Below are positions 1 through 64,000 of a stretch of DNA of 64,000 nt, piece after piece (position 1 is the first letter of the stretch; every line of letters begins with the position of its first letter). The DNA comes from Psychrobacter glacincola (lineage in GTDB: Bacteria > Pseudomonadota > Gammaproteobacteria > Pseudomonadales > Moraxellaceae), in contig NZ_CAJGZH010000002.1 in NCBI RefSeq assembly GCF_904846075.1, forward strand, positions 930,001-994,000. The letters are read 5' to 3'. The position numbers and the translations under genes are program-made. The notes beneath the pieces are model-generated. The model had not been told where the DNA came from and did not search any database. It was given only the letters and a program-made list of their open reading frames with translations.

Positions 1-48
1 AAGATTTTTTGTTTGATTTTTTATTTTAACCATTTATAAGGATGCTTT

Positions 49-564
49 ATGAAAACCACACCACTGGCTGAAAAGTTACCAAATACCATTGACCCTAGCT
101 TGGATCTTGAACAAGTAAAAAAAGAATGTCAAAAGCTGGTTAAAAAACGCGCCAAATATTCTGCTGGTGTTGCCATCGTTCCTGTACCATTTTTTGATGT
201 CGCAGTAGATGCAGGTATGCTTACTCAACTATTACCTGACATTAGCGAGCGATTTGGCTTACTTGAAGATCGTAAGGCGGCAGTTGATTTAGAATCACGA
301 GCCATTCATTGGGGTGCATTAAAAGATCGTACTGTCGATTTTGCAGGGTTGATGGCGACACGTGGTATTGTTAAAAAGACCGTACAAGGCTTTGGTGGTC
401 GTATCGCTGCCAAACAAGTAACGAAATTTATCCCATTAGGGGGTCAAATGGTTGCTGCTACAATGGGCTATATGATTTTCAAAAAAATCGCCAATGACCA
501 CATCAATGAGTGCTACAAGCTCGCAAAAGACATTCAGCAAAAGCAACACGGTAAAAATGTCTAA
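49..564 (+). CDS. hypothetical protein, DUF697-like
   Basis: 171 aa. An AAGGA ribosome site sits just upstream of the ATG. After about 20 residues the protein has a short basic helix and then a pattern of hydrophobic, Pro/Asp-rich turns (AIVPVPFFDVAVDAG, residues about 42-56), followed by a second amphipathic block near residues 130-150. This layout resembles the helical DUF697/YcjF-type domain found attached to or near membrane-associated GTPases, but no GTPase is present here. It stands alone, followed by a strong terminator. No enzymatic motif is visible. The family link is by eye only; that it is a real gene is well supported by the ribosome site, length and terminator. Confidence 0.8.
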   Translation: MKTTPLAEKLPNTIDPSLDLEQVKKECQKLVKKRAKYSAGVAIVPVPFFDVAVDAGMLTQLLPDISERFGLLEDRKAAVDLESRAIHWGALKDRTVDFAGLMATRGIVKKTVQGFGGRIAAKQVTKFIPLGGQMVAATMGYMIFKKIANDHINECYKLAKDIQQKQHGKNV

Positions 565-602
565 AACAGTTAAAAAACTGACATCAACTTTATAAGATAA
601 AA

Positions 603-636
603 CCAGCTAAGAGCCATTGCCTTAGCTGGTTTTTTT
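603..636 (+). terminator. intrinsic terminator
   Basis: A perfect 9-bp stem (CCAGCTAAG with CTTAGCTGG) around a 9-nt loop is followed by seven T. It ends the transcript of the preceding 171-aa gene. Confidence 0.9.
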
Positions 637-673
637 ATGCTGAGCTACGTATATATGGGTTTAATTTTTCAAT

Positions 674-988
674 TTAATAATAGCCTTTTTCATAATACAT
701 CTCTAACTCAGAATACTCTATGTCACTAATTATAATAATGTTATCTGCATAAGGACGATACTTTCTAACCATTATTTTTGCCGCTGGTTTGTTCTTTATG
801 AAAATGACGCCATCTTTGAGCCGAACATCGTTATCAAAACTAAATCCATCTCCCATGACTTTTGATGTAGAGCCTTTCCAATGACACTGCTGTACGTGAT
901 AATCAGACATCACATATACACTTCTTATAAAAAAAAGGCTGAGTGTCAAAGCAATTAAAAGACAGGGTATTGATAGCTTTTTATCCAT
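674..988 (-). CDS. hypothetical single-pass membrane or secreted protein
   Basis: About 104 aa from the ATG at 988, preceded by an AGAG ribosome site. The open frame reaches back to 1045, but the upstream start has no well-placed ribosome site. The N-terminus is Met-Asp-Lys-Lys followed by about 17 hydrophobic residues, so it is a signal anchor or signal peptide. The rest is a small soluble domain ending in Tyr/Glu-rich sequence (SELEMYYEKGYY). I do not recognise the family. It lies 26 bp downstream of a 36-codon ORF on the same strand and may be co-transcribed with it. Confidence 0.6.
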   Translation of the reverse strand: MDKKLSIPCLLIALTLSLFFIRSVYVMSDYHVQQCHWKGSTSKVMGDGFSFDNDVRLKDGVIFIKNKPAAKIMVRKYRPYADNIIIISDIEYSELEMYYEKGYY

Positions 989-1014
989 TGAATCTCTAAT
1001 TGAATTTAGGAAAC

Positions 1015-1125
1015 CTATTTTGATGAAATAAATATTCCTGTCCATGCATGTTTCATGATATCTCGATGCATAGCATTAACAGTGGAAAATAATAAACACG
1101 CTACCCAAATATAGCAATACTTCAT
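1015..1125 (-). CDS. 36-aa ORF with signal-peptide-like N-terminus
   Basis: A 36-codon ORF starts at the ATG at 1125 with a strong GAGAGG site 10 nt upstream and ends with TAG at 1015. Its first 18 residues (MKYCYIWVACLLFSTVNA) look like a signal peptide with an A-x-A-like end; only 18 residues follow. It could be a small secreted peptide or the surviving 5' end of a broken gene of the same type as the next one downstream. Function unknown. Confidence 0.4.
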   Translation of the reverse strand: MKYCYIWVACLLFSTVNAMHRDIMKHAWTGIFISSK

Positions 1126-1180
1126 GAATATTTCACCTCTCTCAGTTAATGAACTCGTTAAAGTAAGATAAATTTTATTC

Positions 1181-1426
1181 TTGGATTATGGTATGCCAAA
1201 CTTTAGCGTAGATAGTTATGAGCTCACGTCAACACTGATATTGCTATTGGGTTGCCTCATTATTTTCATCGCCAGTATTTCTGCGGCGTTCAATGACAAT
1301 TTTGATGCTTTTTCATGCAAACACCTCACCACTTGGTTATTTATCGTCGGTGGTTTATTGATGATTGTCGGCTATATTGGTTATAAAGCCTATGCATATT
1401 ATCACCCTTATGCGTGGCTGGATTGA
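1181..1426 (+). CDS. small two-TM membrane protein
   Basis: Up to 81 aa. The frame opens with a TTG codon at 1181, and an in-frame ATG at 1193 (MPNFSV) gives 77 aa. Neither start has a strong Shine-Dalgarno, so the start is uncertain. Two hydrophobic helices are clear, roughly residues 17-37 and 52-70, separated by a short loop with Asp, Asn and Cys and followed by a Tyr-rich tail. It looks like an inner-membrane protein of unknown function, standing alone between two unrelated small genes. Confidence 0.55.
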   Translation: MDYGMPNFSVDSYELTSTLILLLGCLIIFIASISAAFNDNFDAFSCKHLTTWLFIVGGLLMIVGYIGYKAYAYYHPYAWLD

Positions 1427-1621
1427 TAACGACAAGCTTTGATAAAAAAAGCTTTATTCAATACTAATAATAGTTGGTGGTGTTATTAATAAGTTTTGCT
1501 GATAATATACGACCTGCTTGGAAAAAATACATGTCAATTAGCAAACATCACCTCCTACAAAATACCAGTTTCTATTAAGCATAAACCTTAAAACCAATAA
1601 AAATCTTAAAGGATCAGACCC

Positions 1622-2011
1622 ATGAAAAAAATCTTAATATCAACGGCTATGCTCGCTACCCTCGCTCTATCTGGATGCACAACGACTGGTGGTATGAATA
1701 ATAATGCAGGTACTGCTATCGGTACTGCCAATGAGATTGGTATGAATGTCTTTAAATCAGCGATTGATAACCAATGCCGCAGTCAGATTGAAAAGCAAAC
1801 TGCTTGGCGTGTGGCTAGCGTCGCTATGACCGACACACAACAAGAAGCTGTAAAAAGTAATGTTTGTGGCTGTGTCAGTGAGCAAGCGCCGCAGCAAGTG
1901 ACACTCGTTGAATTGGGCAATGCTGCTATAGATTCGCAATATCGCACACAGCTGGTCACGAAAGTCGTCGCAAAATCTCTACAAAGTTGCTATACCAGTT
2001 TTATGAAATAA
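1622..2011 (+). CDS. putative lipoprotein
   Basis: 129 aa with a good AAAGGA ribosome site. It has a classic lipoprotein signal peptide: MKK, a hydrophobic core and the lipobox LSGC, placing the lipidated Cys at residue 19. The mature part begins with a Thr/Gly/Asn-rich linker, followed by a helical domain with two Cys pairs (NQCRS and VCGCVSEQ) and a last Cys near the C-terminus (QSCYTSFMK), which could form disulfides in the periplasm. A strong terminator follows. The family is not recognised beyond a small Moraxellaceae-type lipoprotein. Confidence 0.8.
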   Translation: MKKILISTAMLATLALSGCTTTGGMNNNAGTAIGTANEIGMNVFKSAIDNQCRSQIEKQTAWRVASVAMTDTQQEAVKSNVCGCVSEQAPQQVTLVELGNAAIDSQYRTQLVTKVVAKSLQSCYTSFMK

Positions 2012-2092
2012 AATATGATATATCTACTGATTTGTAGTAGATATAGTTGCATAACATTCAAGTTTTAAGACATTAAAATAAGACCATAAAAA

Positions 2093-2121
2093 GGGTGCGT
2101 TATAAATAACGCACCCTTTTT
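2093..2121 (+). terminator. intrinsic terminator
   Basis: A 10-bp perfect stem (GGGTGCGTTA with TAACGCACCC) with a 4-nt loop is flanked by an A-run on the 5' side and five T on the 3' side. It terminates the lipoprotein transcript and could work in both directions. Confidence 0.9.
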
Positions 2122-2164
2122 ATTGCTAAGTCTTTATACCATCCACTTATCTTATTAACTTGGC

Positions 2165-2542
2165 TTAGAACTTGTTTTTGTCGACTGGATTCTGTGACAA
2201 AGCTGCTGTAAAGGGCAGTATTTTGCTGCGACTAAAATACTTAGAAGAGCCATCGATAATCTTATCTACTTCTTTAATCAAATCATTAATAACGTCATCA
2301 TAAACGCCATGATATAGTTCGGTTTCGAATGCCGTAAAGGGATGCTTACGTGATGCCGAGCCGACCTCTGTCACGCCTTGCTTACTATAAAAAATATCGA
2401 CTCGACCATCACTGTTGAGTACACAGTTTAATACTCCGCCCTCCAGCTCCATCTCTACTCGCTCAGGCATAAAAATATAATCGTCTACATTAATGAGTTT
2501 TTTTTCTACTTCTCTCTTAAAAAATGATTTGATATCAAACAT
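2165..2542 (-). CDS. hypothetical protein
   Basis: 125 aa from the ATG at 2542 (MFDIKSFFKREVEKK). That start has a CAGGG ribosome site at proper spacing, whereas the 23 residues upstream in the open frame lack one. It is a soluble protein with a Lys-rich N-terminal helix, several beta-like stretches (MELEGGVLNCVLNSDGRVDI) and a C-terminal helix rich in Asp/Lys. There is no signal peptide or membrane segment and no motif I recognise. It is a single-gene unit in an accessory region. Confidence 0.65.
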   Translation of the reverse strand: MFDIKSFFKREVEKKLINVDDYIFMPERVEMELEGGVLNCVLNSDGRVDIFYSKQGVTEVGSASRKHPFTAFETELYHGVYDDVINDLIKEVDKIIDGSSKYFSRSKILPFTAALSQNPVDKNKF

Positions 2543-2774
2543 GAATATATCCCTGACCTTAAAATTATAATATACGTTAGCACGCCTGATTTTACAGCCA
2601 CTGTCCAGCATGTAATCTGCTGCCTGTTCGTTCGTGCTTTATGAATCAATACTATAAGATGACGTGATATTTTTTAAGACAGGATATGTAAAACTGCGTT
2701 TGATGTTGGTAAAAATAGAATGTTAGCTGTAGCTCCTTTATCCTATTGCAATAAAAAAAGGAAGTGGCAAACTA

Positions 2775-2790
2775 GGGCGTGTCCCCTTTT
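2775..2790. repeat. solo end of TA-flanked interspersed repeat
   Basis: GGGCGTGTCCCC preceded by TA matches the terminus of the 170-bp element at 4198-4367. No partner end is evident, so this is a solo or decayed copy just beyond the 3' end of the broken aminotransferase gene. Confidence 0.5.
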
Positions 2791-2820
2791 TTAATGATGA
2801 AACTACTCTATCTGGCTTAA

Positions 2821-3873
2821 TCACACCCAGCCTTTCTCACGAAACGATTTCAACACCTCAACAAACACTGCCATCTCATCAGCTCTGCCAAGCGTCAAAC
2901 GATTAAAGCCAGTGATAGGCGCAAACTCGCGACCGACAGCGATGCCATGGTCGCACATCCTATCGATATAGGTTTGTACATCGCCTTTGATTTCGTGAAA
3001 TATAAAACTGGCTTGTGATGGTAAGTAGCGTAGTCCAAGCTCATTCAACGTCTGCTCAACCAGCTGACGCGATTGATTGGCAGTATGCAAACTCAACGCC
3101 AAAAACGCCTCATCATCCAAAGTTGCTATCGCGGCGACAGCACCAGACAGATTGGTGTTATCCACTGAGATAAACGCCTCTAGCTCAATGATCATTTGCG
3201 GACTGGCAACGGCATAGCCGACACGCATACCTGCTAGCGCACACAGTTTGGAGAAAGTCCGAACCACGATAATATTGTCTGAGCGCTGCTCTCTTATCTA
3301 CGCAATCCCACTCTCAAAACTTGGGTCAGTGACGTATTCTGAATAGGCTTCATCTAGCAAGAAATAATGATGGTCTGGTGCCGTTCCTACCCACGCTTTT
3401 AACTCATCTGTGTCAGTAATCGTCGCTGTAGGATTATTAGGATTGCAGAGATAAAACAAGCTTATACCATCAAAATCATCAGCCACTTTTTGCATATTTT
3501 GTAAATCAAAAGAATAGCTTTCAGGCATCAGTGCTACTTTTACCACGGGCACATTGATAGAGGTTGCATATAATTCCGCATAAGCAAAGGTTGGGTGCGG
3601 CACAATTACTTGGAAGTTTCTGCCTTCTCTTAACGCTTTGTTTTGCAGCATTTGTACGACGGTGCGGATATTCTCACTGGAGCCGCTGCCTAGAGATATT
3701 TGACTTTCAGTCACGTCATTAATTTTCGCAACTTTAGTAATTAAGGCTACACGCTGGTCATCTGGATAACGAAAGCCGATGTCTAAAGCATCGATAACCG
3801 CTTTTTTGGCAGAGTTTGCCATGCCCAGTGAGTTTTCGTTAGAGTTTAATTCTATTAATGGATTGGTAAGCAC
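2821..3873 (-). pseudogene. HisC-like aminotransferase, broken by amber codon
   Basis: This is a paralogue of the intact gene at 4420-5472. Read from a GTG at 3873 (AGGCG site upstream) to the stop at 2821 it is exactly 1053 nt, the same length as its neighbour, with one in-frame TAG at 3298-3300. That codon aligns with Trp192 of the intact copy, so a single TGG to TAG change explains the break. Two halves remain open. The N-terminal half has NPNNPTA and LDEAYSEY, and the C-terminal half has the PLP-lysine motif FSKLCALAGMRVGY. Both halves keep good reading frames, which suggests recent inactivation, although a sequencing error or suppression cannot be excluded. An ATG further upstream (3927) would add 18 residues absent from the paralogue. 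Confidence 0.85.
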
Positions 3874-4197
3874 AATAGTAATACGCCTAATTGATACCCA
3901 TACCAAATATGCGATGAACAATGTCAAACTCGCTCAGCCAGCGGACGTAGCACTTGCGCTCGTCTTTTTGCTACTCTGATTATTTAGTAGGGTTTATATA
4001 TGGATGGTGATATGCATTCGGATAATAATGGTTATGGTAAGTGGCATTTACCCTGATTACAAGCGCTCTGAGCGATGAAACTCGTTAGCAGCTGTTATGA
4101 GTAAGATGCTCATTTATTAATATTATCCATTAAATAAAAAAGAGCCACCCTATAGGCAACTCACTTTGCAAAACTCTTAGCATTTTTGCTAATGCTA

Positions 4198-4367
4198 GGG
4201 CATGTCCTCATTTTAAAAATGGTGATAAACATGAGATAAATTGCCGTAAAACAAGGAAAGTAGCGCAAATAATATCAAGATATTAAAAAGCTATTTGACG
4301 ATGTTTGGCAAAATTTAGCCATTTTTAGCCCATTTAGAAAGCAATCGATTGAATTGAGGACACGCCC
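4198..4367. mobile_element. 170-bp MITE-like element with TA flanks
   Basis: The ends are inverted repeats, GGGCATGTCCTCA on the left and TGAGGACACGCCC on the right (12 of 13 pair), with a TA dinucleotide at both junctions (4196-4197 and 4368-4369). The interior is AT-rich and has no ORF. TA flanks and short terminal repeats fit a non-autonomous element moved by an IS630/Tc1-mariner-type transposase (inference). It sits between the two aminotransferase paralogues. A 59-bp copy at 60552-60610 and partial copies at 2775, 21771, 42853 and 62835 share its ends. The rest of the gap 3874-4419 holds nothing recognisable. Confidence 0.75.
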
Positions 4368-4419
4368 TAGTCTTTCGAGTTTATCGATATTTAAAATTAG
4401 CAGTTTTTTAATGCACTAC

Positions 4420-5472
4420 TTAGACCCAGCCTTTTTCACGGAACAGCTTTAATACTTTAATAAATGCTGCCATCTCATCAGGCGTGCCAAGCGTCAAGCG
4501 ATTGAACCCTGTAACAGGTGGGAACTCGCGACCAACCTTGATGCCATGGTCGCGCATTCTATCGATATAAGTTTTTAAATCACCTTTTATTTCATGAAAA
4601 ATAAAATTGGTCTGTGAAGGTAAATAACGCAATCCAAGATCGTCTAATACTGCCTCAATCATCTGGCGCGACTGATTGGTATTGCGCAAACTTAGCGCTA
4701 AAAACTTGGCATCATTTAACGTCGCAATAGCAGCAACCGCACCTGACAAGTTGGTGTTGTCCATAGACATAAACGCTTCGACAGCCTCGATTGCTTGCGG
4801 GTTAGAAACTGCGTAGCCCACTCGCATACCTGCTAAGGCACATAACTTTGAGAAAGTATGGATAACAATAAGATTGTCGGATAACCCTTGTTTCACCCAC
4901 TCAATACCGCTCTCAAAGCTTGGATCTGATACGTACTCCAAGTAAGCTTGATCTAATAAAAAGTAATGGCTATCTGGTGCATTACTTATCCAAGTTTTAA
5001 GCCTTGAAGTTGATGTAATGATGCCAGTTGGATTGTTCGGATTGCAAATATAAAGTAGGCTGATGCCATCAAAATCGTCAGCTGCTTTTTGCAGTTCATC
5101 AAAATCATAATCATAGTTTTCAGCGGTTAATGGTATCTTGACCACAGGCACGCCAATGGAATTTGCATACATCTCTGCACAATCAAACGTTGGCACAGGA
5201 ATCACCATCTGAAACTGCTTGCCCTCTTTTAATGCTTTGTTTTGCAACATTTGTAAGGTAGCTCGAATATTTTCAGTCGAGCCATTGCCTAATGAGATTT
5301 GGTTTTCTGCCACACCATGGATGGTGGCAATTTTGCTAATGAGCGCTGCGCGTGGATTATCTGGATAACGAAAGCCCTCACCTAAAGACTCTATAATGGC
5401 TTGTTTAGCAGAATCTGCCATGCCTAGTGAGTTTTCATTCGCATTTAATTCTAAGAATTTATTATTTTGCAT
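4420..5472 (-). CDS. HisC-like PLP-dependent aminotransferase
   Basis: 350 aa, fold-type I aminotransferase of the histidinol-phosphate aminotransferase-like group. Seen: the N-terminal LNANENSLGM motif, NPNNPTG near residues 144-150, and FSKLCALAGMRVGY with the PLP Schiff-base Lys at about 209. The PLP-ring Asp lies in LLDQAY (Asp174); the usual Glu after it is Gln here, while the broken paralogue keeps DEAY. It is probably cytosolic and transfers an amino group from or to a 2-oxo acid or amino-alcohol phosphate. No other his genes are near, so a role in histidine synthesis is not supported by context. It lies directly upstream of its own nonsense-mutated duplicate, with a MITE-like element between them. 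Confidence 0.85.
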   Translation of the reverse strand: MQNNKFLELNANENSLGMADSAKQAIIESLGEGFRYPDNPRAALISKIATIHGVAENQISLGNGSTENIRATLQMLQNKALKEGKQFQMVIPVPTFDCAEMYANSIGVPVVKIPLTAENYDYDFDELQKAADDFDGISLLYICNPNNPTGIITSTSRLKTWISNAPDSHYFLLDQAYLEYVSDPSFESGIEWVKQGLSDNLIVIHTFSKLCALAGMRVGYAVSNPQAIEAVEAFMSMDNTNLSGAVAAIATLNDAKFLALSLRNTNQSRQMIEAVLDDLGLRYLPSQTNFIFHEIKGDLKTYIDRMRDHGIKVGREFPPVTGFNRLTLGTPDEMAAFIKVLKLFREKGWV

Positions 5473-5928
5473 GATGGATTATATGCCTCAACGTCCGTTG
5501 TTATAAGTTCATATTGCTCATTGATATCATATTAAGGGGCATTTGGTATAAACACAAGTTTTGATATAACCAATTATTAGTTATTAATTTACACCTATAA
5601 AGCCCTTCCTGTTAATCCTAATATTAGTTCAACTCAACAGACAGTCATTTGTCATCACCTATACTGCTATGAAATATAAGGCGTAAGTTAACAAAAAATG
5701 CTTTCAAGCTATGGTCATTAAGGCTTTTTATTCTCTGCATAAATATCAGGTGCAGCTTCAAATACCAGCCAGCCTTTTATTAATACATACTACACAAAGT
5801 AACTATATATTTTAAGTTAGGAAATTTAAAACTATGCTTGATATTAGAAATGATAATATTTTGAGATTGGGATAAAATTAAGCATAGTTTTTATTTATAA
5901 GTTTAATTTTATGAAGCAGACAACATAT
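5473..5928. other. 456-bp intergenic region
   Basis: AT-rich DNA between two minus-strand genes. It should contain the promoter of the HisC-like gene near its left end and the 3' untranslated region of the AbiTii-like gene at its right end. I see no ORF with a ribosome site, no RNA gene, no repeat-family copy and no convincing terminator. Confidence 0.4.
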
Positions 5929-6918
5929 TTATGATTTTTTTCCAAAAGTTGCTAACTCTCCTAAAAACAGATAAGTATGTATGACGGTTAATCTTGCCTC
6001 TTCTATGGTCACATCCACATGTACACCTTTACACGTCTTTTCATAAACAACATCTAACCGTGATGCTAAGTGCTCTAACTCTGACTCTAGTAAAGCAAAG
6101 CTACCTTTACTGGTACTCAATTCTGATAAGTATGCAAGTAAGCGATTCTTATATTGCTCAGTACCTACTATTCTAACTTTACCTTGTCTATCTTTCCATT
6201 CTTCCTGAGCAGGGAAAACTGAATCTGCAACGTCCATCAAAAGGCGACGACATGAAGTTAGTGCTCCAGATAATGATTCAGCAGTTCCATCCTGCATTCT
6301 CTCATTAATTGCCAGAACTTTTTCAGCACCTTTAGGACAGTTAGAACGTATAAATGCATCTACTTGCTCTCTAGCACTTTCAAAAATATCTTGGGCAATA
6401 TCTCCCAACTCTATAGCAAGATATGTATCGGTAACATAGCTATGTATCGCAGACTTCATAGAAGAAAGTAATGACTTACTGTTTGCGTAATTAGTCTTAT
6501 ATTGCAGCTTTAAATTATGTTGAGTAGTTAGCAATGCCTCAGTAGCTCTTTGTTCAAGAAAATCGTTTACCTTAGTTGTGGATTCTGTCGATAATTTAAA
6601 TGAATTCATCAGAATTCCATCAGATTCGGCATTTGCTTCTAAAGTAGACAGACTTTGAGTATAGTAGGTAGCAGCTTGCATATTAGCTCTACCTGAAGAC
6701 ACCGCATATTTTAGACAGTTTCCCAAACTTTTAAAATCAAAGCTCTTGGGATAACCTCTAGTTTCAAGATCTAACCATGTTTGAGCATCAGTATCCCGCA
6801 TTAACCTCGCAAGTCTTTTTGATTTCATCAGTATAGAATCAATGTTTGAGCTGGAATGCTCTAGTTCATCTAATAATGATCCACATACCTTTCTTGCTTC
6901 ATCAATTCGTTTGCTCAT
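5929..6918 (-). CDS. AbiTii-like domain protein, candidate phage defence
   Basis: 329 aa, soluble and strongly helical. The N-terminal part (about residues 20-60) shows the pattern of the AbiTii abortive-infection family: a helix with LMKSKRLARLM followed by TWLDLETRGYP, matching the family's 'W-x-x-x-E-x-x-GY' signature. The remainder is long amphipathic helices with no nuclease or NTPase motif; Trp and Cys are few. It is a stand-alone gene with AT-rich flanks, next to duplicated genes and repeats and just before housekeeping uvrB, which fits an acquired defence gene. The family assignment is by eye and the mechanism is unknown. Confidence 0.55.
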   Translation of the reverse strand: MSKRIDEARKVCGSLLDELEHSSSNIDSILMKSKRLARLMRDTDAQTWLDLETRGYPKSFDFKSLGNCLKYAVSSGRANMQAATYYTQSLSTLEANAESDGILMNSFKLSTESTTKVNDFLEQRATEALLTTQHNLKLQYKTNYANSKSLLSSMKSAIHSYVTDTYLAIELGDIAQDIFESAREQVDAFIRSNCPKGAEKVLAINERMQDGTAESLSGALTSCRRLLMDVADSVFPAQEEWKDRQGKVRIVGTEQYKNRLLAYLSELSTSKGSFALLESELEHLASRLDVVYEKTCKGVHVDVTIEEARLTVIHTYLFLGELATFGKKS

Positions 6919-7065
6919 AAAGTATCCAAATTTAAAAAAAGAGAATGTTCTTAAGCTTTATCTAAATATCATATTTTTTAATAAAAAACTATTTTTATAG
7001 TTAGTCCAAATTTATAGTAGCCTATGTTAAATAAGGCACAAAGTCACTGTAATTAACTAAAATAA

Positions 7066-7092
7066 GGCGAGCTAACTATCTATTAACCCGCC
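7066..7092 (-). terminator. probable terminator of uvrB
   Basis: On the minus strand a 10-bp stem with two G-U pairs (GGCGGGTTAA with TTAGCTCGCC) and a 7-nt loop lies 31 bp past the uvrB stop and is followed by TTATTTT. The T-run is imperfect. Confidence 0.5.
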
Positions 7093-7122
7093 CTACTGTT
7101 TTTATATTCTAAGCCTTACCAT

Positions 7123-9240
7123 CTAAATCAAATGCGCTTTTAACTCTAGCACTTTATCTCTCGTTTTCGCTGCATCCTCAAATTTCAAATCACGCGACAT
7201 CTGCTTCATAAGCTTTTCAAGACGATTGATTTCTTTCGCCAGCAAACCAGGACTGCGTAAGATGCTAATATCAACATCAGGCAGATTGCTCTTGATTGGA
7301 ATCACTTGATTGTCATTGGCATTGGCATTCTGATCGTCACCCGTATCGATTTTATCGGTGATACTGCGACGTGCCCCTTTTGGCGTGATGTTGTGTTCAA
7401 GGTTAAATGCCACTTGTTTTTCACGGCGACGGTCGGTCTCGTCTATCGCCTTTTGCATACTGTTGGTAATACGATCAGCATAAAGGATAGCCTTACCATT
7501 GATATGACGCGCGGCTCGTCCAATGGTCTGAATCAAAGCACGCTCAGAACGCAAGAATCCCTCTTTATCAGCATCAAATATCGCTACTAGCGATACCTCT
7601 GGCATATCCAAACCCTCGCGCAATAGATTGATGCCGACCAGTACGTCATGCACGCCTGTACGTAACTCATGAATGATTTGCATACGCTCGACAGTATCAA
7701 TGTCCGAATGCAGATAAGCAACTTTGACGTCGTACTCTTTTAGATAACTGGTCAAATCCTCTGACATGCGCTTAGTCAAGGTGGTAATCAGTACGCGCTC
7801 ATCTTTTTCGCGCCGCTTAGTAATCTCTGATAACACATCATCGACCTGCGTCAATACAGGACGAATCTCAATCTCAGGATCAATCAAACCCGTTGGACGG
7901 ACGACTTGCTCGACCACTTGCTCGCTGTGTTCAAGCTCATACAACGCTGGCGTGGCACTGACATAAATAGTCTTAGGCTTGATACGCTCCCACTCTTCAA
8001 ACTTCATCGGACGGTTGTTCATCGCACTTGGCAAACGAAAGCCATAATTGACCAAGTTCTCTTTACGTGATCTATCGCCTTTATACATTGCACCGATTTG
8101 CGAAACAGTGACGTGCGACTCATCAAGGAATAACAACGCATCTTCTGGAATATAATCAAATAAGGTCGGCGGCGCTTCTCCTGATGGACGACCAGACAGA
8201 TGCTGCGAGTAGTTTTCGATACCATTACAGTAGCCAAGCTGTTGAATCATCTCAAGATCATACTGGGTACGCTCTTTGAGACGTTGTGCTTCAATCAGTT
8301 TATTGTTTTCACGGAAATACTCCAAACGCGGTTCAAGCTCCGCACGAATGGTATGACTGGCCGCCTCTAACTTATTACGCGGCGTCACATAATGCGATTT
8401 TGGATAAATAGTAATCCGCGGCACCGTACGCACCGTTTTGCCCGTTAAAGGATCAAACCACGTGATTTTTTCGACTTCATCATCAAACAAATGCACACGT
8501 ACCGCCAGCTGCTCAGACTCAGCAGGATAAATATCTAGCAGCTCACCGCGCAAACGATACGTACCACGCCCAAAGTCTAGCTCATTGCGCGTATATTGCA
8601 TTTCAACAAGACGTTTGATGGTAGCAGTGCGATCAATTTTGTCGCCAACGACGATATGTAGCAGCATTTTCAGGTAACTTTCTGGATCACCCAAACCATA
8701 AATACACGATACCGAAGCAACAATAATCGCATCACGACGCTCTAATAGTGCTCGCGTCGCTGACAGACGCATCTGATCGATATGGTCATTAATAGCGCTG
8801 TCTTTTTCGATAAAGGTATCACTCGCCGCGACATAAGCCTCAGGCTGATAATAGTCATAATAGCTGACAAAGTACTCAACGGCATTGTTTGGAAAAAATG
8901 ATTTAAACTCTCCATATAACTGCGCGGCAAGCGTCTTATTATGCGCCATGATAATGGTTGGACGCTGCGTCTCAGAGATGACCTTTGCCATGGTATAGGT
9001 CTTACCAGAGCCCGTTACACCCAGTAGTAACTGCTCATCCATACCAGAATTAATACCGTTGACGAGTTTTTTAATCGCTTGCGGTTGATCGCCTGCTGGC
9101 TCAAATTCGGTGACCATCTCAAAAGCACGACTTGATATTTGCGTCCCAGACGCATTGACACCACTAATTTCAGCTTCACCTTGGAGCTGAGTGGCCAATT
9201 GATTTAACTGACGCGACGAGCGCGGTTCAGGCATTCGCAT
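7123..9240 (-). CDS. uvrB: UvrABC excision nuclease subunit B
   Basis: 705 aa; the DNA-damage verification helicase-like subunit of nucleotide excision repair, loaded by UvrA and cut-activated by UvrC in the cytoplasm. Seen: GVTGSGKT Walker A at residues 74-81, the DNA-clamping beta-hairpin motif [10 protein letters not shown], the DESH Walker B box, helicase motifs ending in QTIGRAAR, and a C-terminal UVR coiled-coil ([24 protein letters not shown]) for UvrC binding. About 35 extra residues precede the usual start at [12 protein letters not shown], so the protein is slightly longer than E. coli UvrB. A shorter start is possible but no better ribosome site is evident. It appears to be monocistronic. 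Confidence 0.97.
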
Positions 9241-9611
9241 AATGGCTTTCTTCTTCTGAAGGTTTATAACAATGTGGGGTCTAAGCTAGGGTTTTTAAAG
9301 GTAATTAAGGGTTTTATATTGTCATCTTCTCTTACAATATTAGCATCTAGACATGACGTCACACGCCCTATTTATAACCAATAAATAGTACCTTCGTTAT
9401 AAAAAACGCACACAGCATCCGCTAAATTTACAAAGCTTTTCATGATTAACAAACTCATTACACGACCACCTAATAAAGCCTAACGCTTGAGGCTTTCAAT
9501 CTTCATTTAAGCTGCTATTATTTATAACGAATCAACAAGTAGTTCATTAGTAAGATACCAATAACAACAAATGAGATTTTCATTAAAATAATACACATAA
9601 CGGAGTAGAAC
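9241..9611. other. divergent intergenic region uvrB/dps
   Basis: 371 bp between divergent uvrB and dps that must hold both promoters. A decayed repeat-family end (ACACGCCC followed by TA, 9361-9370) can be seen. I could not pick a convincing LexA, OxyR or other operator. Confidence 0.4.
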
Positions 9612-10094
9612 ATGAGAGAACGTTACGCAAGTGGAATAGATGACGCAACCGCAAAGAAAATGATCGACTTATTGAACGCTAATCTAGCGAATCTCATTGA
9701 TTTGAGTATGGACAGTAAGCAATGTCATTGGAATTTGCAAGGTACTGGCTTTATCGGTGTTCATCAATTATTAGATGATACTTATGGTCGTTTAACTGAA
9801 GCTTATGATACGGTCGCTGAGCGTATTGTTATCCTTGGTGGTAAAGCCAATGGTATCTCTAAACGCGTCGTTGAGGACTCTATCCTCGATACTTACCCTA
9901 CTGATATCACTGAAGTCGATCAGCATGTTCGTGAGCTGACCAATCGTTATAAGACCATTGCTGCCTCATTACGCGAAGGGATTGATGCGGCTGGTGATGC
10001 GGGTGACGAAGATACCGCTGACCTATTAACGGAAATAAGCCGTACTGTCGATAAAGATGCATGGTTCATCGGTGCCAATGCACCAAAGAAATAA
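9612..10094 (+). CDS. dps: Dps family ferritin-like DNA-protection protein
   Basis: 160 aa. Dps forms a 12-mer that oxidises and stores iron and protects DNA in starvation or oxidative stress. Seen: the ferroxidase-site motif KQCHWNLQG near residue 37, followed by the DDTYGRLTEAYDTVAERI helix that supplies the Asp and Glu ligands; the whole length fits a four-helix bundle. The ribosome site is ACGGAG ahead of the ATG. It is followed by a strong terminator, so it is probably a single-gene unit. The N-terminus is short and the C-terminus ends in Lys-Lys, with only a modest basic tail for DNA contact. Confidence 0.95.
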   Translation: MRERYASGIDDATAKKMIDLLNANLANLIDLSMDSKQCHWNLQGTGFIGVHQLLDDTYGRLTEAYDTVAERIVILGGKANGISKRVVEDSILDTYPTDITEVDQHVRELTNRYKTIAASLREGIDAAGDAGDEDTADLLTEISRTVDKDAWFIGANAPKK

Positions 10095-10164
10095 TATCTT
10101 TGTACTCAAACCAGTTATACTAATAAAACAGCTATATCAATAAGACAGTCTATATCAGCAAAAA

Positions 10165-10190
10165 AGGTCACTTTTATAGTGACCTTTTTT
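10165..10190 (+). terminator. dps terminator
   Basis: A 7-bp stem (AGGTCAC with GTGACCT) with a 7-nt loop, an A-run before and a six-T run after. It is symmetrical enough to act in both directions. Confidence 0.88.
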
Positions 10191-10278
10191 GTGTGTACGA
10201 ACTTATGTGTAATAACTTTAAGATTCACGCTCAGAAACGGGCTTTAAAATAGTTAAATTATCAGTTATTAGCTGTCAG

Positions 10279-10987
10279 TTAAAAAACACCTTGGATTATT
10301 TGTTGCATCTGCGGTAAAAGCTCATCCAGCTGTGCCTCAGTTTCACTAGTATCATCAGGCAAGGATTGCTTTAGAAATGCTGCTGTAATCTGTGGCTGTT
10401 TCGACAAGATACTTTGACCCATCACCGTATCATAAAAATCAATTTGAGCATCAACTTCCGCTTGCGTATAGTAAGTTTTTGCCGCGTTAATATATGCTTG
10501 CGTCAACGTATGCTTGTCAGTGGTATCGCCGATAGTATTGGTCATTATCTTGGCATATTGACCCAGCACTTTTTGAATCTGCTCTTGTAGCGCCTGTTGG
10601 CGTTTATTTAAGTTACCATCACCTACTGACTCAGTACGATTTTGCGTTTGTACATTGATAGCATCGATAGCCGCTTGTTGCCCGTTAACGATAGATTCTA
10701 TTTGCTCATCAATGTGCATCACTTCCATCAGCTTTACAATAGACGTATCTGTTGGGGAGATATTATTATTCATAAAAGCGGTATTGTTAATAGAAGCGCT
10801 ATTCGCACTTATTCTATTGATACTTATGCTTGGCTGTTGAGCAGGCTCATTATGAATTACCAGCTCAGCCTGTGCTTGAGTCAGACTGGCTACTGCGCTA
10901 ATAGTGACAAACGGCCATAGTTAATGAGCGAACCATGATTGAACGCCCAACAGGGCTCTCTATAGCAGACTGAAGACTTAGTTTCAT
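10279..10987 (-). pseudogene. secreted DUF2059 protein with frameshifted signal peptide
   Basis: The open frame 10279-10773 carries a DUF2059-like domain: VKLMEVMHIDEQI near its start, then TYYTQAEVDAQIDFYDTVMGQSILSKQPQI, the hallmark of the family. That frame continues upstream without an ATG into VTISAVASLTQAQA, the end of a signal peptide whose start (ATG at 10987, MVRSLTMAV in the other frame) is shifted by one base. The total is 709 nt, one more than a multiple of three. Removing one base from the TTT run (positions 10909-10911) restores a 235-aa secreted protein. As written, translation from 10987 stops after about 29 codons. It may be a real mutation, a slippage site or a sequencing error. 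Confidence 0.75.
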
Positions 10988-11002
10988 ATTAGTTTCTCTT
11001 TA

Positions 11003-12124
11003 TCAGGCATCTTGGTTATAACTATTGGGTAAGCTCAAAGTTTCAGCATTGGGTACAGATAATGTCAGGATAGCTTCCTGAAATAAAGGATTGGCACGGA
11101 ACTGACTTTCAATAATTTCGAATTTTTGGGCAATCTCTTTTTCTTTTTGATTGCCAGCGATATCGACTGCCGCCACCATAAATATCTTTTTGGGTCCCAC
11201 CCACTCCAAATGTAAGTACGACACACTATCGATATCTGGATGATTGAGTAACTCGCTCAATGCATAGCCATGTATCCTCTCTGATACTTTATAACCGACC
11301 AAAAAGTCACGGTTACGGCTAATTAAAAAGATGGCTACCGCACCCAATAATATTCCGACAATGATGGAGCCGAGCGCATCCCAAAACGGCTGTCCCGTAT
11401 AAGCATGCATACCCATGGCAGCAGCAGCGACAACCAAGCCGATGACAGCTGCCAAGTCTTCAAAGAATACACCACGTAAAGTTGGGTTTGACGTATCGAC
11501 CACATAGCCAATGGCGCTGACATTTATCGCTTCGCCATGCTTTTTACTTTGTAAGTAAGCTTGCCCTAACGAAAACCCTTCGAGCACAAACGCAATCGCC
11601 AATACAATAAAACCGATGGTATAGTTGGTCTCGCTTTCCGCAGCATTCCACTCGGTGATACCGGTATAAATGGAGACAATCGAACCTGCCATAAAGACAC
11701 CAAAAGCGGCAATCATCGACCAGACATAAGCTTCTTTGCCATAGCCAAGGGGATGGCTTTCATCAGCAGGTTTGATCGCCTTTTTCTCGGCGACAATTAA
11801 TAAGGTGCCGTTACCTGCATCTGCCCACGAATGCGCAGACTCTGCGATCATAGAAGCAGAGCCCGTCATAAATGCTGCAACCGTTTTGGCAATCGCAATG
11901 ATAAGGTTGGCTCCAACAGCAATTAATACCGTCACCAATGAAGCGGAATGTTGCTTGTCTTTATTGGTTGTCGACTTAGCAGAACCGTCTAATACAGAGT
12001 GAGAATTACCATCAGAAGTGGTGTCTGTAATGAGCGTGCCAGCACCCCGAGCACGACTATTATGCGGCGCTGGCTGATGAGAAATAGCAGGAGGTGACTC
12101 GGCTTCCGATGGTTTTAAGCTCAT
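11003..12124 (-). CDS. cation diffusion facilitator family transporter
   Basis: 373 aa inner-membrane CDF transporter, an H+-coupled exporter of divalent metals such as Zn, Co or Fe. About 58 N-terminal residues are disordered (Ser/Pro/Thr-rich). Six helices follow, with the metal-site motif HSWADAGN (His98, Asp102) in helix 2, then HPLGYGKEAYVW, and a C-terminal cytoplasmic domain from about residue 275 ending near NPLFQEAILTLSV. The HPLGYG signature resembles the SLC30A9-like branch, so the substrate is open. It is the last gene of a minus-strand series; its link to the lipid genes upstream is only positional. Confidence 0.88.
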   Translation of the reverse strand: MSLKPSEAESPPAISHQPAPHNSRARGAGTLITDTTSDGNSHSVLDGSAKSTTNKDKQHSASLVTVLIAVGANLIIAIAKTVAAFMTGSASMIAESAHSWADAGNGTLLIVAEKKAIKPADESHPLGYGKEAYVWSMIAAFGVFMAGSIVSIYTGITEWNAAESETNYTIGFIVLAIAFVLEGFSLGQAYLQSKKHGEAINVSAIGYVVDTSNPTLRGVFFEDLAAVIGLVVAAAAMGMHAYTGQPFWDALGSIIVGILLGAVAIFLISRNRDFLVGYKVSERIHGYALSELLNHPDIDSVSYLHLEWVGPKKIFMVAAVDIAGNQKEKEIAQKFEIIESQFRANPLFQEAILTLSVPNAETLSLPNSYNQDA

Positions 12125-12230
12125 AATAATCTCGATATAGGCTTTTTGAACGCAGATATGTATATATTTAACCAGATCAATAGACCGTATATTGAAAGCA
12201 TTTTAACTGACTATACAGGGTCTATTCATC

Positions 12231-12776
12231 TTAACGATCATGAGAATTAGCCAGCTCACCAACCATATCCCCGATATCACAACTGGGTCGATGTGAGCTT
12301 TCCAGACGCAGGTTTTTACGCTCTAGTGCTGCATCAGCGCGGCATTGCTGCATGGGATTTTTGATATCAAGTGGCGGCGCAGGTGTGGGCTTGCCATTAT
12401 CATCGATAGCGACCATCGTAAAATAGCAGCTATTGGTATGGCGTACAGTACGGGCTCGAACGTCTTCTGCTTCGACGCGAATGCCGACCTCCATTGAAGT
12501 ATTTCCCACATAATTAACACTTGCCGCAAAGGTAACCAATTCGCCAACATATATAGGCTCACGGAACATCACTTGGTCAACAGACAGCGTCACCACATAA
12601 TTACCGCTATAGCGACTGGCGCAAGCGTAAGCGACTTGATCCAGCATCTTAAGCAAATCACCACCATGCACATTGCCAATAAAATTCGCCATATCAGGCG
12701 TCATGAGTATCGACATATATAGCTCATGATTTAATGGGGCTTTTTTGGCAGTCGAGCTGGTATTGTATTGCGGCAT
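12231..12776 (-). CDS. acyl-CoA thioesterase, hotdog fold
   Basis: 181 aa from the ATG at 12776, which has an AAGGA site five bases upstream; the open frame extends 29 residues further but lacks a site. It is a hotdog-fold thioesterase of the YciA/BACH type that hydrolyses acyl-CoA in the cytosol. Seen: the GNVHGGDLLKMLDQVAYACASRY helix, in which Asp is the catalytic residue of this group, then VTLSVDQVMFREPIYVGELV and a C-terminal beta-strand SCYFTMVAID. It lies downstream of the lipid-modification genes on the same strand, which would fit fatty-acid turnover, but the 126-bp gap makes a shared transcript uncertain. Confidence 0.88.
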   Translation of the reverse strand: MPQYNTSSTAKKAPLNHELYMSILMTPDMANFIGNVHGGDLLKMLDQVAYACASRYSGNYVVTLSVDQVMFREPIYVGELVTFAASVNYVGNTSMEVGIRVEAEDVRARTVRHTNSCYFTMVAIDDNGKPTPAPPLDIKNPMQQCRADAALERKNLRLESSHRPSCDIGDMVGELANSHDR

Positions 12777-12902
12777 AAAAATCCTTGAATGATTTGGGGC
12801 ATGTTGATAGTAAGTATCATTTATACAGCAGCTCACAAGAGAGCACAAACGGCACTCTGTCATTGAATGGTCTAGGTTATGTAAATTTTGAACTATTTAA
12901 CT

Positions 12903-13313
12903 TTAGCTCAACCAATGAAAACGATAAGCAAGCCAAGCAACAATAGCGCTCACTGAACCTGTCAAGATACCGCCCCAAGCAAAATCAACCAACGCTGTAT
13001 CCAGTGTAAAACCTTTGTACAACGCTAAACTGGTAAAGTCATAAGTACCGTAGGCCATCAGCCCTATCAAGCCACCAAGCAAGAATATATGACCAATCGA
13101 AGCGCCTGCTTTGATTTGTGGATATAAAATCAAGACACAGAGAGCCAGTAGATAAAACATATAGAACACGCCAGCAGCAATCATGTTTGGCTCATCGGCA
13201 AGCAGATGCCCGATACGCTTTTCATAAAATAAGCCAGTCATAGTCTTGAGCCAAACTGCGTCAATACCCAAAAATATAAGCACAGCAGCCAGATATATAA
13301 ATATATAACCCAT
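12903..13313 (-). CDS. DUF2177 family membrane protein
   Basis: 136 aa from the ATG at 13313 (AAGGAT site 7 nt upstream; an in-frame GTG lies two codons earlier). It has four hydrophobic segments: residues about 1-18, 45-62, 72-92 and 112-130. Signatures typical of DUF2177 are LGIDAVWL near the N-terminus, ANGVFYM-like AAGVFYMFYLLAL, and TYDFTSLALYKGF before the last helix. The function of the family is unknown, but it commonly sits beside Cfa-like methylases and FAD proteins, as here, where it is the promoter-distal gene of the cluster. Confidence 0.85.
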   Translation of the reverse strand: MGYIFIYLAAVLIFLGIDAVWLKTMTGLFYEKRIGHLLADEPNMIAAGVFYMFYLLALCVLILYPQIKAGASIGHIFLLGGLIGLMAYGTYDFTSLALYKGFTLDTALVDFAWGGILTGSVSAIVAWLAYRFHWLS

Positions 13314-13414
13314 AACCACATCCTTTTAATTAGCGTTTTTCAATCCCAGCTTGTTTCCATCAGCGCTTGTTAAGTCAGTGTTTTTTAAGACACTACCTGT
13401 TGAAACGCAACTTG

Positions 13415-14908
13415 TTAAGACGCTATGTTTCGTTTGGAGGCGTCTTGGCCATCACTGTTGGCTTTACCGCTTTCATGAGAATTCATAATATCGTGAATCA
13501 GGCAGCTGCTTTGCTCATCGGTGAGAGTGTCATGAGAAGACAAATCAGAGAAATGCATCACATCAATATTGTCTGGCTTCACTGCGGTCAACTGTACCAC
13601 GCCGATGGTGCGCTCTAAAAACCCACCTTCACAATAGCAAAAGTAAAAATCCCACAAGCGAATAAAGGCATCATCATAACCAAGCCCCTTAATTTCTTCA
13701 CGCTGCGCCATAAACGCCGCACGCCAATCACGCAAGGTATGAGCATAGTCAAAACCGTAATCATGTAGCTGCTTGATGACCATGTCGGTTTGTTCCGTAA
13801 ACTGTGTATTTAGCTCTTGATTAGAGAGCAAACAACCACCAGGGAAAATGTGCGTTTGGATAAAATCGACTGAATTAATATAATCTTGGTAGTTTTGATC
13901 ATTAAAGGTGATCGCTTGCAGCACCATCAGCCCTGTGGGTTTGAGCAAGCTATTACATTTGGCAAAAAACGTCGGTAAGTACTCGTGCCCAACGGCTTCA
14001 ATCATCTCGATACTGACCAGCTTGTCGTACTGCCCTGTCAGCTCACGATAATCTTGCTTCAGCAGGGTAATTTTATCAGACAGTCCTGCCGCATCGACTC
14101 GGCGCTGCGCCTCATCATACTGGGCGTCAGAGATGGTCGTCGTCGTTATGTGACAGCCATAATGTGTGGCGGCATAAATAGCAAAACCACCCCACCCTGT
14201 GCCAATTTCTATCACATGATCATCAGGCGTCAATTGTAATCGATGGCAAATGAGCGCCAGTTTATGCTGCTGCGCTGCGCTCAGTGATACATCAGGCGTA
14301 CGATAGACTGCCGCTGAATACATCATCGTATCGTCCAAAAAACGCTGATACATATCATTGCCCAAATCATAATGCGCTAAAATATTGGACTTAGCACCAG
14401 ACTGATCATTACTGCGCAGCCGATGCTTCGCTTTTTCAAAAGCCTTACTCACACCTGCAAAGCGATTTTCTAACTTATTCAGCACCGCCAAGTTACGCGC
14501 TGCCAACCGAATCAGCCCGGTCAAATCGTCCGTATCCCACTCACCATTGATATAGCTGTCTGCTAGCGAAATAGAGCCGCCAAGCAACAACTGCCGATAG
14601 ACAGCAGGATCATGAATCATCAAGGTGACGTGCAGTGAATGGCGACCCACTGCCGAGCTGCTCGCGACACTATCGGATACTTTACCAAAGCTGACGGTAT
14701 TAGGTGCTTGCTCATCGAATGCTTCGACTATAGTCAGGCTACCAAACTGGATATGCGCTAATGCGCGGAAGATGAGTTTTCTTGCCAATTGATTCATTCC
14801 CGCACTGACGGGCTGAAAAATGACGCGCTCATTGACGACCTTACTCATCTGTGCGGTCAATTTTCCTAATGTCGAAACGGGTGCTCGGTCGGTTGGTCGT
14901 GCTGACAT
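13415..14908 (-). CDS. cfa: cyclopropane-fatty-acyl-phospholipid synthase family methylase
   Basis: 497 aa SAM-dependent enzyme that methylates double bonds of phospholipid acyl chains at the inner membrane. An N-terminal lipid-binding domain (to about residue 170) includes the LGGSISLADSYINGEWDTDDL signature. The SAM-binding core follows, with HYDLGNDMYQRFLDDTMMYSAAVY, HVIEIGTGWGGFAIYAA, and the catalytic-region motif VSIEMIEAVGHEYLPTFF. The C-terminal LWDFYFCYCEGGF is conserved in the family. It is longer than E. coli Cfa by about 115 residues, with extensions at both ends; the last about 45 residues are polar and probably disordered. Its genes-in-cluster suggest a modified-fatty-acid pathway rather than plain cyclopropanation. 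Confidence 0.92.
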   Translation of the reverse strand: MSARPTDRAPVSTLGKLTAQMSKVVNERVIFQPVSAGMNQLARKLIFRALAHIQFGSLTIVEAFDEQAPNTVSFGKVSDSVASSSAVGRHSLHVTLMIHDPAVYRQLLLGGSISLADSYINGEWDTDDLTGLIRLAARNLAVLNKLENRFAGVSKAFEKAKHRLRSNDQSGAKSNILAHYDLGNDMYQRFLDDTMMYSAAVYRTPDVSLSAAQQHKLALICHRLQLTPDDHVIEIGTGWGGFAIYAATHYGCHITTTTISDAQYDEAQRRVDAAGLSDKITLLKQDYRELTGQYDKLVSIEMIEAVGHEYLPTFFAKCNSLLKPTGLMVLQAITFNDQNYQDYINSVDFIQTHIFPGGCLLSNQELNTQFTEQTDMVIKQLHDYGFDYAHTLRDWRAAFMAQREEIKGLGYDDAFIRLWDFYFCYCEGGFLERTIGVVQLTAVKPDNIDVMHFSDLSSHDTLTDEQSSCLIHDIMNSHESGKANSDGQDASKRNIAS

Positions 14909-14991
14909 CGTATATTCATCCTTGTTTAAATGCTCTATGCTTAAGCGTTAAGCTGATAAATTTCTTTGGCTGATCTTTAACCCTTCAACTA

Positions 14992-15972
14992 TCAAAGAAT
15001 ATCTTTTGGAGTCGGTGCTTTGTTCTGTTGGCTATCGGCCAGTTTTTCATCATAATGAATATAAGGCACTTTTTTAATCGCATAAAGCTTGAAAGCATGC
15101 CAATAAATACGGGTTACAGAGGTCATGTTCATTAGCGGATTTTTTCGCAAACTGTTGCGAATCGTTGTGGCGGTCATTGGAACGCCAGCCATTTTTATAC
15201 CCGTTTTTAATACCTCACCGCGCTCATCGCTGATATCGATAGAAATACGAACTTGCAAGCAATTATCCGGCTGCTTTTTTACCTTAACCTGCCAACGATA
15301 TAGCTGATCGATCGGGTTAAAAGGTGAGACATGAAAATCTTTATTATGACAAAATTCAGTATTCGCACCATTGAGTGTAAACCCATAATAATGGCGCTTA
15401 TCCCACGGTGTATTAGAGACTTCAGCCAATAAATGCGACGGCATCTGCTGCTCATCGAAACCTAAGTAAAAATTGACTGGACTAAAATATATGCCCGCAT
15501 TGCGGCAAACGAGCATCCCAATAATATCGCCTGTTGGCGCACTACCCGTTTGCTCAGTAAACGCTTGATTTAAGCGATGATTAAGTGCTTGAACAGAATT
15601 TGAACGACAATTACCATGCTTGTCACTCATTGAGCAATTACTTAGGCTATTTACCTCTTGTAGAGGTAGACCTTGTAAGTAATCATCAGGACAAAACTGC
15701 TGCAATGCTTTTTTCTTTGCTGAAAATAATGGCAATCTTTTGACCAGCCGTCCTTTTGAAAGCAACTTTTTTAAAAGCTTATTTTTGCTACTAATACCTG
15801 TACTTACTTCAGGAAGCTCCAGCCCTTTAGCCAATGCGCTGATATTGATGCCCCAATAACGGTATGGGTACGCAAATTTATGCACACTTGGCAGTAACCG
15901 ACTGTGCCAAGTCGTCCCATGGAACAACTGATGGGGTAACAGCTTATTAGGCGTGTCGGTTTCAATAGACAT
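14992..15972 (-). CDS. DUF1365 family protein
   Basis: 326 aa from the ATG at 15972, which has a strong GAAGGG site. An in-frame GTG at 16017 would overlap the upstream stop codon but has no site of its own. Family hallmarks: HGTTWHSRLLPSVHKFAYPYRYWGI near the N-terminus, NPVNFYLGFD-like SPVNFYLGFD in the middle, and the KDFHVSPFNPIDQLYRW motif. About 60 residues between these blocks (LLKKLLSKGRLVKRLPLFSAKKK) are basic and may contact membrane. The biochemical role is unknown. DUF1365 genes are almost always between an FAD amine-oxidase-like gene and a Cfa-like gene, exactly as here, implying one pathway. Confidence 0.9.
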   Translation of the reverse strand: MSIETDTPNKLLPHQLFHGTTWHSRLLPSVHKFAYPYRYWGINISALAKGLELPEVSTGISSKNKLLKKLLSKGRLVKRLPLFSAKKKALQQFCPDDYLQGLPLQEVNSLSNCSMSDKHGNCRSNSVQALNHRLNQAFTEQTGSAPTGDIIGMLVCRNAGIYFSPVNFYLGFDEQQMPSHLLAEVSNTPWDKRHYYGFTLNGANTEFCHNKDFHVSPFNPIDQLYRWQVKVKKQPDNCLQVRISIDISDERGEVLKTGIKMAGVPMTATTIRNSLRKNPLMNMTSVTRIYWHAFKLYAIKKVPYIHYDEKLADSQQNKAPTPKDIL

Positions 15973-16013
15973 AGCATTCCCTTCAATAGTGTTCGTTGAT
16001 TTCACTGCTAAAA

Positions 16014-17729
16014 TCACTGCACGTTATGACGACCAAATAAGCGACGCTTTCGCTTTTGTTCATCATTTTTAACAGGCGGTTGTAAACGTTCAATGTACTC
16101 AATCAGCTCCTGATTGGTGAGCGCCGTGACCACCTCACGCTTATTAAGTGTGCGCAATTTGCTATCTGCCTTTACCGGTAGGTCCTTATAACGAAACGGC
16201 GTATGTGCGCTCTCGGCATCAGGCAGATGAGTCGGATCAACCTCGTCTTTTATGGCAATATCATAGCCGAGCGCCTGGCAGACACGTAGACCGCTACGTA
16301 CACCATCTTCATGAAAACCATTAAACCAATAGGCACCGCAAAAATGTGTGTGCATGCCGTTACCAGAGATACTCGACCATTTGCTTTGCGCCTCAATCAT
16401 CGCTTTATCAAACACAGGATGGCTATAATCGATGCGCTTAATGACGTGCTTATCGTCAATATTTTCATGAACGGTTTCTGGATTCAGCGTAACCAAATAA
16501 TTGTGTTTTTTGGTCAGGCGTTGCAGAATATTCATGTGATAAGTCAGCACTGGTTTTGCTGATATTTGCGCTTTTTGATTTGCGAGACTCTCATCAATCA
16601 GATAATTCCAGCTGGCCCATGCCAATGGCTTGTTCGGTAGGACACTGATGTCGGTATGCAATACGGCGGTATTTTTGGTAAAGCGAAAATGACTGAGTAC
16701 CTCATTTTCATCCTTACTGGCGTCTGTTAAAATTTTGAGCGCGGTGTCTGCATGACAAGCAAAGATGACTTCGTCAAATACCAATTTTTCGTTCAAGCTT
16801 TCGATATTGTTATCAGTAATGCTTTTATTTTGAACCGTCAATAATACTTGCTCACCATCGCGAACCACAGACTGTACGGGACTGTTTACTCTCACCTTAC
16901 CGCCCGCTTTGATGAAGCGTGGAATCAACTTATTGACGTACTGTTTTGAGCCACCTTTGATCGTAAACCACTGCGGACGATTAACCACATCGAGCAAGCC
17001 ATGATTGTCAAAGAATTGCGCAAAAAACACCAGTGGGAAGTCTTGTACTTCATGCAGACTGGTTGACCAAATGGCAGAGACCATTGGCAGCAAATAGTTA
17101 TCTATAAACAGCTTGCCATAGCTTTTTTCTGTGAGATAGCTGCCCAGTGTTTGCTCAGTAAAAGCGCTGACATCTTGCCCGTTAGCACGTGTCATTTCGT
17201 AGTCTTGGCGTAGCTGCTTGATATGCTTATTAAACTGTAAAATGTCTTTGATAAATTGCCAAAACTTTGGATTGAAAACATTCTTACGCTGCGATAATAA
17301 AGTATTGAGCGTGTGACCATTGTATTCAAAATGGCGCGCTGTATTCTTTACCGAAAAGCTCATGTCAGTCGATTGAAACGGCACTTGCAGCTCATGCAGT
17401 AGCCGAAAGAAATTGGGATAAGTACGCTCATTAAAGACGATAAAGCCAGTATCTATGGCACTGTTTTCCACATTGCTGCTTTTTGCTTTTTTGCCGTCTT
17501 GTAGCGCCACATCGATGGTATTTACATGACCGCCAATATAATCATTAGCCTCGAACACTGTCACTTCATGTTGCGCCACCAGATAATGAGCGCAAGTCAA
17601 TCCTGATATACCTGAGCCAATGATAGCAATACGTTTTTGAGCTTGAGCATTAGTCGTCTGTTTTGAGAGGCTGCTGGCTTCATGAGAGACTGTCTCTAGG
17701 TTCTTACGTTTACGGCAGTTAAACAGCAT
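16014..17729 (-). CDS. FAD-dependent amine-oxidase-like oxidoreductase
   Basis: 571 aa from the ATG at 17729, which has an AAAGGA site 9 nt upstream; another ATG 18 nt earlier includes that site. The dinucleotide-binding motif IAIIGSGISGLTCAHYL lies near residues 35-50, followed by FEANDYIGGHVNTI, typical of the NAD/FAD-binding amine-oxidase superfamily. FIVFNERTYPNFFRLL and SAIWSTSLHEV are signatures of the branch that travels with DUF1365 and Cfa. The C-terminal about 80 residues are polar and basic. Predicted role: oxidation or desaturation of a fatty-acyl chain on phospholipid (inference from the cluster). Its stop overlaps an alternative GTG of the next gene, so the two are translationally close. 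Confidence 0.88.
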   Translation of the reverse strand: MLFNCRKRKNLETVSHEASSLSKQTTNAQAQKRIAIIGSGISGLTCAHYLVAQHEVTVFEANDYIGGHVNTIDVALQDGKKAKSSNVENSAIDTGFIVFNERTYPNFFRLLHELQVPFQSTDMSFSVKNTARHFEYNGHTLNTLLSQRKNVFNPKFWQFIKDILQFNKHIKQLRQDYEMTRANGQDVSAFTEQTLGSYLTEKSYGKLFIDNYLLPMVSAIWSTSLHEVQDFPLVFFAQFFDNHGLLDVVNRPQWFTIKGGSKQYVNKLIPRFIKAGGKVRVNSPVQSVVRDGEQVLLTVQNKSITDNNIESLNEKLVFDEVIFACHADTALKILTDASKDENEVLSHFRFTKNTAVLHTDISVLPNKPLAWASWNYLIDESLANQKAQISAKPVLTYHMNILQRLTKKHNYLVTLNPETVHENIDDKHVIKRIDYSHPVFDKAMIEAQSKWSSISGNGMHTHFCGAYWFNGFHEDGVRSGLRVCQALGYDIAIKDEVDPTHLPDAESAHTPFRYKDLPVKADSKLRTLNKREVVTALTNQELIEYIERLQPPVKNDEQKRKRRLFGRHNVQ

Positions 17730-17786
17730 TGATGCGTTCCTTTCCATATTTTTAGTAATTTATTTTTTGCAATTTTTCAATATAAA

Positions 17787-18524
17787 CTATTTTTTATTGA
17801 TTTTTTCACTGACTTGCTGCCACACCAAATCTGGCAACGTACCCAATACCTTTAGCGGTAAAGTGAGCTTTTTGGGAAATTCGATCACATCGTGACCACT
17901 CGCGATACCATCACGAATAGCTTGGCTTGCCTGCGCTGTTGTTTGGATAAAGGGCATGGGAAAATCGTTTTGCTTAGTCATTGGCGTCTCGACAAAACCA
18001 GGCACGACCAAACTTACCAACACATCATGCGGTGCAAGGCTAATTTGCAAAGTTTTCATTAGGTAATGGATAGCAGCCTTTGAGCTGCCATAAGCTTCAG
18101 CACGAGCAAACGGCACATAAGCAGATGCTGAACCAATGCCAACCAGACGACCTTTTGAGGCGATTAGCTTTGGCAATATCCCTTCGATAGCATGTGACAA
18201 CGTACCCATATTTACCGACATCACTTTCATAAACGAGGCGCTATCGAAGTTTGGCATGTCCAAATATTCACACATGCCAGCGCCACAAATCGCCAAATCA
18301 ACCTCTTCAATTTTTTCAAAAGCGTCGATAACTTTATCCCGATCCATGAGATCTAAATCAACCGTTTCTGCGCCTAGTGACTCAAGCTCAGCCAATGCCC
18401 TATCGTCTCGACCAACGGCATAGACTTGATGACCTTCCAGTAGATAGTCTTTTGCCAATTGATTGCCAATACCAGACGTCGCGCCAGTAATAAGTATATG
18501 TAATTTCTTAGTAGAGTCAGTCAT
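17787..18524 (-). CDS. short-chain dehydrogenase/reductase
   Basis: 245 aa from the ATG at 18524, which follows an AAAGGA site; the 16 residues upstream in frame lack one. Classical SDR: the cofactor motif TGATSGIG at residues 13-20, an Asp at the end of the third beta-strand region (DLDLMDRD), an active-site Ser in IGSASAY, and the catalytic Tyr-x-x-x-Lys pair in YGSSK. An NAG-like motif is present as CGAG. It is the first gene of the lipid cluster; the following FAD gene starts 58 bp after its stop. The substrate is probably a modified fatty acid or aldehyde (inference). Confidence 0.9.
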   Translation of the reverse strand: MTDSTKKLHILITGATSGIGNQLAKDYLLEGHQVYAVGRDDRALAELESLGAETVDLDLMDRDKVIDAFEKIEEVDLAICGAGMCEYLDMPNFDSASFMKVMSVNMGTLSHAIEGILPKLIASKGRLVGIGSASAYVPFARAEAYGSSKAAIHYLMKTLQISLAPHDVLVSLVVPGFVETPMTKQNDFPMPFIQTTAQASQAIRDGIASGHDVIEFPKKLTLPLKVLGTLPDLVWQQVSEKINKK

Positions 18525-19081
18525 CGTAAACGTCCTTTTATTTGTGCTAATAGTACAAAACTTACCATGCATTTAAGTGCTAAATACTTGCTTATCATCT
18601 TTAGTCAGCTGATGGCATTAACCTTTTTTCATTAAGGTATCATCCATTTTATTTATTAAATCTAAACAATCATAGCGCAAGGCTATCGATTTATTGTTGT
18701 GGTTTCGCAATCAATGCGTCTCTCAATTGACTGAACCTTTCTACTCTCGCGCACTGGGAAAATTGCTCTTAGGTCTGTCGTTTTATGTTACTAGCCTTAT
18801 AAGACAGCCTAATTACGGCATGCTACAATACTAAAAATCAAAAATAGCTTTACATTAAAGGGCTGATTAGTCAGCGTATTTATCATGAAAATATCCAACC
18901 TGTTAAAAGCGCTTGTCTTTATTAACGGTTATTTATTTTCAAAAATCAACTTCCGTTGCGGCAGTTTTTGAAACTGCCTGATATCGTGTCCTCCTGATAC
19001 CGTGTCCTAATGACATCTCAAACGTTATACAATTGATGATAGCGCTTCACCAATCCCACTCCACTATAAAAAGGATCTCTC
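18525..19081. other. divergent intergenic region with hairpin and short tandem repeat
   Basis: 557 bp between the divergent SDR and aspartate aminotransferase genes. Near the right end are a perfect 8-bp hairpin (GGCAGTTT with AAACTGCC, 18960-18978) and, directly after it, two tandem copies of TGATAYCGTGTCCT (18979-18992 and 18995-19008, period 16). These lie about 75-120 bp before the aminotransferase start and could be in its leader or promoter. I see nothing else. Confidence 0.45.
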
Positions 19082-20284
19082 ATGAGTGAATTGAAACTGT
19101 CTGACCGCGTCAACAACATCAAACCATCGCCTACGCTAGCGATTACCAATAAAGCCAAAGAGCTAAAAGCAGCTGGTAAAGATATTATCGGTTTGGGCGC
19201 TGGTGAACCTGATTTTGATACGCCAGAGCACATTAAAAAAGCAGCAATCGATGCCATTAATGACGGTTTTACCAAATACACCGCTGTCGATGGTACGCCA
19301 GAGCTCAAAAAAGCCATCATTGAGAAGTTCAAACGTGACAACAACATCAGCTATGAGCCCAATGAAATCCTAGTATCGGTCGGTGGTAAACAATCATTTT
19401 TTAACCTTGCGCAAGCCTTTATCAATCCAGGTGATGAAGTCATCATTCCGGCACCTTACTGGGTCAGCTATCCTGACATGGTCATCATTGCAGAAGGTGT
19501 GCCAGTCATCGTCAAATGCCCTGCTGAGCAAGATTTCAAAATCACCGCTGAGCAGTTAGAAGACGCCATCACTGACAAAACCAAAATGCTGGTACTAAAC
19601 AGCCCCTCTAACCCAACAGGTATGATTTACACGTTGGATGAGCTAAAAGCCATCGCTGAAGTGCTGAGAAAGCACCCACAAGTTTATGTTGTTTCAGATG
19701 ACATGTATGAACACATCCGCTGGACGGGCGATAAGTTCTACAATATTCTGAATGCCGCACCTGAGCTAAAAGAGCGGGCAATTATTTTAAATGGCGTGTC
19801 AAAAGCATATGCGATGACTGGCTGGCGTATTGGTTACGCTGGTGGCCCTGCCAAGCTGATTGGGGCGATGAAAAAAGTACAATCACAGTCAACCTCATGC
19901 CCAACATCGATCAGCCAAGTGGCTGCCGAAGCCGCTATCAGTGGCGATCAAAGCGTGCTTACGCCGATGGTAGAAGCCTTTGAAAAGCGTTGTGATCTAG
20001 TCGTTGATGGTTTGAACGCGATTAAAGGTATTACCTGCCTGCGTCCTGATGGCGCTTTCTACGTATATCCTGACATCAAACCACTCATCAAAGCCGCTGG
20101 TCTGTCATCATGTACTGAATTTTCAACATGGTTGTTAGAGAAAGTTGGCGTAGCAGTGGTGCCTGGTGACGCCTTTGGTCTTGGTGGCTATATGCGCATC
20201 TCTTACGCAACTGATGAAGCGACGCTAAAAGACGCCTTATCACGTATCGAAAAAGCGGTTGCTGATCTAGACGTTACTGAATAA
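19082..20284 (+). CDS. aspartate aminotransferase, class Ib type
   Basis: 400 aa PLP enzyme transferring the amino group between aspartate and 2-oxoglutarate, cytosolic. Seen: GLGAGEPDFDTP near residue 39, YTAVDGTPELKKAI, NSPSNPTGMIY, SDDMYEHI, and the Schiff-base Lys at 241 in NGVSKAYAMTGWRIGYAGGP; the C-terminal Arg-containing MRISYA is conserved. The length and motifs fit the thermophile/rhizobial (Ib) class rather than E. coli AspC (Ia). A good AAAAGGA site precedes the ATG, and a strong terminator follows, so it is a single-gene unit. Prephenate aminotransferase activity is also known in this class. Confidence 0.93.
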   Translation: MSELKLSDRVNNIKPSPTLAITNKAKELKAAGKDIIGLGAGEPDFDTPEHIKKAAIDAINDGFTKYTAVDGTPELKKAIIEKFKRDNNISYEPNEILVSVGGKQSFFNLAQAFINPGDEVIIPAPYWVSYPDMVIIAEGVPVIVKCPAEQDFKITAEQLEDAITDKTKMLVLNSPSNPTGMIYTLDELKAIAEVLRKHPQVYVVSDDMYEHIRWTGDKFYNILNAAPELKERAIILNGVSKAYAMTGWRIGYAGGPAKLIGAMKKVQSQSTSCPTSISQVAAEAAISGDQSVLTPMVEAFEKRCDLVVDGLNAIKGITCLRPDGAFYVYPDIKPLIKAAGLSSCTEFSTWLLEKVGVAVVPGDAFGLGGYMRISYATDEATLKDALSRIEKAVADLDVTE

Positions 20285-20352
20285 AGACTAAACAGCCACT
20301 GTCTTAAAATTACTATGCTTAAGTATGTGCTTATAAATATGCTTATAAACGA

Positions 20353-20386
20353 AGACGCCACCTATCCTTTATGTGGCGTCTTTTTT
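20353..20386 (+). terminator. aspartate aminotransferase terminator
   Basis: A 9-bp stem (AGACGCCAC with GTGGCGTCT) with an 11-nt loop followed by six T, 69 bp past the stop codon. Confidence 0.9.
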
Positions 20387-20485
20387 ATTTATCTCGCAAT
20401 TGCTGAATTTTTTTGGCAAAAAACCTCAAAAAACGCCTTATCCCCTTATTAAAATAATTATCTTTGATAATTATGCAAAAAAGGC

Positions 20486-20513
20486 TTGACGTATTTTTTA
20501 TTTTTGCTAGAAT
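20486..20513 (+). promoter_or_regulatory. sigma-70 promoter of tRNA-Asn
   Basis: TTGACG, a 16-bp spacer and TAGAAT, followed by a GC-rich ACGCCCC stretch of the kind seen at stringently controlled stable-RNA promoters. It lies 73 bp upstream of the tRNA. Confidence 0.75.
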
Positions 20514-20585
20514 ACGCCCCACTTAGCAAGAACTCGTTAGAGACTTCTAAGGCTCGTTGTAAGGTTTTAAATACTTGCAGCTTAT

Positions 20586-20661
20586 TCTCCAATAGCTCAG
20601 TTGGTAGAGCAACGGACTGTTAATCCGTGTGTCCCTGGTTCGAGCCCAGGTTGGAGAGCCA
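20586..20661 (+). tRNA. tRNA-Asn (GTT)
   Basis: 76 nt. A seven-base-pair acceptor stem (TCTCCAA with TTGGAGA), a D-arm AGCTCAGTTGGTAGAGC, anticodon loop CTGTTAA with anticodon GTT, a T-arm GGTTCGAGCC and an encoded CCA. It stands alone with its own promoter and terminator. Confidence 0.97.
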
Positions 20662-20717
20662 CATTTTAGTCGTAAATTTCTTGAATTATCTTTAATTCAA
20701 TTATGGCATTTGCCAAA

Positions 20718-20747
20718 ACCCTCATCTCTTTGATGAGGGTTTTTTTA
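20718..20747 (+). terminator. tRNA-Asn terminator
   Basis: A 9-bp stem (ACCCTCATC with GATGAGGGT), a 5-nt loop and eight T, 57 bp past the tRNA. Confidence 0.9.
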
Positions 20748-20920
20748 TTGCTGTTCTTTTCATTGGCATAAAGAAACTTATATAAAACTCAGTAGAAAAA
20801 TAAGTAGCCAACGATATAACAATTATTACCTTGCTGTCCTAACAATTTTTATTTCAGCACAACGTATGCAGCTGAAATAAAAACTGTTAAAGAAGTTAGC
20901 ATTTAAAGTAAGGAAAATAA

Positions 20921-21733
20921 TTAAGGTAGGAAAATTGAGATATGAGCTTGCTCTTTGTTTTCTTGAATCACATTATCGTATGCTGACAGCTGCTCATTCG
21001 AGAAACTATTGGTAAACTGCCACATGGTAGCAAATATCGCGGTCAACAACACTGCCATGACCGTGAGTATGACCCATAGTGGCGTTTCGCTCGTGAGCGT
21101 GTGTTTGATTTGGTCCGGTATCGCCCAAAATGGCGAAAACTCGTTCTTATTACCCCGTAGATGCTCAATTTCATCCCCTAAGCGTGAGATAAGGTAACGA
21201 ATTTTCTCTGGCGCCTCTAAACGATACTTCCCTTGAAAACCAAGTAGCATCGCATAGTGATAGACCTCCAGAGCAGGCAGACGCCTCTCTCCTTGCTCGC
21301 GTAGCCCATCTAAACGCTCAAAGAACTCATTACCAGCAATTTGTGAGCCAAATAAATCCAACTGCAAAGGATTTAGCTCCCAAGCATCTTTGAGAGTTTG
21401 AAACTCGGGCTCTTGCGAGGTCATGATGGTCTCATCAATCAATGCACAATACGCATACTTAGCTTCATGAATATCTTCTGACAGAAATCCTTTTTTGCGC
21501 GCATTCATCTCGAATTTATCTAAGAAATCATATATTTTTTGACGAAATTGACGCGGCTCTGTACTGAAATAATGATTACGCAATAAAAACACCAAGTAAA
21601 AGCCGTCATACATGATGTCTACCAGCGACTGACTACTGATACGCTTATCTAGACCCGTTGCTGAAACCTTTGAAGCCACCTCGCCTGAATCTAACAACGA
21701 AGGTGCAGAACCCATTGAATTATTCCCTGACAT
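20921..21733 (-). CDS. tssL: T6SS inner-membrane protein TssL (DotU/IcmH family)
   Basis: 270 aa. TssL joins TssM and TssJ in the T6SS trans-envelope complex; its cytoplasmic domain docks the baseplate through TssK. Seen: an N-terminal polar tail, the DotU helical domain starting at LVDIMYDGFYLVFLLRNHYF with EAKYAYCALIDETIM and PLQLDLFGSQIAGNEFFERL, and a single C-terminal membrane helix (WVILTVMAVLLTAIFATMW) near residues 220-240. No peptidoglycan-binding extension is present after the helix. The AGG site precedes the ATG. It is the last gene of the minus-strand T6SS arm, 114 bp after tssK, with a palindromic repeat in between. Confidence 0.95.
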   Translation of the reverse strand: MSGNNSMGSAPSLLDSGEVASKVSATGLDKRISSQSLVDIMYDGFYLVFLLRNHYFSTEPRQFRQKIYDFLDKFEMNARKKGFLSEDIHEAKYAYCALIDETIMTSQEPEFQTLKDAWELNPLQLDLFGSQIAGNEFFERLDGLREQGERRLPALEVYHYAMLLGFQGKYRLEAPEKIRYLISRLGDEIEHLRGNKNEFSPFWAIPDQIKHTLTSETPLWVILTVMAVLLTAIFATMWQFTNSFSNEQLSAYDNVIQENKEQAHISIFLP

Positions 21734-21770
21734 GATTATTCCTAATGCTTATTATTTCAAATACTATTGA

Positions 21771-21799
21771 GGGCGTGTCCTCAAAATGAGAGTGCGCCC
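21771..21799. repeat. 29-bp palindromic copy of the interspersed repeat
   Basis: GGGCGTGTCCTCA at the left and TGAGAGTGCGCCC at the right form a near-perfect hairpin, with TA on the right side and GA on the left. It is the minimal form of the 4198-4367 element family, sitting between tssK and tssL, where the RNA hairpin could affect relative expression (inference). Confidence 0.65.
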
Positions 21800-21847
21800 T
21801 AGTGCATACTCATCTTGCAACCTCAGCACCTCTAGAGACAAAAAGAA

Positions 21848-23194
21848 CTACTGTACGATAGCCATCAGCTCTATTTTTAAATCATCAAAGCCATTGGGCA
21901 CATAAATACAGATAGATTCAGATTTGAGCATTTCGTCATATAGCTCGCCTACCGGTTCGATGGTGAAGTAGCTAAAGCCTGGTCTCACTGGTATCGCACT
22001 GGGTACTTGGCTGACATGTGAAATAGAAGAACCTGGCAGCGCTGACAAGACACGTTTCTCTACTGAGTCAGGCGTCGCAATTTTAAATCGGCGTGGTACG
22101 ATATCGATGAGCTCGTGCATCGGCAATGATGAGCTAACAGACAGATACAGCTGTGAGCCACGTGTGATTTTGTCACTACTTAGCTCGCCTGTATAATAAG
22201 ATGGCTTATTCTGACGTAATGGAATCGAGATAAAGTTACTGGCAATGACGGTATTGAGTAGCTCACGAATGATTAAAATGATACTAACAAATGAGTCATT
22301 GGCATTATCGTGATGATAAGAAGGTAAGTCGCCCACCTTATATAATGAGCTAAAAGTAGCCAATTGGCTGGCGACATTTAATAATGCTTCGTAAAGGCGT
22401 TCTGGATGTAGTTTGGCATTATTATATAAATGACTGAGCTGAGAGTATGCGGTATTTAGCGTATGCAATAGCCAAAAAGAGGCAATATCTGAGGAGCGAA
22501 ACTCCAGTAAATCATTGTTAGACTGACGATGATGGTCATACAGTGACGTGGACTTGGTATTAATCATCGTCATCAAACGATATACGTGACCAATAAGCGC
22601 AGGGTTACTCGTAATATGCACACTTGGGACGATATAATCATCATCGACTTGATAGACGCCTTGAGTGGTACGCACGAGCTTGGCTACCAATAATGACACG
22701 GTATCTTGGCTAGGCGCTTGCGCAGAATGGCTTAATTGTAAACTTGGCGACAGTTTAATCACATCAATGACTGCTTCAGCCGCTTGGCTATATAGATCTT
22801 GTGCCTCAATAGCGCCCCTTACATAGCGTGTTGGATTGTCACTACGATCCGTCTGTATATTGCTGCCGCCACTATGGACAATCTCTAAACTCAAAAATAC
22901 GAAAATTTCATCGCCATTGTCTTGGGTATCTAAGGTAATGGCTTTCGGTAAAGTGTCGGTACGAGGCGCATGATATATCGTACCATCGGGCAATACCGCA
23001 TAAATACTTTGAAAGCTTAGTAAATTGCTTTCCAAAAGTTGCTTATCAATCTGAACATCAGATACGCCATAAGCATAAGGATGCACCAGCATCATACTCA
23101 AAGCTCGTTGCGAGTCATGATAAGTGTCTTGAATCTGAAAATGTTGGGGTCGCAAAAACAACCCTTCTCCCCATAATACCCTGTGTTTACTCAA
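21848..23194 (-). CDS. tssK: T6SS baseplate subunit TssK
   Basis: 448 aa. TssK trimers link the baseplate wedges to the TssJLM membrane complex. The N-terminal signature VLWGEGLFLRPQHFQIQD is diagnostic, followed by a shell domain, helical neck (LWLLHTLNTAYSQLSHLYN-like segment near residue 230) and a C-terminal head ending FTIEPVGELYDEMLKSESICIYVP. The start is a TTG at 23194 with an AGGAG site seven bases upstream. Only 9 bp separate it from the lipoprotein gene upstream, so the two are clearly in one operon. TssK is normally accompanied by TssE, F and G, which are missing from the window. Confidence 0.95.
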   Translation of the reverse strand: MSKHRVLWGEGLFLRPQHFQIQDTYHDSQRALSMMLVHPYAYGVSDVQIDKQLLESNLLSFQSIYAVLPDGTIYHAPRTDTLPKAITLDTQDNGDEIFVFLSLEIVHSGGSNIQTDRSDNPTRYVRGAIEAQDLYSQAAEAVIDVIKLSPSLQLSHSAQAPSQDTVSLLVAKLVRTTQGVYQVDDDYIVPSVHITSNPALIGHVYRLMTMINTKSTSLYDHHRQSNNDLLEFRSSDIASFWLLHTLNTAYSQLSHLYNNAKLHPERLYEALLNVASQLATFSSLYKVGDLPSYHHDNANDSFVSIILIIRELLNTVIASNFISIPLRQNKPSYYTGELSSDKITRGSQLYLSVSSSLPMHELIDIVPRRFKIATPDSVEKRVLSALPGSSISHVSQVPSAIPVRPGFSYFTIEPVGELYDEMLKSESICIYVPNGFDDLKIELMAIVQ

Positions 23195-23203
23195 GACAAT
23201 CTC

Positions 23204-23890
23204 CTAAGAACAGCTGACTAGTGGCTGCTGATAATATTTAAGTTTGGTGGTAAATGTAGGTGCCAGTGCTGGGTCAACACCCTCAGTAATGCTGACATCG
23301 CATCCACCAATATTGATCGCCAGTGGCGTATCAAAATTGAGACTGGCAAGTGGGATAAGAAACTGTGAACGTTTTTTGGTATATCTCAGCCCCACTTTAA
23401 TAGCGATAAAGCGCGCGTCTTGTGGAATGTTTACAGTCAGACTGCTCTCACGATTTGGGATAATACTGATCTCTTTGGCCGCCAGTACTTCAATATCCGT
23501 AAACTGGCTCTCCTCCTCCAAAAATGCGATATAGGCAGTACTTGCTGTGCCTACTTTGGTACGCCCTGCATTGGCATTAGTGGTGGGTTTGATATTTAGA
23601 GTAATCTGCTGACGCTTCAGTTTTTCTTGCAATGCTTGCTGCTCAGCACTCATGGTCGCCAGCTGCTGTTGCTGTAGTTCTAGCTGTACTTTTAAACTTT
23701 GCAGATCAGCACTATTTTTGCCATTATCAACGATATGGCTCATGGCATCTATAGTAGGAGGCTCGCCTGCCAATGCCGATACCTTGTCATTTGACTTGCT
23801 CAACTTATCAGTGCTGCATCCGGCGATCGTACCACTTAGCAAGCAAGTAGCAGCGATTAATGATACTGGCAATGTCATACATTTATTCAT
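23204..23890 (-). CDS. coiled-coil lipoprotein, candidate TssJ-equivalent
   Basis: 228 aa. A lipoprotein signal peptide has the lipobox TIAGC (lipid-Cys at residue 25). It is followed by a coiled coil rich in Gln/Leu (about residues 60-95), then a C-terminal beta domain. In that domain the run from FTDIEVLAAKEISIIP through SLTVNIPQDARFIAIKVGLRY resembles the TssJ beta-sandwich pattern, 'pGe..l...lp..a.figvva.yR'. The Acinetobacter-type T6SS lacks an obvious tssJ, so this outer-membrane lipoprotein, packed between tagX and tssK, is a good candidate for that role. The coiled-coil insert is not usual for TssJ. Lipoprotein status is well supported; the TssJ identity is inference. Confidence 0.65.
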   Translation of the reverse strand: MNKCMTLPVSLIAATCLLSGTIAGCSTDKLSKSNDKVSALAGEPPTIDAMSHIVDNGKNSADLQSLKVQLELQQQQLATMSAEQQALQEKLKRQQITLNIKPTTNANAGRTKVGTASTAYIAFLEEESQFTDIEVLAAKEISIIPNRESSLTVNIPQDARFIAIKVGLRYTKKRSQFLIPLASLNFDTPLAINIGGCDVSITEGVDPALAPTFTTKLKYYQQPLVSCS

Positions 23891-23921
23891 ACTTTCAGTT
23901 TACCTTAGCTTTTTATTATCA

Positions 23922-24977
23922 TTATTGACTGGTCAAAATCTCAGCCATTTCTGGGCGACCGAGCACGCCTTTTTTGCGCAGCTCGACATGCCCAAGATCC
24001 ATCATACGCCAATCACCACCCCACACAAGTCCGGCAGATTTGGCTACTTTACCATATAATTTATAGCCCCGCATTGCCCAAGGATCCTTTTCGCTTATGA
24101 CAATTTTACCATTTCTGATAAAGGCGCTATCGCCCGCCAAACCAAACTGATGATAGCTCTTGTATGATCCTGCCTTCGTTACATGAGTCCCTTTTTTCAA
24201 TAGTCTTGCTTGCCTTGCAGGGCTACGATAGCCTTCTAACAGCACCATGTCATAGCCATATTGGTCACTCATTACTTTATACACAGTCAACAGCCGTTGA
24301 ACAAAATCTGAGTTCATTTTTTGCCAATTACGGTCAGCATTTTTGATATTGATATGACCGTTGTTTAGATGTGTAGCCAACATATCACCTGAATAGCCAG
24401 TGCTATGATCTTGCGTGTTTAAGTCAGACAAATCAGGCTCAGGGAGCATGAGCGGTCTATCAGTCTGAGGTATATTTGTCTGATTATTTGGCCAATACCC
24501 TTCCTCTGTCTTGTCAGCTTGGTAGCTTGCAACCTCGGCTTCTAGTTCAGCAAACAGCTCCTCTGGCGGAGGCGACGGCGGACGCAGACGCTCTCCTATG
24601 AGTAGTTGACTGATTTGCAGATTTGTCGTGCTAGCCACGGTATCGTTGGCATGATAAACCTCCAGAGAATGATTGGTAATCAAGGCATAACACAATCCAA
24701 CCGTTGCCATGACAATCAAAAAAGACAATGCTGATATCACTGGAATACGAGAAACATCTATGTCCGAAATAAAACGAACAAACTGCTTGATACGATAATG
24801 AAATACCTTCTTTGGTGTCTTTATTGATGAACGCTTGAATTTTAGGCTAGGCAATCGATGAAAAAATACCATTACCTTATCTAATAGTCGCCCACATAGC
24901 TGCCGATCAAAAAGCATGACCATCATGAGGATAGAGAGCAATGTAAAGACCGATACAGTCAAGTAAATCATAGGCAA
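23922..24977 (-). CDS. tagX: T6SS-associated peptidoglycan hydrolase TagX (M15 family)
   Basis: 351 aa. In Acinetobacter TagX is an L,D-endopeptidase that opens peptidoglycan so the T6SS can be assembled. Two membrane helices lie at about residues 3-20 and 78-100, then a Pro-rich linker. The catalytic domain belongs to the VanY/M15 zinc peptidases, with YRSPARQARLL, the SYHQFGLAGD box (zinc His276 and Asp283) and the third ligand His330 in DLGHVEL. The frame opens with TTG at 24977; an ATG two codons later is an equally good start, and neither has a clear Shine-Dalgarno. It is the first gene of the minus T6SS arm. Confidence 0.85.
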   Translation of the reverse strand: MPMIYLTVSVFTLLSILMMVMLFDRQLCGRLLDKVMVFFHRLPSLKFKRSSIKTPKKVFHYRIKQFVRFISDIDVSRIPVISALSFLIVMATVGLCYALITNHSLEVYHANDTVASTTNLQISQLLIGERLRPPSPPPEELFAELEAEVASYQADKTEEGYWPNNQTNIPQTDRPLMLPEPDLSDLNTQDHSTGYSGDMLATHLNNGHINIKNADRNWQKMNSDFVQRLLTVYKVMSDQYGYDMVLLEGYRSPARQARLLKKGTHVTKAGSYKSYHQFGLAGDSAFIRNGKIVISEKDPWAMRGYKLYGKVAKSAGLVWGGDWRMMDLGHVELRKKGVLGRPEMAEILTSQ

Positions 24978-25387
24978 GAGTCAGCGACAGTTGAGACGAT
25001 AAAAACAAAATAATAATAAACAGGCGTTGATAATTACGATTTCGTCAGTATTATATAGACAAATAATCTCCTTTTAAAATAAAGCTAACTTAATTATACC
25101 AATTTTTATTTATTTCTATCCATTAGCTTATCTACAGACAACTTAAAAATACTATTTCATTATAGAAATTTACTTAATAATGCTTAAGAGGCTTACTGGT
25201 TATAGATTTTATAGTTTAACAACATTTTCAAAGTGATTCCTATCATTACAACCGAATCACAAAAAAGACAAATAAAGTTAACCAATATAGTAAAAAAAAG
25301 CTTGTAGATATCATAAAATTTGGATCGAAAAGCTTGTCTACATGGTAATAATCATAATAAAACCCAACAAATAGGGAGTTTAAATAA
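24978..25387. promoter_or_regulatory. divergent T6SS promoter region
   Basis: 410 bp of strongly AT-rich DNA between the two divergent T6SS arms (tagX to the left, the AsaB-position gene to the right). It must carry both promoters. I could not identify operator repeats or an RpoN-type -24/-12 box. Confidence 0.5.
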
Positions 25388-27172
25388 GTGGGCGCAAAAA
25401 AAATACTGTCATACGGCCGATCTGTTTTAGTCATGCTTTTGGTGTTGTATCTCATTTTGGTCTGGATGTACTTTAAAGACAATGCGCGACAGCTGACCTC
25501 ATCTGGTTTATTACTATGGTTTGTTACCATCCCTTTATTGTTTCTTGGCTCTATCATGGCGCTCTCATGGTGGCAAAAAAAACTGGATAAACAAACAACC
25601 GATTCACCAGAGATAATTGATGGAACAGCAGATAAAACAGACACTATTAAACCGCCCAATACTTATCAGTTATTTATCTATAGCCGTGTCTGCCTACCAG
25701 AAGGAGACTGTTGGTCTGAGGTGGTGGACAATGATGCAGACCTAACCGTATTGAGCGAGGATTTGACAGATATTGATGGTATGCCAATGTTGGTCAAACC
25801 GATTGCAAGACTCTCTGATGCCGCTGCCCTACCATATCCTAATATCTCTGATGCCTATTCAGCAGATTCAGAGTTTGACGATAGCTATTCAGACCATTAT
25901 TTAGATTCGAACAGTAATTTAGACAATGATTTAGACAATCATCTCGATGATGAGAGATTTACTGAATGTAAAGCCGCGTTAAATGCTACTACCTTGCGTT
26001 TACAGGCATTAATTTATGAGCAGCTAGTCTTGAGCGAGGAGATGCTGTCTAGCCTTGCCGAACGCTTTTACCAACATCACCAACAAGATACGAGTCAGTC
26101 CAACGCAGCCATTCATATTCATCCCGAATGGCAGCAACATTATTTGGTGAGTGCCAACGAAGTAAGTAGTGAAAATAACAGCCGTAAAGAGAACAGTGAT
26201 GACAAAATGACAGCAGCCTCTGCTGGTCATTTAGCCAATCTTCCTATCTATCTATGCTTACCTGCCAGCGCCGATTCAGCATTTTTAATCGCGACCATAA
26301 AAGAACAGTTAGCAACTTACGGTATTCCTGATACACGGCTTGCTATTACGATAATCATAACTGACAGCACTGATGTCGCAAACACCGTAGCAAATAATGG
26401 CGCTAACAATACTGCCATTGCCACACCTACAGAATTCATCAATAGACATCTACTGCCTTTATCTAAATCAACTGCGCCTGATCTTTGCTTAATTATCATT
26501 GCAGATTCACAGATAAGTGAAGAATGGCTAGACACTCATTTGTATGCTGAGCAAATGACCAATGTCGTTCCAACTGAGGCGGGTGCGCTGTTGCTATTCT
26601 CGAATCAAGCGGCTCAAGAGCTACTCAATATTGACGCCAGTACCAGTATTTTATTAACGGAGATAGGTACAGCTCATCGCACTGAGCTTTTGAGTGATAA
26701 TCGTCGCTATTTGAATCATTTAACGACTATCAAAAACCTATTAATAGACAATATGCTTTCACTGTCACCGACCGATACGACCACGCTAAAAACCACTGAT
26801 AAACAGACAGTAAAGTCCGAAAAAAAATCGTCTGATATCAATAGCAAGGAAAAAAACAAGACTAATGTTGCTATAACAGATATGGCCATTACCGCCATAT
26901 CTGACATTAATCCATTAAAGCAGCCTTATGACTTATCAACGTATATGAGCTTTCTTGAAGCATTTATAGCACAAGGCGCTCTGGTAAATGAACATCATTT
27001 AGGGCATTATATGCCATTGAATAATTGGTTGAAGCCATTCATCAGCCTATCACTCTTCATTGACTTAGCCAAAGAAGACCAACAAGAGTCAGACAGATCG
27101 TTTTTAATTACTCAACATAAGCACTGCAATATTCTTTGGTTGCTAGACTCTTCTCAAAAATCTGAGTCGTAG
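25388..27172 (+). CDS. T6SS-linked membrane protein, position of AsaB
   Basis: 594 aa from a GTG with an AGGGAG site. Two membrane helices lie at residues about 11-30 and 40-60. A cytoplasmic region follows with an acidic, Asp/Ser/Asn-rich low-complexity stretch (about 160-195), then an alpha/beta domain with hydrophobic strands (LPIYLCLPASADSAFLIATI, LAITIIITDST, APDLCLIIIADS) and the segment TEAGALLLFSNQAAQELL, and finally a Lys/Thr-rich linker and a helical tail. No catalytic motif is recognised. It lies 66 bp upstream of tssM, the place occupied by asaB in Acinetobacter T6SS loci, so it is likely a membrane-complex partner. Homology to AsaB is not demonstrated. Confidence 0.65.
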   Translation: MGAKKILSYGRSVLVMLLVLYLILVWMYFKDNARQLTSSGLLLWFVTIPLLFLGSIMALSWWQKKLDKQTTDSPEIIDGTADKTDTIKPPNTYQLFIYSRVCLPEGDCWSEVVDNDADLTVLSEDLTDIDGMPMLVKPIARLSDAAALPYPNISDAYSADSEFDDSYSDHYLDSNSNLDNDLDNHLDDERFTECKAALNATTLRLQALIYEQLVLSEEMLSSLAERFYQHHQQDTSQSNAAIHIHPEWQQHYLVSANEVSSENNSRKENSDDKMTAASAGHLANLPIYLCLPASADSAFLIATIKEQLATYGIPDTRLAITIIITDSTDVANTVANNGANNTAIATPTEFINRHLLPLSKSTAPDLCLIIIADSQISEEWLDTHLYAEQMTNVVPTEAGALLLFSNQAAQELLNIDASTSILLTEIGTAHRTELLSDNRRYLNHLTTIKNLLIDNMLSLSPTDTTTLKTTDKQTVKSEKKSSDINSKEKNKTNVAITDMAITAISDINPLKQPYDLSTYMSFLEAFIAQGALVNEHHLGHYMPLNNWLKPFISLSLFIDLAKEDQQESDRSFLITQHKHCNILWLLDSSQKSES

Positions 27173-27238
27173 TTTTAATGGTGTTTTGTCGTGGTAAATA
27201 CTCGTTTTATTATCTTAAGTTCACACTAGGTAGCACGC

Positions 27239-30200
27239 ATGTTTTCAAGGTTTTTTCATCTTATCTATAACCCAAGAGTATTATTGGCGCTGGGGCTCAT
27301 AGTCGCCCTAGTCTTACTTTATGATTATGTGACTATTAAAACCTTTGTCATACTCATTGGCGTCCTAATCACATGTACGGTGCTGGGGGCGCTTGGCTAT
27401 TACCTGTGGAAAAAACGTAAGCTTGCCTCAGATGAGCTGGCAAACTTAGTGGAGGATAATGGCAACGAGAGCCAAGGTGACGATAGCCTTCATGTGGCCA
27501 AAGATGAAAACGCTCAAGAAGTGCAAGCGCTACGTCAGCAAATGCAAGATGCCATTAAAACCATTCGCAAATCAAAGATAGGCGATCAAACAGGCAAAGC
27601 GGCGTTATATGAGCTGCCCTGGTATATGGTCATTGGTAATCCCGCGGCAGGCAAAAGCTCTGCAGTGCTACACTCTGGCTTAAAATTTCCCTTTATGGAA
27701 CAAGGTAACAAGCTATCCGTTAAAGGCGTCGGCGGTACACGTAACTGCGATTGGTTTTTTTCGACTGAAGGTATTTTGCTCGACACCGCAGGACGTTACT
27801 CCGTTTATGAAGAAGATCGCTCAGAATGGTTGTCATTTTTAAGCCTACTCAAAAAGAATCGACCTAAAGCACCGATCAATGGCATCATCATCGCGGTCAG
27901 TATCGCCGAACTCACCAAAAATGACCCAAACTATGCCTTGGATTTGGCCAAGAATCTGCGCAGCCGTGTGCAAGACTTAACTGAACAGTTAGAAGTTTAT
28001 GCGCCTGTCTATGTGGTCTTTACTAAAATGGATTTGATTTCAGGCTTCCGTGACTTCTTTAATGACTATGAGCAAGAAGAGCGCAGCCAAGTATGGGGCG
28101 CGACCATCCCCTACCCTGAAGACCCAGAAAACATCAATATTACTGACGTATTCGAAGAACATTTTGGCGTATTGGTCAATGGTTTGAAAGATTTGAGCAC
28201 CACTAAGCTATCCTTACGTCATCAGCGCACGGTATCTCCCAGTCTAATGACTTTCCCAATGGAGTTTCAGTCATTACGTCCCATGATACGGACGCTGATG
28301 CATGCTTTGTTTGAGGACAACCCTTTCCAATTTAAGCCCATATTGCGTGGCTTTTACTTTACCAGCGCCTTGCAGGACGGGCAAGTTAGCAGCCAAATGA
28401 CGTTGCAAATGGTACAAAATTACGATTTGCACCCACCTGCGATACCGCTCAATGCGCAGCAAGAAGCCGCAGACAAGCCTTATTTTTTACAAGATCTATT
28501 TTCTAAAGTCATTCTAAAAGACAAGCATTTGGTCAAGCAGCATAAAAACCGACACAAGCGCAGTCATCGTGCGCTTGCGACGCTAGCTGCTGTCGTGACT
28601 TTGTGTGCGGCTGTCGGTCTGTGGACATGGTCTTATGCCAATAATAAACAGCTCACTGAGCGTGTCGTGGCTGACTTACAGCAAGTCGCAGCGCTACAAA
28701 AAAATTCTAACGGTGATCTACAATCCCAGCTTGAGTCGCTCAATATTCTACAAAGTCGAATCGAGCAGCTTGAAGGCTACGAAGACGACAAGCCGCTGTC
28801 TTTGAGATTTGGCCTCTATCAAGGCGATAAGCTTAAGCAAAAATTGCTAGCAGAATATTACAACGGCATCAGCATCATCGTTTTAGCGCCAACCAAACAA
28901 AATATCGAAACGTTTTTGACCGAAGTAAATACCAATGCCGATCAATTAGAAGTCCGTACAGAAGACTCAAGCACTGATGACACCTCTGATGCTGCCGTTA
29001 ATGATGCTTATATCCAGTCGGACCCCACAGACGTTGAAGATGCTTATAATGCGCTCAAGGCTTATCTCATGCTTGGCAATCATGACAATTTAGAGGCCAG
29101 TCATTTGAGTGATCAGATGACCCGTTTTTGGCGCAACTGGCTCGAAGCCAATCGCGCTGACATGCCACGTGACAAGATGATTCGCCAAGCTGAGCGTATC
29201 TTGAGTTTTACCTTGGCTCATGTCGACGACCCCACCTTTCCATTGATCCAAAATGACTTAGGGCTGATAGACAAAACCCGCAGCAATTTATCCAAAGTTA
29301 GCAAAGGCCAACCTGCTCGTGAGCGTGTTTACTCTGAGATTAAAATGCGTGCATCTGCCCGTTTCCCATCGGTCACGGTTGCGCAGATTACGCAAAACAA
29401 TGCTAATGAAGCACTGCTTGGTAGTTATGTCATTTCAGGCACTTTTACTAAAGAAGCATGGGATGCTTTCGTCAGTGATGAGATTGATAAAGCTGCCACT
29501 ACGAGAGTGGTCGCCGATGATTGGGTGTTGGCCACCAGTAGCCAAGATGACCTTACCTTGACGGGCAGTCCTGAACAGATACGACAATATCTGGTCAATC
29601 GCTATAAGCAAGAATATACCAGTGAATGGAAACGTTTTTTATCTCAAGTGTATGTTCGGGATAGCACAGGCTTCGATGATCATGCGGTCTTATTAAACCA
29701 GCTGTCCAATGCCACAGAGTCACCGTTAAAAACCCTGTTTGAGACAGTAGATCGCCAAACTCAATGGGACAATAAAGCGGCTAATCAAGCAGCTGGCAAT
29801 GGTGGCGAATCTCGTCGCTCATTTGTCAATTGGTTTAAGCAAACCATCCTGCGTCAAAGCCCTGCTGAGCTGCGGCAAGCAGAAGCTGCGATGAATAATG
29901 GTGGCAGCTCTAGTAACGCTGCGCCTGTAGCACAAGCAAGCTCAGGTGTGATTGCGCAAGAATTCTCCTCTATACATGCGCTAGTAACGCCAAGAGAAGA
30001 AAATCAGGATCTGTCATTATTAGACAGCTATTTAGTCAGTTTAGGCGATATCAGAACCCGCTTTAATAATATCGCTCGTAGTGACGACATCGGCCCTGAT
30101 GCTTTGTTGTTTGCCTCACAAACCCTTAGCCCCGAAGGCTCAGAGTTAACCAAATCTCTACAAATATTAGATGAGCAGATCCTAAGTCAAGCCAACTCTG

Positions 30201-31285
30201 AAATAAAACAACTGGTTCGTCCGTTGTTGAGTGAGCCACTGACTCGTTCATTTAATATGCTGCTGACGCCCACTAAAGCAGAGATTAATAAAGTTTGGAA
30301 AGCACAGGTCTATAAGCCTTTCCTCGATAACCTAGGCAGTAAGTATCCCTTTACCGCCAATGCAAACTTAGAAGCGACGCCTGCAGAGATCGGTCAATTC
30401 TTCGGCGAAGATGGCTATGTGGCGCGATTCGTCAACGAAACGTTATCGCCCTTTATCATTCGCCGCGGCGATCAAATCTCCAGTAAAATCTGGAATGGTG
30501 CAGGTCTGGGTCTTAATCCGCAGTTTGTTGCTGATTTTGGCCGTTACTTTACCAATTATATGGGCAGCAATAGCACAGGCGCTGCTGGTGCGAATAATAC
30601 TGGTGGCGCTGCCAATCAAACCACTTTTCAAATTATGCCATTACCCGTCAGCGGTTTGACTGAATATACCATTGTAGTCGATGGTCAACAGTTGCGTTAT
30701 CGCATGGGTACTCAAGCGTGGACAACGTTTGTATGGCCAAATCCAAGTAGCCAACCTGGTGCCAGTATTCGCGCCAAGGACTATGATGGCAGAGACTTTA
30801 CTGTCTTTGAAGAAGCAGGCAGCTTTGGGGTAGAAAGGCTCATTAACAGTGCACGCCGTACTGAACTTGGCAATGATATCTTTGAGATGGCATGGTCTGG
30901 TGACGGTATCACTATCTCTGTACGCTTTAGAATCATCAGCGGCAGCGGCAGTAGTACCACTACCGGTCAAGGTCGCTCTACCAATCCCTTTACTGGCATG
31001 AAACTACCAGAGGAGATTATTGCCCTTGGTGTCACACGTACAGCAAGGCCAATTTCTGATAATAATGCTGTTGATGGCGATACTCCTAATGCGGGTTCTG
31101 GCACCAATCAGCCAGTACCGACTGGCGAGCAAAATACAAGCAATGTCACGCCGCCTGCCCGTGTATCTACTGTAGTCCCTAATACCAATAGTGAAAACAG
31201 TCCACCAGTACAACCGCCTACTGATACCACGACGGCTACTGATGATCGTTCAGCCGTGACTGAACAGCAGGAGCAAACGCCATGA
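27239..31285 (+). CDS. tssM: T6SS membrane-complex protein TssM (IcmF family)
   Basis: 1348 aa, the main trans-envelope component. Two N-terminal membrane helices lie at about residues 12-33 and 35-55. A cytoplasmic NTPase-like domain follows, with Walker A GNPAAGKSS (133-141), a DTAGRY Walker-B-like motif and TKMD, and then a third helix near 447-465 (ALATLAAVVTLCAAVGLWTW). The long periplasmic part ends with the TssM C-terminal domain, including LRYRMGTQAWTTFVWP and the FRI segment. The last about 110 residues are a Thr/Pro/Asn-rich disordered tail not typical of TssM. The Walker A is intact, so it belongs to the ATP-binding kind. It overlaps tagF by 4 nt (ATGA). Confidence 0.96.
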   Translation: MFSRFFHLIYNPRVLLALGLIVALVLLYDYVTIKTFVILIGVLITCTVLGALGYYLWKKRKLASDELANLVEDNGNESQGDDSLHVAKDENAQEVQALRQQMQDAIKTIRKSKIGDQTGKAALYELPWYMVIGNPAAGKSSAVLHSGLKFPFMEQGNKLSVKGVGGTRNCDWFFSTEGILLDTAGRYSVYEEDRSEWLSFLSLLKKNRPKAPINGIIIAVSIAELTKNDPNYALDLAKNLRSRVQDLTEQLEVYAPVYVVFTKMDLISGFRDFFNDYEQEERSQVWGATIPYPEDPENINITDVFEEHFGVLVNGLKDLSTTKLSLRHQRTVSPSLMTFPMEFQSLRPMIRTLMHALFEDNPFQFKPILRGFYFTSALQDGQVSSQMTLQMVQNYDLHPPAIPLNAQQEAADKPYFLQDLFSKVILKDKHLVKQHKNRHKRSHRALATLAAVVTLCAAVGLWTWSYANNKQLTERVVADLQQVAALQKNSNGDLQSQLESLNILQSRIEQLEGYEDDKPLSLRFGLYQGDKLKQKLLAEYYNGISIIVLAPTKQNIETFLTEVNTNADQLEVRTEDSSTDDTSDAAVNDAYIQSDPTDVEDAYNALKAYLMLGNHDNLEASHLSDQMTRFWRNWLEANRADMPRDKMIRQAERILSFTLAHVDDPTFPLIQNDLGLIDKTRSNLSKVSKGQPARERVYSEIKMRASARFPSVTVAQITQNNANEALLGSYVISGTFTKEAWDAFVSDEIDKAATTRVVADDWVLATSSQDDLTLTGSPEQIRQYLVNRYKQEYTSEWKRFLSQVYVRDSTGFDDHAVLLNQLSNATESPLKTLFETVDRQTQWDNKAANQAAGNGGESRRSFVNWFKQTILRQSPAELRQAEAAMNNGGSSSNAAPVAQASSGVIAQEFSSIHALVTPREENQDLSLLDSYLVSLGDIRTRFNNIARSDDIGPDALLFASQTLSPEGSELTKSLQILDEQILSQANSEIKQLVRPLLSEPLTRSFNMLLTPTKAEINKVWKAQVYKPFLDNLGSKYPFTANANLEATPAEIGQFFGEDGYVARFVNETLSPFIIRRGDQISSKIWNGAGLGLNPQFVADFGRYFTNYMGSNSTGAAGANNTGGAANQTTFQIMPLPVSGLTEYTIVVDGQQLRYRMGTQAWTTFVWPNPSSQPGASIRAKDYDGRDFTVFEEAGSFGVERLINSARRTELGNDIFEMAWSGDGITISVRFRIISGSGSSTTTGQGRSTNPFTGMKLPEEIIALGVTRTARPISDNNAVDGDTPNAGSGTNQPVPTGEQNTSNVTPPARVSTVVPNTNSENSPPVQPPTDTTTATDDRSAVTEQQEQTP

Positions 31286-32262
31286 CTCCAGACTCCTTGC
31301 CTTTAGTATATTTTGGAAAATTGCCTGCTCGCGGGGACTTTGTACGGGCGCGTGCTCATATCTCTGAGACCAATGCCATTGATGAATGGGTCAGCCAAGC
31401 GCTAGCCGTGTCGGAAAGTGTATTTAGCGGAATTCCGATAGACAATGTCAGTAATCATAACTTTGCCTTTTTAAATTTCAGTCATATCGATACTAGAGCT
31501 AATGAGATTATCACCGGTGTTTTGATCCCTAGTCACGATAGTAGCTATAGAAATTACCCATTGATAGGTTTTGGCGTGCTTCATCTCGATAAACCGAAAA
31601 ACTGGATGAACTATCTGCCCGTCAAGTCATCAGCGCTTTGGAATGACACTTATGAAGTTTTAAGTATGGCCAAATCCAAAACTGACAATAGCGATCTGAT
31701 GGAGCATCTCAATCATAGCCAACTCAGCATCGATAACAATGCCAGTACTTACTACTATGATTTTATCAATACCACTACGTTGCATGATATCGCGATCTTA
31801 ATGAACATCGATAAAGCGCAGCTGATACAGCAAATCATTGCCACTGGCCTGTTATTTTTACCGACCTTTACTAAGGGTTTCCATGGCTTGAATAAAGCCA
31901 TCTGCTGGTCACTTACCTCTGATAGAGAAAACTCGATACACATGGCCACTTTTTGGCACGATCTCATCAATGGTTTTTATCAGCCACACCAGCTCTACTT
32001 GAATACCTACTTATATCGTGTCGCTAATTGCTATCGCCTGCTCATTAGTTTTACTAAACCAGATGGACGTATACTCAAGCAAATATCAGAAAGTGAAAAA
32101 ACTTATCCTGAAGATTGGGTGGTCATCGCTCATAGTGACTGGACTCAAGGCTATATCGATGAAGACATTGGGTTGACACGGTTTAATAAAGTATTGTTAC
32201 AAGACAATTTATATCTGTATGATACTAGGCAATTGTTTAAAAAAACTTTTTTAGCACAATAA
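31282..32262 (+). CDS. tagF: T6SS-associated protein TagF
   Basis: 326 aa. TagF-family proteins hold T6SS assembly in check after translation; in Pseudomonas TagF works beside the Fha/PpkA/PppA pathway. The N-terminal signature LPLVYFGKLPARGDFVRAR is diagnostic of the TagF domain, with INEWVSQ-like DEWVSQALAVSESVF and the NYPLIGFGVLHL strand. About 190 further residues form an extra C-terminal region of unknown role. No PppA phosphatase or PpkA kinase is present in the window. Start and stop overlap tssM through ATGA, implying translational coupling. Confidence 0.9.
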   Translation: MTPDSLPLVYFGKLPARGDFVRARAHISETNAIDEWVSQALAVSESVFSGIPIDNVSNHNFAFLNFSHIDTRANEIITGVLIPSHDSSYRNYPLIGFGVLHLDKPKNWMNYLPVKSSALWNDTYEVLSMAKSKTDNSDLMEHLNHSQLSIDNNASTYYYDFINTTTLHDIAILMNIDKAQLIQQIIATGLLFLPTFTKGFHGLNKAICWSLTSDRENSIHMATFWHDLINGFYQPHQLYLNTYLYRVANCYRLLISFTKPDGRILKQISESEKTYPEDWVVIAHSDWTQGYIDEDIGLTRFNKVLLQDNLYLYDTRQLFKKTFLAQ

Positions 32263-32372
32263 ATAATGGCTCACGATAACTGCTGATTTGTAACAGCTGA
32301 TAGTAGCCACCATGCATCATACCCCTGCAATTAGTCACTGCTCAATAATAGACAGATTAAAAAGGTACTTGA

Positions 32373-33209
32373 ATGAAAGTCCTCTCTAGAATGACAAAAC
32401 CCAAGCGAACAAATCACACGAAAAACCTGCTATTAGCCGCCGCTATCACCCTGCCTATGAGCGCCGTTGTATTTGCAGAACATAACGACACTCATGTGAC
32501 AAATAATTCACAAAATGTGCCAGTGGTCATCAAGGGTGTGGTCGCTACCAGCTCAGACAAACAGCAACTGCTCGACAAGCTAAAAGCACAGTATCCTGAT
32601 AAACCTGTCAGAGATGAAATCGAAGTACGTTCGAACATCAGTATACCAACCAACTGGCAACAGATAGCCACGACTATCATTGATAGCGATATCTCTAACA
32701 TTCGTCAAGGGCGTATCGACATTCATGGGACGACCATTAGCTTACATGGCAAGGTAAGCAGCCTTGAACAAAAGCAAGCCATTCAAAACCGTATTCACTC
32801 GCGCCTAACTGATCTCTATCAATTAGAAAATCAGCTGGTCGTGGTAGAAGGTGAACAACGCCTCATAGACGAGACTTTGGGCAACCGTATCGTCGAGTTC
32901 GAGTCTGGTAGCACCAATCTAACGCCGATGGGCCTTGGTATCTTAGACGATATGGCAGGGGTGTTACAGCGAGTAGGTGATAAGCCTGTTCTTATCACCG
33001 GTCATACCGACAATGTCGGCAATTCTACCGCCAATCTTGCCCTATCAAATAAGCGTGCAGAAGCCGTCAAACAATACTTGATCGGTCGAAATATAAATGC
33101 GACTCGTCTCAGTACTACTGGCAAAGGGGACTCAGATCCTATCGCTAGTAACGACAACGAAGAAGGTCGCACTCGCAATCGCCGTATCGAATTTACCCTT
33201 AATGAATAA
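32373..33209 (+). CDS. tagN: T6SS-associated OmpA-family protein TagN
   Basis: 278 aa. A long signal peptide with basic N-region and hydrophobic core ends near VVFAEHND (residues 1-34). A BON-like alpha/beta region follows (IRQGRIDIHGTTISLHGKVSSLEQKQAI), then a C-terminal OmpA peptidoglycan-binding domain with ITGHTDNVGNSTANLALSNKRAEAVKQYL and the ending GRTRNRRIEF. In the Acinetobacter gene order an OmpA-type gene called tagN lies just after tagF, matching this place. It probably anchors the secretion complex to the cell wall. An upstream ATG choice (MTKPKR, six codons later) is possible. Confidence 0.85.
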   Translation: MKVLSRMTKPKRTNHTKNLLLAAAITLPMSAVVFAEHNDTHVTNNSQNVPVVIKGVVATSSDKQQLLDKLKAQYPDKPVRDEIEVRSNISIPTNWQQIATTIIDSDISNIRQGRIDIHGTTISLHGKVSSLEQKQAIQNRIHSRLTDLYQLENQLVVVEGEQRLIDETLGNRIVEFESGSTNLTPMGLGILDDMAGVLQRVGDKPVLITGHTDNVGNSTANLALSNKRAEAVKQYLIGRNINATRLSTTGKGDSDPIASNDNEEGRTRNRRIEFTLNE

Positions 33210-33381
33210 CATCGTTATGTAGAACGTATGACGATAACGGCAACTAAACAATGACGGTTAAGTGCTGATAGCTGGTTTGATAATGCTGAAAAACATACTG
33301 TCATTGCTACTAGAGATATCGATGCTACAAAAAATGCCAATGCCAAAAGAGAGCCACTGCTAAAAAAATAGGGACATAACT

Positions 33382-36060
33382 ATGCTACGCTTGACCAATA
33401 CCGTGCTGCCTATGCATCCTGATCGGCTCTATGCCAGTGAAGGCAGCACTCAAGCGCCCTATCCGAGCGCTCGCCAAGACATCAATGCTCATCGTGCGTG
33501 GCAAGATAAGCTCATGCATAGCGCTGATGAAGCCGATATCATTGCTCAACTAAATCCCAATGGTAATCACCAACACCAGCAGCACGGTATCGACACTTAT
33601 GTGCTACACGTTTATATCCATGAGCGGCATCACCCTCCCTTTACACCATTAACCCACCTCATCGGTAGCCCTCTGACGTTGAGCTTTGATATTCCAAGTG
33701 GCCTAAGCTTTCGCCATCTGTATATAACGGCTGTGCATCAGCTAGATCATGATGGCAGCTACGGCTATTATCGCTTGCTCGCCCAGCCCATCACTTATCG
33801 TCTGCATCAGCATATACGCGGTCATATTGATACTCATTTGACCGTACAAGCGATGGTAGCAGAGCGCACGGCTACGCTGGATATAGAAATAATCGATGAC
33901 AGCAACAATGGTGAAGATGCTAACTGGTCATCAGCACGCATGACCCAGTGGCAAATAAGCGACTGGACACATATTTGCGAGCGGCTCGCGCGTCAAGGGC
34001 TGACAGCCTATCTACGCCATGAGCAAACGGACGAGCATAGTCCACCAAAGCTCGTTATTACATCGCACAGTCCAAGTGATAGCGATGGAATTAGCTTAAA
34101 TATTGGCGCGCTGCGTTACCAGCAAGTGTTACATGACCGTGTCCATGCACCAGTATTGGCATTGAGTGAGCAGGTCATCACCCAGCCAAACTCAGTAACG
34201 ATGCAGCGTTTTAATAGCAGCAGTGTTGCACACCCAACGCAGTCCGCTGACGTTGCGATGAGCCGTAACTCTGATGACATAAGCCATTCGAATAACTACA
34301 CACTCACATTAGACACGCCTGCTGCTTTTGCGCCAGTAACAGATACTGAAACCATAGACGAAGCAACCATCGTGGCAAACAGTCATCAAAGTCAATATAG
34401 CGTCTATCATGCTCTAGCCCATGCTACGGATTTGAGTGTTGCTGATACCTTTATGCTTGTCGATCACAGTGCGCTCAATCAGCACTACCGTGCTACCCAT
34501 ATCGTGCATCTGGCTCGCAATAGTCTAGCGCATGTCACAGGGCTGACCCAAAGCTCACGCCACCAACAGCGTCATGCGTCAACATTAGCAGCTGGCATTC
34601 ATTTGACTCAGCTGCGCCTCATTACCGCTGATACCTCATGGGTCGGTCATCTATATAGCAGACATGCCCTACCGCCGATGACGGGTATCACCGAAATGCA
34701 AAATGAGATGGATAGCCGTAACCATATGACGCCCACGCGCAGCTATTTACTGGATAGCCCTGCCCAGCCTATCAGTCGCCTTGAGGCTCAGGCTGGCGCT
34801 AACTATGGCACCCACTTCACCCATAGAGCGGATGACCAAACCCTGATGCAGTCTATCGGTGATAGCGAGCATCTGATTAATACTGGCAGTTTATTGTCAT
34901 CGACTCGCCCTAGCCTATTTGCCACGGACAACGAACAAGCGATTGAAAGCGGTTATCGCAACACGAGCAATGGTTTATCTGAATGGATGACTGACCACCG
35001 TACAGAACAAGCTTACTCTCAGCTAAAAGTAGACAGTTCTGGGATATCCGCCAGTCTAAAAATGGGGATTATCAATCCATCAGACACAGCCAGGCGTCAA
35101 GGCATCAATGCGGCTACCAATGCCCAAATCAATATAAAATCAGGCGAAGCACTCGTCCTCTCCACTCAACCGCAAACTCATACGCAATCTGGACAGCATA
35201 ACTATCAACAGCACACCCCGACTCTGACCCAAACTACATTAGGTGGTCAGCACTTAGCCGAACGTTTAACACAATTGGCGACAGGGCTTGGACGTCATGT
35301 CAATGACCACAAAGCGATTAAGACGCAGCTTGAGACTATCGCAGAGGAACAGCAAACCAAAACCCATCAAACGACGCCCTACACGCTAATCGATAGCGCA
35401 GCATACAGTGCTTATGCCAGTGACGATACGCTGATTCACAGAAGTATGGGTGAGATGATAACCACCACTCAGCAAGACATGAATATCAGTAGTGGCGATA
35501 GTCATAACCAAGTCAGTAGCGAGTCTCTAAATATCATAGCCGATGGTCAATTTAGCATGACCAATGCCAAAGAGAATATCACCCTCTCCGCCCATACGGG
35601 TAAGCTTGAAGCCACGGCTAAGCAAGATGTCAATATCGCCTCCTCGACCAAAGAGGTTGAGATAGTAGCGACGAATAAGATTACGCTAACAGCGGGTGGT
35701 ACGAGTATTACGCTAGATGGCGGTGATATTACGATTTCGGCGATGCAGTTTACGGAGAAGGCGGGGAAGCATAGTAAGGCTGGGGGCGGAGTTGATGGTC
35801 AATTTGTATCAGGCTTACCTTCTAATATCTTGGACGAACCACCAACCTTTATCGAGCTTAATTATCTACACGATGATGAGACTCCAGTAAGCAGTGCGCC
35901 CTACCGTGTCGAGTTCGCAGATGGCTCTGTCAGAGAAGGCATTTTAGATAAAAATGGCTTTGCTCGTTTAGAAGGTGTGCCTAAGGGTCAAGCTCATGTT
36001 TATTATGGTGAAGACCCTGCTGACTTCAAGCCTGATATAGATATGGAGGATGGTATATGA
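33382..36060 (+). CDS. vgrG: divergent VgrG spike protein with C-terminal beta domain
   Basis: 892 aa. VgrG trimers cap the Hcp tube and carry effectors. The gp27-like part is recognisable from FRHLYITAVHQLDHDGSYGYYRLL and the run DWTHICERLARQGLTAYLRHEQ, which matches the 'ESDLDFLSRLLEEEGI' region. The gp5-like middle is very degenerate and lacks the usual HWDR motif. The spike needle is clear as repeated beta strands (FSMTNAKENITLSAHTGKLEATAKQDV, IVATNKITLTAGGTSITLDGGDITIS) near residues 715-795. After a Gly-rich linker a roughly 75-residue transthyretin-like beta domain (from about 817, with PYRVEFADGSVREGILDKNGFARLEGVP) probably holds the effector. It overlaps the toxin gene by ATGA. Confidence 0.88.
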   Translation: MLRLTNTVLPMHPDRLYASEGSTQAPYPSARQDINAHRAWQDKLMHSADEADIIAQLNPNGNHQHQQHGIDTYVLHVYIHERHHPPFTPLTHLIGSPLTLSFDIPSGLSFRHLYITAVHQLDHDGSYGYYRLLAQPITYRLHQHIRGHIDTHLTVQAMVAERTATLDIEIIDDSNNGEDANWSSARMTQWQISDWTHICERLARQGLTAYLRHEQTDEHSPPKLVITSHSPSDSDGISLNIGALRYQQVLHDRVHAPVLALSEQVITQPNSVTMQRFNSSSVAHPTQSADVAMSRNSDDISHSNNYTLTLDTPAAFAPVTDTETIDEATIVANSHQSQYSVYHALAHATDLSVADTFMLVDHSALNQHYRATHIVHLARNSLAHVTGLTQSSRHQQRHASTLAAGIHLTQLRLITADTSWVGHLYSRHALPPMTGITEMQNEMDSRNHMTPTRSYLLDSPAQPISRLEAQAGANYGTHFTHRADDQTLMQSIGDSEHLINTGSLLSSTRPSLFATDNEQAIESGYRNTSNGLSEWMTDHRTEQAYSQLKVDSSGISASLKMGIINPSDTARRQGINAATNAQINIKSGEALVLSTQPQTHTQSGQHNYQQHTPTLTQTTLGGQHLAERLTQLATGLGRHVNDHKAIKTQLETIAEEQQTKTHQTTPYTLIDSAAYSAYASDDTLIHRSMGEMITTTQQDMNISSGDSHNQVSSESLNIIADGQFSMTNAKENITLSAHTGKLEATAKQDVNIASSTKEVEIVATNKITLTAGGTSITLDGGDITISAMQFTEKAGKHSKAGGGVDGQFVSGLPSNILDEPPTFIELNYLHDDETPVSSAPYRVEFADGSVREGILDKNGFARLEGVPKGQAHVYYGEDPADFKPDIDMEDGI

Positions 36061-37376
36061 GTAGTAATGGCTTTGGCGGCGGCGCACTAGGGATTAGTAA
36101 CATAGGGAAGGATTACACTCCTCAAAAATATAAAAAAGCCAAACAAGAAAAACCCACAGGCTGGTTTGAAGCATTAAAAGAAGAGACAGGTTCGTTTCTA
36201 GCAGGTGAAAACACCTCGTCTTGGGCACTATTTGCTGAAATTGTGATCGGTGCAGTTCCTATTGCAGGACAGCTTATTGATGCTAGAGACATTATTAAAT
36301 CCGTCATGAGCCTTAAAGATAAACCCTCCGATATTACATTATGGTTCTTACTCATAGCAGCATTAATAGGGCTGATACCAGTCTTTGGTGATGCAGTTAA
36401 AAGTGCTATTAAAGCTATCAAGATTGGCGGTAAAAACCCTGCTGATCTATTTGCCTTTATCAGAAAATTTGGTAAAGGTAATGCAGAGCAAGCTTTAAAA
36501 AAAGCGTTAGATGTCAGTAAACTAAAAGGCTTACTTAACAGTATCTTGACCCCTAAGTTTCTCAATAGTTTAAGTAAGTCTAATAAGCAAAAGTTAATTC
36601 AAATTCAAAAAGACTTTGATCGTTTCGCTCAGCAAATTATTAATGAGATAAATGGCTGGTCGAAAATGACACCGGCTACAGCGAGTGTTAATCATGCAGG
36701 CGTTGGTAAAGCTGCTGGCACAAAACCCAGCACAGCCTTAGCTTCAACCAACAGGAACGCTTCTGGTGAAACGGTTAATCATAATAGTAGTATCACGTCG
36801 AGACCTGCTAGAAAAGGAGTTATGAAGCAGCATAAGCCGAAGTGCTTTAAGCCAAGCAAAGACTTAAAAAGCAGATTTTCTAAAGACAGTAAAGCAAATG
36901 CAAAATTTGAGAAAGACTATTATAAACAACTTAAAGGTCAACAAGATGGCATCAATAATTTAACTGTAGATGAGTATCTAGCTGGCCGCGCCTCCTACAA
37001 TAAAAACCAGCGTAAAGGAACAGGAAGTGAGCAGACTAAAGCTAGAAATAAATACGAAAACGATATTTCTGAATCATTACAGAGAAGCTATCGCAAGCAA
37101 GGCAAGACGGCTTCTGAAGCTAAAAAACTAGCGAACAAACGCACTCCTGAAATAATGAAAGACCTGAATGCTCTACATGATCCTGATATGATTGCAGGTG
37201 GTAAAGATAAAATTAATCGACTGGGTCGTGCTGATGTGAATAAGTCCATAGGTGGACAATGGTCTAATAAAGTTGAAGCAAATAGTAGAGTTGCACAGAT
37301 GGATAAAGCCGCTAAAGAAGCTTTAAAACAAGGCGGGCAAACCAAAATGAACGTTGAACTAAATAGATGTAAATAA
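36057..37376 (+). CDS. T6SS effector with Ntox15/Tde-type DNase domain
   Basis: 439 aa. The C-terminal toxin domain starts near Cys263 (CFKPSKDLKSRF) and contains YKQLKGQQDGINNLTVDEYL and the catalytic HxxD motif in LHDPDMIAGG (His374, Asp377), then RLGRADVNKSIGGQW. These are the hallmarks of Ntox15, the DNase fold of the Agrobacterium effectors Tde1 and Tde2. The N-terminal half has two hydrophobic helices (about 60-80 and 95-112) with Gly/Pro, of the kind thought to aid loading or membrane passage, and no PAAR or MIX motif. It is translationally coupled to vgrG, so it is very probably carried by that spike's C-terminal domain. No DUF4123 adaptor gene is present. Base composition is more AT-rich than vgrG. 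Confidence 0.88.
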   Translation: MSSNGFGGGALGISNIGKDYTPQKYKKAKQEKPTGWFEALKEETGSFLAGENTSSWALFAEIVIGAVPIAGQLIDARDIIKSVMSLKDKPSDITLWFLLIAALIGLIPVFGDAVKSAIKAIKIGGKNPADLFAFIRKFGKGNAEQALKKALDVSKLKGLLNSILTPKFLNSLSKSNKQKLIQIQKDFDRFAQQIINEINGWSKMTPATASVNHAGVGKAAGTKPSTALASTNRNASGETVNHNSSITSRPARKGVMKQHKPKCFKPSKDLKSRFSKDSKANAKFEKDYYKQLKGQQDGINNLTVDEYLAGRASYNKNQRKGTGSEQTKARNKYENDISESLQRSYRKQGKTASEAKKLANKRTPEIMKDLNALHDPDMIAGGKDKINRLGRADVNKSIGGQWSNKVEANSRVAQMDKAAKEALKQGGQTKMNVELNRCK

Positions 37377-37398
37377 AATATGACTAAAGGACATTTAA

Positions 37399-37845
37399 AT
37401 GAGTACATTTATTATAGATGAAGACTTTGATCTTTTCATGGAAGACTTTGGACAACCTGATTGGCAGCAGCCAGTTGCACAAGCTATTTTTAATCGTTAT
37501 CGTGGTAGATTGCCTGATAAACTACTGTTCTATTGGGAGCGTTTAGGGTTTTGTCGCTTTAAAAAAGGCTTATTTTGGATAGTTAATCCAGCTGACTACG
37601 AAGAAGATCTGACTACATGGCTCGGCGATGAGGTTATGAGGCAAGATAACTATTATGTGATCGCTCGAAGTGGCTTTGGCGAATTATACGTTTGGGGTGA
37701 AAAATCAGGATTCACATTTGAAATCACTCCTACTCTAGGTTGGATATACCAAAAGAAAGGTAATGCAAAAGAAATAGCGTATGGAAAATCCAATCAAGAA
37801 TTAGCTATGTTTTTGGGTTTAAACAGATTAAATATACAGATATGA
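37399..37845 (+). CDS. Tdi-like immunity protein, GAD-like domain part
   Basis: 148 aa with an AAAGGA site, 22 bp after the toxin gene. The sequence (PDKLLFYWERLGFCRFKKGLFWIVNPADYEEDL) is typical of the GAD-like domain found in Tdi immunity proteins that neutralise Tde/Ntox15 toxins by direct binding in the cytoplasm. Normal members go on into a DUF1851 domain. Here a TGA at 37843-37845 stops the frame, and the DUF1851 part continues in the same frame afterwards. Either this N-terminal domain is enough for immunity or the gene is broken or misread. The toxin itself looks intact, so some immunity must exist. Confidence 0.8.
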   Translation: MSTFIIDEDFDLFMEDFGQPDWQQPVAQAIFNRYRGRLPDKLLFYWERLGFCRFKKGLFWIVNPADYEEDLTTWLGDEVMRQDNYYVIARSGFGELYVWGEKSGFTFEITPTLGWIYQKKGNAKEIAYGKSNQELAMFLGLNRLNIQI

Positions 37846-38109
37846 GACAATAACGGTAAACCCCTATTCGACCGTTGTGTCAAAAAGTTTGGCGCACTTG
37901 ACTATGATGAAATGTTCGGCTTCGTCCCTGCCCTTGTGATTAGTGACAATGCGTCTATTAAAAATGTGGATAAGATGAATATCTTTGTACATCTCAATCT
38001 TTTACCCGACTTGATTGAAATCCAATACATCGACTTTAAGAAATTAGGACAAATGGCATTCGGTGTTGAAGATTCATCAAATCTACCTGATTTAGATGAC
38101 TTAGTATAA
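37846..38109 (+). pseudogene. DUF1851 C-terminal half of the immunity gene
   Basis: Directly after the TGA the same frame continues for 87 codons to TAA: NGKPLFDRCVKKFGALDYDEMFGFVPAL and FVHLNLLPDLIEIQYIDF. This is the conserved DUF1851 pattern that normally follows the GAD-like domain in one protein of about 236 residues. It has no start codon with a ribosome site near its beginning; the first ATG is at 37912, inside the domain. It is therefore a separated half rather than an independent gene, unless the TGA is read through or is a sequence error. Confidence 0.8.
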
Positions 38110-38119
38110 TTAATTATTT

Positions 38120-38139
38120 AAGCCACCTTCGGGTGGTTT
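38120..38139 (+). terminator. UUCG-loop hairpin after the immunity gene
   Basis: AAGCCACC pairs with GGTGGTTT around a TTCG tetraloop, 10 bp after the stop. The stem is stable but no T-run follows, so termination strength is uncertain. Confidence 0.5.
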
Positions 38140-38310
38140 AAACACAGTTATATTATCCTAGCAAGTCTTACTCATATTAATGGCGTACCTAAGAGGCTCA
38201 ACCTTTTAAGGCTTATGGTAGACAAAGGTGGCGACGCGAATATTGATACAGGCAATGGCAGAATTTTAGAGAAGATTAAGAAATATAGAGCAGAAGAAGC
38301 AGTACCTTAA
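38131..38310 (+). pseudogene. ankyrin-like C-terminal gene remnant
   Basis: A frame without a start codon reads ILASLTHINGVPKRLNLLRLMVDKGGD-type sequence and then ANIDTGNGRILEKIKKYR up to TAA at 38308-38310. The pattern 'LL.LMVDKGGDAN' is that of an ankyrin repeat, and ankyrin proteins are frequent immunity or orphan-immunity genes next to polymorphic toxins. The 5' part is missing, cut at the hairpin of the preceding gene. It is probably the tail of a displaced immunity gene. Too short for certainty. Confidence 0.5.
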
Positions 38311-38366
38311 GAAATATAAGACACTGCTTTTTATCTAAAATACTTCCATTCTTAAGCGCTCATCAT

Positions 38367-39101
38367 TTAACTATTGTGCTTGGCTATCCAGTTTTGCATT
38401 TGCTCAATTTCAGGCTGCTGCGCGTTAATTACTTGTTGTGCCAATTGACGCATTTCTTCATTTTTGCCATACTTTAGCTGTATCTTTGCCATATCTACTG
38501 CGCCAATATGATGCGGCAACATACTACGAGCAAATGCCATATCTGGGTTAGGGTCAGCGATACCTGTCATCATTTCACTATGCATCGTATCCATACCTTT
38601 AGCATAAGCTGTCTGCATGGCTTCAGTATCAGACGTTGGCTCAGCAGCATCAGGATGGTTGGCAAGCCAGTTCTGCATTTGCTCAATTTCAGCTTTCTGA
38701 GCGTCAATAATCTCTTGTGCCAACTGACGCATTTCTGCATCCTTACCATACTTTAGCTGAATCTCTGCCATATCAACAGCACCTATATGATGACCGAGCA
38801 TTCCTTGGGCAAAAGCAGCATCGGGATCGTTGTATGCCATGCCTGCCATCATCTCATCATGCATCTTAGTCATAGAGTCGTTATACTCTCCATGCATGCC
38901 CGTCATCGCATCACCTGACATATCATGACCTACATGAGCATCCATCGCGCTAGTGTCGGTTGTAACATTATTAACGGGAGCCGCCTCGTCTTTGACAGTA
39001 GCCTCTGTTACGTCATTCGTCGGCTGACAAGCGCCAAGCATCATCACGGCACTGACACTAACTGCAAGCATGGCAAGACGTGAATTTCTTATCATTTTCA
39101 T
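38367..39101 (-). CDS. lipoprotein with two DUF305 domains
   Basis: 244 aa. A lipoprotein signal peptide has the lipobox MLGAC (Cys25). Two tandem DUF305 domains follow, with near-identical cores GHHIGAVDMAEIQLKYGKDAEM and PHHIGAVDMAKIQLKYGKNEEM, each ending AEIEQMQNWL or PEIEQMQNWI. The His-His-x-x-x-x-x-Met arrangement is a ferritin-like helical bundle thought to bind copper in the periplasm. It is the promoter-distal member of a minus-strand DUF411-DUF305-DUF305 set opposite a CusRS-type system, so copper or silver handling is likely. The two domains imply an internal duplication. Confidence 0.88.
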   Translation of the reverse strand: MKMIRNSRLAMLAVSVSAVMMLGACQPTNDVTEATVKDEAAPVNNVTTDTSAMDAHVGHDMSGDAMTGMHGEYNDSMTKMHDEMMAGMAYNDPDAAFAQGMLGHHIGAVDMAEIQLKYGKDAEMRQLAQEIIDAQKAEIEQMQNWLANHPDAAEPTSDTEAMQTAYAKGMDTMHSEMMTGIADPNPDMAFARSMLPHHIGAVDMAKIQLKYGKNEEMRQLAQQVINAQQPEIEQMQNWIAKHNS

Positions 39102-39226
39102 AGTAGATCCTTCATTACGATCGTTTGGTAGTTATGGTTCATATAAAAACTGGCAAATCAGCTAAGATCCACCAGTTGGAAAAATCATTTAATTTATGTA
39201 CTAAGAGCAGTGTGTTTTAAGGCTAT

Positions 39227-39694
39227 TTATTCTAATGCTTCGATCAGTGCCTTCATCTCTTTAATTTCACGTTGTTGTGCTTCGATGATGTCGTCAGCAA
39301 GTTGCTGTACTCTAGGGTCTTCTATATCGGCTCTTGAGCTGGTTAAGATCGCAATTGAATGATGCGGTATCATAGCCTGCATCCAATCCACTTGATCGAC
39401 GGTTGCTTGAGATCTGACGCCCCAGATACCCACGGCAAACATCAGCACACTAAGACCATAAATCATTAAGTTGACCTTAGTTTTCTTGTACATATTGCTC
39501 ATAAAGGCGAGCATAATCACTGCCATGCCTGCGCCCATATATAGCGCCATATATGCTCTGGTCTCACTAAAATAAATATGATCCCACTCATAAGTATTGA
39601 AGTACATCATGATATACATCACCACGGTAGACGTCAGCATCATGAGGGTGAACTTTACATAAGGGTTCATCTGTTTTTGCTCTGCATGATTCAT
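39227..39694 (-). CDS. membrane-anchored DUF305 protein
   Basis: 155 aa with three hydrophobic helices (about 13-30, 48-65 and 75-92) and a C-terminal DUF305-type core, MIPHHSIAILTSSRADIEDPRVQQLADDIIEAQQREIKEM. This architecture recurs in copper-resistance islands, where the PHH motif faces the periplasm and probably binds metal. It lies 76 bp downstream of the DUF411 gene and 125 bp upstream of the lipoprotein DUF305 gene, all on the same strand. Direct biochemical function is unknown. Confidence 0.87.
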   Translation of the reverse strand: MNHAEQKQMNPYVKFTLMMLTSTVVMYIMMYFNTYEWDHIYFSETRAYMALYMGAGMAVIMLAFMSNMYKKTKVNLMIYGLSVLMFAVGIWGVRSQATVDQVDWMQAMIPHHSIAILTSSRADIEDPRVQQLADDIIEAQQREIKEMKALIEALE

Positions 39695-39770
39695 CAGTCA
39701 GTCTCCATCAATGCTGCTATCAGTACTACAATGAGTAGCTGAAATTTAAAAAACTATCTAAAGTATTAAC

Positions 39771-40379
39771 TTATAGCTGCTGCTCTGCGGACTCAATCTC
39801 AGCGTATACTTGGTTTGTGCCATCTTTGTTGATTTGCATAATTTGGTATGGCATAAACTTATCTTGATATTCCATACCAGGACTACCGACGGGCATACCC
39901 GGTACCGCCAAACCAATGGCTTGCTTTGGTGGATTTTGCAAAAACTCAGCCACATACTTGGCAGGAACATGACCTTCGATGACATAACCATCACTGGTAA
40001 CGGCGGTATGGCAAGAACGCATCTCAGCAGGCACACCGTAACGCTCTTTAAATAATGACAAGTCTGCAACATCATGGGCAGTTGTCGTTAACCCATTATC
40101 TTCTGCGTGCCCTATCCATTCTTTACAACAGCCACAATTGGCATCTTTATAGACAGTGGCTGACACGTTCTTGAGCAGGTCTGGGTTGTTGGCTGGTGTC
40201 TCTGTCACTGTTTGCTTACTCTGCATAGCGTTTGCCTCACCACTGCTGGCGTTAGCGGCATTGGCAGTAGAGGGGCTAGCATTAGAAGCATTGCTGTCAG
40301 ATTGCCCGCACGCTGATAATATGGCAGCGGTTAATAAGACCGCTGACCCTCGAACAAACTTAACGGTAAAAGGCTTCAT
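39771..40379 (-). CDS. DUF411 (CopG-type) periplasmic metal-binding protein
   Basis: 202 aa. The signal peptide ends around ILSACGQSDS, which could also be a lipobox (LSAC, Cys24). A Ser/Asn/Ala-rich linker leads to the DUF411 domain: VYKDANCGCCKEWIGH holds the CGCC thiol motif, MRSCHTAVTSDGYVIEGHVPA the second Cys-His motif, and GLAVPGMPVGSPGME the Met-rich strand. Proteins of this family are found with copper efflux genes and are thought to handle Cu or Ag in the periplasm. The gene starts 102 bp from a CusR-box palindrome and diverges from the two-component genes, so it is a probable direct target. Confidence 0.9.
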   Translation of the reverse strand: MKPFTVKFVRGSAVLLTAAILSACGQSDSNASNASPSTANAANASSGEANAMQSKQTVTETPANNPDLLKNVSATVYKDANCGCCKEWIGHAEDNGLTTTAHDVADLSLFKERYGVPAEMRSCHTAVTSDGYVIEGHVPAKYVAEFLQNPPKQAIGLAVPGMPVGSPGMEYQDKFMPYQIMQINKDGTNQVYAEIESAEQQL

Positions 40380-40480
40380 AGAGGCTTCTCATAGTGTTGA
40401 ATATTTCATGGTGTTGAATATTAAAATTAGGATGTATTGAAGTCAAACTAGCATAACCACTCTGACAGTCAGATGACGCC

Positions 40481-40502
40481 AAGATGACAATTTTGTCATC
40501 TT
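40481..40502. promoter_or_regulatory. CusR/CopR-box palindrome
   Basis: A 22-bp perfect palindrome, with arms AAGATGACAA and TTGTCATCTT around TT, matches the E. coli CusR box (AAAATGACAA, 2 nt, TTGTCATTTT) in all but one base per arm. It lies exactly midway between the DUF411 gene (start 40379) and the response-regulator gene (start 40603), so one site could control both directions. Confidence 0.85.
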
Positions 40503-40602
40503 CTAGACTGAGCATAGGTTTATTACCAGTATTCCTCTATGATTGATAATAATAGAGACATTTTATATTGATCTCATCCTAAATAATTGGCGCGAGTATG
40601 CT

Positions 40603-41370
40603 ATGAAAATATTGTTAGTCGAAGATGAGTTATCGCTTGGCGACTACATTAAAAAAGGTTTAAGCGAGGCAGGTTTTATTGTTGAGCATAGAACCACAGG
40701 TTTAGATGGTTATCATGCTCTGATGACTGAGGACTTCACTGTCGTGGTGATGGATGTGATGCTGCCTGATGTGAGCGGATTTGAATTAGTCAGTAATTAT
40801 CGCGCTGCTGGTAACACCACCCCTGTATTATTTTTGACCGCAAAAGATGACCTTAGCGACCGCATAAAAGGCTTTGAGATTGGCGGTGACGACTATCTTA
40901 CCAAACCTTTTGCCTTCGCTGAGCTCTTGGTCAGAATCAAAAGCTTACTACGCCGTGCCAATCAAGCAGATTACGCCAGCACAGTGCTTCAAATGGCTGA
41001 TTTAAAACTGGATATCGCTAAACGTAGCGTGCATCGAGATAAGGGTTCTATCAAATTGACGGCCAAAGAATTTGCGCTATTGCAGTTTTTACTTGAGCAT
41101 CAAGGCGAAGTATTGCCCCGCTCTGTCATCGCTTCACAAGTATGGGATATGAATTTTGATAGCGATACCAATGTGATTGATGTGGCGATAAGACGCTTAC
41201 GAAGTAAAATCGATGATGGCTTTGAAAATAAGCTCATTCATACCGTACGCGGTATGGGCTATAAACTAGAAGCGGACAATAGCGCCGTTACAGTTAATAA
41301 TGAAACTAGCATTGATATGAGTAATGAGGCTAATACGGTTTCTAAACTCAATCATGTTGAAGTAAAATAG
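40603..41370 (+). CDS. OmpR-family response regulator, CusR/CopR type
   Basis: 255 aa from the ATG at 40603; the 20 residues upstream in the open frame are not receiver-like. The receiver domain has the acidic pair in LLVEDE, the phospho-Asp at 51 (VVVMDVMLPD) and the conserved Lys in FLTAKDDLSDRIKG. The winged-helix DNA-binding domain starts near residue 125 and contains LTAKEFALLQFLLEHQGEV and NVIDVAIRRLRSKID. About 30 polar C-terminal residues are extra. Together with the adjacent kinase and the CusR-like box, control of copper genes is the best reading. The kinase gene begins 1 bp after its stop. Confidence 0.9.
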   Translation: MKILLVEDELSLGDYIKKGLSEAGFIVEHRTTGLDGYHALMTEDFTVVVMDVMLPDVSGFELVSNYRAAGNTTPVLFLTAKDDLSDRIKGFEIGGDDYLTKPFAFAELLVRIKSLLRRANQADYASTVLQMADLKLDIAKRSVHRDKGSIKLTAKEFALLQFLLEHQGEVLPRSVIASQVWDMNFDSDTNVIDVAIRRLRSKIDDGFENKLIHTVRGMGYKLEADNSAVTVNNETSIDMSNEANTVSKLNHVEVK

Positions 41371-41371
41371 C

Positions 41372-42853
41372 ATGGCATATAAATCCGAGCATCGACGCTT
41401 GTCATTACTGTGGCGCACTACCCTAGTATTAACGGTATGTGTGCTGATATCTCAAGCTTTTTTGTACATATGGATACAGCGTTCGGTTAATGATCATTTT
41501 GAACAAATGGACTCAGAGATCCTGACTCACGCTGCGTTTAATTTACGACAGTACATGACAGAGGTGACATCGGATGATCAGCGCTCTAACAACCTTGCCG
41601 ACCCTGCTCATCTCGCCAATACAGCATCATCCGTGATAGATATCTTTCGACCAGATTATGAAGTCAAAACAATTATCACTGACCATAATGGACATGTCAT
41701 TAATAGTCAGCCAAAGGATTTTATTGATAAACTCAATGACTCCCAATTGGTCGAAAAACTATGGCAGCAGCACCGCGATCAACCCTTTGACTTGCAGCTT
41801 AACCATCGTCATTATCGCGCGCTGGTCATTGAGCACTCTAATCGCTTGGCATTAATCGCGCTACCGATTGATGTGCATCATCAATACCTTGCCCAGTTTA
41901 ATCGCCATCTTATTCTGATACTTATTGCGATCACTTTTATCTTAGTATCAGTGGCGGCTTTTAGCGTCTATTTAGGATTCGCCCCCTTAGCGACCATCAG
42001 TCAAAAAATGGCACGTATCAACGCCGAGCAGTTAGACGATAGAATCATCGTCTCTGAAATGCCAAGCGAGCTGCGACCCTTGGCTGACGCTTATAATGCC
42101 ATGATGGATAAACTTGAACACAACTTTGCCTCATTATCACAGTTTTCAGATGACATCGCTCACGAACTGCGCACACCACTGGCAACGTTGAGCACTCAAA
42201 CTCAAGTGATGCTCAGTAAACCTAGAGACCATCAAGAATATGTCGAGCAGCTACATCATCAACACGACACGCTCAAGCAACTATCCCTGCTAATTAACAA
42301 TATGCTATTGCTGGCAAAAACTCAAAAAGGTCTCTACGACTCACAACGTCATCTTGTCGATACCAACTCACTGATAATTAAGCTCATCGATTATTTTGAA
42401 CTGATAGCCGAAGAGCGCGGTATCTCTTTTGAGAAAAAAGGTGAGTTTGATGTGGTATTAGGGGATGAGAGCTTGTTACAAAGGCTGTTTGCCAACTTGA
42501 TATCCAATGCGATTTACTACGCCGCCAGCGACAGTATCATTACTATTACCGCCGTTTCTAAGACTGCTAGCCTCATAAAACATAACGCTCACGCCCTTAG
42601 AGAAACGGCTCAGCAGCCATCGCTAAACATCACCATCACTAATCGCTTGCAGACGCCTCTAACTCAAGCGGAAGCAGATAGACTGTTTGAACGCTTTTAT
42701 CGTCATCACAAATCCAATAATCAGCATTCGGGCACAGGGCTGGGATTGGCCATCGTACAAGCGATCGTCAATGCCCATAACGGCAAAGTCAGTATTACCA
42801 TTAAGGATGGGTACTACTTTCAAGTTAACGTACAGTTATTAAAAGAATCATAG
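41372..42853 (+). CDS. sensor histidine kinase, CusS/CopS type
   Basis: 493 aa inner-membrane kinase. The first membrane helix is about residues 13-33 and the second about 178-200, enclosing a periplasmic sensor of roughly 145 residues. A HAMP linker leads to the dimerisation helix with the phospho-acceptor His264 in SDDIAHELRTPLATL. The ATPase domain has the N box NLISNAIYYA (from residue 375), a short insert and the G box GTGLGLAIVQAI (from about 454). The periplasmic part has several His residues (LQLNHRHYRALVIEHS) that could bind metal. It is co-transcribed with the response regulator. Its TAG stop merges with a copy of the interspersed repeat end. Confidence 0.9.
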   Translation: MAYKSEHRRLSLLWRTTLVLTVCVLISQAFLYIWIQRSVNDHFEQMDSEILTHAAFNLRQYMTEVTSDDQRSNNLADPAHLANTASSVIDIFRPDYEVKTIITDHNGHVINSQPKDFIDKLNDSQLVEKLWQQHRDQPFDLQLNHRHYRALVIEHSNRLALIALPIDVHHQYLAQFNRHLILILIAITFILVSVAAFSVYLGFAPLATISQKMARINAEQLDDRIIVSEMPSELRPLADAYNAMMDKLEHNFASLSQFSDDIAHELRTPLATLSTQTQVMLSKPRDHQEYVEQLHHQHDTLKQLSLLINNMLLLAKTQKGLYDSQRHLVDTNSLIIKLIDYFELIAEERGISFEKKGEFDVVLGDESLLQRLFANLISNAIYYAASDSIITITAVSKTASLIKHNAHALRETAQQPSLNITITNRLQTPLTQAEADRLFERFYRHHKSNNQHSGTGLGLAIVQAIVNAHNGKVSITIKDGYYFQVNVQLLKES

Positions 42854-42870
42854 GGCGTGTTTAATCGAGA
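42853..42870. repeat. solo end of the interspersed repeat
   Basis: GGGCGTGT preceded by TA (42851-42852) matches the first eight bases of the 4198-4367 element; the next bases diverge. The TA is part of the kinase stop codon. No second end is evident; the rest of the gap to 43054 holds nothing recognisable. Confidence 0.4.
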
Positions 42871-43054
42871 ATGGTCACTTTTTGGTCACCGAGTAGGTGG
42901 TCAGCAAGCGGGTGGTCATCGATTTTCAAAAGGTAGAATGTATGCAACCAAACTTATAGAGAATACATTATTGAAGATAGACTATTCCCTATCAGTTGAT
43001 AAAGAAAAATAGTCAACCTTTATAGATAAAGGCTGTAAGAGGAATTTTAAACAC

Positions 43055-43085
43055 AAAAAAACCCCAAACAAAGTTATGTTTGAGG
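43055..43085 (-). terminator. terminator of the tRNA-Val/tRNA-Asp operon
   Basis: On the minus strand CCTCAAAC pairs with GTTTGGGG (one G-U pair) and is followed by seven T, 55 bp past the tRNA-Asp CCA end. Confidence 0.85.
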
Positions 43086-43139
43086 CGAAACTTGCTTAAA
43101 CTCGAGAGTTTAAAATTCGTTTTAGCTTTTTACTAAATA

Positions 43140-43216
43140 TGGCGCAGCGGACGGGACTCGAACCCGCGACCCCCGGCGTGACAGGCCGGTATTCTAACCA
43201 ACTGAACTACCGCTGC
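43140..43216 (-). tRNA. tRNA-Asp (GTC)
   Basis: 77 nt on the minus strand, with acceptor stem GCAGCGG/CCGCTGC, anticodon loop CTGTCAC (anticodon GTC), T-arm GGGTTCGAGTCCC and an encoded CCA. It is the second gene of a tRNA pair. Confidence 0.97.
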
Positions 43217-43282
43217 TTAGGTCGTCTTAGCATCTTCTCTTTTAGCATCTTCTCTTATTACAGAGACACTCGCTAAAAAGAG

Positions 43283-43358
43283 TGGTGGGTGATGACGGAT
43301 TCGAACCGCCGACATTCTGCGTGTAAGGCAGACGCTCTACCAACTGAGCTAATCACCC
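43283..43358 (-). tRNA. tRNA-Val (TAC)
   Basis: 76 nt on the minus strand, with acceptor stem GGGTGAT/ATCACCC, anticodon loop CTTACAC (anticodon TAC), T-arm CGGTTCGAATCCG and an encoded CCA. It is 66 bp upstream of tRNA-Asp and probably in the same transcript. Confidence 0.97.
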
Positions 43359-43518
43359 TGAGAAGCGTTAAAAAATTGCACTGCAATTTTAGCTTCGCAA
43401 GTTAAAATTCCTTAAAGGGAATTTTATAGAAAGTTTAATCTTTAAAGTTGTCACGCTTTAAGTCAGTAAAAATCCTAACAACATTGAACTTAATTAAGTC
43501 CCCTTGCTGTGGGTGTGT

Positions 43519-43546
43519 ATTATATAGATTTACACATAGCTGTCAA
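43519..43546 (-). promoter_or_regulatory. consensus sigma-70 promoter of the tRNA operon
   Basis: On the minus strand: TTGACA, a 16-bp spacer and TATAAT, a full consensus. It points at tRNA-Val, which begins about 160 bp downstream. The rest of the gap up to 43662 shows nothing else. Confidence 0.85.
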
Positions 43547-43662
43547 ACAGTATTTTCAGTTTTTTAACCAATTTTATAGGTTTTTATTTATTAATCTGAC
43601 AAGCCTATGTTTTCATTGGATTTATATTTTTATAAAAAATCAATAAATTTTCAAGCATGACC

Positions 43663-44148
43663 CTATTTACTGGCTAATGCTTGTTCGATATCCATTTTTA
43701 TGGCATCTGGTTTGGTGGTTGGCGCGTAGCGGTCAATGACCTGTCCATCTTTACCAATTAAAAACTTAGTAAAATTCCATTTGATACCGTCTGTTAATAC
43801 GCCACCCTTTTGCTCTTTAAGCCAATCAAAAATAGGATGAGCGTCTTTGCCATTGACATCAACCTTCGCCATCATTGGAAAACTGACACCATAGTTCTTT
43901 TGACAAAATGCGCCAATCTCCTCATTACTGCCTGGATCTTGCCCGCCAAATTGATTACAAGGGAAACCAATAACGACCAATCCTTGATCTTTATATTGCT
44001 GATATATTGCCTCTAGGCCTTCAAATTGCGGTGTAAACCCACATTTGCTCGCGGTATTGACGATTAATAACACCTTACCTTGATAATCAGCAAAGGCTTG
44101 TGCAGTACCGTCCATACGCTCAGCAGTAAAATCGTAAATCGTGCTCAT
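43663..44148 (-). CDS. glutathione peroxidase family protein
   Basis: 161 aa from the second of two adjacent ATG codons (44148), which has AAGGA at the better spacing. It is a thiol peroxidase of the GPx/BtuE family, reducing hydroperoxides in the cytosol. The active-site motif NTASKCGFTPQ carries peroxidatic Cys36, so it is a Cys-type enzyme rather than a selenoprotein. The other family motifs are VIGFPCNQFGGQDPGS, which has the Gln and the possible resolving Cys, and IKWNFTKFLI with the Trp and Asn of the catalytic tetrad. It is adjacent to msrB on the same strand, which together suggests an oxidative-stress pair, although 161 bp separate them. Confidence 0.93.
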   Translation of the reverse strand: MSTIYDFTAERMDGTAQAFADYQGKVLLIVNTASKCGFTPQFEGLEAIYQQYKDQGLVVIGFPCNQFGGQDPGSNEEIGAFCQKNYGVSFPMMAKVDVNGKDAHPIFDWLKEQKGGVLTDGIKWNFTKFLIGKDGQVIDRYAPTTKPDAIKMDIEQALASK

Positions 44149-44309
44149 CATTTGTCCTTAAATCTATTAGTTATTATTTTGATATTCTTTTAAGCCGTGC
44201 TCATTTTTCAATAACAGTGAAAACGTTAATAATGCTAATAACTGGCAAGGCAGCATCTCGCGCTTCCCTGCCATGATTCTAAAATATTCTAAGCAATTTG
44301 TTTTACCAA

Positions 44310-44735
44310 TTACTTTTCAGATTTATCTAAATCAATAGACACAGAATTGATGCAATAGCGCATCCCCGTCGTCTCGCTTGGGCCGTCAGGGAAGACATGA
44401 CCTAAATGTGCGCCACAGTTACTACAGGTCACTTCTGTCCGCGTCATGCCAAGCGAATTATCCACATGCTCCTCGATAGCGCTGTTATCAACTCCTTGGT
44501 CAAAACTTGGCCAACCACAGCTGGCATCAAATTTATTGCTTGAGTCAAATAAGCTCGCACCGCAGCCTTTGCAGCGATAAATACCGTCATCAGTCGCATC
44601 GTTATAGACGCCCGTAAATGGGCGTTCTGTACCCTTTTCACGCATCACGTGATATTCATCAGCACTCAAACGCTCTTTCCAATCCGCTTCTGTTAACTGG
44701 CTGATCTCTTCTTGGCTCAGTTGATTGTCTTGCAT
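44310..44735 (-). CDS. msrB: peptide-methionine (R)-S-oxide reductase
   Basis: 141 aa. It repairs the R-epimer of methionine sulfoxide in proteins using thioredoxin. Zinc is bound by two CxxC pairs, CKGCGASLF and [10 protein letters not shown]. The catalytic Cys is in RYCINSVSI near the C-terminus, and [19 protein letters not shown] is a family signature. [10 protein letters not shown] supplies the second redox-relevant Cys region. A good AAGGAT ribosome site precedes the ATG. It lies upstream of the glutathione peroxidase gene on the same strand. Confidence 0.95.
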
Positions 44736-45052
44736 AATGTATCCTTAATTTGGGTATGTATTATCTCATCCATTAGCATTAGCTTTTATCTGCTATTAAC
44801 TAACACTTTATCGCCATATTTTTATAAAAACGATGGGCCTTATCTATTGTTTATCCACTCAATATTCAAGGCATACATTACAAGAAAACCATCATAAACA
44901 AGTGATGGCGTAAGGTATTGAAAAAGCTATGATAAATAAAATACAGCAAATTTTCTTAACATATCAATGAATACAGATGTAGCCATGACAATAACTCTCT
45001 GAAAGAAGTTTGATATCTAGTAGAGCAGCAATAAGGCAACGATAATACTATT

Positions 45053-45137
45053 AATGCAAGTTATTCTTGCATTTGCAAATATACTACCCTTAAAAACAGC
45101 TTGCATTGATACTGGTAATGCAATAATATCTTGCATT
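45053..45137. promoter_or_regulatory. array of TTGCATT motifs upstream of the HTH-aminotransferase
   Basis: Five copies of (C)TTGCATT in 85 bp: forward at 45066-45073, 45100-45107 and 45130-45137, and reverse at 45053-45060 and 45117-45123. The first pair forms a perfect inverted repeat with 8-bp arms and a 5-bp spacer (AATGCAAG/CTTGCATT). The array ends 66 bp before the start codon of a gene that itself encodes a DNA-binding domain, so autoregulation is likely (inference). The remainder of the gap 44736-45203 shows nothing else. Confidence 0.65.
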
Positions 45138-45203
45138 AAGGCTTAATTAAAACAAATGCCTGCTTTCCTTCTCTCCATTACCAACTAATGAATAAAGGCT
45201 TGA

Positions 45204-46853
45204 ATGATTATGGCTGATGACAAAAATAAAAGCACACAAGCCGAAAGGCTGGTACAGCTACGTCGTGATAAAGGGCTGACTGCTGAGCAATTAGCACAAG
45301 CCATGACTGCAGCAGGCGCAAAAGTCAGTCGCGGTGCTATCTCGAATTGGGAGCGTGGCACCAATGGTATTGTGTCATCTAAACTACCAACGCTAGCACA
45401 CATTTTAGGCTGCAGCGAAGGCTATCTGTTACGCGGCGAACTAAAAAACGACAGTGATAATAATAAAGAGGTGAGTAAGAGCGCTCATTCTCATAACAAA
45501 AACAGTCAAAGTACGGCACCCGCTCAAGCTGATAAGATACATGAATCACAAGCCAATCAAACGACTACAACTCCTACTATAGATACAAACTCACAAAACA
45601 ACCCTATGAGTGGTCACGCTATGAACACAATAAAAAAATCGGATAAATTGCAAAATGTTTGCTACGACATTCGAGGCCCGCTATTACAAACAGCCAATAA
45701 GATGGAAGCAGAAGGCAAACGTATATTAAAGCTGAACGTCGGTAACCCAGCCCCCTTTGGTTTAGAAGCCCCGCATGAGATTTTGCGCGATGTGGCAATG
45801 AATTTACCAGACGCGACCGGCTATTCCGACTCGCAAGGGATTTTTTCAGCGCGTAAAGCCGTCCTACAATACTACCAATCAAAAGGGTTGCTATCGGCAG
45901 TTGATGTTCGTGACGTCTATTTAGGCAACGGAGTTTCTGAGCTGATTGTAATGACCATGCAGGCCTTGATGAATGATGGTGACGAAGTGCTTATTCCAAT
46001 GCCAGACTACCCGCTTTGGACGGCAGCGGCGAACCTAGCTGGCGGCACAGCGGTACATTATCGCTGTAATGAAGACGATAATTGGCATCCTGATATCGAA
46101 GATATTAAATCTAAAATCACCTCTAAAACCAAAGGTATCGTGGTGATTAACCCTAATAATCCAACAGGTTCGCTTTATAGTGATGAATTGCTGAAACAAA
46201 TTATTGAGGTCGCTAAAGCGCATGATTTAATCATCATGGCCGATGAAATTTATGATCGTATTCTTTATGATGATATGGTACACACCCCAATGAGTACGTT
46301 GACTGATGATGTGCTGGTACTCTCATATAATGGATTATCAAAATCGCATCGTATCGCGGGATTCCGGGCAGGTTGGATGATGGTGTCTGGCAAAAAACAC
46401 CATGCCACTGACTTTATCGAAGGCTTGGACATGTTAGCGTCTATGCGCTTGTGTTCCAACGTCCAAGGTCAGTATGCCATTCAAACGGCGATGGGTGGCT
46501 ATCAAAGCATGAAAGAGCTCACGTCAGAGCGTGGGCGCTTATATAAGCAGCGTGAAATGGCCGTGTCACGACTTAATGCGATCAAAGGTATCTCTTGTAC
46601 CATGCCACAAGGCGCGTTTTATTGCTTTCCAAAGATGGATCCTGATGTTTACCCTATCGAAGATGATATGGCATTTATGATGGATTTGCTTGTTGAAGAA
46701 AATGTCTTAATGGTGCAAGGAACAGGCTTTAACTGGGATAAACCCGATCATTTCCGCTTGGTGTTTTTGCCAAACCTACATGATTTAGAGGATGCCATGG
46801 ACCGCTTGGATCGCTTCTTTGCCAAAAAGCGCAAACAATTTGGTACCGAATAA
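45204..46853 (+). CDS. XRE-type HTH domain fused to AlaA-like aminotransferase
   Basis: 549 aa. Residues about 12-75 form a Cro/CI-type helix-turn-helix: AERLVQLRRDKGLTAEQLAQAMTAAG, GAISNWERGTNGI and a closing LPTLAHILGCSEGYLL. A polar Asn/Ser/Gln-rich linker (about 80-145) leads to a class I aminotransferase of the alanine/valine-pyruvate (AlaA) type: LKLNVGNPAPFGLEAPHEIL, VINPNNPTGSLY, ADEIYDRILYDD and the PLP Lys380 in NGLSKSHRIAGFRAGW. All catalytic motifs are intact. It is probably an enzyme that also binds DNA, or a PLP-sensing regulator. The order differs from MocR/GntR proteins, which have a winged helix. Start: ATG at 45204 or 45210. Confidence 0.9.
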   Translation: MIMADDKNKSTQAERLVQLRRDKGLTAEQLAQAMTAAGAKVSRGAISNWERGTNGIVSSKLPTLAHILGCSEGYLLRGELKNDSDNNKEVSKSAHSHNKNSQSTAPAQADKIHESQANQTTTTPTIDTNSQNNPMSGHAMNTIKKSDKLQNVCYDIRGPLLQTANKMEAEGKRILKLNVGNPAPFGLEAPHEILRDVAMNLPDATGYSDSQGIFSARKAVLQYYQSKGLLSAVDVRDVYLGNGVSELIVMTMQALMNDGDEVLIPMPDYPLWTAAANLAGGTAVHYRCNEDDNWHPDIEDIKSKITSKTKGIVVINPNNPTGSLYSDELLKQIIEVAKAHDLIIMADEIYDRILYDDMVHTPMSTLTDDVLVLSYNGLSKSHRIAGFRAGWMMVSGKKHHATDFIEGLDMLASMRLCSNVQGQYAIQTAMGGYQSMKELTSERGRLYKQREMAVSRLNAIKGISCTMPQGAFYCFPKMDPDVYPIEDDMAFMMDLLVEENVLMVQGTGFNWDKPDHFRLVFLPNLHDLEDAMDRLDRFFAKKRKQFGTE

Positions 46854-46868
46854 ACCTTAATTTGACAT

Positions 46869-46908
46869 AAAAAAACGCTTATCGGCATGATGCTGATAAG
46901 CGTTTTTT
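46869..46908. terminator. bidirectional terminator
   Basis: A 9-bp stem (ACGCTTATC with GATAAGCGT), a 10-nt loop, an A-run on the left and a T-run on the right. It lies between the convergent aminotransferase and phosphate-transporter genes and serves both. Confidence 0.9.
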
Positions 46909-46960
46909 ATTTGAAATGTGCTTATAAATAACGTTAAATAAGACTTAATAAGCGTACGTG

Positions 46961-48568
46961 TTAAAAAATATTGACCAAAATAATATAACTGATGGCAGAC
47001 ATTGCCGCTGCTGCAGGAAGAGTAATGATCCATGCCAAACCGATAGGTTTCATCAACGCCCAATTGGTGTCTCTATTGACGATACCGATACCCAGTACTG
47101 CACCGACCAAGGTATGCGTGCTTGATACGGGCAGACCCATGGTTGACGCGCCCATTACCACTGCAGCCGCAGCCAATTCAGCTGAAAAACCAGAAGCGGG
47201 ATGCATTTTTGCCAAGTTGGTACCAACCGTTTGAATAACTTCTTTACCAATGAACCAAAGACCAACGATAAGCGCAACACCAAAGGTCAGCATAACCGCA
47301 GGCGGTACAGCGGCTTCAGTCGCAATGCTATTGGTACGGATAACATCCATAATCGCGGCGAAAGGACCGACTGCATTGGCAATATCGTTTGAGCCATGGC
47401 TAAAGGCAAAAGCAGAGGCGGTAAAGACTTGCATCCAGCTAAACATAATAAACGTCGCTTTGGTCAAATCCTCTTTATGTTTACCGCGGATACTCTTGGT
47501 ATAGATAAAGGTCGCAAGCCACACTAGCGCCGCGATCATACCCATGATTAAAAAGCCTTGCAGCGTCGTCATGCCATTATTGACATTCTTTAGCCCCTTA
47601 AAGATGACCAAAGAGGCCATGACCGCACCGCCTGCAGCCGCAATGATAGGCACCCATTGCTTCAACGCTTTTAGCGTATCAAGGTTGCTGCGTTCATTTT
47701 CAATCTCATAAAGCTGTTTATAGTAGTCAGTCTCTAAATCTTCAACATCGCAATCATCATCTTTGTAGATTTCTTGATCACGTAACATCGCTGACGTATA
47801 AGCCAACTGTTCTGATTCTGTTAAACCGTCCAAAAATTCTTTGTGGTTTTGTTTTAAGGTTTTTTTGTCGCCTTTCAAAGTCGCAATGTGCGCCTCTGTT
47901 CTATCATTATACTCAATGATGTTTTTCTTAATCTGTCCATATAATACATAGGACAAAACGCCGCCCAATAGCGGTGATAATACCCAAGAAATCGCGATGG
48001 TGCCAATCGTACTCCAATTCACCGTTGATAATGCCATTTCAGTACCACCTAACGTGATACCTAATACAACAGAGCTACCAACAACGCCGCCAATAATAGC
48101 GTGCGTGGTCGAAACGGGCAGACCTTTTTTAGTGGCAAATAATAGCCAAAATGCGGCAGCGATGAGCGCTGACAGCATGACATAAATGAATTGGTTGGGC
48201 GTTACTGAAAGACCATCTAAATCGACAATGCCGCTTCGAATGGTATCGGTGACTTCACCACCTGCCAGTACGGCTCCGGACACTTCAAATATCGCTGCGA
48301 TACCCAGTGCCTGCGGGATAGTCAACGTCCCTGCACCTACTGAGGTACCAAAGGAGTTGGCGACATCGTTACCACCAATATTGAATGCCATAAAGACACC
48401 AAAAGCAGTGGCCACAATAAATAGCGTCGTCTGTTGACGCATCGTGTAATCTAGACCCCACCACAAAAAGTAGGCGGTCATCGCAATCAGTAAAATGGCA
48501 AAAAATAGATTTATTCTCATAGAACCGACTGATTTGGCTGGCTCTGTAGAACTGTTGCTAATACCCAT
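46961..48568 (-). CDS. PiT-family inorganic phosphate transporter
   Basis: 535 aa inner-membrane symporter of the PHO4/PiT family, which imports metal-phosphate with protons (or sodium). The duplicated signature is present in both halves: GNDVANSFGTSVGAGTLT near residue 65, and SHGSNDIANAVGPFAAI near residue 395. GLPVSTTHAIIGG and GLPVSSTHTLVG repeat likewise. A cytoplasmic loop of roughly 100 residues, rich in charged amino acids (about 215-310), separates the halves. The start at 48568 is supported by AGGA 11 nt upstream. No PhoU/DUF47 partner gene is beside it. It is monocistronic, with a terminator at its end. Confidence 0.93.
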   Translation of the reverse strand: MGISNSSTEPAKSVGSMRINLFFAILLIAMTAYFLWWGLDYTMRQQTTLFIVATAFGVFMAFNIGGNDVANSFGTSVGAGTLTIPQALGIAAIFEVSGAVLAGGEVTDTIRSGIVDLDGLSVTPNQFIYVMLSALIAAAFWLLFATKKGLPVSTTHAIIGGVVGSSVVLGITLGGTEMALSTVNWSTIGTIAISWVLSPLLGGVLSYVLYGQIKKNIIEYNDRTEAHIATLKGDKKTLKQNHKEFLDGLTESEQLAYTSAMLRDQEIYKDDDCDVEDLETDYYKQLYEIENERSNLDTLKALKQWVPIIAAAGGAVMASLVIFKGLKNVNNGMTTLQGFLIMGMIAALVWLATFIYTKSIRGKHKEDLTKATFIMFSWMQVFTASAFAFSHGSNDIANAVGPFAAIMDVIRTNSIATEAAVPPAVMLTFGVALIVGLWFIGKEVIQTVGTNLAKMHPASGFSAELAAAAVVMGASTMGLPVSSTHTLVGAVLGIGIVNRDTNWALMKPIGLAWIITLPAAAAMSAISYIILVNIF

Positions 48569-48949
48569 ACGTTGATACGTCCTGCGTAAGCTGATTGAAA
48601 TTATAGGCGGTTGATGACATTGCGCGGCTATTAATAATGCTCGTGATAGCTTCTAACATTAAGATAACGTATATGAAACGCGCAATATGCTTGCTAAAAA
48701 ACGGTTTTTCTTACTGCTATCTTGGTGCTCTACCCTAGCGCTTAGCTTTTATTTACTCGTATTTCATCTTACGTAAAGGCAGTAAATAAGGTAAAACACA
48801 TCACTCAATATGTCACAAAGCCGCAAGGAATATTGCCAAATCGTCTGATTACAGCAGCTTGCGGCTTAGAGATGTCGTAGTAATAATTTTGGTTCTAATA
48901 ACTGCTATTGTAAGAACCTTTGCCAAACTTATTAATCAGAGTGATTAAA

Positions 48950-49135
48950 ATGTCTGTGTCAAAGGATAAAACACGCTACTCACTCAGTGAGTTTCGTGCA
49001 CAGCAGGAACTATTACGCGCCCATTATATTAAATATAAGCGCATAATGCATGATGATATTGCAAGATTTGTAACTGCCAGCAGATGCGTTAGAAAACATC
49101 CTGCTGTAACGCCGCATTATACTCTCTTTCCCTGA
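48950..49135 (+). CDS. short ORF of uncertain status
   Basis: 61 codons from the ATG at 48950 (the open frame starts at 48920). The product is basic and polar (MSVSKDKTRYSLSEFRAQQELL, then KYKRIMHDDIARFVTASR), without membrane segments. The ribosome site is weak, and no family is recognised. The rest of the 638-bp gap 48569-49206 between phosphate transporter and pap shows no RNA gene, repeat or strong terminator that I can identify. Confidence 0.3.
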   Translation: MSVSKDKTRYSLSEFRAQQELLRAHYIKYKRIMHDDIARFVTASRCVRKHPAVTPHYTLFP

Positions 49136-49206
49136 ATTTATTTAACGTTAAATATATAATTATGGCGCTTTGTAACCAGCTACCTAATTGAATGACCAAT
49201 CACATA

Positions 49207-50862
49207 TCAGCTGCCACACACCGCTGATAGTTGCTTAATCGCATGATGTAAAACATCCAAACGTGCTTGACGCTTCTCATTGGTCGCGATGACACACCAC
49301 GGTGCGTACTCTGTATCGGTACGTGCCAGCATATCCGCCGCAGACTGCACATAATCCGACCATTTATCACGGTTACGCCAGTCATCGTCCGTCAGCTTAA
49401 ACTGCTTGTGCGGTGTCTCCTGACGTGCCTCAAAACGTTTAAGCTGTTCTTTTTTATCGATAGCCAACCAGTATTTGATAACGATTGTCCCCGCCGCGGC
49501 TAAATCCGCCTCAAAACGATTGATTTCATCGTAAGCACGCTGCCATTCCTCATCCGTGGCAAAACCCTCAATGCGCTCAACCAAAACGCGCCCATACCAA
49601 GTCCGATCAAAAATGGCAATACGGCTAATACGGTCGGTTTGCTCGTTCGGAAGTTTGGTCCAAAAACGCCATAGATAAGGATGTTGCAGCTCATATAACA
49701 TTGGCGCACTGATATTATAAATTTGATACTCGCGTGGGTCGAGCGGCGCAACCAACCTTTTGATTGCGCCACCTTTGCCAGCAGCGTCCATTCCTTCAAA
49801 GGCAAAAACGATATGACGCCCTTTGCGCGCACGCAGCAACTGGGCAAGGCGAACTTGTTTTTCTACCAACGCATCACGGTAGTCCGACTTATCAATCTCT
49901 GCCTCATCGATATCTTTTAAACATTTAGGAATTTTTACAGGTTCAAACCTTGCTGATTTGAGTGCTTGCTGAGCTTGCTTCTTAGCCTTCGATTTATCAG
50001 AGGTGTTTACTGTATTTCTTTTACTACTCATTAGCGCGGTTTGCATCGCTTGTAGCACTTCATGGCAAAAATGGTCAGCCGCATCTGACTTGTCATCACC
50101 ATCAATGATGATCCAATCATCTTGCTGGCGTAGCAGAACGGTAGCCACTTGATTAAAGGTTTCGATAACTTTTTTACTATTCCAGTCAATTTGGTATAAA
50201 AACTGCGGATCGGCTTCATCGTCATTCAGTCGCGCTTGCAACGTTTCAATATCCACATGGAACCAGCATTTAAGCAGTCGGGTTTGATTGGCAGCTAGGT
50301 CTTGTTCGAATGCTTGTAGCTTGATAAGCTGCTGCTGTAAATATGCTTGCCATTGCGCAATCGGTAACGCTTTGTCTTTGGCAGACTTGTCATTGTCTGA
50401 CGTTGCCATACGCATGACGTTATAAAGCAAGTCCGCATACCAGTTGCCAAAATAAACCATCACATCGCCATGACGGGGTAATGCCTTAGTATGTGCCTGC
50501 CAAATCGGCTGATACGCTAAGGGACAATCACCAACGGTTGCCTCAACTTTAAGTAGTCGAGGATCTACCCATTGGCGCAATTGCTTGACAGCAGTGCCCT
50601 TGCCTGCCTGCTCCATACCATTGACCAATACCAATAGCCCTGTTGGTTTATTGAGGGTTGGTGGCGTCTGTTGCCGCGTTGCTCGTAGAGCATATTGGGC
50701 GGTGACCAGTGCCAATCTCAGTGCATTTTTGTCCATAGAAAACTGGCTCAGGGGATTGGGAGTTAAGCGTTCATCGACAATCTGCTCACTAAATCGTGCA
50801 CTTAGCGCTTGTGGTGCGGTGGATTCAGTCGTCTTATTATTTTGTCTCATAACTGTCATCAT
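49207..50862 (-). CDS. pap: polyphosphate:AMP phosphotransferase, PPK2 class II
   Basis: 551 aa with two fused PPK2 domains. It transfers phosphate from polyphosphate to AMP, giving ADP. The N-terminal domain has a P-loop GMEQAGKGTA near residue 77, and the C-terminal domain has GMDAAGKGGAIKRL near residue 350, followed by FDRTWYGRVLVERIEGF and WLAIDKKEQLKRFEARQETPHKQFKLT. In this class the C-terminal domain is catalytic, and Acinetobacter johnsonii Pap is the model. Two ATG runs, at 50862 and 50850, share one AGGA site, and the second has the better spacing. The phosphate transporter 0.6 kb away on the same strand is a loose functional neighbour. Confidence 0.93.
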   Translation of the reverse strand: MMTVMRQNNKTTESTAPQALSARFSEQIVDERLTPNPLSQFSMDKNALRLALVTAQYALRATRQQTPPTLNKPTGLLVLVNGMEQAGKGTAVKQLRQWVDPRLLKVEATVGDCPLAYQPIWQAHTKALPRHGDVMVYFGNWYADLLYNVMRMATSDNDKSAKDKALPIAQWQAYLQQQLIKLQAFEQDLAANQTRLLKCWFHVDIETLQARLNDDEADPQFLYQIDWNSKKVIETFNQVATVLLRQQDDWIIIDGDDKSDAADHFCHEVLQAMQTALMSSKRNTVNTSDKSKAKKQAQQALKSARFEPVKIPKCLKDIDEAEIDKSDYRDALVEKQVRLAQLLRARKGRHIVFAFEGMDAAGKGGAIKRLVAPLDPREYQIYNISAPMLYELQHPYLWRFWTKLPNEQTDRISRIAIFDRTWYGRVLVERIEGFATDEEWQRAYDEINRFEADLAAAGTIVIKYWLAIDKKEQLKRFEARQETPHKQFKLTDDDWRNRDKWSDYVQSAADMLARTDTEYAPWCVIATNEKRQARLDVLHHAIKQLSAVCGS

Positions 50863-51103
50863 CCTATGATTGAAAGCGTGTTAGTGTCATCATAGCATTG
50901 CAGCAATTCGGTAAATAACGCTGCTATGTAACAGTTTGACATTTGTATTCTGCTTTATTTTCTTTTAAGGTGAACACAATCTCAGACACATGCTGTAATC
51001 ACGCTCTATAAATACAAAAACCAAAAGTATAAAACACGGTTTATCCTGAGCCTTTTATTCGCAACCTTTTAACCCTCTTTACTTTTATGCAGGTTTACTG
51101 ACC

Positions 51104-51814
51104 ATGGCCTCTTTAGCCGATTTACAACAACATTTGAACCGTTTTTGGGCACTGCCTTATCATGAAAATTTACCATTAAACGATAAACTCAGCGAGGTGC
51201 AAGCTTGGCAACGAGATCGTATTCAGAACACTCATAAAGACTTGTTTGAACAACCTCAAAATCAATTAATGGCAGATTATTTTTTGACACAATTGTATGG
51301 CGGCGATGAGTTTAAATTGTTGGCCAGACAGTTAGAACGTATTGTGCCTAAAGCACAAAAAGTCGAGCGTTTTGCGCCAGCAGCGGCTTTAGAAACCGGC
51401 AGCATGGCGATACAAGCCGCTATCTTAGCGATAGAGCTGGATTTACATCTAGCAGAATGGCTATTGTCTCAAGATTTGGCTGTTAATGAAGACAACATGC
51501 TGACCGCCTATCGCGTAGTCAACGAAGCCGACACCAGACGTATCCAAATTGGTCACTTAAAAGAGGTGTGCTATCGTACTGATAAATATATAAACTCTTT
51601 TATGTTGCAAAAAGCCTTTGCCTTGGCTAAAGGCACCGCCTACCGTTACAACTATCGACCTTTGTATGAATTTATAGATTCAGGCTTTAAAGCGATGAAA
51701 CCATTAAAAAGTGTCAGCGGCTTTATTGAACCGTTTTGTGAGCGTGAGCTTGAGATTATTGACCGTGTTCATGAGACGGATAATGGCGGTAAGCCAATGA
51801 CGTTTGGTGTATGA
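51104..51814 (+). CDS. FFLEELY-motif family protein
   Basis: 236 aa, soluble and helical. The motif YFLTQLYGGDEF (residues about 62-73) corresponds to the FFLEELY signature that names this uncharacterised gamma-proteobacterial family. Other conserved-looking parts are AAALETGSMAIQAAILAIELDLHLAEWL and the C-terminal EREIEIIDR-like ERELEIIDRVHE. It lies directly upstream of ubiE, ubiJ and ubiB on the same strand, 81 bp before the ubiE start, so it may be in their operon. No enzymatic motif; function unknown. Confidence 0.8.
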   Translation: MASLADLQQHLNRFWALPYHENLPLNDKLSEVQAWQRDRIQNTHKDLFEQPQNQLMADYFLTQLYGGDEFKLLARQLERIVPKAQKVERFAPAAALETGSMAIQAAILAIELDLHLAEWLLSQDLAVNEDNMLTAYRVVNEADTRRIQIGHLKEVCYRTDKYINSFMLQKAFALAKGTAYRYNYRPLYEFIDSGFKAMKPLKSVSGFIEPFCERELEIIDRVHETDNGGKPMTFGV

Positions 51815-51895
51815 TAGACGCATCATTTGCTTGGTTAGCTGCTATTTTATACCTTGCAAACCAATAATCATAAAAGTGAATCACAGGATAATGCT

Positions 51896-53020
51896 ATGAC
51901 CGATAACACCAATAACAACAACGCTCATCTCGATCAAAAACCTACCATCAATGGTCATTTACAAGATAAATTGGTCAGAGATAGCATCACCCACAATCAA
52001 AATATTACGTCACAAGTGCAAGCACGTCAAAGCTATGAAACTAATACCACGCTTAATACGGGTATTGATGCTGGCGTCGAAAACAGCAAGAGAAATGACT
52101 TTACACAAGTCCAAGACCTACCAACGGGAACGCCACAAGGCCAGCAAACCACTATGCCAAACCATACTACCAGCAGCAACACTGTAGATAATGCATCTGC
52201 ACAAACACAAACCGCCAAACAAACACTTTTTAATCAGCGTGATGATATCAATAATCCGCATACGCCTGATACCGATGGTAATGAAGAAACGCATTTTGGC
52301 TACAAGACTGTCAACAAGGCTGAAAAGCAAGCACGCGTTGCGGACGTATTTACCTCAGTTGCCAAAAAATACGACATCATGAACGACTTAATGTCATTTG
52401 GTATTCATCGCCTATGGAAGCGTTATGCCATTAGCTTATCAGGCGTGCGTGCGGGTCAACATGTGCTTGATATCGCTGGCGGTACGGGTGATTTGGCCAA
52501 AGTCTTTAGCCGTGAAGTCGGTAGAAATGGCCATGTGGTGTTATCAGATATCAATGCCGCCATGTTAGAAGTCGGTCGTGAACGCTTAATCAATGCTGGC
52601 TGCAATAACGTCGATTTTGTACTTGCCAATGCAGAAACACTCGCGCCATTCGATGACAATAGCTTTGATTTGGTCACTATCAGCTTTGGTCTACGTAATG
52701 TCACGGACAAAGACGCAGCGCTCAAATCGATGTATCGCGTGCTGAAGCCAGGTGGTCGTTTATTAATTTTGGAGTTCTCAAAACCTGTATTTGAGCCATT
52801 GTCTAAAGCCTATGATTTATACTCATTTACCGCCTTACCTATTATGGGCAAGCTGATTGCCAATGATTCTGAGAGTTATCAATACTTGGCCGAATCGATT
52901 CGTATGCATCCTGATCAACAGACGTTGAAACAAATGATGCAGCAAGCGGGCTTTGAAAATTGTGATTATCATAACTTAACGGCTGGTATTGTCGCTGTCC
53001 ATCGCGGCTTTAAAGCGTAA
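51896..53020 (+). CDS. ubiE: UbiE C-methyltransferase with long N-terminal extension
   Basis: 374 aa from the ATG at 51896 (AGGA site seven bases upstream; the frame is open from 51854). UbiE is the SAM-dependent C-methylase of ubiquinone and menaquinone synthesis. The catalytic part begins near residue 131 with [20 protein letters not shown], followed by SAM motif [53 protein letters not shown] and the C-terminal [13 protein letters not shown]. About 130 residues before it are Asn/Thr/Gln-rich with no known domain, whereas typical UbiE is about 250 aa. The extension looks translated, since it keeps an open frame and a good start. It is first of a ubi operon. Confidence 0.93.
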
Positions 53021-53131
53021 GATTAAGTTAAAAACCATCGTAATAGACATGCCATCACGTAAAGTGGTGGCAACTGACCTTTACAAATGATGCGCTCTTT
53101 TAAGGCGCTCAACTGACTATGCGAGAGCCTT

Positions 53132-53836
53132 ATGCTGACTGTTCTACTTTTGGCGGGTGCCGAAAAGCTGATTAACCTTGCTATTGCGAGTGATGAAATT
53201 ACCAAATCAGGATTGGCACCGCTTGCTGGCAAAGTGTTGCGACTCAATATGGCCATGCCTGAGATTCGTTTGGATATTTTATTCACTCATGAGCGTTTGC
53301 GTTTTGAGCCGGTGACAACAGACAGCGTGTTTGAGCAAAGTGGCGCGATGAACGAGCACCAACAAGCCACTATGGAGCGCGCACGGATTGGTCATAGTCG
53401 CCCAGACTGTACCATTACTGTAGATAACCCAGCGCAACTGCTGAATCTGATGCGTGGCACTGAGGGCAACCTGCCTATCGCGGGTGATTACAAGGTACTC
53501 ATGCAGCTCAAACAACTGGTCGCAGGTTTCGACCCAGATGTTGCAGGACAGCTTGAGCCATTTATTGGTAAGCCGATGGCCAGTCAGTTACATCTACTTA
53601 TATCACAGCTAAAAGGTAGCTGGCGTCATAGTGCTAAACGCGCTTTTGACGATGTCAGCGACTGGGCTAATGAGGTGGCAGGTAATAGTGCTCCTGATCC
53701 TACCGAGGCAGCAGAAGTAAACGATCTTAAGCAGCAACTGTTAAAGCTGCGGGCTGATGTCGAACGTGAAGAGGCCAAACTTGCTGCTATCAAAGATGAA
53801 CAGGCACGTTTTCTCAATAACTCATTTCATCAATAA
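53132..53836 (+). CDS. ubiJ: ubiquinone biosynthesis accessory factor UbiJ
   Basis: 234 aa. UbiJ is an SCP2-domain lipid-binding protein that, with UbiK, organises the soluble Ubi complex. The N-terminal SCP2-like domain includes LNMAMPEIRLDILFTHERL and CTITVDNPAQLLNLM. FDPDVAGQLEPFIGKPMASQL and a C-terminal coiled coil (EVNDLKQQLLKLRADVEREEAKLAAI) complete the family pattern. It lies between ubiE and ubiB, the usual gene order ubiE-ubiJ-ubiB of gamma-proteobacteria. The segment of about 25 residues between the SCP2 strands (EQSGAMNEHQQATMERARIGH) is a local expansion. Confidence 0.9.
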   Translation: MLTVLLLAGAEKLINLAIASDEITKSGLAPLAGKVLRLNMAMPEIRLDILFTHERLRFEPVTTDSVFEQSGAMNEHQQATMERARIGHSRPDCTITVDNPAQLLNLMRGTEGNLPIAGDYKVLMQLKQLVAGFDPDVAGQLEPFIGKPMASQLHLLISQLKGSWRHSAKRAFDDVSDWANEVAGNSAPDPTEAAEVNDLKQQLLKLRADVEREEAKLAAIKDEQARFLNNSFHQ

Positions 53837-53939
53837 TTGTTGTCATCGATGATCGCTAAATCCTATTATCGACAGCACAGTTTATAAATAAGTGCAGTGC
53901 CCACCCTATTTTCGACTTTCTTTAGAGTACCCATACCTC

Positions 53940-55601
53940 ATGCTATTATCTCATCGCGCCCGTTTACTTGAGCTTTGGCGTATCGCCGCAACTTATCGCA
54001 TCGATACTCATCTTTCTATCGAAGACGCGCCACAGCTGCAACCTTTGGCGCGTTTAATTCGTTTGCATCCAGCGGCGTGGGGTAAAAAACACCAACCCAA
54101 TGCGATTAAATATGCGCTTGAAGACATGGGCACGCTGTTTTTAAAGCTTGGCCAACTGCTGTCAACGCGTCGCGATTTAGTGCCGCCTGAGATTATCGAG
54201 CAATTGGTTCAGCTACAAGACAAAGTCAAACCTTTCGATTCTGATGTGGCCATTACCCAAATCCAAGACCCTAAACACGGTCTTGGTCAATCGATTGGTA
54301 CCTTGTTCGCACGCTTTGATGTCAAACCTCTAGCGGCGGCTTCTATTGCCCAAGTACATACTGCTGCGCTGCATGATGGTCGTGAAGTGGTGGTAAAAGT
54401 GGTGCGTCCTGATATTCGTACCACCATCATTGCTGATTTTGAGCTACTACGTGAGCTGGCCAATTGGGCATCTGCGCGTATTGAAGCGGCACGTGCGATC
54501 CATATCGTCGATATTGTCGAAGACTATCGCCAAGTGATGTTAAACGAGTTGGATTTGACCTTAGAGGCAGACAATACCACTCAGATGCGTAACAACTTCT
54601 TGGGTTCGGCATTGATGTATGTACCAGAAGTCTATGATTCTGCCAAAAATGTGATGGTCATGGAGCGTATCCAAGGCGTTCCTATCTCGCAAGTTGCAGT
54701 GTTTGATAAGCTAGGTTACGACCGAGCAGCACTAGCAGAAAAAGGCTTAACGATATTTTTTACCCAAGTATTCCGCGACAACTTCTTCCATGCCGATATG
54801 CATCCGGGTAATGTGTTTGTAGAGACACCGCCGGTTAAAACACTCACCGCAGATATGGCAGCGGTTGACTTAGGTCATGAACCACGCTATATCGGACTTG
54901 ATTGTGCCATCATGGGCACGCTATCAAAAGACGATCAGCTTATCGTCGCGCGCATGCTGTTGGCGGTGATGAATAACAACTTTACGGCGATGGTTGATAT
55001 CGTCAGCCGTGCCGGTTGGATTCCACCAAATACAGACAAGCATGCCCTGATGCGCGATATGAAACGCACGGTTGGACCTATGCTACAAAAATCTATTAAT
55101 GATATCGACTTTGCTGGTGTCTTAATGCAAATTTTAGATATCGCTCGCCGTCATCATATGAGTATTCCACCGCAACTTATGCTGCTATTGAAGACCTTGG
55201 TTCATGTCGAAGGACTTGGTCGCGACTTGTATCCTGACCTTGATATCTGGTCACTTGCCAAGCCGATTTTAAGCAGCTGGATTAAAGAGCAGCTCGATCC
55301 GATGCGTAACTTGCAACACTTACGCCAACAGTTGCCAGAGATTTTATTATCGACGACTGATATTCCAAAGCTACTGGATCAAAGCTTACAAAGCCTTGCC
55401 TCACAAGGATCACGCCAAGACAGTCAACTGCGAGAAATACAACAAATTCGTGCGGATATGCTTAATGATCGCCGCCGAGATTGGCTAGCACTGTCAGGTT
55501 TTGCCATTTTCATCGCCATTGCAACACAGGTTGTTGGCTGGCTCTCGCCTATCTTTTATATATTGGCTATTTTGGTTGTCGTTTGGCGTATTTTAGCCTA
55601 A
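53940..55601 (+). CDS. ubiB: UbiB, ABC1/ADCK-type kinase-like ubiquinone factor
   Basis: 553 aa from the ATG at 53940 (MLLSHRARLLELWRIAAT); the open frame starts with an unlikely GTG at 53892. UbiB is an atypical kinase/ATPase needed for coenzyme Q synthesis at the membrane. The KxGQ motif is in LKLGQLLSTRRDLVPPEI, the Ala-rich loop in AAASIAQVHTAAL, and the catalytic HADMHPGN and metal-binding Asp in GLDCAIMG. Between those two lies an insert of about 15 residues. Two membrane helices close the protein (about 510-550). It is last of the ubi operon; a large inverted repeat follows. Confidence 0.94.
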   Translation: MLLSHRARLLELWRIAATYRIDTHLSIEDAPQLQPLARLIRLHPAAWGKKHQPNAIKYALEDMGTLFLKLGQLLSTRRDLVPPEIIEQLVQLQDKVKPFDSDVAITQIQDPKHGLGQSIGTLFARFDVKPLAAASIAQVHTAALHDGREVVVKVVRPDIRTTIIADFELLRELANWASARIEAARAIHIVDIVEDYRQVMLNELDLTLEADNTTQMRNNFLGSALMYVPEVYDSAKNVMVMERIQGVPISQVAVFDKLGYDRAALAEKGLTIFFTQVFRDNFFHADMHPGNVFVETPPVKTLTADMAAVDLGHEPRYIGLDCAIMGTLSKDDQLIVARMLLAVMNNNFTAMVDIVSRAGWIPPNTDKHALMRDMKRTVGPMLQKSINDIDFAGVLMQILDIARRHHMSIPPQLMLLLKTLVHVEGLGRDLYPDLDIWSLAKPILSSWIKEQLDPMRNLQHLRQQLPEILLSTTDIPKLLDQSLQSLASQGSRQDSQLREIQQIRADMLNDRRRDWLALSGFAIFIAIATQVVGWLSPIFYILAILVVVWRILA

Positions 55602-55667
55602 CGCTCTGTTATTTTTAATAAAAATAAGTATTGGTTAATAGCCATTACTATCTAATTTTTATTCAAT

Positions 55668-55722
55668 AAGCTCTCACTCACTTTCATTGCTTTTTAGTGA
55701 CATTTAAAGTGAGTGAGAGCTT
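55668..55722. repeat. 17-bp perfect inverted repeat after ubiB
   Basis: AAGCTCTCACTCACTTT at 55668-55684 is repeated exactly, inverted, at 55706-55722, with a 21-bp spacer. It lies 66 bp past the ubiB stop and 65 bp before the next start. The hairpin may end the ubi transcript, but only a weak T-run (AGTTTTTA) follows. Confidence 0.75.
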
Positions 55723-55786
55723 AGTTTTTACATTGCCTCATTTCTCATTGTGTCGTTAAAAAAGACGCCCTGTATAGGAGTCACCC

Positions 55787-57202
55787 ATGTCTACCGCTAA
55801 AATATCAATTGCTAAAAAAGACCACAGCGAGGCTATTGCTGCCTTACAAACTCGTTTCGGTAAACAACTTACTACCAATATAACGGTACGTGAGCAGCAT
55901 GGGCATACGATGACGTGGCTTGCCAATCAGCCACCCGATGCCGTCTTGACAGTACAAGATAAGCACGAGGTAGCAGCTGCGGTGGAGATTTGCAATCAGT
56001 ATCAAATGCCAGTGATTGCATTTGGTATTGGCTCATCCTTAGAAGGTCAATTAAATGCGCCATATGGCGGATTATGCATCGATATGCATGCGATGGATGG
56101 AATATTGCAGGTACATAATGAAGATCTGACGGTGACCGTACAACCAGGCGTCACACGTGAGCAGCTCAATCACTACTTACGTGATACAGGACTGTTTTTT
56201 CCAATAGATCCGGGTGCCAATGCCAGTATCGGCGGTATGGTCGCCACTCGCGCTTCAGGCACCAATGCGGTACGTTATGGCACGATGAAAGATGTGGTAC
56301 TCGCGCTTGAGATAGTCACCGCTAGTGGAGAGATTGTCCGCACTGGTACCCGTGCCAAAAAATCTGCAGCGGGTTATGACTTGACTAGATTAATGATCGG
56401 CTCAGAAGGTACACTTGGTATTGTTACTGAGGTGACGCTTAAACTATTCGGCATCAGCGAATGCATTGGTAGCGGTATTTGCCATTTCCCAACGATTGAA
56501 GATGCCTGTCAGGCAGTGATGCTGACCATTCAAATGTGCTTGCCGATTGCGCGCATTGAGTTACTTGATGCCATGCAAATTAAAGCCTGTAATCAATATG
56601 CCAATCTTGATCTGGATGAGACGCCTACCCTATTTGTAGAGTTTCATGGTACAGATGCCAGCGTCGCCGAACAAGCTCAAATGTTTACGGATATTATCGA
56701 AGAGTTCGGTGGTACAGATTTTGCTTGGGATACCAATGAAGCCGAGCGCAAACGTCTGTGGCAAGCACGGCATAACGCCTATCATGCCAGCTCTGCCCTA
56801 CGACCTGAAGCCAGTGCCTTATCGACCGATGCCTGCGTGCCAATTTCACGATTAGCAGAATGCGTCAGTGCAACAGCAAAAGATATCGAAGCGTCGGGCA
56901 TGATTGGGCCTATCGTCGGTCATGTTGGCGATGGTAATTTTCATGTTTTGTTATTAGTCGATACCGATAACCCTGAAGAAATCGCTACTGCTGACGGCAT
57001 TATCAGCCGCTTAGCTACCCGCGCTATTGAAATGGATGGCACTTGTACAGGTGAGCATGGCATCGGGCAAGGCAAACAAAAATATATGCAGCAAGAGCAC
57101 GGTAATGCCTTAGTGCTTATGCAAGCAATTAAATCAGCCCTTGACCCTAAAAATATCTTAAATCCAGGTAAAATATGGCCTGAGCCTTTACCCGCTGTTT
57201 AA
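55787..57202 (+). CDS. FAD-linked D-lactate dehydrogenase-type oxidoreductase
   Basis: 471 aa of the GlcD/DLD family. It oxidises a D-2-hydroxy acid, most likely D-lactate, and passes electrons to the quinone or cytochrome chain. The PP-loop FAD domain has VIAFGIGSSLEGQLNAPYGG and DPGANASIGGMVATRASGTNAVRYGTM, then MIGSEGTLGIVTEVTLKL. The C-terminal substrate domain holds GHVGDGNFH with the metal-binding His and the family ending TGEHGIGQGKQKYM. The length fits LDHD/DLD1 more than GlcD, and no glcEF genes are near. A GGAGT site precedes the ATG; a terminator shared with ruvB follows. Confidence 0.88.
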   Translation: MSTAKISIAKKDHSEAIAALQTRFGKQLTTNITVREQHGHTMTWLANQPPDAVLTVQDKHEVAAAVEICNQYQMPVIAFGIGSSLEGQLNAPYGGLCIDMHAMDGILQVHNEDLTVTVQPGVTREQLNHYLRDTGLFFPIDPGANASIGGMVATRASGTNAVRYGTMKDVVLALEIVTASGEIVRTGTRAKKSAAGYDLTRLMIGSEGTLGIVTEVTLKLFGISECIGSGICHFPTIEDACQAVMLTIQMCLPIARIELLDAMQIKACNQYANLDLDETPTLFVEFHGTDASVAEQAQMFTDIIEEFGGTDFAWDTNEAERKRLWQARHNAYHASSALRPEASALSTDACVPISRLAECVSATAKDIEASGMIGPIVGHVGDGNFHVLLLVDTDNPEEIATADGIISRLATRAIEMDGTCTGEHGIGQGKQKYMQQEHGNALVLMQAIKSALDPKNILNPGKIWPEPLPAV

Positions 57203-57231
57203 CTGTCGAATGGTGCTTATAAGAGATCAAA

Positions 57232-57289
57232 GCCTAAAAAATGCTCCTACGTTTAACTAGAGTATTAAACGTAGGGGCATTTTTTAGGC
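57232..57289. terminator. bidirectional terminator
   Basis: Two 25-nt arms with a single G-U mismatch (core TGCTCCTACGTTTAA) around an 8-nt loop, flanked by A-run and T-run. It lies between the convergent D-lactate dehydrogenase-type gene and ruvB. Confidence 0.93.
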
Positions 57290-57294
57290 TAATT

Positions 57295-58290
57295 TCATAA
57301 CATCTGGTCAATCGCCATCTGGGTCAGTACGCGTCCACGTGCGGTACGCAATACATAGCCTTGCTGAATAAGATATGGCTCAATCACATCCTCAAGCGTA
57401 CCGCGATCTTCAGCCATTGCTGCTGCTACCGCTTCAACGCCAGCTGGACCGCCATCAAAGCGTTCGTGCAATATCTCAATATAACGTCTGTCCAAATGAT
57501 CAAGACCACGTCTATCAACTGCCAGCATATCGAGCGCACTGCCAGCAATCGCGCCATTGATACTACCGTCGCCTCTCACTTCAGCATAATCACGTACACG
57601 GCGTAATAAACGATTGGCAATCCTTGGCGTACCACGCGCACGGCGAGCAATCTCCACCGCGCCATCTTCACTCATCGGTACACGCATCAAACGTGCGGCA
57701 CGACTCACAATCGTGGTCAGGTCAGCAATATTATAAAATTCGAGCCGCTGCACAATGCCGAAACGATCACGCAGTGGTGAGGTCAATAATCCTGCTCGCG
57801 TGGTTGCCGCGACTAAGGTAAACGGCGGTAAATCCAGCTTGATAGAGCGTGCCGCAGGTCCTTCACCAATCATAATATCCAGCTGAAAATCTTCCATGGC
57901 GGGGTACAGTATCTCTTCAATAACGGAACTCAATCGATGAATTTCATCGATAAATAGCACATCACCCTCTTCTAGATTGGTCAACATAGCTGCCAAATCA
58001 CCGGGGCGCTCAAGCACAGGCCCTGAGGTTGAACGCAAATTACCACCCATTTCACGAGCAATAATATTGGCAAGCGTCGTTTTTCCAAGACCAGGCGGAC
58101 CAAAAATCAAAGTATGATCTAATGCCTCACCCCGACCACGCGCTGCGCCAATAAATACTTCCATCTGCTCACGTACCACTGGCTGACCAATATATTCAGC
58201 CAGTAATGCCGGTCGAATATTAGAATCAGGCGCATCGCCTGCCCCTTCGAATGGATTAATTAAACGATCTTGCATCATAGGTTTTATCAT
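57295..58290 (-). CDS. ruvB: Holliday-junction branch-migration helicase RuvB
   Basis: 331 aa AAA+ motor that, with RuvA, drives Holliday-junction migration. Seen: the N-terminal [22 protein letters not shown], Walker [12 protein letters not shown], Walker B DEIHRL, sensor motif [18 protein letters not shown] (arginine finger region) and the C-terminal winged helix ending RGRVLTQMA. Start at 58290; two further ATGs lie at codons 5 and 6 (MMQDRL), and none has a strong Shine-Dalgarno. It is separated from ruvA by 189 bp containing a large hairpin, unlike the tight ruvAB arrangement of many bacteria. ruvC is not in the window. Confidence 0.97.
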
Positions 58291-58392
58291 TATATTAAAT
58301 CATTATTTTTAAAGAATAGGTATAAATAGCATAACCAAACGCTACGTATAAGTCATGCAAAACATCATAAAGCAGCTACTAAATAAAGCACA

Positions 58393-58443
58393 GCCTAAAA
58401 CGAAAATAAGCGACAATGAATGTCGCTTATTTTCGTTTTAGGC
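58393..58443 (-). repeat. 23-bp inverted repeat between ruvA and ruvB
   Basis: GCCTAAAACGAAAATAAGCG plus ACA pairs perfectly with its inverted copy across a 5-nt loop. It lies 37 bp past the ruvA stop and 103 bp upstream of ruvB. It looks like a terminator or attenuator, although no T-run follows directly on the minus strand. Confidence 0.75.
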
Positions 58444-58479
58444 TTATTGATACTTATTAATGGTAGTGAGCTGAATGAA

Positions 58480-59100
58480 TCAAAATCCTGACAACTGTTG
58501 CAATGTGGCTTTTAGTAAACCTTGCGTATCGGCAAAGGTATTACCATTACTCTTAGCGGCTTTAATCGCTTGCTGTGCCTCTCTTTCTTTATAGCCCAAG
58601 CTAATCAACGCGCCTTCTACCTCAGCAATGATGCTACCCTCGTGAAACACCTCAGCAGGTTGCATGGCAAACTCTAAATGACTGCTATCGACTTCGATAT
58701 TTTTCAGCTTATCTTTTAGCTCAATCAATAAGCGCTGCGCTGTTTTTTTACCGATACCCGGAATACGGGTCAATGCTGTCTCTGACTCTTGCTCGACATG
58801 CATCTTTAGCTCAGCAGCTGACATCGCAGATAGCATTGCTAATGCCATTTTTGCGCCAACGCCATTGATCTTGATCAATTGACGAAAGACATCACGCTCT
58901 TTGCGATCGATAAAGCCATAAAGCAGCTGCGCATCTTCGCGCACATGAAAGTGCGTCCAAATGCTCGCCTGCTCATTGAGACGCAACTGGCAAAATGACG
59001 GTAGCGGCAGCTCTATGTCGTAGCCGACACCAGAGGTAGTCATGACACAGGCAGTCGGTGCCATCAAATACTGCACTTGACCACTAATCAATCCAATCAT
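58480..59100 (-). CDS. ruvA: Holliday-junction DNA-binding protein RuvA
   Basis: 206 aa. RuvA tetramers hold the four-way junction and recruit RuvB. Domain I (OB fold) begins MIGLISGQVQYLM and includes the acidic-pin region and FHVREDAQLLYGF. Domain II has the two helix-hairpin-helix motifs, INGVGAKMALAMLS and IPGIGKKTAQRLLIELKDKL. Domain III at the C-terminus, ALISLGYKEREAQQAIKA, binds RuvB. A GAGG site precedes the ATG. ruvB lies downstream on the same strand. Confidence 0.96.
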   Translation of the reverse strand: MIGLISGQVQYLMAPTACVMTTSGVGYDIELPLPSFCQLRLNEQASIWTHFHVREDAQLLYGFIDRKERDVFRQLIKINGVGAKMALAMLSAMSAAELKMHVEQESETALTRIPGIGKKTAQRLLIELKDKLKNIEVDSSHLEFAMQPAEVFHEGSIIAEVEGALISLGYKEREAQQAIKAAKSNGNTFADTQGLLKATLQQLSGF

Positions 59101-59167
59101 AATCCACTACCTCTATTAGAGCTGATATAAAAAATGAACTGAGCTGCTATTTAATGATAAATGCTAC

Positions 59168-59200
59168 TAAATAAGCATATCTCACCGACATGCTTATTTA
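59168..59200 (-). terminator. hairpin over the fba stop codon
   Basis: An 11-bp perfect stem (TAAATAAGCAT with ATGCTTATTTA) with an 11-nt loop overlaps the aldolase stop codon. It lacks a clean T-run, so it is only a possible terminator between fba and ruvA. Confidence 0.4.
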
Positions 59201-60231
59201 TAAAAATCGACCATACCTTCAAGGCTAATTGGGCGAATTTTATGTGCCTGACCCGCAGAACCAAAGGCTTCGAAACGATTGGTACAGATATCTGACATTG
59301 CAACCATAGACGCTTTAAAGTATTTACGTGGGTCAAATTCACTTGGGTTTTCTGCAAGGAATTTACGAATAGCGCCCGTTGATGCCAAACGCAAATCGGT
59401 ATCGATATTTACCTTACGCACACCATGCTTAATCGCTTCAACGATTTGCTCAACCGGTACACCATAAGTCTCACCGATATTACCACCATTTTCATTGATG
59501 ACTTTCAGCCACTCTTGCGGCACTGATGACGAGCCATGCATGACCAAATGGGTGTTAGGAATACGGGCATGAATCTCTTTTACACGCTCAATCGATAGGA
59601 TGTCGCCTGTCGGTGGACGGGTGAATTTGTAAGCACCATGACTGGTACCGATAGCAATGGCTAACGCATCGACGTTGGTGTCTTTAACGAACTGTTCTGC
59701 TTCGTCAGCACTGGTCAAGAGCTGCTCGTGATCTAATACGCCTTCTGCGCCAGAGCCGTCTTCTTCGCCTGCCATACCAGTCTCAAGACTGCCCAAACAA
59801 CCGATTTCGCCTTCTACAGAAACACCGCACGCGTGTGCCATCTTGACAACTTCGCGAGTCACGCTGGCATTGTAATCATAATCCATTGGCGTTTTACCGT
59901 CTTCACCGAGCGAGCCGTCCATCATCACTGATGAGAAGCCAAGCTGAATTGAGCGTTGGCAAATCGCTGGTGACATACCATGATCTTGATGCATAACGAC
60001 TGGAATATGTGGCCACTCTTCGATAGCAGCAATAATCAGATGACGCAAAAATGCAGAGCCTGCATAACTGCGTGCACCAGCACTAGCCTGTACGATAACA
60101 GGAGAATCACAGGCGTCGGCTGCCATCATGATTGCACGCATCTGCTCTAAATTATTGACATTGTAAGCAGGGACACCGTAGTTATTTTCGGCGGCATGAT
60201 CTAGAAGTTGACGTAACGATATTAAAGCCAT
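59194..60231 (-). CDS. fba: class II fructose-1,6-bisphosphate aldolase
   Basis: 345 aa zinc aldolase cleaving fructose-1,6-bisphosphate into dihydroxyacetone phosphate and glyceraldehyde-3-phosphate. Seen: [17 protein letters not shown] at the start, zinc-binding [40 protein letters not shown] and [10 protein letters not shown], with the C-terminal [11 protein letters not shown]. The length and motifs fit the CbbA/Calvin-cycle (type B) class II form used in Moraxellaceae gluconeogenesis and glycolysis. It lies 1.2 kb downstream of pgk on the same strand, with one lipoprotein gene between, so it may share old operon history. A GAGAG site precedes the ATG. Confidence 0.95.
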
Positions 60232-60551
60232 AAGACGCTCTCTGATTAAATTTTGAATATGATATTAAGAAATCATTCTTAAAAATACGATGTTGCAACA
60301 ATTGCCCTAAAACCCTAGCCTGATAATAGTCAGACCAGCAAAAAACTGGTGTTTTTTGATCGTAATTATTACGCCGTGATTATAGCAAAAATTGCCAGCG
60401 CTTCGTAGCGGTTAACCGACTATTTCTTTCTTTGCTTGATTCATAAAACAGAATGATAGCGAGTTTCATAAAACAATTTGATAAGTTCCATATGATACGC
60501 AGCTAATTGAAAAAACGGATAAACCTTGTGCATCATATTTTTGACTGACTA

Positions 60552-60610
60552 AGGCCTGCCCTCAATTCAATCAATGGATATTTAAATGCGCTAAAGATGA
60601 GGACACACCC
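60552..60610. mobile_element. 59-bp deletion derivative of the MITE-like family
   Basis: Left end AGGCCTGCCCTCA and right end TGAGGACACACCC, with TA on both sides (60550-60551 and 60611-60612). Read on the minus strand, its interior (TTTAGCGCATTTAAAT, then TGATTGAATTGAG) aligns with the right 45 bp of the 170-bp element at 4198-4367, so it is an internally deleted relative. Confidence 0.7.
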
Positions 60611-60637
60611 TAACCTCTAGATTATGATTTTAAATAC

Positions 60638-60668
60638 AAAAAAGCCTTGGCTATCACCAAAGCTTTTT
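60638..60668 (-). terminator. probable terminator of the Ala-rich lipoprotein gene
   Basis: An imperfect stem of AAAGC/GCTTT and TTGG/CCAA with a short loop and A/T runs on both sides, about 120 bp past the lipoprotein stop on the minus strand. Confidence 0.6.
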
Positions 60669-60786
60669 AAATATTTTGAGGGCTTATACAGCAATCAATA
60701 TCTGCAACCAACAGCTTAATAAGCTATTCATCAATCAACAAATTAGTAGATCAATGGCTTAGGTTCAGTTGCTTATGTATTGATGA

Positions 60787-61173
60787 TTAGTACTGTTGTT
60801 CTGCTTCTACTGCGTTTTCACTGGCTTTATTCTCAACAGCAGATGCGCCATCGGCAACCACTTCAGCAGTTTTGGCAACGGCTTCATTTGCGCCTACCAC
60901 AACTGCTTCACCAGTGTTTTTTAGTGCATCTGTAGCAGCAACACCGGCAGTTTCAGCGCCTTCGGCAACTTCAGTACCAGCATCTTTTGCAGCAACTTCA
61001 GCTTCAGCAGCAGCGGCTTCTGTTTCAGCAGCGGCAGTATCAGCGTTAGCAGCAACATCATCACCAGCAGACTCAACAGCAGCTTCGGCGTTCTCTTCTG
61101 TTTGTTGGCTACATGCAGTGATTGCAAAAGTACCAGCAAGTACGCTAGCAAGTAATAAATGGCGTTTTAACAT
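60787..61173 (-). CDS. Ala/Glu-rich lipoprotein
   Basis: 128 aa from the ATG at 61173, which has a strong GAGGGA site; the 12 residues upstream in frame lack one. The lipobox FAITAC puts the lipid-Cys at residue 21. The mature part is almost wholly Ala, Glu, Val, Asp and Thr in near-heptad repeats (ETEAAAAEAEVAAKDAGTEVAE), so it is likely a long helix or loose coiled coil like small abundant lipoproteins. It is low in complexity, which makes homology unreliable. It sits between pgk and fba with its own terminator. Confidence 0.8.
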   Translation of the reverse strand: MLKRHLLLASVLAGTFAITACSQQTEENAEAAVESAGDDVAANADTAAAETEAAAAEAEVAAKDAGTEVAEGAETAGVAATDALKNTGEAVVVGANEAVAKTAEVVADGASAVENKASENAVEAEQQY

Positions 61174-61432
61174 AATAAATCCCTCATAAATAAAGCATGT
61201 CAAATACATGATTTGCGCTATTTTATAGAGTGCAAATTAGACATGCAATCATAATTTTCAGTATAGAAACAAATAATTACTACTTAATAATAATGAGTGG
61301 CCACTGATTCTTATTTCTCTTAAAACAATAACATAAGAATAGTAGCCAAAATATTATTGATACAGCGTACATGAGATGGTGAGGCTAAATTGTACGGCTA
61401 ATGTTACTCATCTGCTAAATATCGTTAAAGCG

Positions 61433-62647
61433 TTACGCATCAATCTGTAGAGCAGCAACCGCAGGCAATACCTTGCCTTCTACAAACTCTAAAAATGCGC
61501 CACCACCTGTTGACATGTAGCTAACGCCATCTGCCACTTGATATTTATCAATTGCAGCAAGCGTATCACCACCACCAGCGATCGAAAATCCTTCGCTGTT
61601 TTTAACGGCACTTGCTATGATTTGTGTGCCCTGACCAAAAGCATCGACTTCAAAAACACCGACCGGACCATTCCATAAAATGGTTTTTGCGTTGATAATA
61701 GCATCCGCTAATTGCTTAGCACTTTCTGGAGCGATGTCCAATATCATGTCATTTTCGCCAATCGCATCGACAGATTTGATGGTCGCAGTGGCTTGTTGTA
61801 ATGAGCCCGTGAAGTCAGCAAAATCAATCTCATTTTTATCAGCAACGACAACATACTCAGGCAATAAAATTTCAGTCTTAGTCATAATGTCACGAGCTGT
61901 CTCAACCAAGTCCGCTTCATACAGTGACGCACCAACGCTATGACCTTGCGCCGCTAGGAAGGTGTTTGCAATACCGCCACCAACGATAATCTGCGAGCAT
62001 AATTCAGACAAACTGTGCAGCACTTCTAGCTTTGTCGATACTTTGGAACCACCAACGATTGCCAACATTGGCTGTGCTGGGGTCTCAAGTGCCAAGCTTA
62101 ACGCATCAAGCTCAGCCGCCAATAAAGGTCCTGCACAAGCTGTTTTTCCTGCTCGATGCATAGCTTGGGTAATGCCTTCTGTTGAGGCCTGCGCACGATG
62201 TGCGGTGCCAAATGCATCCATCACGAATACATCGCATAAATCAGCGTATTTCTGTGCTAAATCCGCATCGTTTTTCTTTTCGCCCTGATTAAAGCGCACG
62301 TTTTCTAATAGCATGACCTCGCCTGCTTGAATTGCCACGCCTTTAGTAAGGTAGTCATTGTTTAAGCTAACGGGCTTTGATAACTCTGTGGCTAATTTAT
62401 CGCTTAAATACTCAGCAACTGGTGCTAGCGAATATATCGACTCAGGACTGCCTTCAGTTGGACGACCTAAGTGTGAACAAACTATAACGGCCGCGCCTTT
62501 TTCTAACGCCATCTTAATCGTAGGCAAGCTGGCTTGCAGGCGTGCATCACTGGCGACTTTACCGTTTTTAATAGGCACATTGAGATCTTCACGAATCAAC
62601 ACCACTTTATCCGTTAAGCTCAGCTCACTCATACGCAAAAAATTCAT
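61433..62647 (-). CDS. pgk: phosphoglycerate kinase
   Basis: 404 aa; interconverts 1,3-bisphosphoglycerate and 3-phosphoglycerate with ADP/ATP. Seen: [75 protein letters not shown], the hinge [14 protein letters not shown] and the nucleotide-binding GGGDTLAAI with the C-terminal [14 protein letters not shown]. It starts at ATG 62647 with GGAG and AGG nearby; a second ATG lies at codon 6 (MSELSL). It is upstream of the lipoprotein and fba genes on the same strand. Confidence 0.97.
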
Positions 62648-62834
62648 TACCTGCTCCTATGCATCATCTCTTGTTAATCTATCGGTTGGCTCTTTACTCA
62701 TTACTGAAAATATTTATCAAATCGGCTGCTCTTGTCTATGGCTGTATAAAAGCAACCAAGCAAGAATTTGAGGCGGTGTATTCTAGCAGTTTTCTAGCAA
62801 GTGCTCATAAAGAACGCACTATTAAATTTTACTC

Positions 62835-62892
62835 GGGCGTGTCCTCATTTTGAAAATGAGGATAAAAATAATACAAATGGCTAAATTTTAAT
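62835..62892. repeat. partial copy of the interspersed repeat
   Basis: GGGCGTGTCCTCA opens the copy, its left neighbour being TC rather than TA. The perfect palindrome CCTCATTTTGAAAATGAGG follows, and 14 bases (AATGGCTAAATTTT, 62876-62889) match the minus strand of the 170-bp element at about the same distance from the end. No far end is found. It occupies the gap between pgk and the DksA-like gene; the rest of 62648-63002 shows nothing else. Confidence 0.6.
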
Positions 62893-63002
62893 AAAAATCA
62901 GTAACATTTCGTGGTGGCACTTAGTAATAAAGCTGTTTAAGATGCTATTAGCACTGATAATAAATAATACCTACAATAAAAATAATCCATTAGGAGAACC
63001 CA

Positions 63003-63332
63003 ATGAGTATCGACCTCCAAGCTGCCAAACAAAACCTACTAACACTTAAAGAAGAATATGAGACTCGTATCGATAAAATTGAAGATCATATCCAAAACCC
63101 GCAAGACGACCTCAATGAGCATTGGGAAGACCAAGCCATCTCTTATCGTCAAAACGACATGCGTACAAATTTGATGGTTGAAGCCCGTCAAAGTTTGATT
63201 TATGTCGAAAATGCACTAAGTCGTATTGAAAACGGGACTTATGGTAAATGTGAAGTCTGCGGTGAGCAAATTGAAGAACAGCGCTTACAAGCACTACCTT
63301 ACGCTACCCTATGTATGGAACATGCTGAATAA
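63003..63332 (+). CDS. TraR/DksA-family zinc-finger protein
   Basis: 109 aa. An N-terminal coiled-coil-like helix pair (LLTLKEEYETRIDKIEDHI, then LMVEARQSLIYVENALSRIENGTYG) leads to a C-terminal zinc finger, CEVCGEQIEEQRLQALPYATLCMEH. The fourth zinc ligand of the usual C4 finger is a His here (C-x2-C, C-x2-H). Proteins of this kind bind RNA polymerase in its secondary channel; DksA proper is about 150 aa and carries Asp residues at the coil tip, so this short form is better called DksA-like. A good GGAG site precedes the ATG. Confidence 0.88.
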   Translation: MSIDLQAAKQNLLTLKEEYETRIDKIEDHIQNPQDDLNEHWEDQAISYRQNDMRTNLMVEARQSLIYVENALSRIENGTYGKCEVCGEQIEEQRLQALPYATLCMEHAE

Positions 63333-63381
63333 CGACTCATTTTTACTCTAAAACATCCCTTCTAAACCAAAGTTCCAGTGG

Positions 63382-64000
63382 TCAAGCAGGCGTTTTCCAT
63401 TGAGAGAATGCCTGCTGCCATTGTTTACAGCGCGCAGCGATTTGATCCACAGGTAAATCCATAATATCGCCAACGACCGCCACGTAAGTAATCGGCAAAC
63501 CTGCCAGTTCGGTGATATTTTCTGCCGTCAAGCCACCTATGACACATATCGCTATATTTTGCTGACAGCCATCTATGAGCTGCTGGCGCGAGATAATATT
63601 GGCGTTAGGTTTTGTATTTGAGGTAAAAATCGCACCCATAGCGGCATAGCTTACGCCCTCATTTTTTGCTTCTTCAACCAATTCCACCTTGCCATGACAA
63701 GTGCGTCCGATCATTTGGTTTGCATGTAGTTCGTGCTTAGCATCGGCAACTTCGCCATCTTGTTGACCCAAATGCACACCAACGCCGAGCTTGGCAGCCA
63801 GTTTAATATTGTCATTGATGACGACTGGTACGTTGTACGCTTTCGCCAACTCAACTATTTGTCTAGCCTCTTCGTATAGACGAGACTCACCATCAGGTAG
63901 CGCCAATATCTGCTTGCGACGAATTTGTAACAGCGCAATGAATCCTGTTGCTAGTGCTGCTTCTAATTTGCGATACAGCAGCGCAAACTCATCGTCATTG
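63382..64000 (-). CDS. thiamine-phosphate synthase-type protein, 5' end outside window
   Basis: A partial gene running off the right edge; about 205 residues are visible. It is a TIM-barrel ThiE/TenI domain: IALLQIRRKQ (phosphate-binding strand), VPVVINDNIKLAAKLGVGVHLGQQDGEVA, GRTCHGKVELVEEAKNEGVSYAAMGAIFTSNTKP and VIGGLTAENI. ThiE couples the thiazole and pyrimidine moieties of thiamine. The usual IND(R) and GVSTH boxes are changed to IND(N) and GRTCH, so activity is not assured. In many gamma-proteobacteria a similar domain is fused behind a Nudix/MutT hydrolase; whether that is so here cannot be seen. Confidence 0.8.
   Translation of the reverse strand, partial: NDDEFALLYRKLEAALATGFIALLQIRRKQILALPDGESRLYEEARQIVELAKAYNVPVVINDNIKLAAKLGVGVHLGQQDGEVADAKHELHANQMIGRTCHGKVELVEEAKNEGVSYAAMGAIFTSNTKPNANIISRQQLIDGCQQNIAICVIGGLTAENITELAGLPITYVAVVGDIMDLPVDQIAARCKQWQQAFSQWKTPA

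Follow-up and report, generated by a model that had tools for sequence, protein, structure and literature searches.

BirA, PutA, and NadR are enzymes that repress their own genes, a kind of regulator already known, and to our knowledge few enzymes are known to do so directly. How enzyme-repressors with such a double function originate is an open question. A related layout is found in the MocR/GabR regulators, which have an N-terminal HTH, a linker, and a C-terminal fold-type I aminotransferase-like domain (PMC12915131, PMC5026710), as does the protein considered here. A third point of reference is the plasmid protein StbA, which recognizes direct repeats of 9 bp separated by two bases (PMC3098194) and represses its own promoter by a factor of 50 (PMC3937220).

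The protein considered here is encoded in a 64-kb stretch of the genome of Psychrobacter glacincola (the window, from whose first nucleotide all positions are counted). Its gene, alaA (45204-46853, + strand), specifies 549 amino acids, in which an XRE (Cro/CI-type) HTH domain (residues 14-79; 45243-45440, +) is joined by a low-complexity linker (residues 80-138; 45441-45617, +) to an AlaA-type aminotransferase (residues 139-549; 45618-46850, +). This composition had been proposed in the initial annotation, and the open reading frame, Pfam, and the match to E. coli AlaA (4cvq) agree with it. The HTH domain scores above the curated Pfam cut-offs for both HTH_19 (residues 14-79; 31.3 bits vs. 30.2) and HTH_3 (25.6 vs. 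23), which places it among Cro/CI-type domains, and it is matched by the P22 C2 repressor 1adr (residues 25-81, E 4e-4) and by repressor families of PHROGs (down to 6e-13). The remainder is covered by Aminotran_1_2 (residues 174-533, 202.8 bits), and its top match among solved structures is E. coli AlaA (residues 135-540, E 2e-168). When the window protein is aligned with 16 other AlaA (17 rows in all), K380, D347, Y350, R388, and R518, which we take to be catalytic in transaminases of fold type I, are invariant, as are others, so the earlier claim that AlaA motifs are retained holds. Similarity over the full length and the kept catalytic residues mark the protein as AlaA-type; its score with NCBIfam PRK08363 (342.7 bits) is under that model's cut-off of 534. 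A full-length model of the fusion protein was set aside (mean pLDDT 62.8; 23-65 per block over the first 80 residues).

Since its parts stand in the order found in MocR proteins, one might regard the fusion as a regulator of MocR kind, in which the aminotransferase part has lost its transaminase function and serves purely for sensing. BioL, a MocR repressor composed of an N-terminal HTH, a linker, and an aminotransferase-like domain (PMC12915131), would be the precedent. However, only XRE-type HTH models were found by Pfam in the N-terminus of the fusion, with no winged helix (GntR), a departure from MocR that the initial annotation had seen correctly. Moreover, the aminotransferase part is close to E. 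coli AlaA, with its catalytic residues kept, and the fusion is the sole close AlaA homologue of its genome, the next match having 28% identity (E 2e-37). Because the catalytic residues are invariant and the next aminotransferase is so distant, the fusion is probably an active enzyme and the principal AlaA of its genome. A role as mere sensor seems very improbable.

The window holds three other items of note. The second-best AlaA match of the genome lies within it (19082-20263, +; 28% identity). At 51854-53020 (+) there is an ORF for a UbiE-like methyltransferase, judged by eye, with an N-terminal extension of about 150 residues, rich in Asn, Gln, and Thr, before the enzyme part. Finally, two DUF305-like proteins and one DUF411-like protein (also by eye) adjoin a response regulator/sensor kinase pair at 38367-42853, which looks like a cluster for response to metal (copper).

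Upstream of alaA, five copies of TTGCATT in both orientations lie where they had been reported, within 85 bp (45053-45137) ending 66 bp before the ATG. They are at 45053 (-), 45067 (+), 45101 (+), 45117 (-), and 45131 (+). The word is rarer in the window than in shuffled sequence (14 observed vs. 28.7 expected), so the cluster is not a matter of composition. At the shuffled density, five copies would fall within a given stretch of 85 bp with a Poisson chance of about 6e-10, for a stretch picked post hoc, and the chance over all start positions in the window is roughly 4e-5. A reading of the words as single sites gave way to one of two perfect dyads and a half-site: a distal candidate operator, AATGCAA-N7-TTGCATT (45053-45073), a proximal candidate operator, AATGCAA-TAATATC-TTGCATT (45117-45137), 64 bp from the first (neither is assigned a strand), and a lone TTGCATT between them (45101-45107, +). 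The 3.3-Mb genome has exactly two copies of AATGCAA-N7-TTGCATT, both before the fusion gene.

The two dyads are differently conserved within the genus. The proximal dyad is present in 39 of 40 loci (from 40 of the 41 genomes of the genus), the remaining one being L013, whose sequence ends 161 nt upstream of the frame, probably at the end of a contig. Its spacer is nearly invariant (TAATATC in 37 loci, TAAAATC in 2), whereas the distal spacer takes 15 forms among 34 loci. The distance between the dyads varies from 44 to 92 bp, and their helical phasing is weak (resultant about 0.5). The proximal spacer includes a likely -10 sequence, TAATAT (45124-45129, +), 17 nt after a likely -35 sequence, TTGCAT (45101-45106, +), that forms part of the half-site. 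All 39 loci with the dyad have a TTG-initial hexamer exactly 17 nt before TAATAT/TAAAAT (TTGCAT in 17, TTGCAA in 14, others in 8), and none has one at 16 or 18 nt. TTGCAT is a poor -35 sequence, and a scan with the promoter consensus did not pick up this arrangement. With the conserved -10 lying inside the proximal dyad and the -35 supplied by the half-site, the arrangement is best read as autorepression by promoter occlusion, with both promoter elements built into the candidate operators.

It is conceivable that the autoregulation is right and that the array mainly serves the divergent MsrB-like gene (44310-44735, - strand; from the ORF list, with the MsrB assignment made by eye) or is an activator site. 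The intergenic region is indeed shared with that gene, and the distal dyad lies upstream at the variable distance just given. But the nearly invariant -10 sequence within the proximal dyad belongs to a promoter that faces alaA, and we consider such a role for the array improbable beside repression of alaA.

The family surveyed, Moraxellaceae, comprised 149 genomes, 148 of which had a match to the fusion protein at E <= 0.001 (some of them not AlaA). From 141 of these came 143 loci, to which 3 loci of the class, without a domain, were added. Named here (by our own labels) according to their N-termini, the 143 loci consist of 68 of XRE type, 30 QKKS, 7 DPNF, 4 YFVN, and 34 without a domain; two loci, L013 and L139, have less than 200 nt of upstream sequence. 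The core dyad TGCAA-N7-TTGCA occurs within 250 nt upstream in 54 of the 68 XRE loci, with 86 copies vs. 0.16 expected, and in none of the 78 loci without the XRE domain, counts made on the same loci from which the motifs, here and below, were derived. The 14 XRE loci lacking it in that interval are nine with another recognition helix, L013, L042 (where the dyad lies further upstream), and L046, L131, and L135 (with loose half-sites only). In L136, of the genus g10 (probably Moraxella), the XRE domain has been lost and there is no dyad. Outside the family, none of 22 AlaA found in 274 genomes of the class matches the XRE part; long frames there (in G272 and others) that might have been taken for N-terminal extensions look like read-through, the N-terminus having been read in eight of the 22. 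Since the dyad array tracks the HTH domain, the fusion AlaA likely controls its own gene. The initial annotation had said as much, and in that respect it stands; the array itself had to be recast as two dyads and a half-site over a conserved promoter, which points to repression.

The recognition helix bears on the same question. At a position that presumably aligns with Gln29 of 434 repressor, and with a somewhat wider upstream window, Gly is found in 55 XRE loci with the dyad and 4 without, and another residue in 0 with and 9 without, a link between helix and operator that is confounded with phylogeny. Might the dyads be the sites of a transcription factor other than the fusion, whose own HTH would then have another role or be a relic? 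Against this are the absence of the dyad wherever AlaA has no XRE domain, its change along with the recognition helix, and the conservation of the domain itself: by eye, in the N-termini of 90 loci of the family, the linker differs between species in both length and sequence, and the XRE domain is far better conserved. (Of the HTH and linker, whose conservation in Moraxellaceae the initial annotation had raised, only the domain is thus well kept, and related genera carry other domains in its place.) We judge a separate factor to be unlikely, and a regulatory role for the fused domain remains the preferred reading.

Two loci groups with other recognition helices show other dyads. TGTCAG-N5-CTGACA lies about 60 nt before alaA in 3 of 6 loci of genus g7 (L040, L041, and L043), and AAGTCAA-N6-TTGACTT in the sole locus of g8 (L059), which has an XRE-AlaA with a different recognition helix. 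As alternative operators these are suggestive only.

A second target may exist, one absent from the initial annotation. TGCAA-N7-TTGCA occurs at 8 places in the P. glacincola genome, vs. 2 for the reversed control pattern. Of the six that are not at alaA, five are inside open frames and one is intergenic, upstream of ilvA, which encodes threonine ammonia-lyase. The form TGCAAT-N4-[TC]CTTGCA precedes ilvA in 24 of 29 loci of the genus (one of which differs at C); in the five that lack it, L259 misses by a single base. It is absent from 30 ilvA loci of other genera. In 26 loci anchored on a downstream block, conservation is 92-100% in the 5' half-site and 100% in the 3' half-site, the latter partly because the anchor preferred the 3' half. 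A few bases flanking the dyad on either side are also conserved (73-100%); further out, conservation drops to 38-73% at five upstream positions and 35-69% at five downstream positions, before another conserved block. A conserved TAGGC follows the 3' half-site at 17 nt and may mark a promoter, and the likely -35 of ilvA overlaps the candidate site. So conserved a site could be another regulator's, which would suit the separate factor considered above. Beyond these two genes, the stricter pattern TGCAAKNNNNNCTTGCA has 15 further places in 12 genomes of the genus; a wider regulon was given up when the 8 of them that were fetched all proved to be inside stop-to-stop frames of at least 90 codons. 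The predicted regulon, as far as seen, is thus probably alaA and ilvA.

Also new relative to the initial annotation is the replacement of the XRE domain, in related genera, by other domains with other candidate operators. The best represented, QKKS, accounts for 26 loci of Acinetobacter (g15) and 4 of g9, a neighbouring genus. The QKKS domain is similar to the DNA-binding domain of plasmid StbA (7pc1), the similarity that defines the StbA family, by phmmer (4e-5) and by profile (2.7e-6); in the profile search, TAL-effector repeats outrank 7pc1 through summed stretches, each worthless singly. A model of the domain (60 residues, pLDDT 77) also ranks 7pc1 first (Z 7.4, vs. 6.4 for the next row; rmsd 2.5 over 58 residues), with the proviso that Z under 8 may reflect a common arrangement, and it is the sequence match that carries the case for StbA.

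Before alaA of the QKKS type are direct repeats of AAGCAAA on one strand, with 79 copies in 30 of 30 loci vs. 4.5 expected, and there are none on that strand in the 14 Acinetobacter loci without the domain. Typical positions in Acinetobacter are near -113, -102, -80, and -49, giving steps of about 11, 22, and 31 bp. Among named Acinetobacter species, a set that overlaps the loci just counted and is not independent of them, all 21 with the domain have at least two AAGCA[AT] and the 8 without it have none. Of 8 domain-bearing genomes searched, 6 have an exact pair of AAGCAAA spaced by 11 bp at alaA, whereas G110 and G147 have such a pair at another place; of four domainless genomes, two have a pair away from alaA and two have none. 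Under a stricter rule for an array (at least two copies of a longer motif), 6 of the 30 QKKS loci fail.

The DPNF type is confined to g13, where ATAGG-N6-CCTAT precedes alaA in 7 of 7 loci, with none expected and none in other groups. A longer form of it occurs once per genome, at alaA, in all five of the seven DPNF genomes searched and is absent from two genomes of other genera, while the reversed control has 2 matches in all. The domain has no Pfam or PHROG match, and its best PDB match is at 0.28; it could be a remote relative of XRE. The link between domain and site, similar for QKKS and DPNF to that for XRE, is a further argument against a separate factor. The YFVN type (MYFVNKKN...) is represented by four loci of g11 (L063, L064, L067, and L125). 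It has no Pfam match or convincing PDB match, only one weak PHROG of unknown function (0.0043), and no firm operator was found upstream of alaA. Words containing GACAG do occur there. None of the swapped operators appears to extend to ilvA: in 30 ilvA loci of other genera there are 0 dyads and at most one AAGCA[AT] per locus.

How often did these changes happen? In a quick tree of 92 aminotransferase parts, DPNF and YFVN each form one clade (support 99), and 3 changes are needed for the XRE type and 6 for QKKS. A second tree, built more carefully from 47 rows, requires 8 changes for QKKS (6-8 in bootstrap trees, with at least 2 forced by supported branches). In both supported pairs, which are from Acinetobacter, AAGCAAA in at least one copy goes with the domain; under the stricter array rule, the average is 1.8 of 2 pairs, and two pairs are too few to reach significance. 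Because the four N-terminal types show no evident mutual similarity, and QKKS, DPNF, and YFVN have no Pfam match above cut-off, there seem to have been at least three separate acquisitions of a domain for which there is operator evidence (XRE, StbA-like, and DPNF). We find it quite probable that AlaA, a housekeeping aminotransferase, has served as a regulatory chassis, receiving at least three domains (perhaps four, with YFVNKK) with matching operators, losing both jointly several times in Acinetobacter, and adding ilvA in Psychrobacter.

Taken together, the sequences suggest that an alanine-forming aminotransferase is a ligand-tuned repressor of alaA and ilvA and that AlaA has been converted to this use at least three times, with its own operators each time; we put the probability at about 0.82. 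In P. glacincola, the fold-type I dimer would bring a pair of XRE domains to each TGCAA-N7-TTGCA dyad, where the bound protein would block the -35 and -10 of alaA. The gene ilvA would be repressed likewise, through the site overlapping its likely -35. As pure inference, a ligand of the aminotransferase part might alter DNA binding: the PLP/PMP state, alanine, pyruvate, glutamate, or a branched-chain amino or keto acid. The added target, ilvA, points to the balance of pyruvate, alanine, and branched-chain amino acids, and both the output of alanine and entry to isoleucine synthesis would follow the balance of pyruvate and amino acids. In the wider family, AlaA would have become a regulator at least three times, by way of XRE, StbA-like, and a third, short domain, the operator changing together with the domain.

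If this is true, the family amounts to a repeated natural experiment on how an enzyme becomes its own regulator. It has domainless members, three or four types of domain, and losses, and the gain and loss of regulation can be compared directly on one enzyme, mostly with predicted operators. It also predicts a link between the synthesis of alanine and that of isoleucine, and it is relevant to Acinetobacter, whose AlaA has an N-terminal domain resembling that of a plasmid stability protein. CDD PRK13355, "bifunctional HTH-domain containing protein/aminotransferase," is probably a database label for the same architecture. In the open-licence literature, we found neither that label nor a report of an XRE-AlaA fusion or domain swap.

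Like the known autoregulatory enzymes, the fusion bears a DNA-binding domain on an enzyme and has candidate operators at its own promoter. What sets it apart from BirA, PutA, and NadR is that its enzyme part is an aminotransferase and that, in related genera, the N-terminal domain is a different one, with candidate operators to match. The aminotransferase part resembles E. coli AlaA over its whole length, but E. coli AlaA has no DNA-binding domain. In contrast to MocR proteins, which have a winged helix (PMC5026710), the AlaA fusions combine an XRE or StbA-like domain with a complete AlaA. R388 StbA (7pc1), to which the Acinetobacter N-terminus is related, has direct-repeat sites of 11-bp period (PMC3098194), and the candidate repeats before Acinetobacter alaA may be of a similar kind. 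R388 StbA represses its own promoter (PMC3937220), as is proposed for Acinetobacter AlaA. The difference is that StbA is a plasmid stability protein, whereas the Acinetobacter domain is on an enzyme and its candidate sites are AAGCAAA repeated at about 11, 22, and 31 bp.
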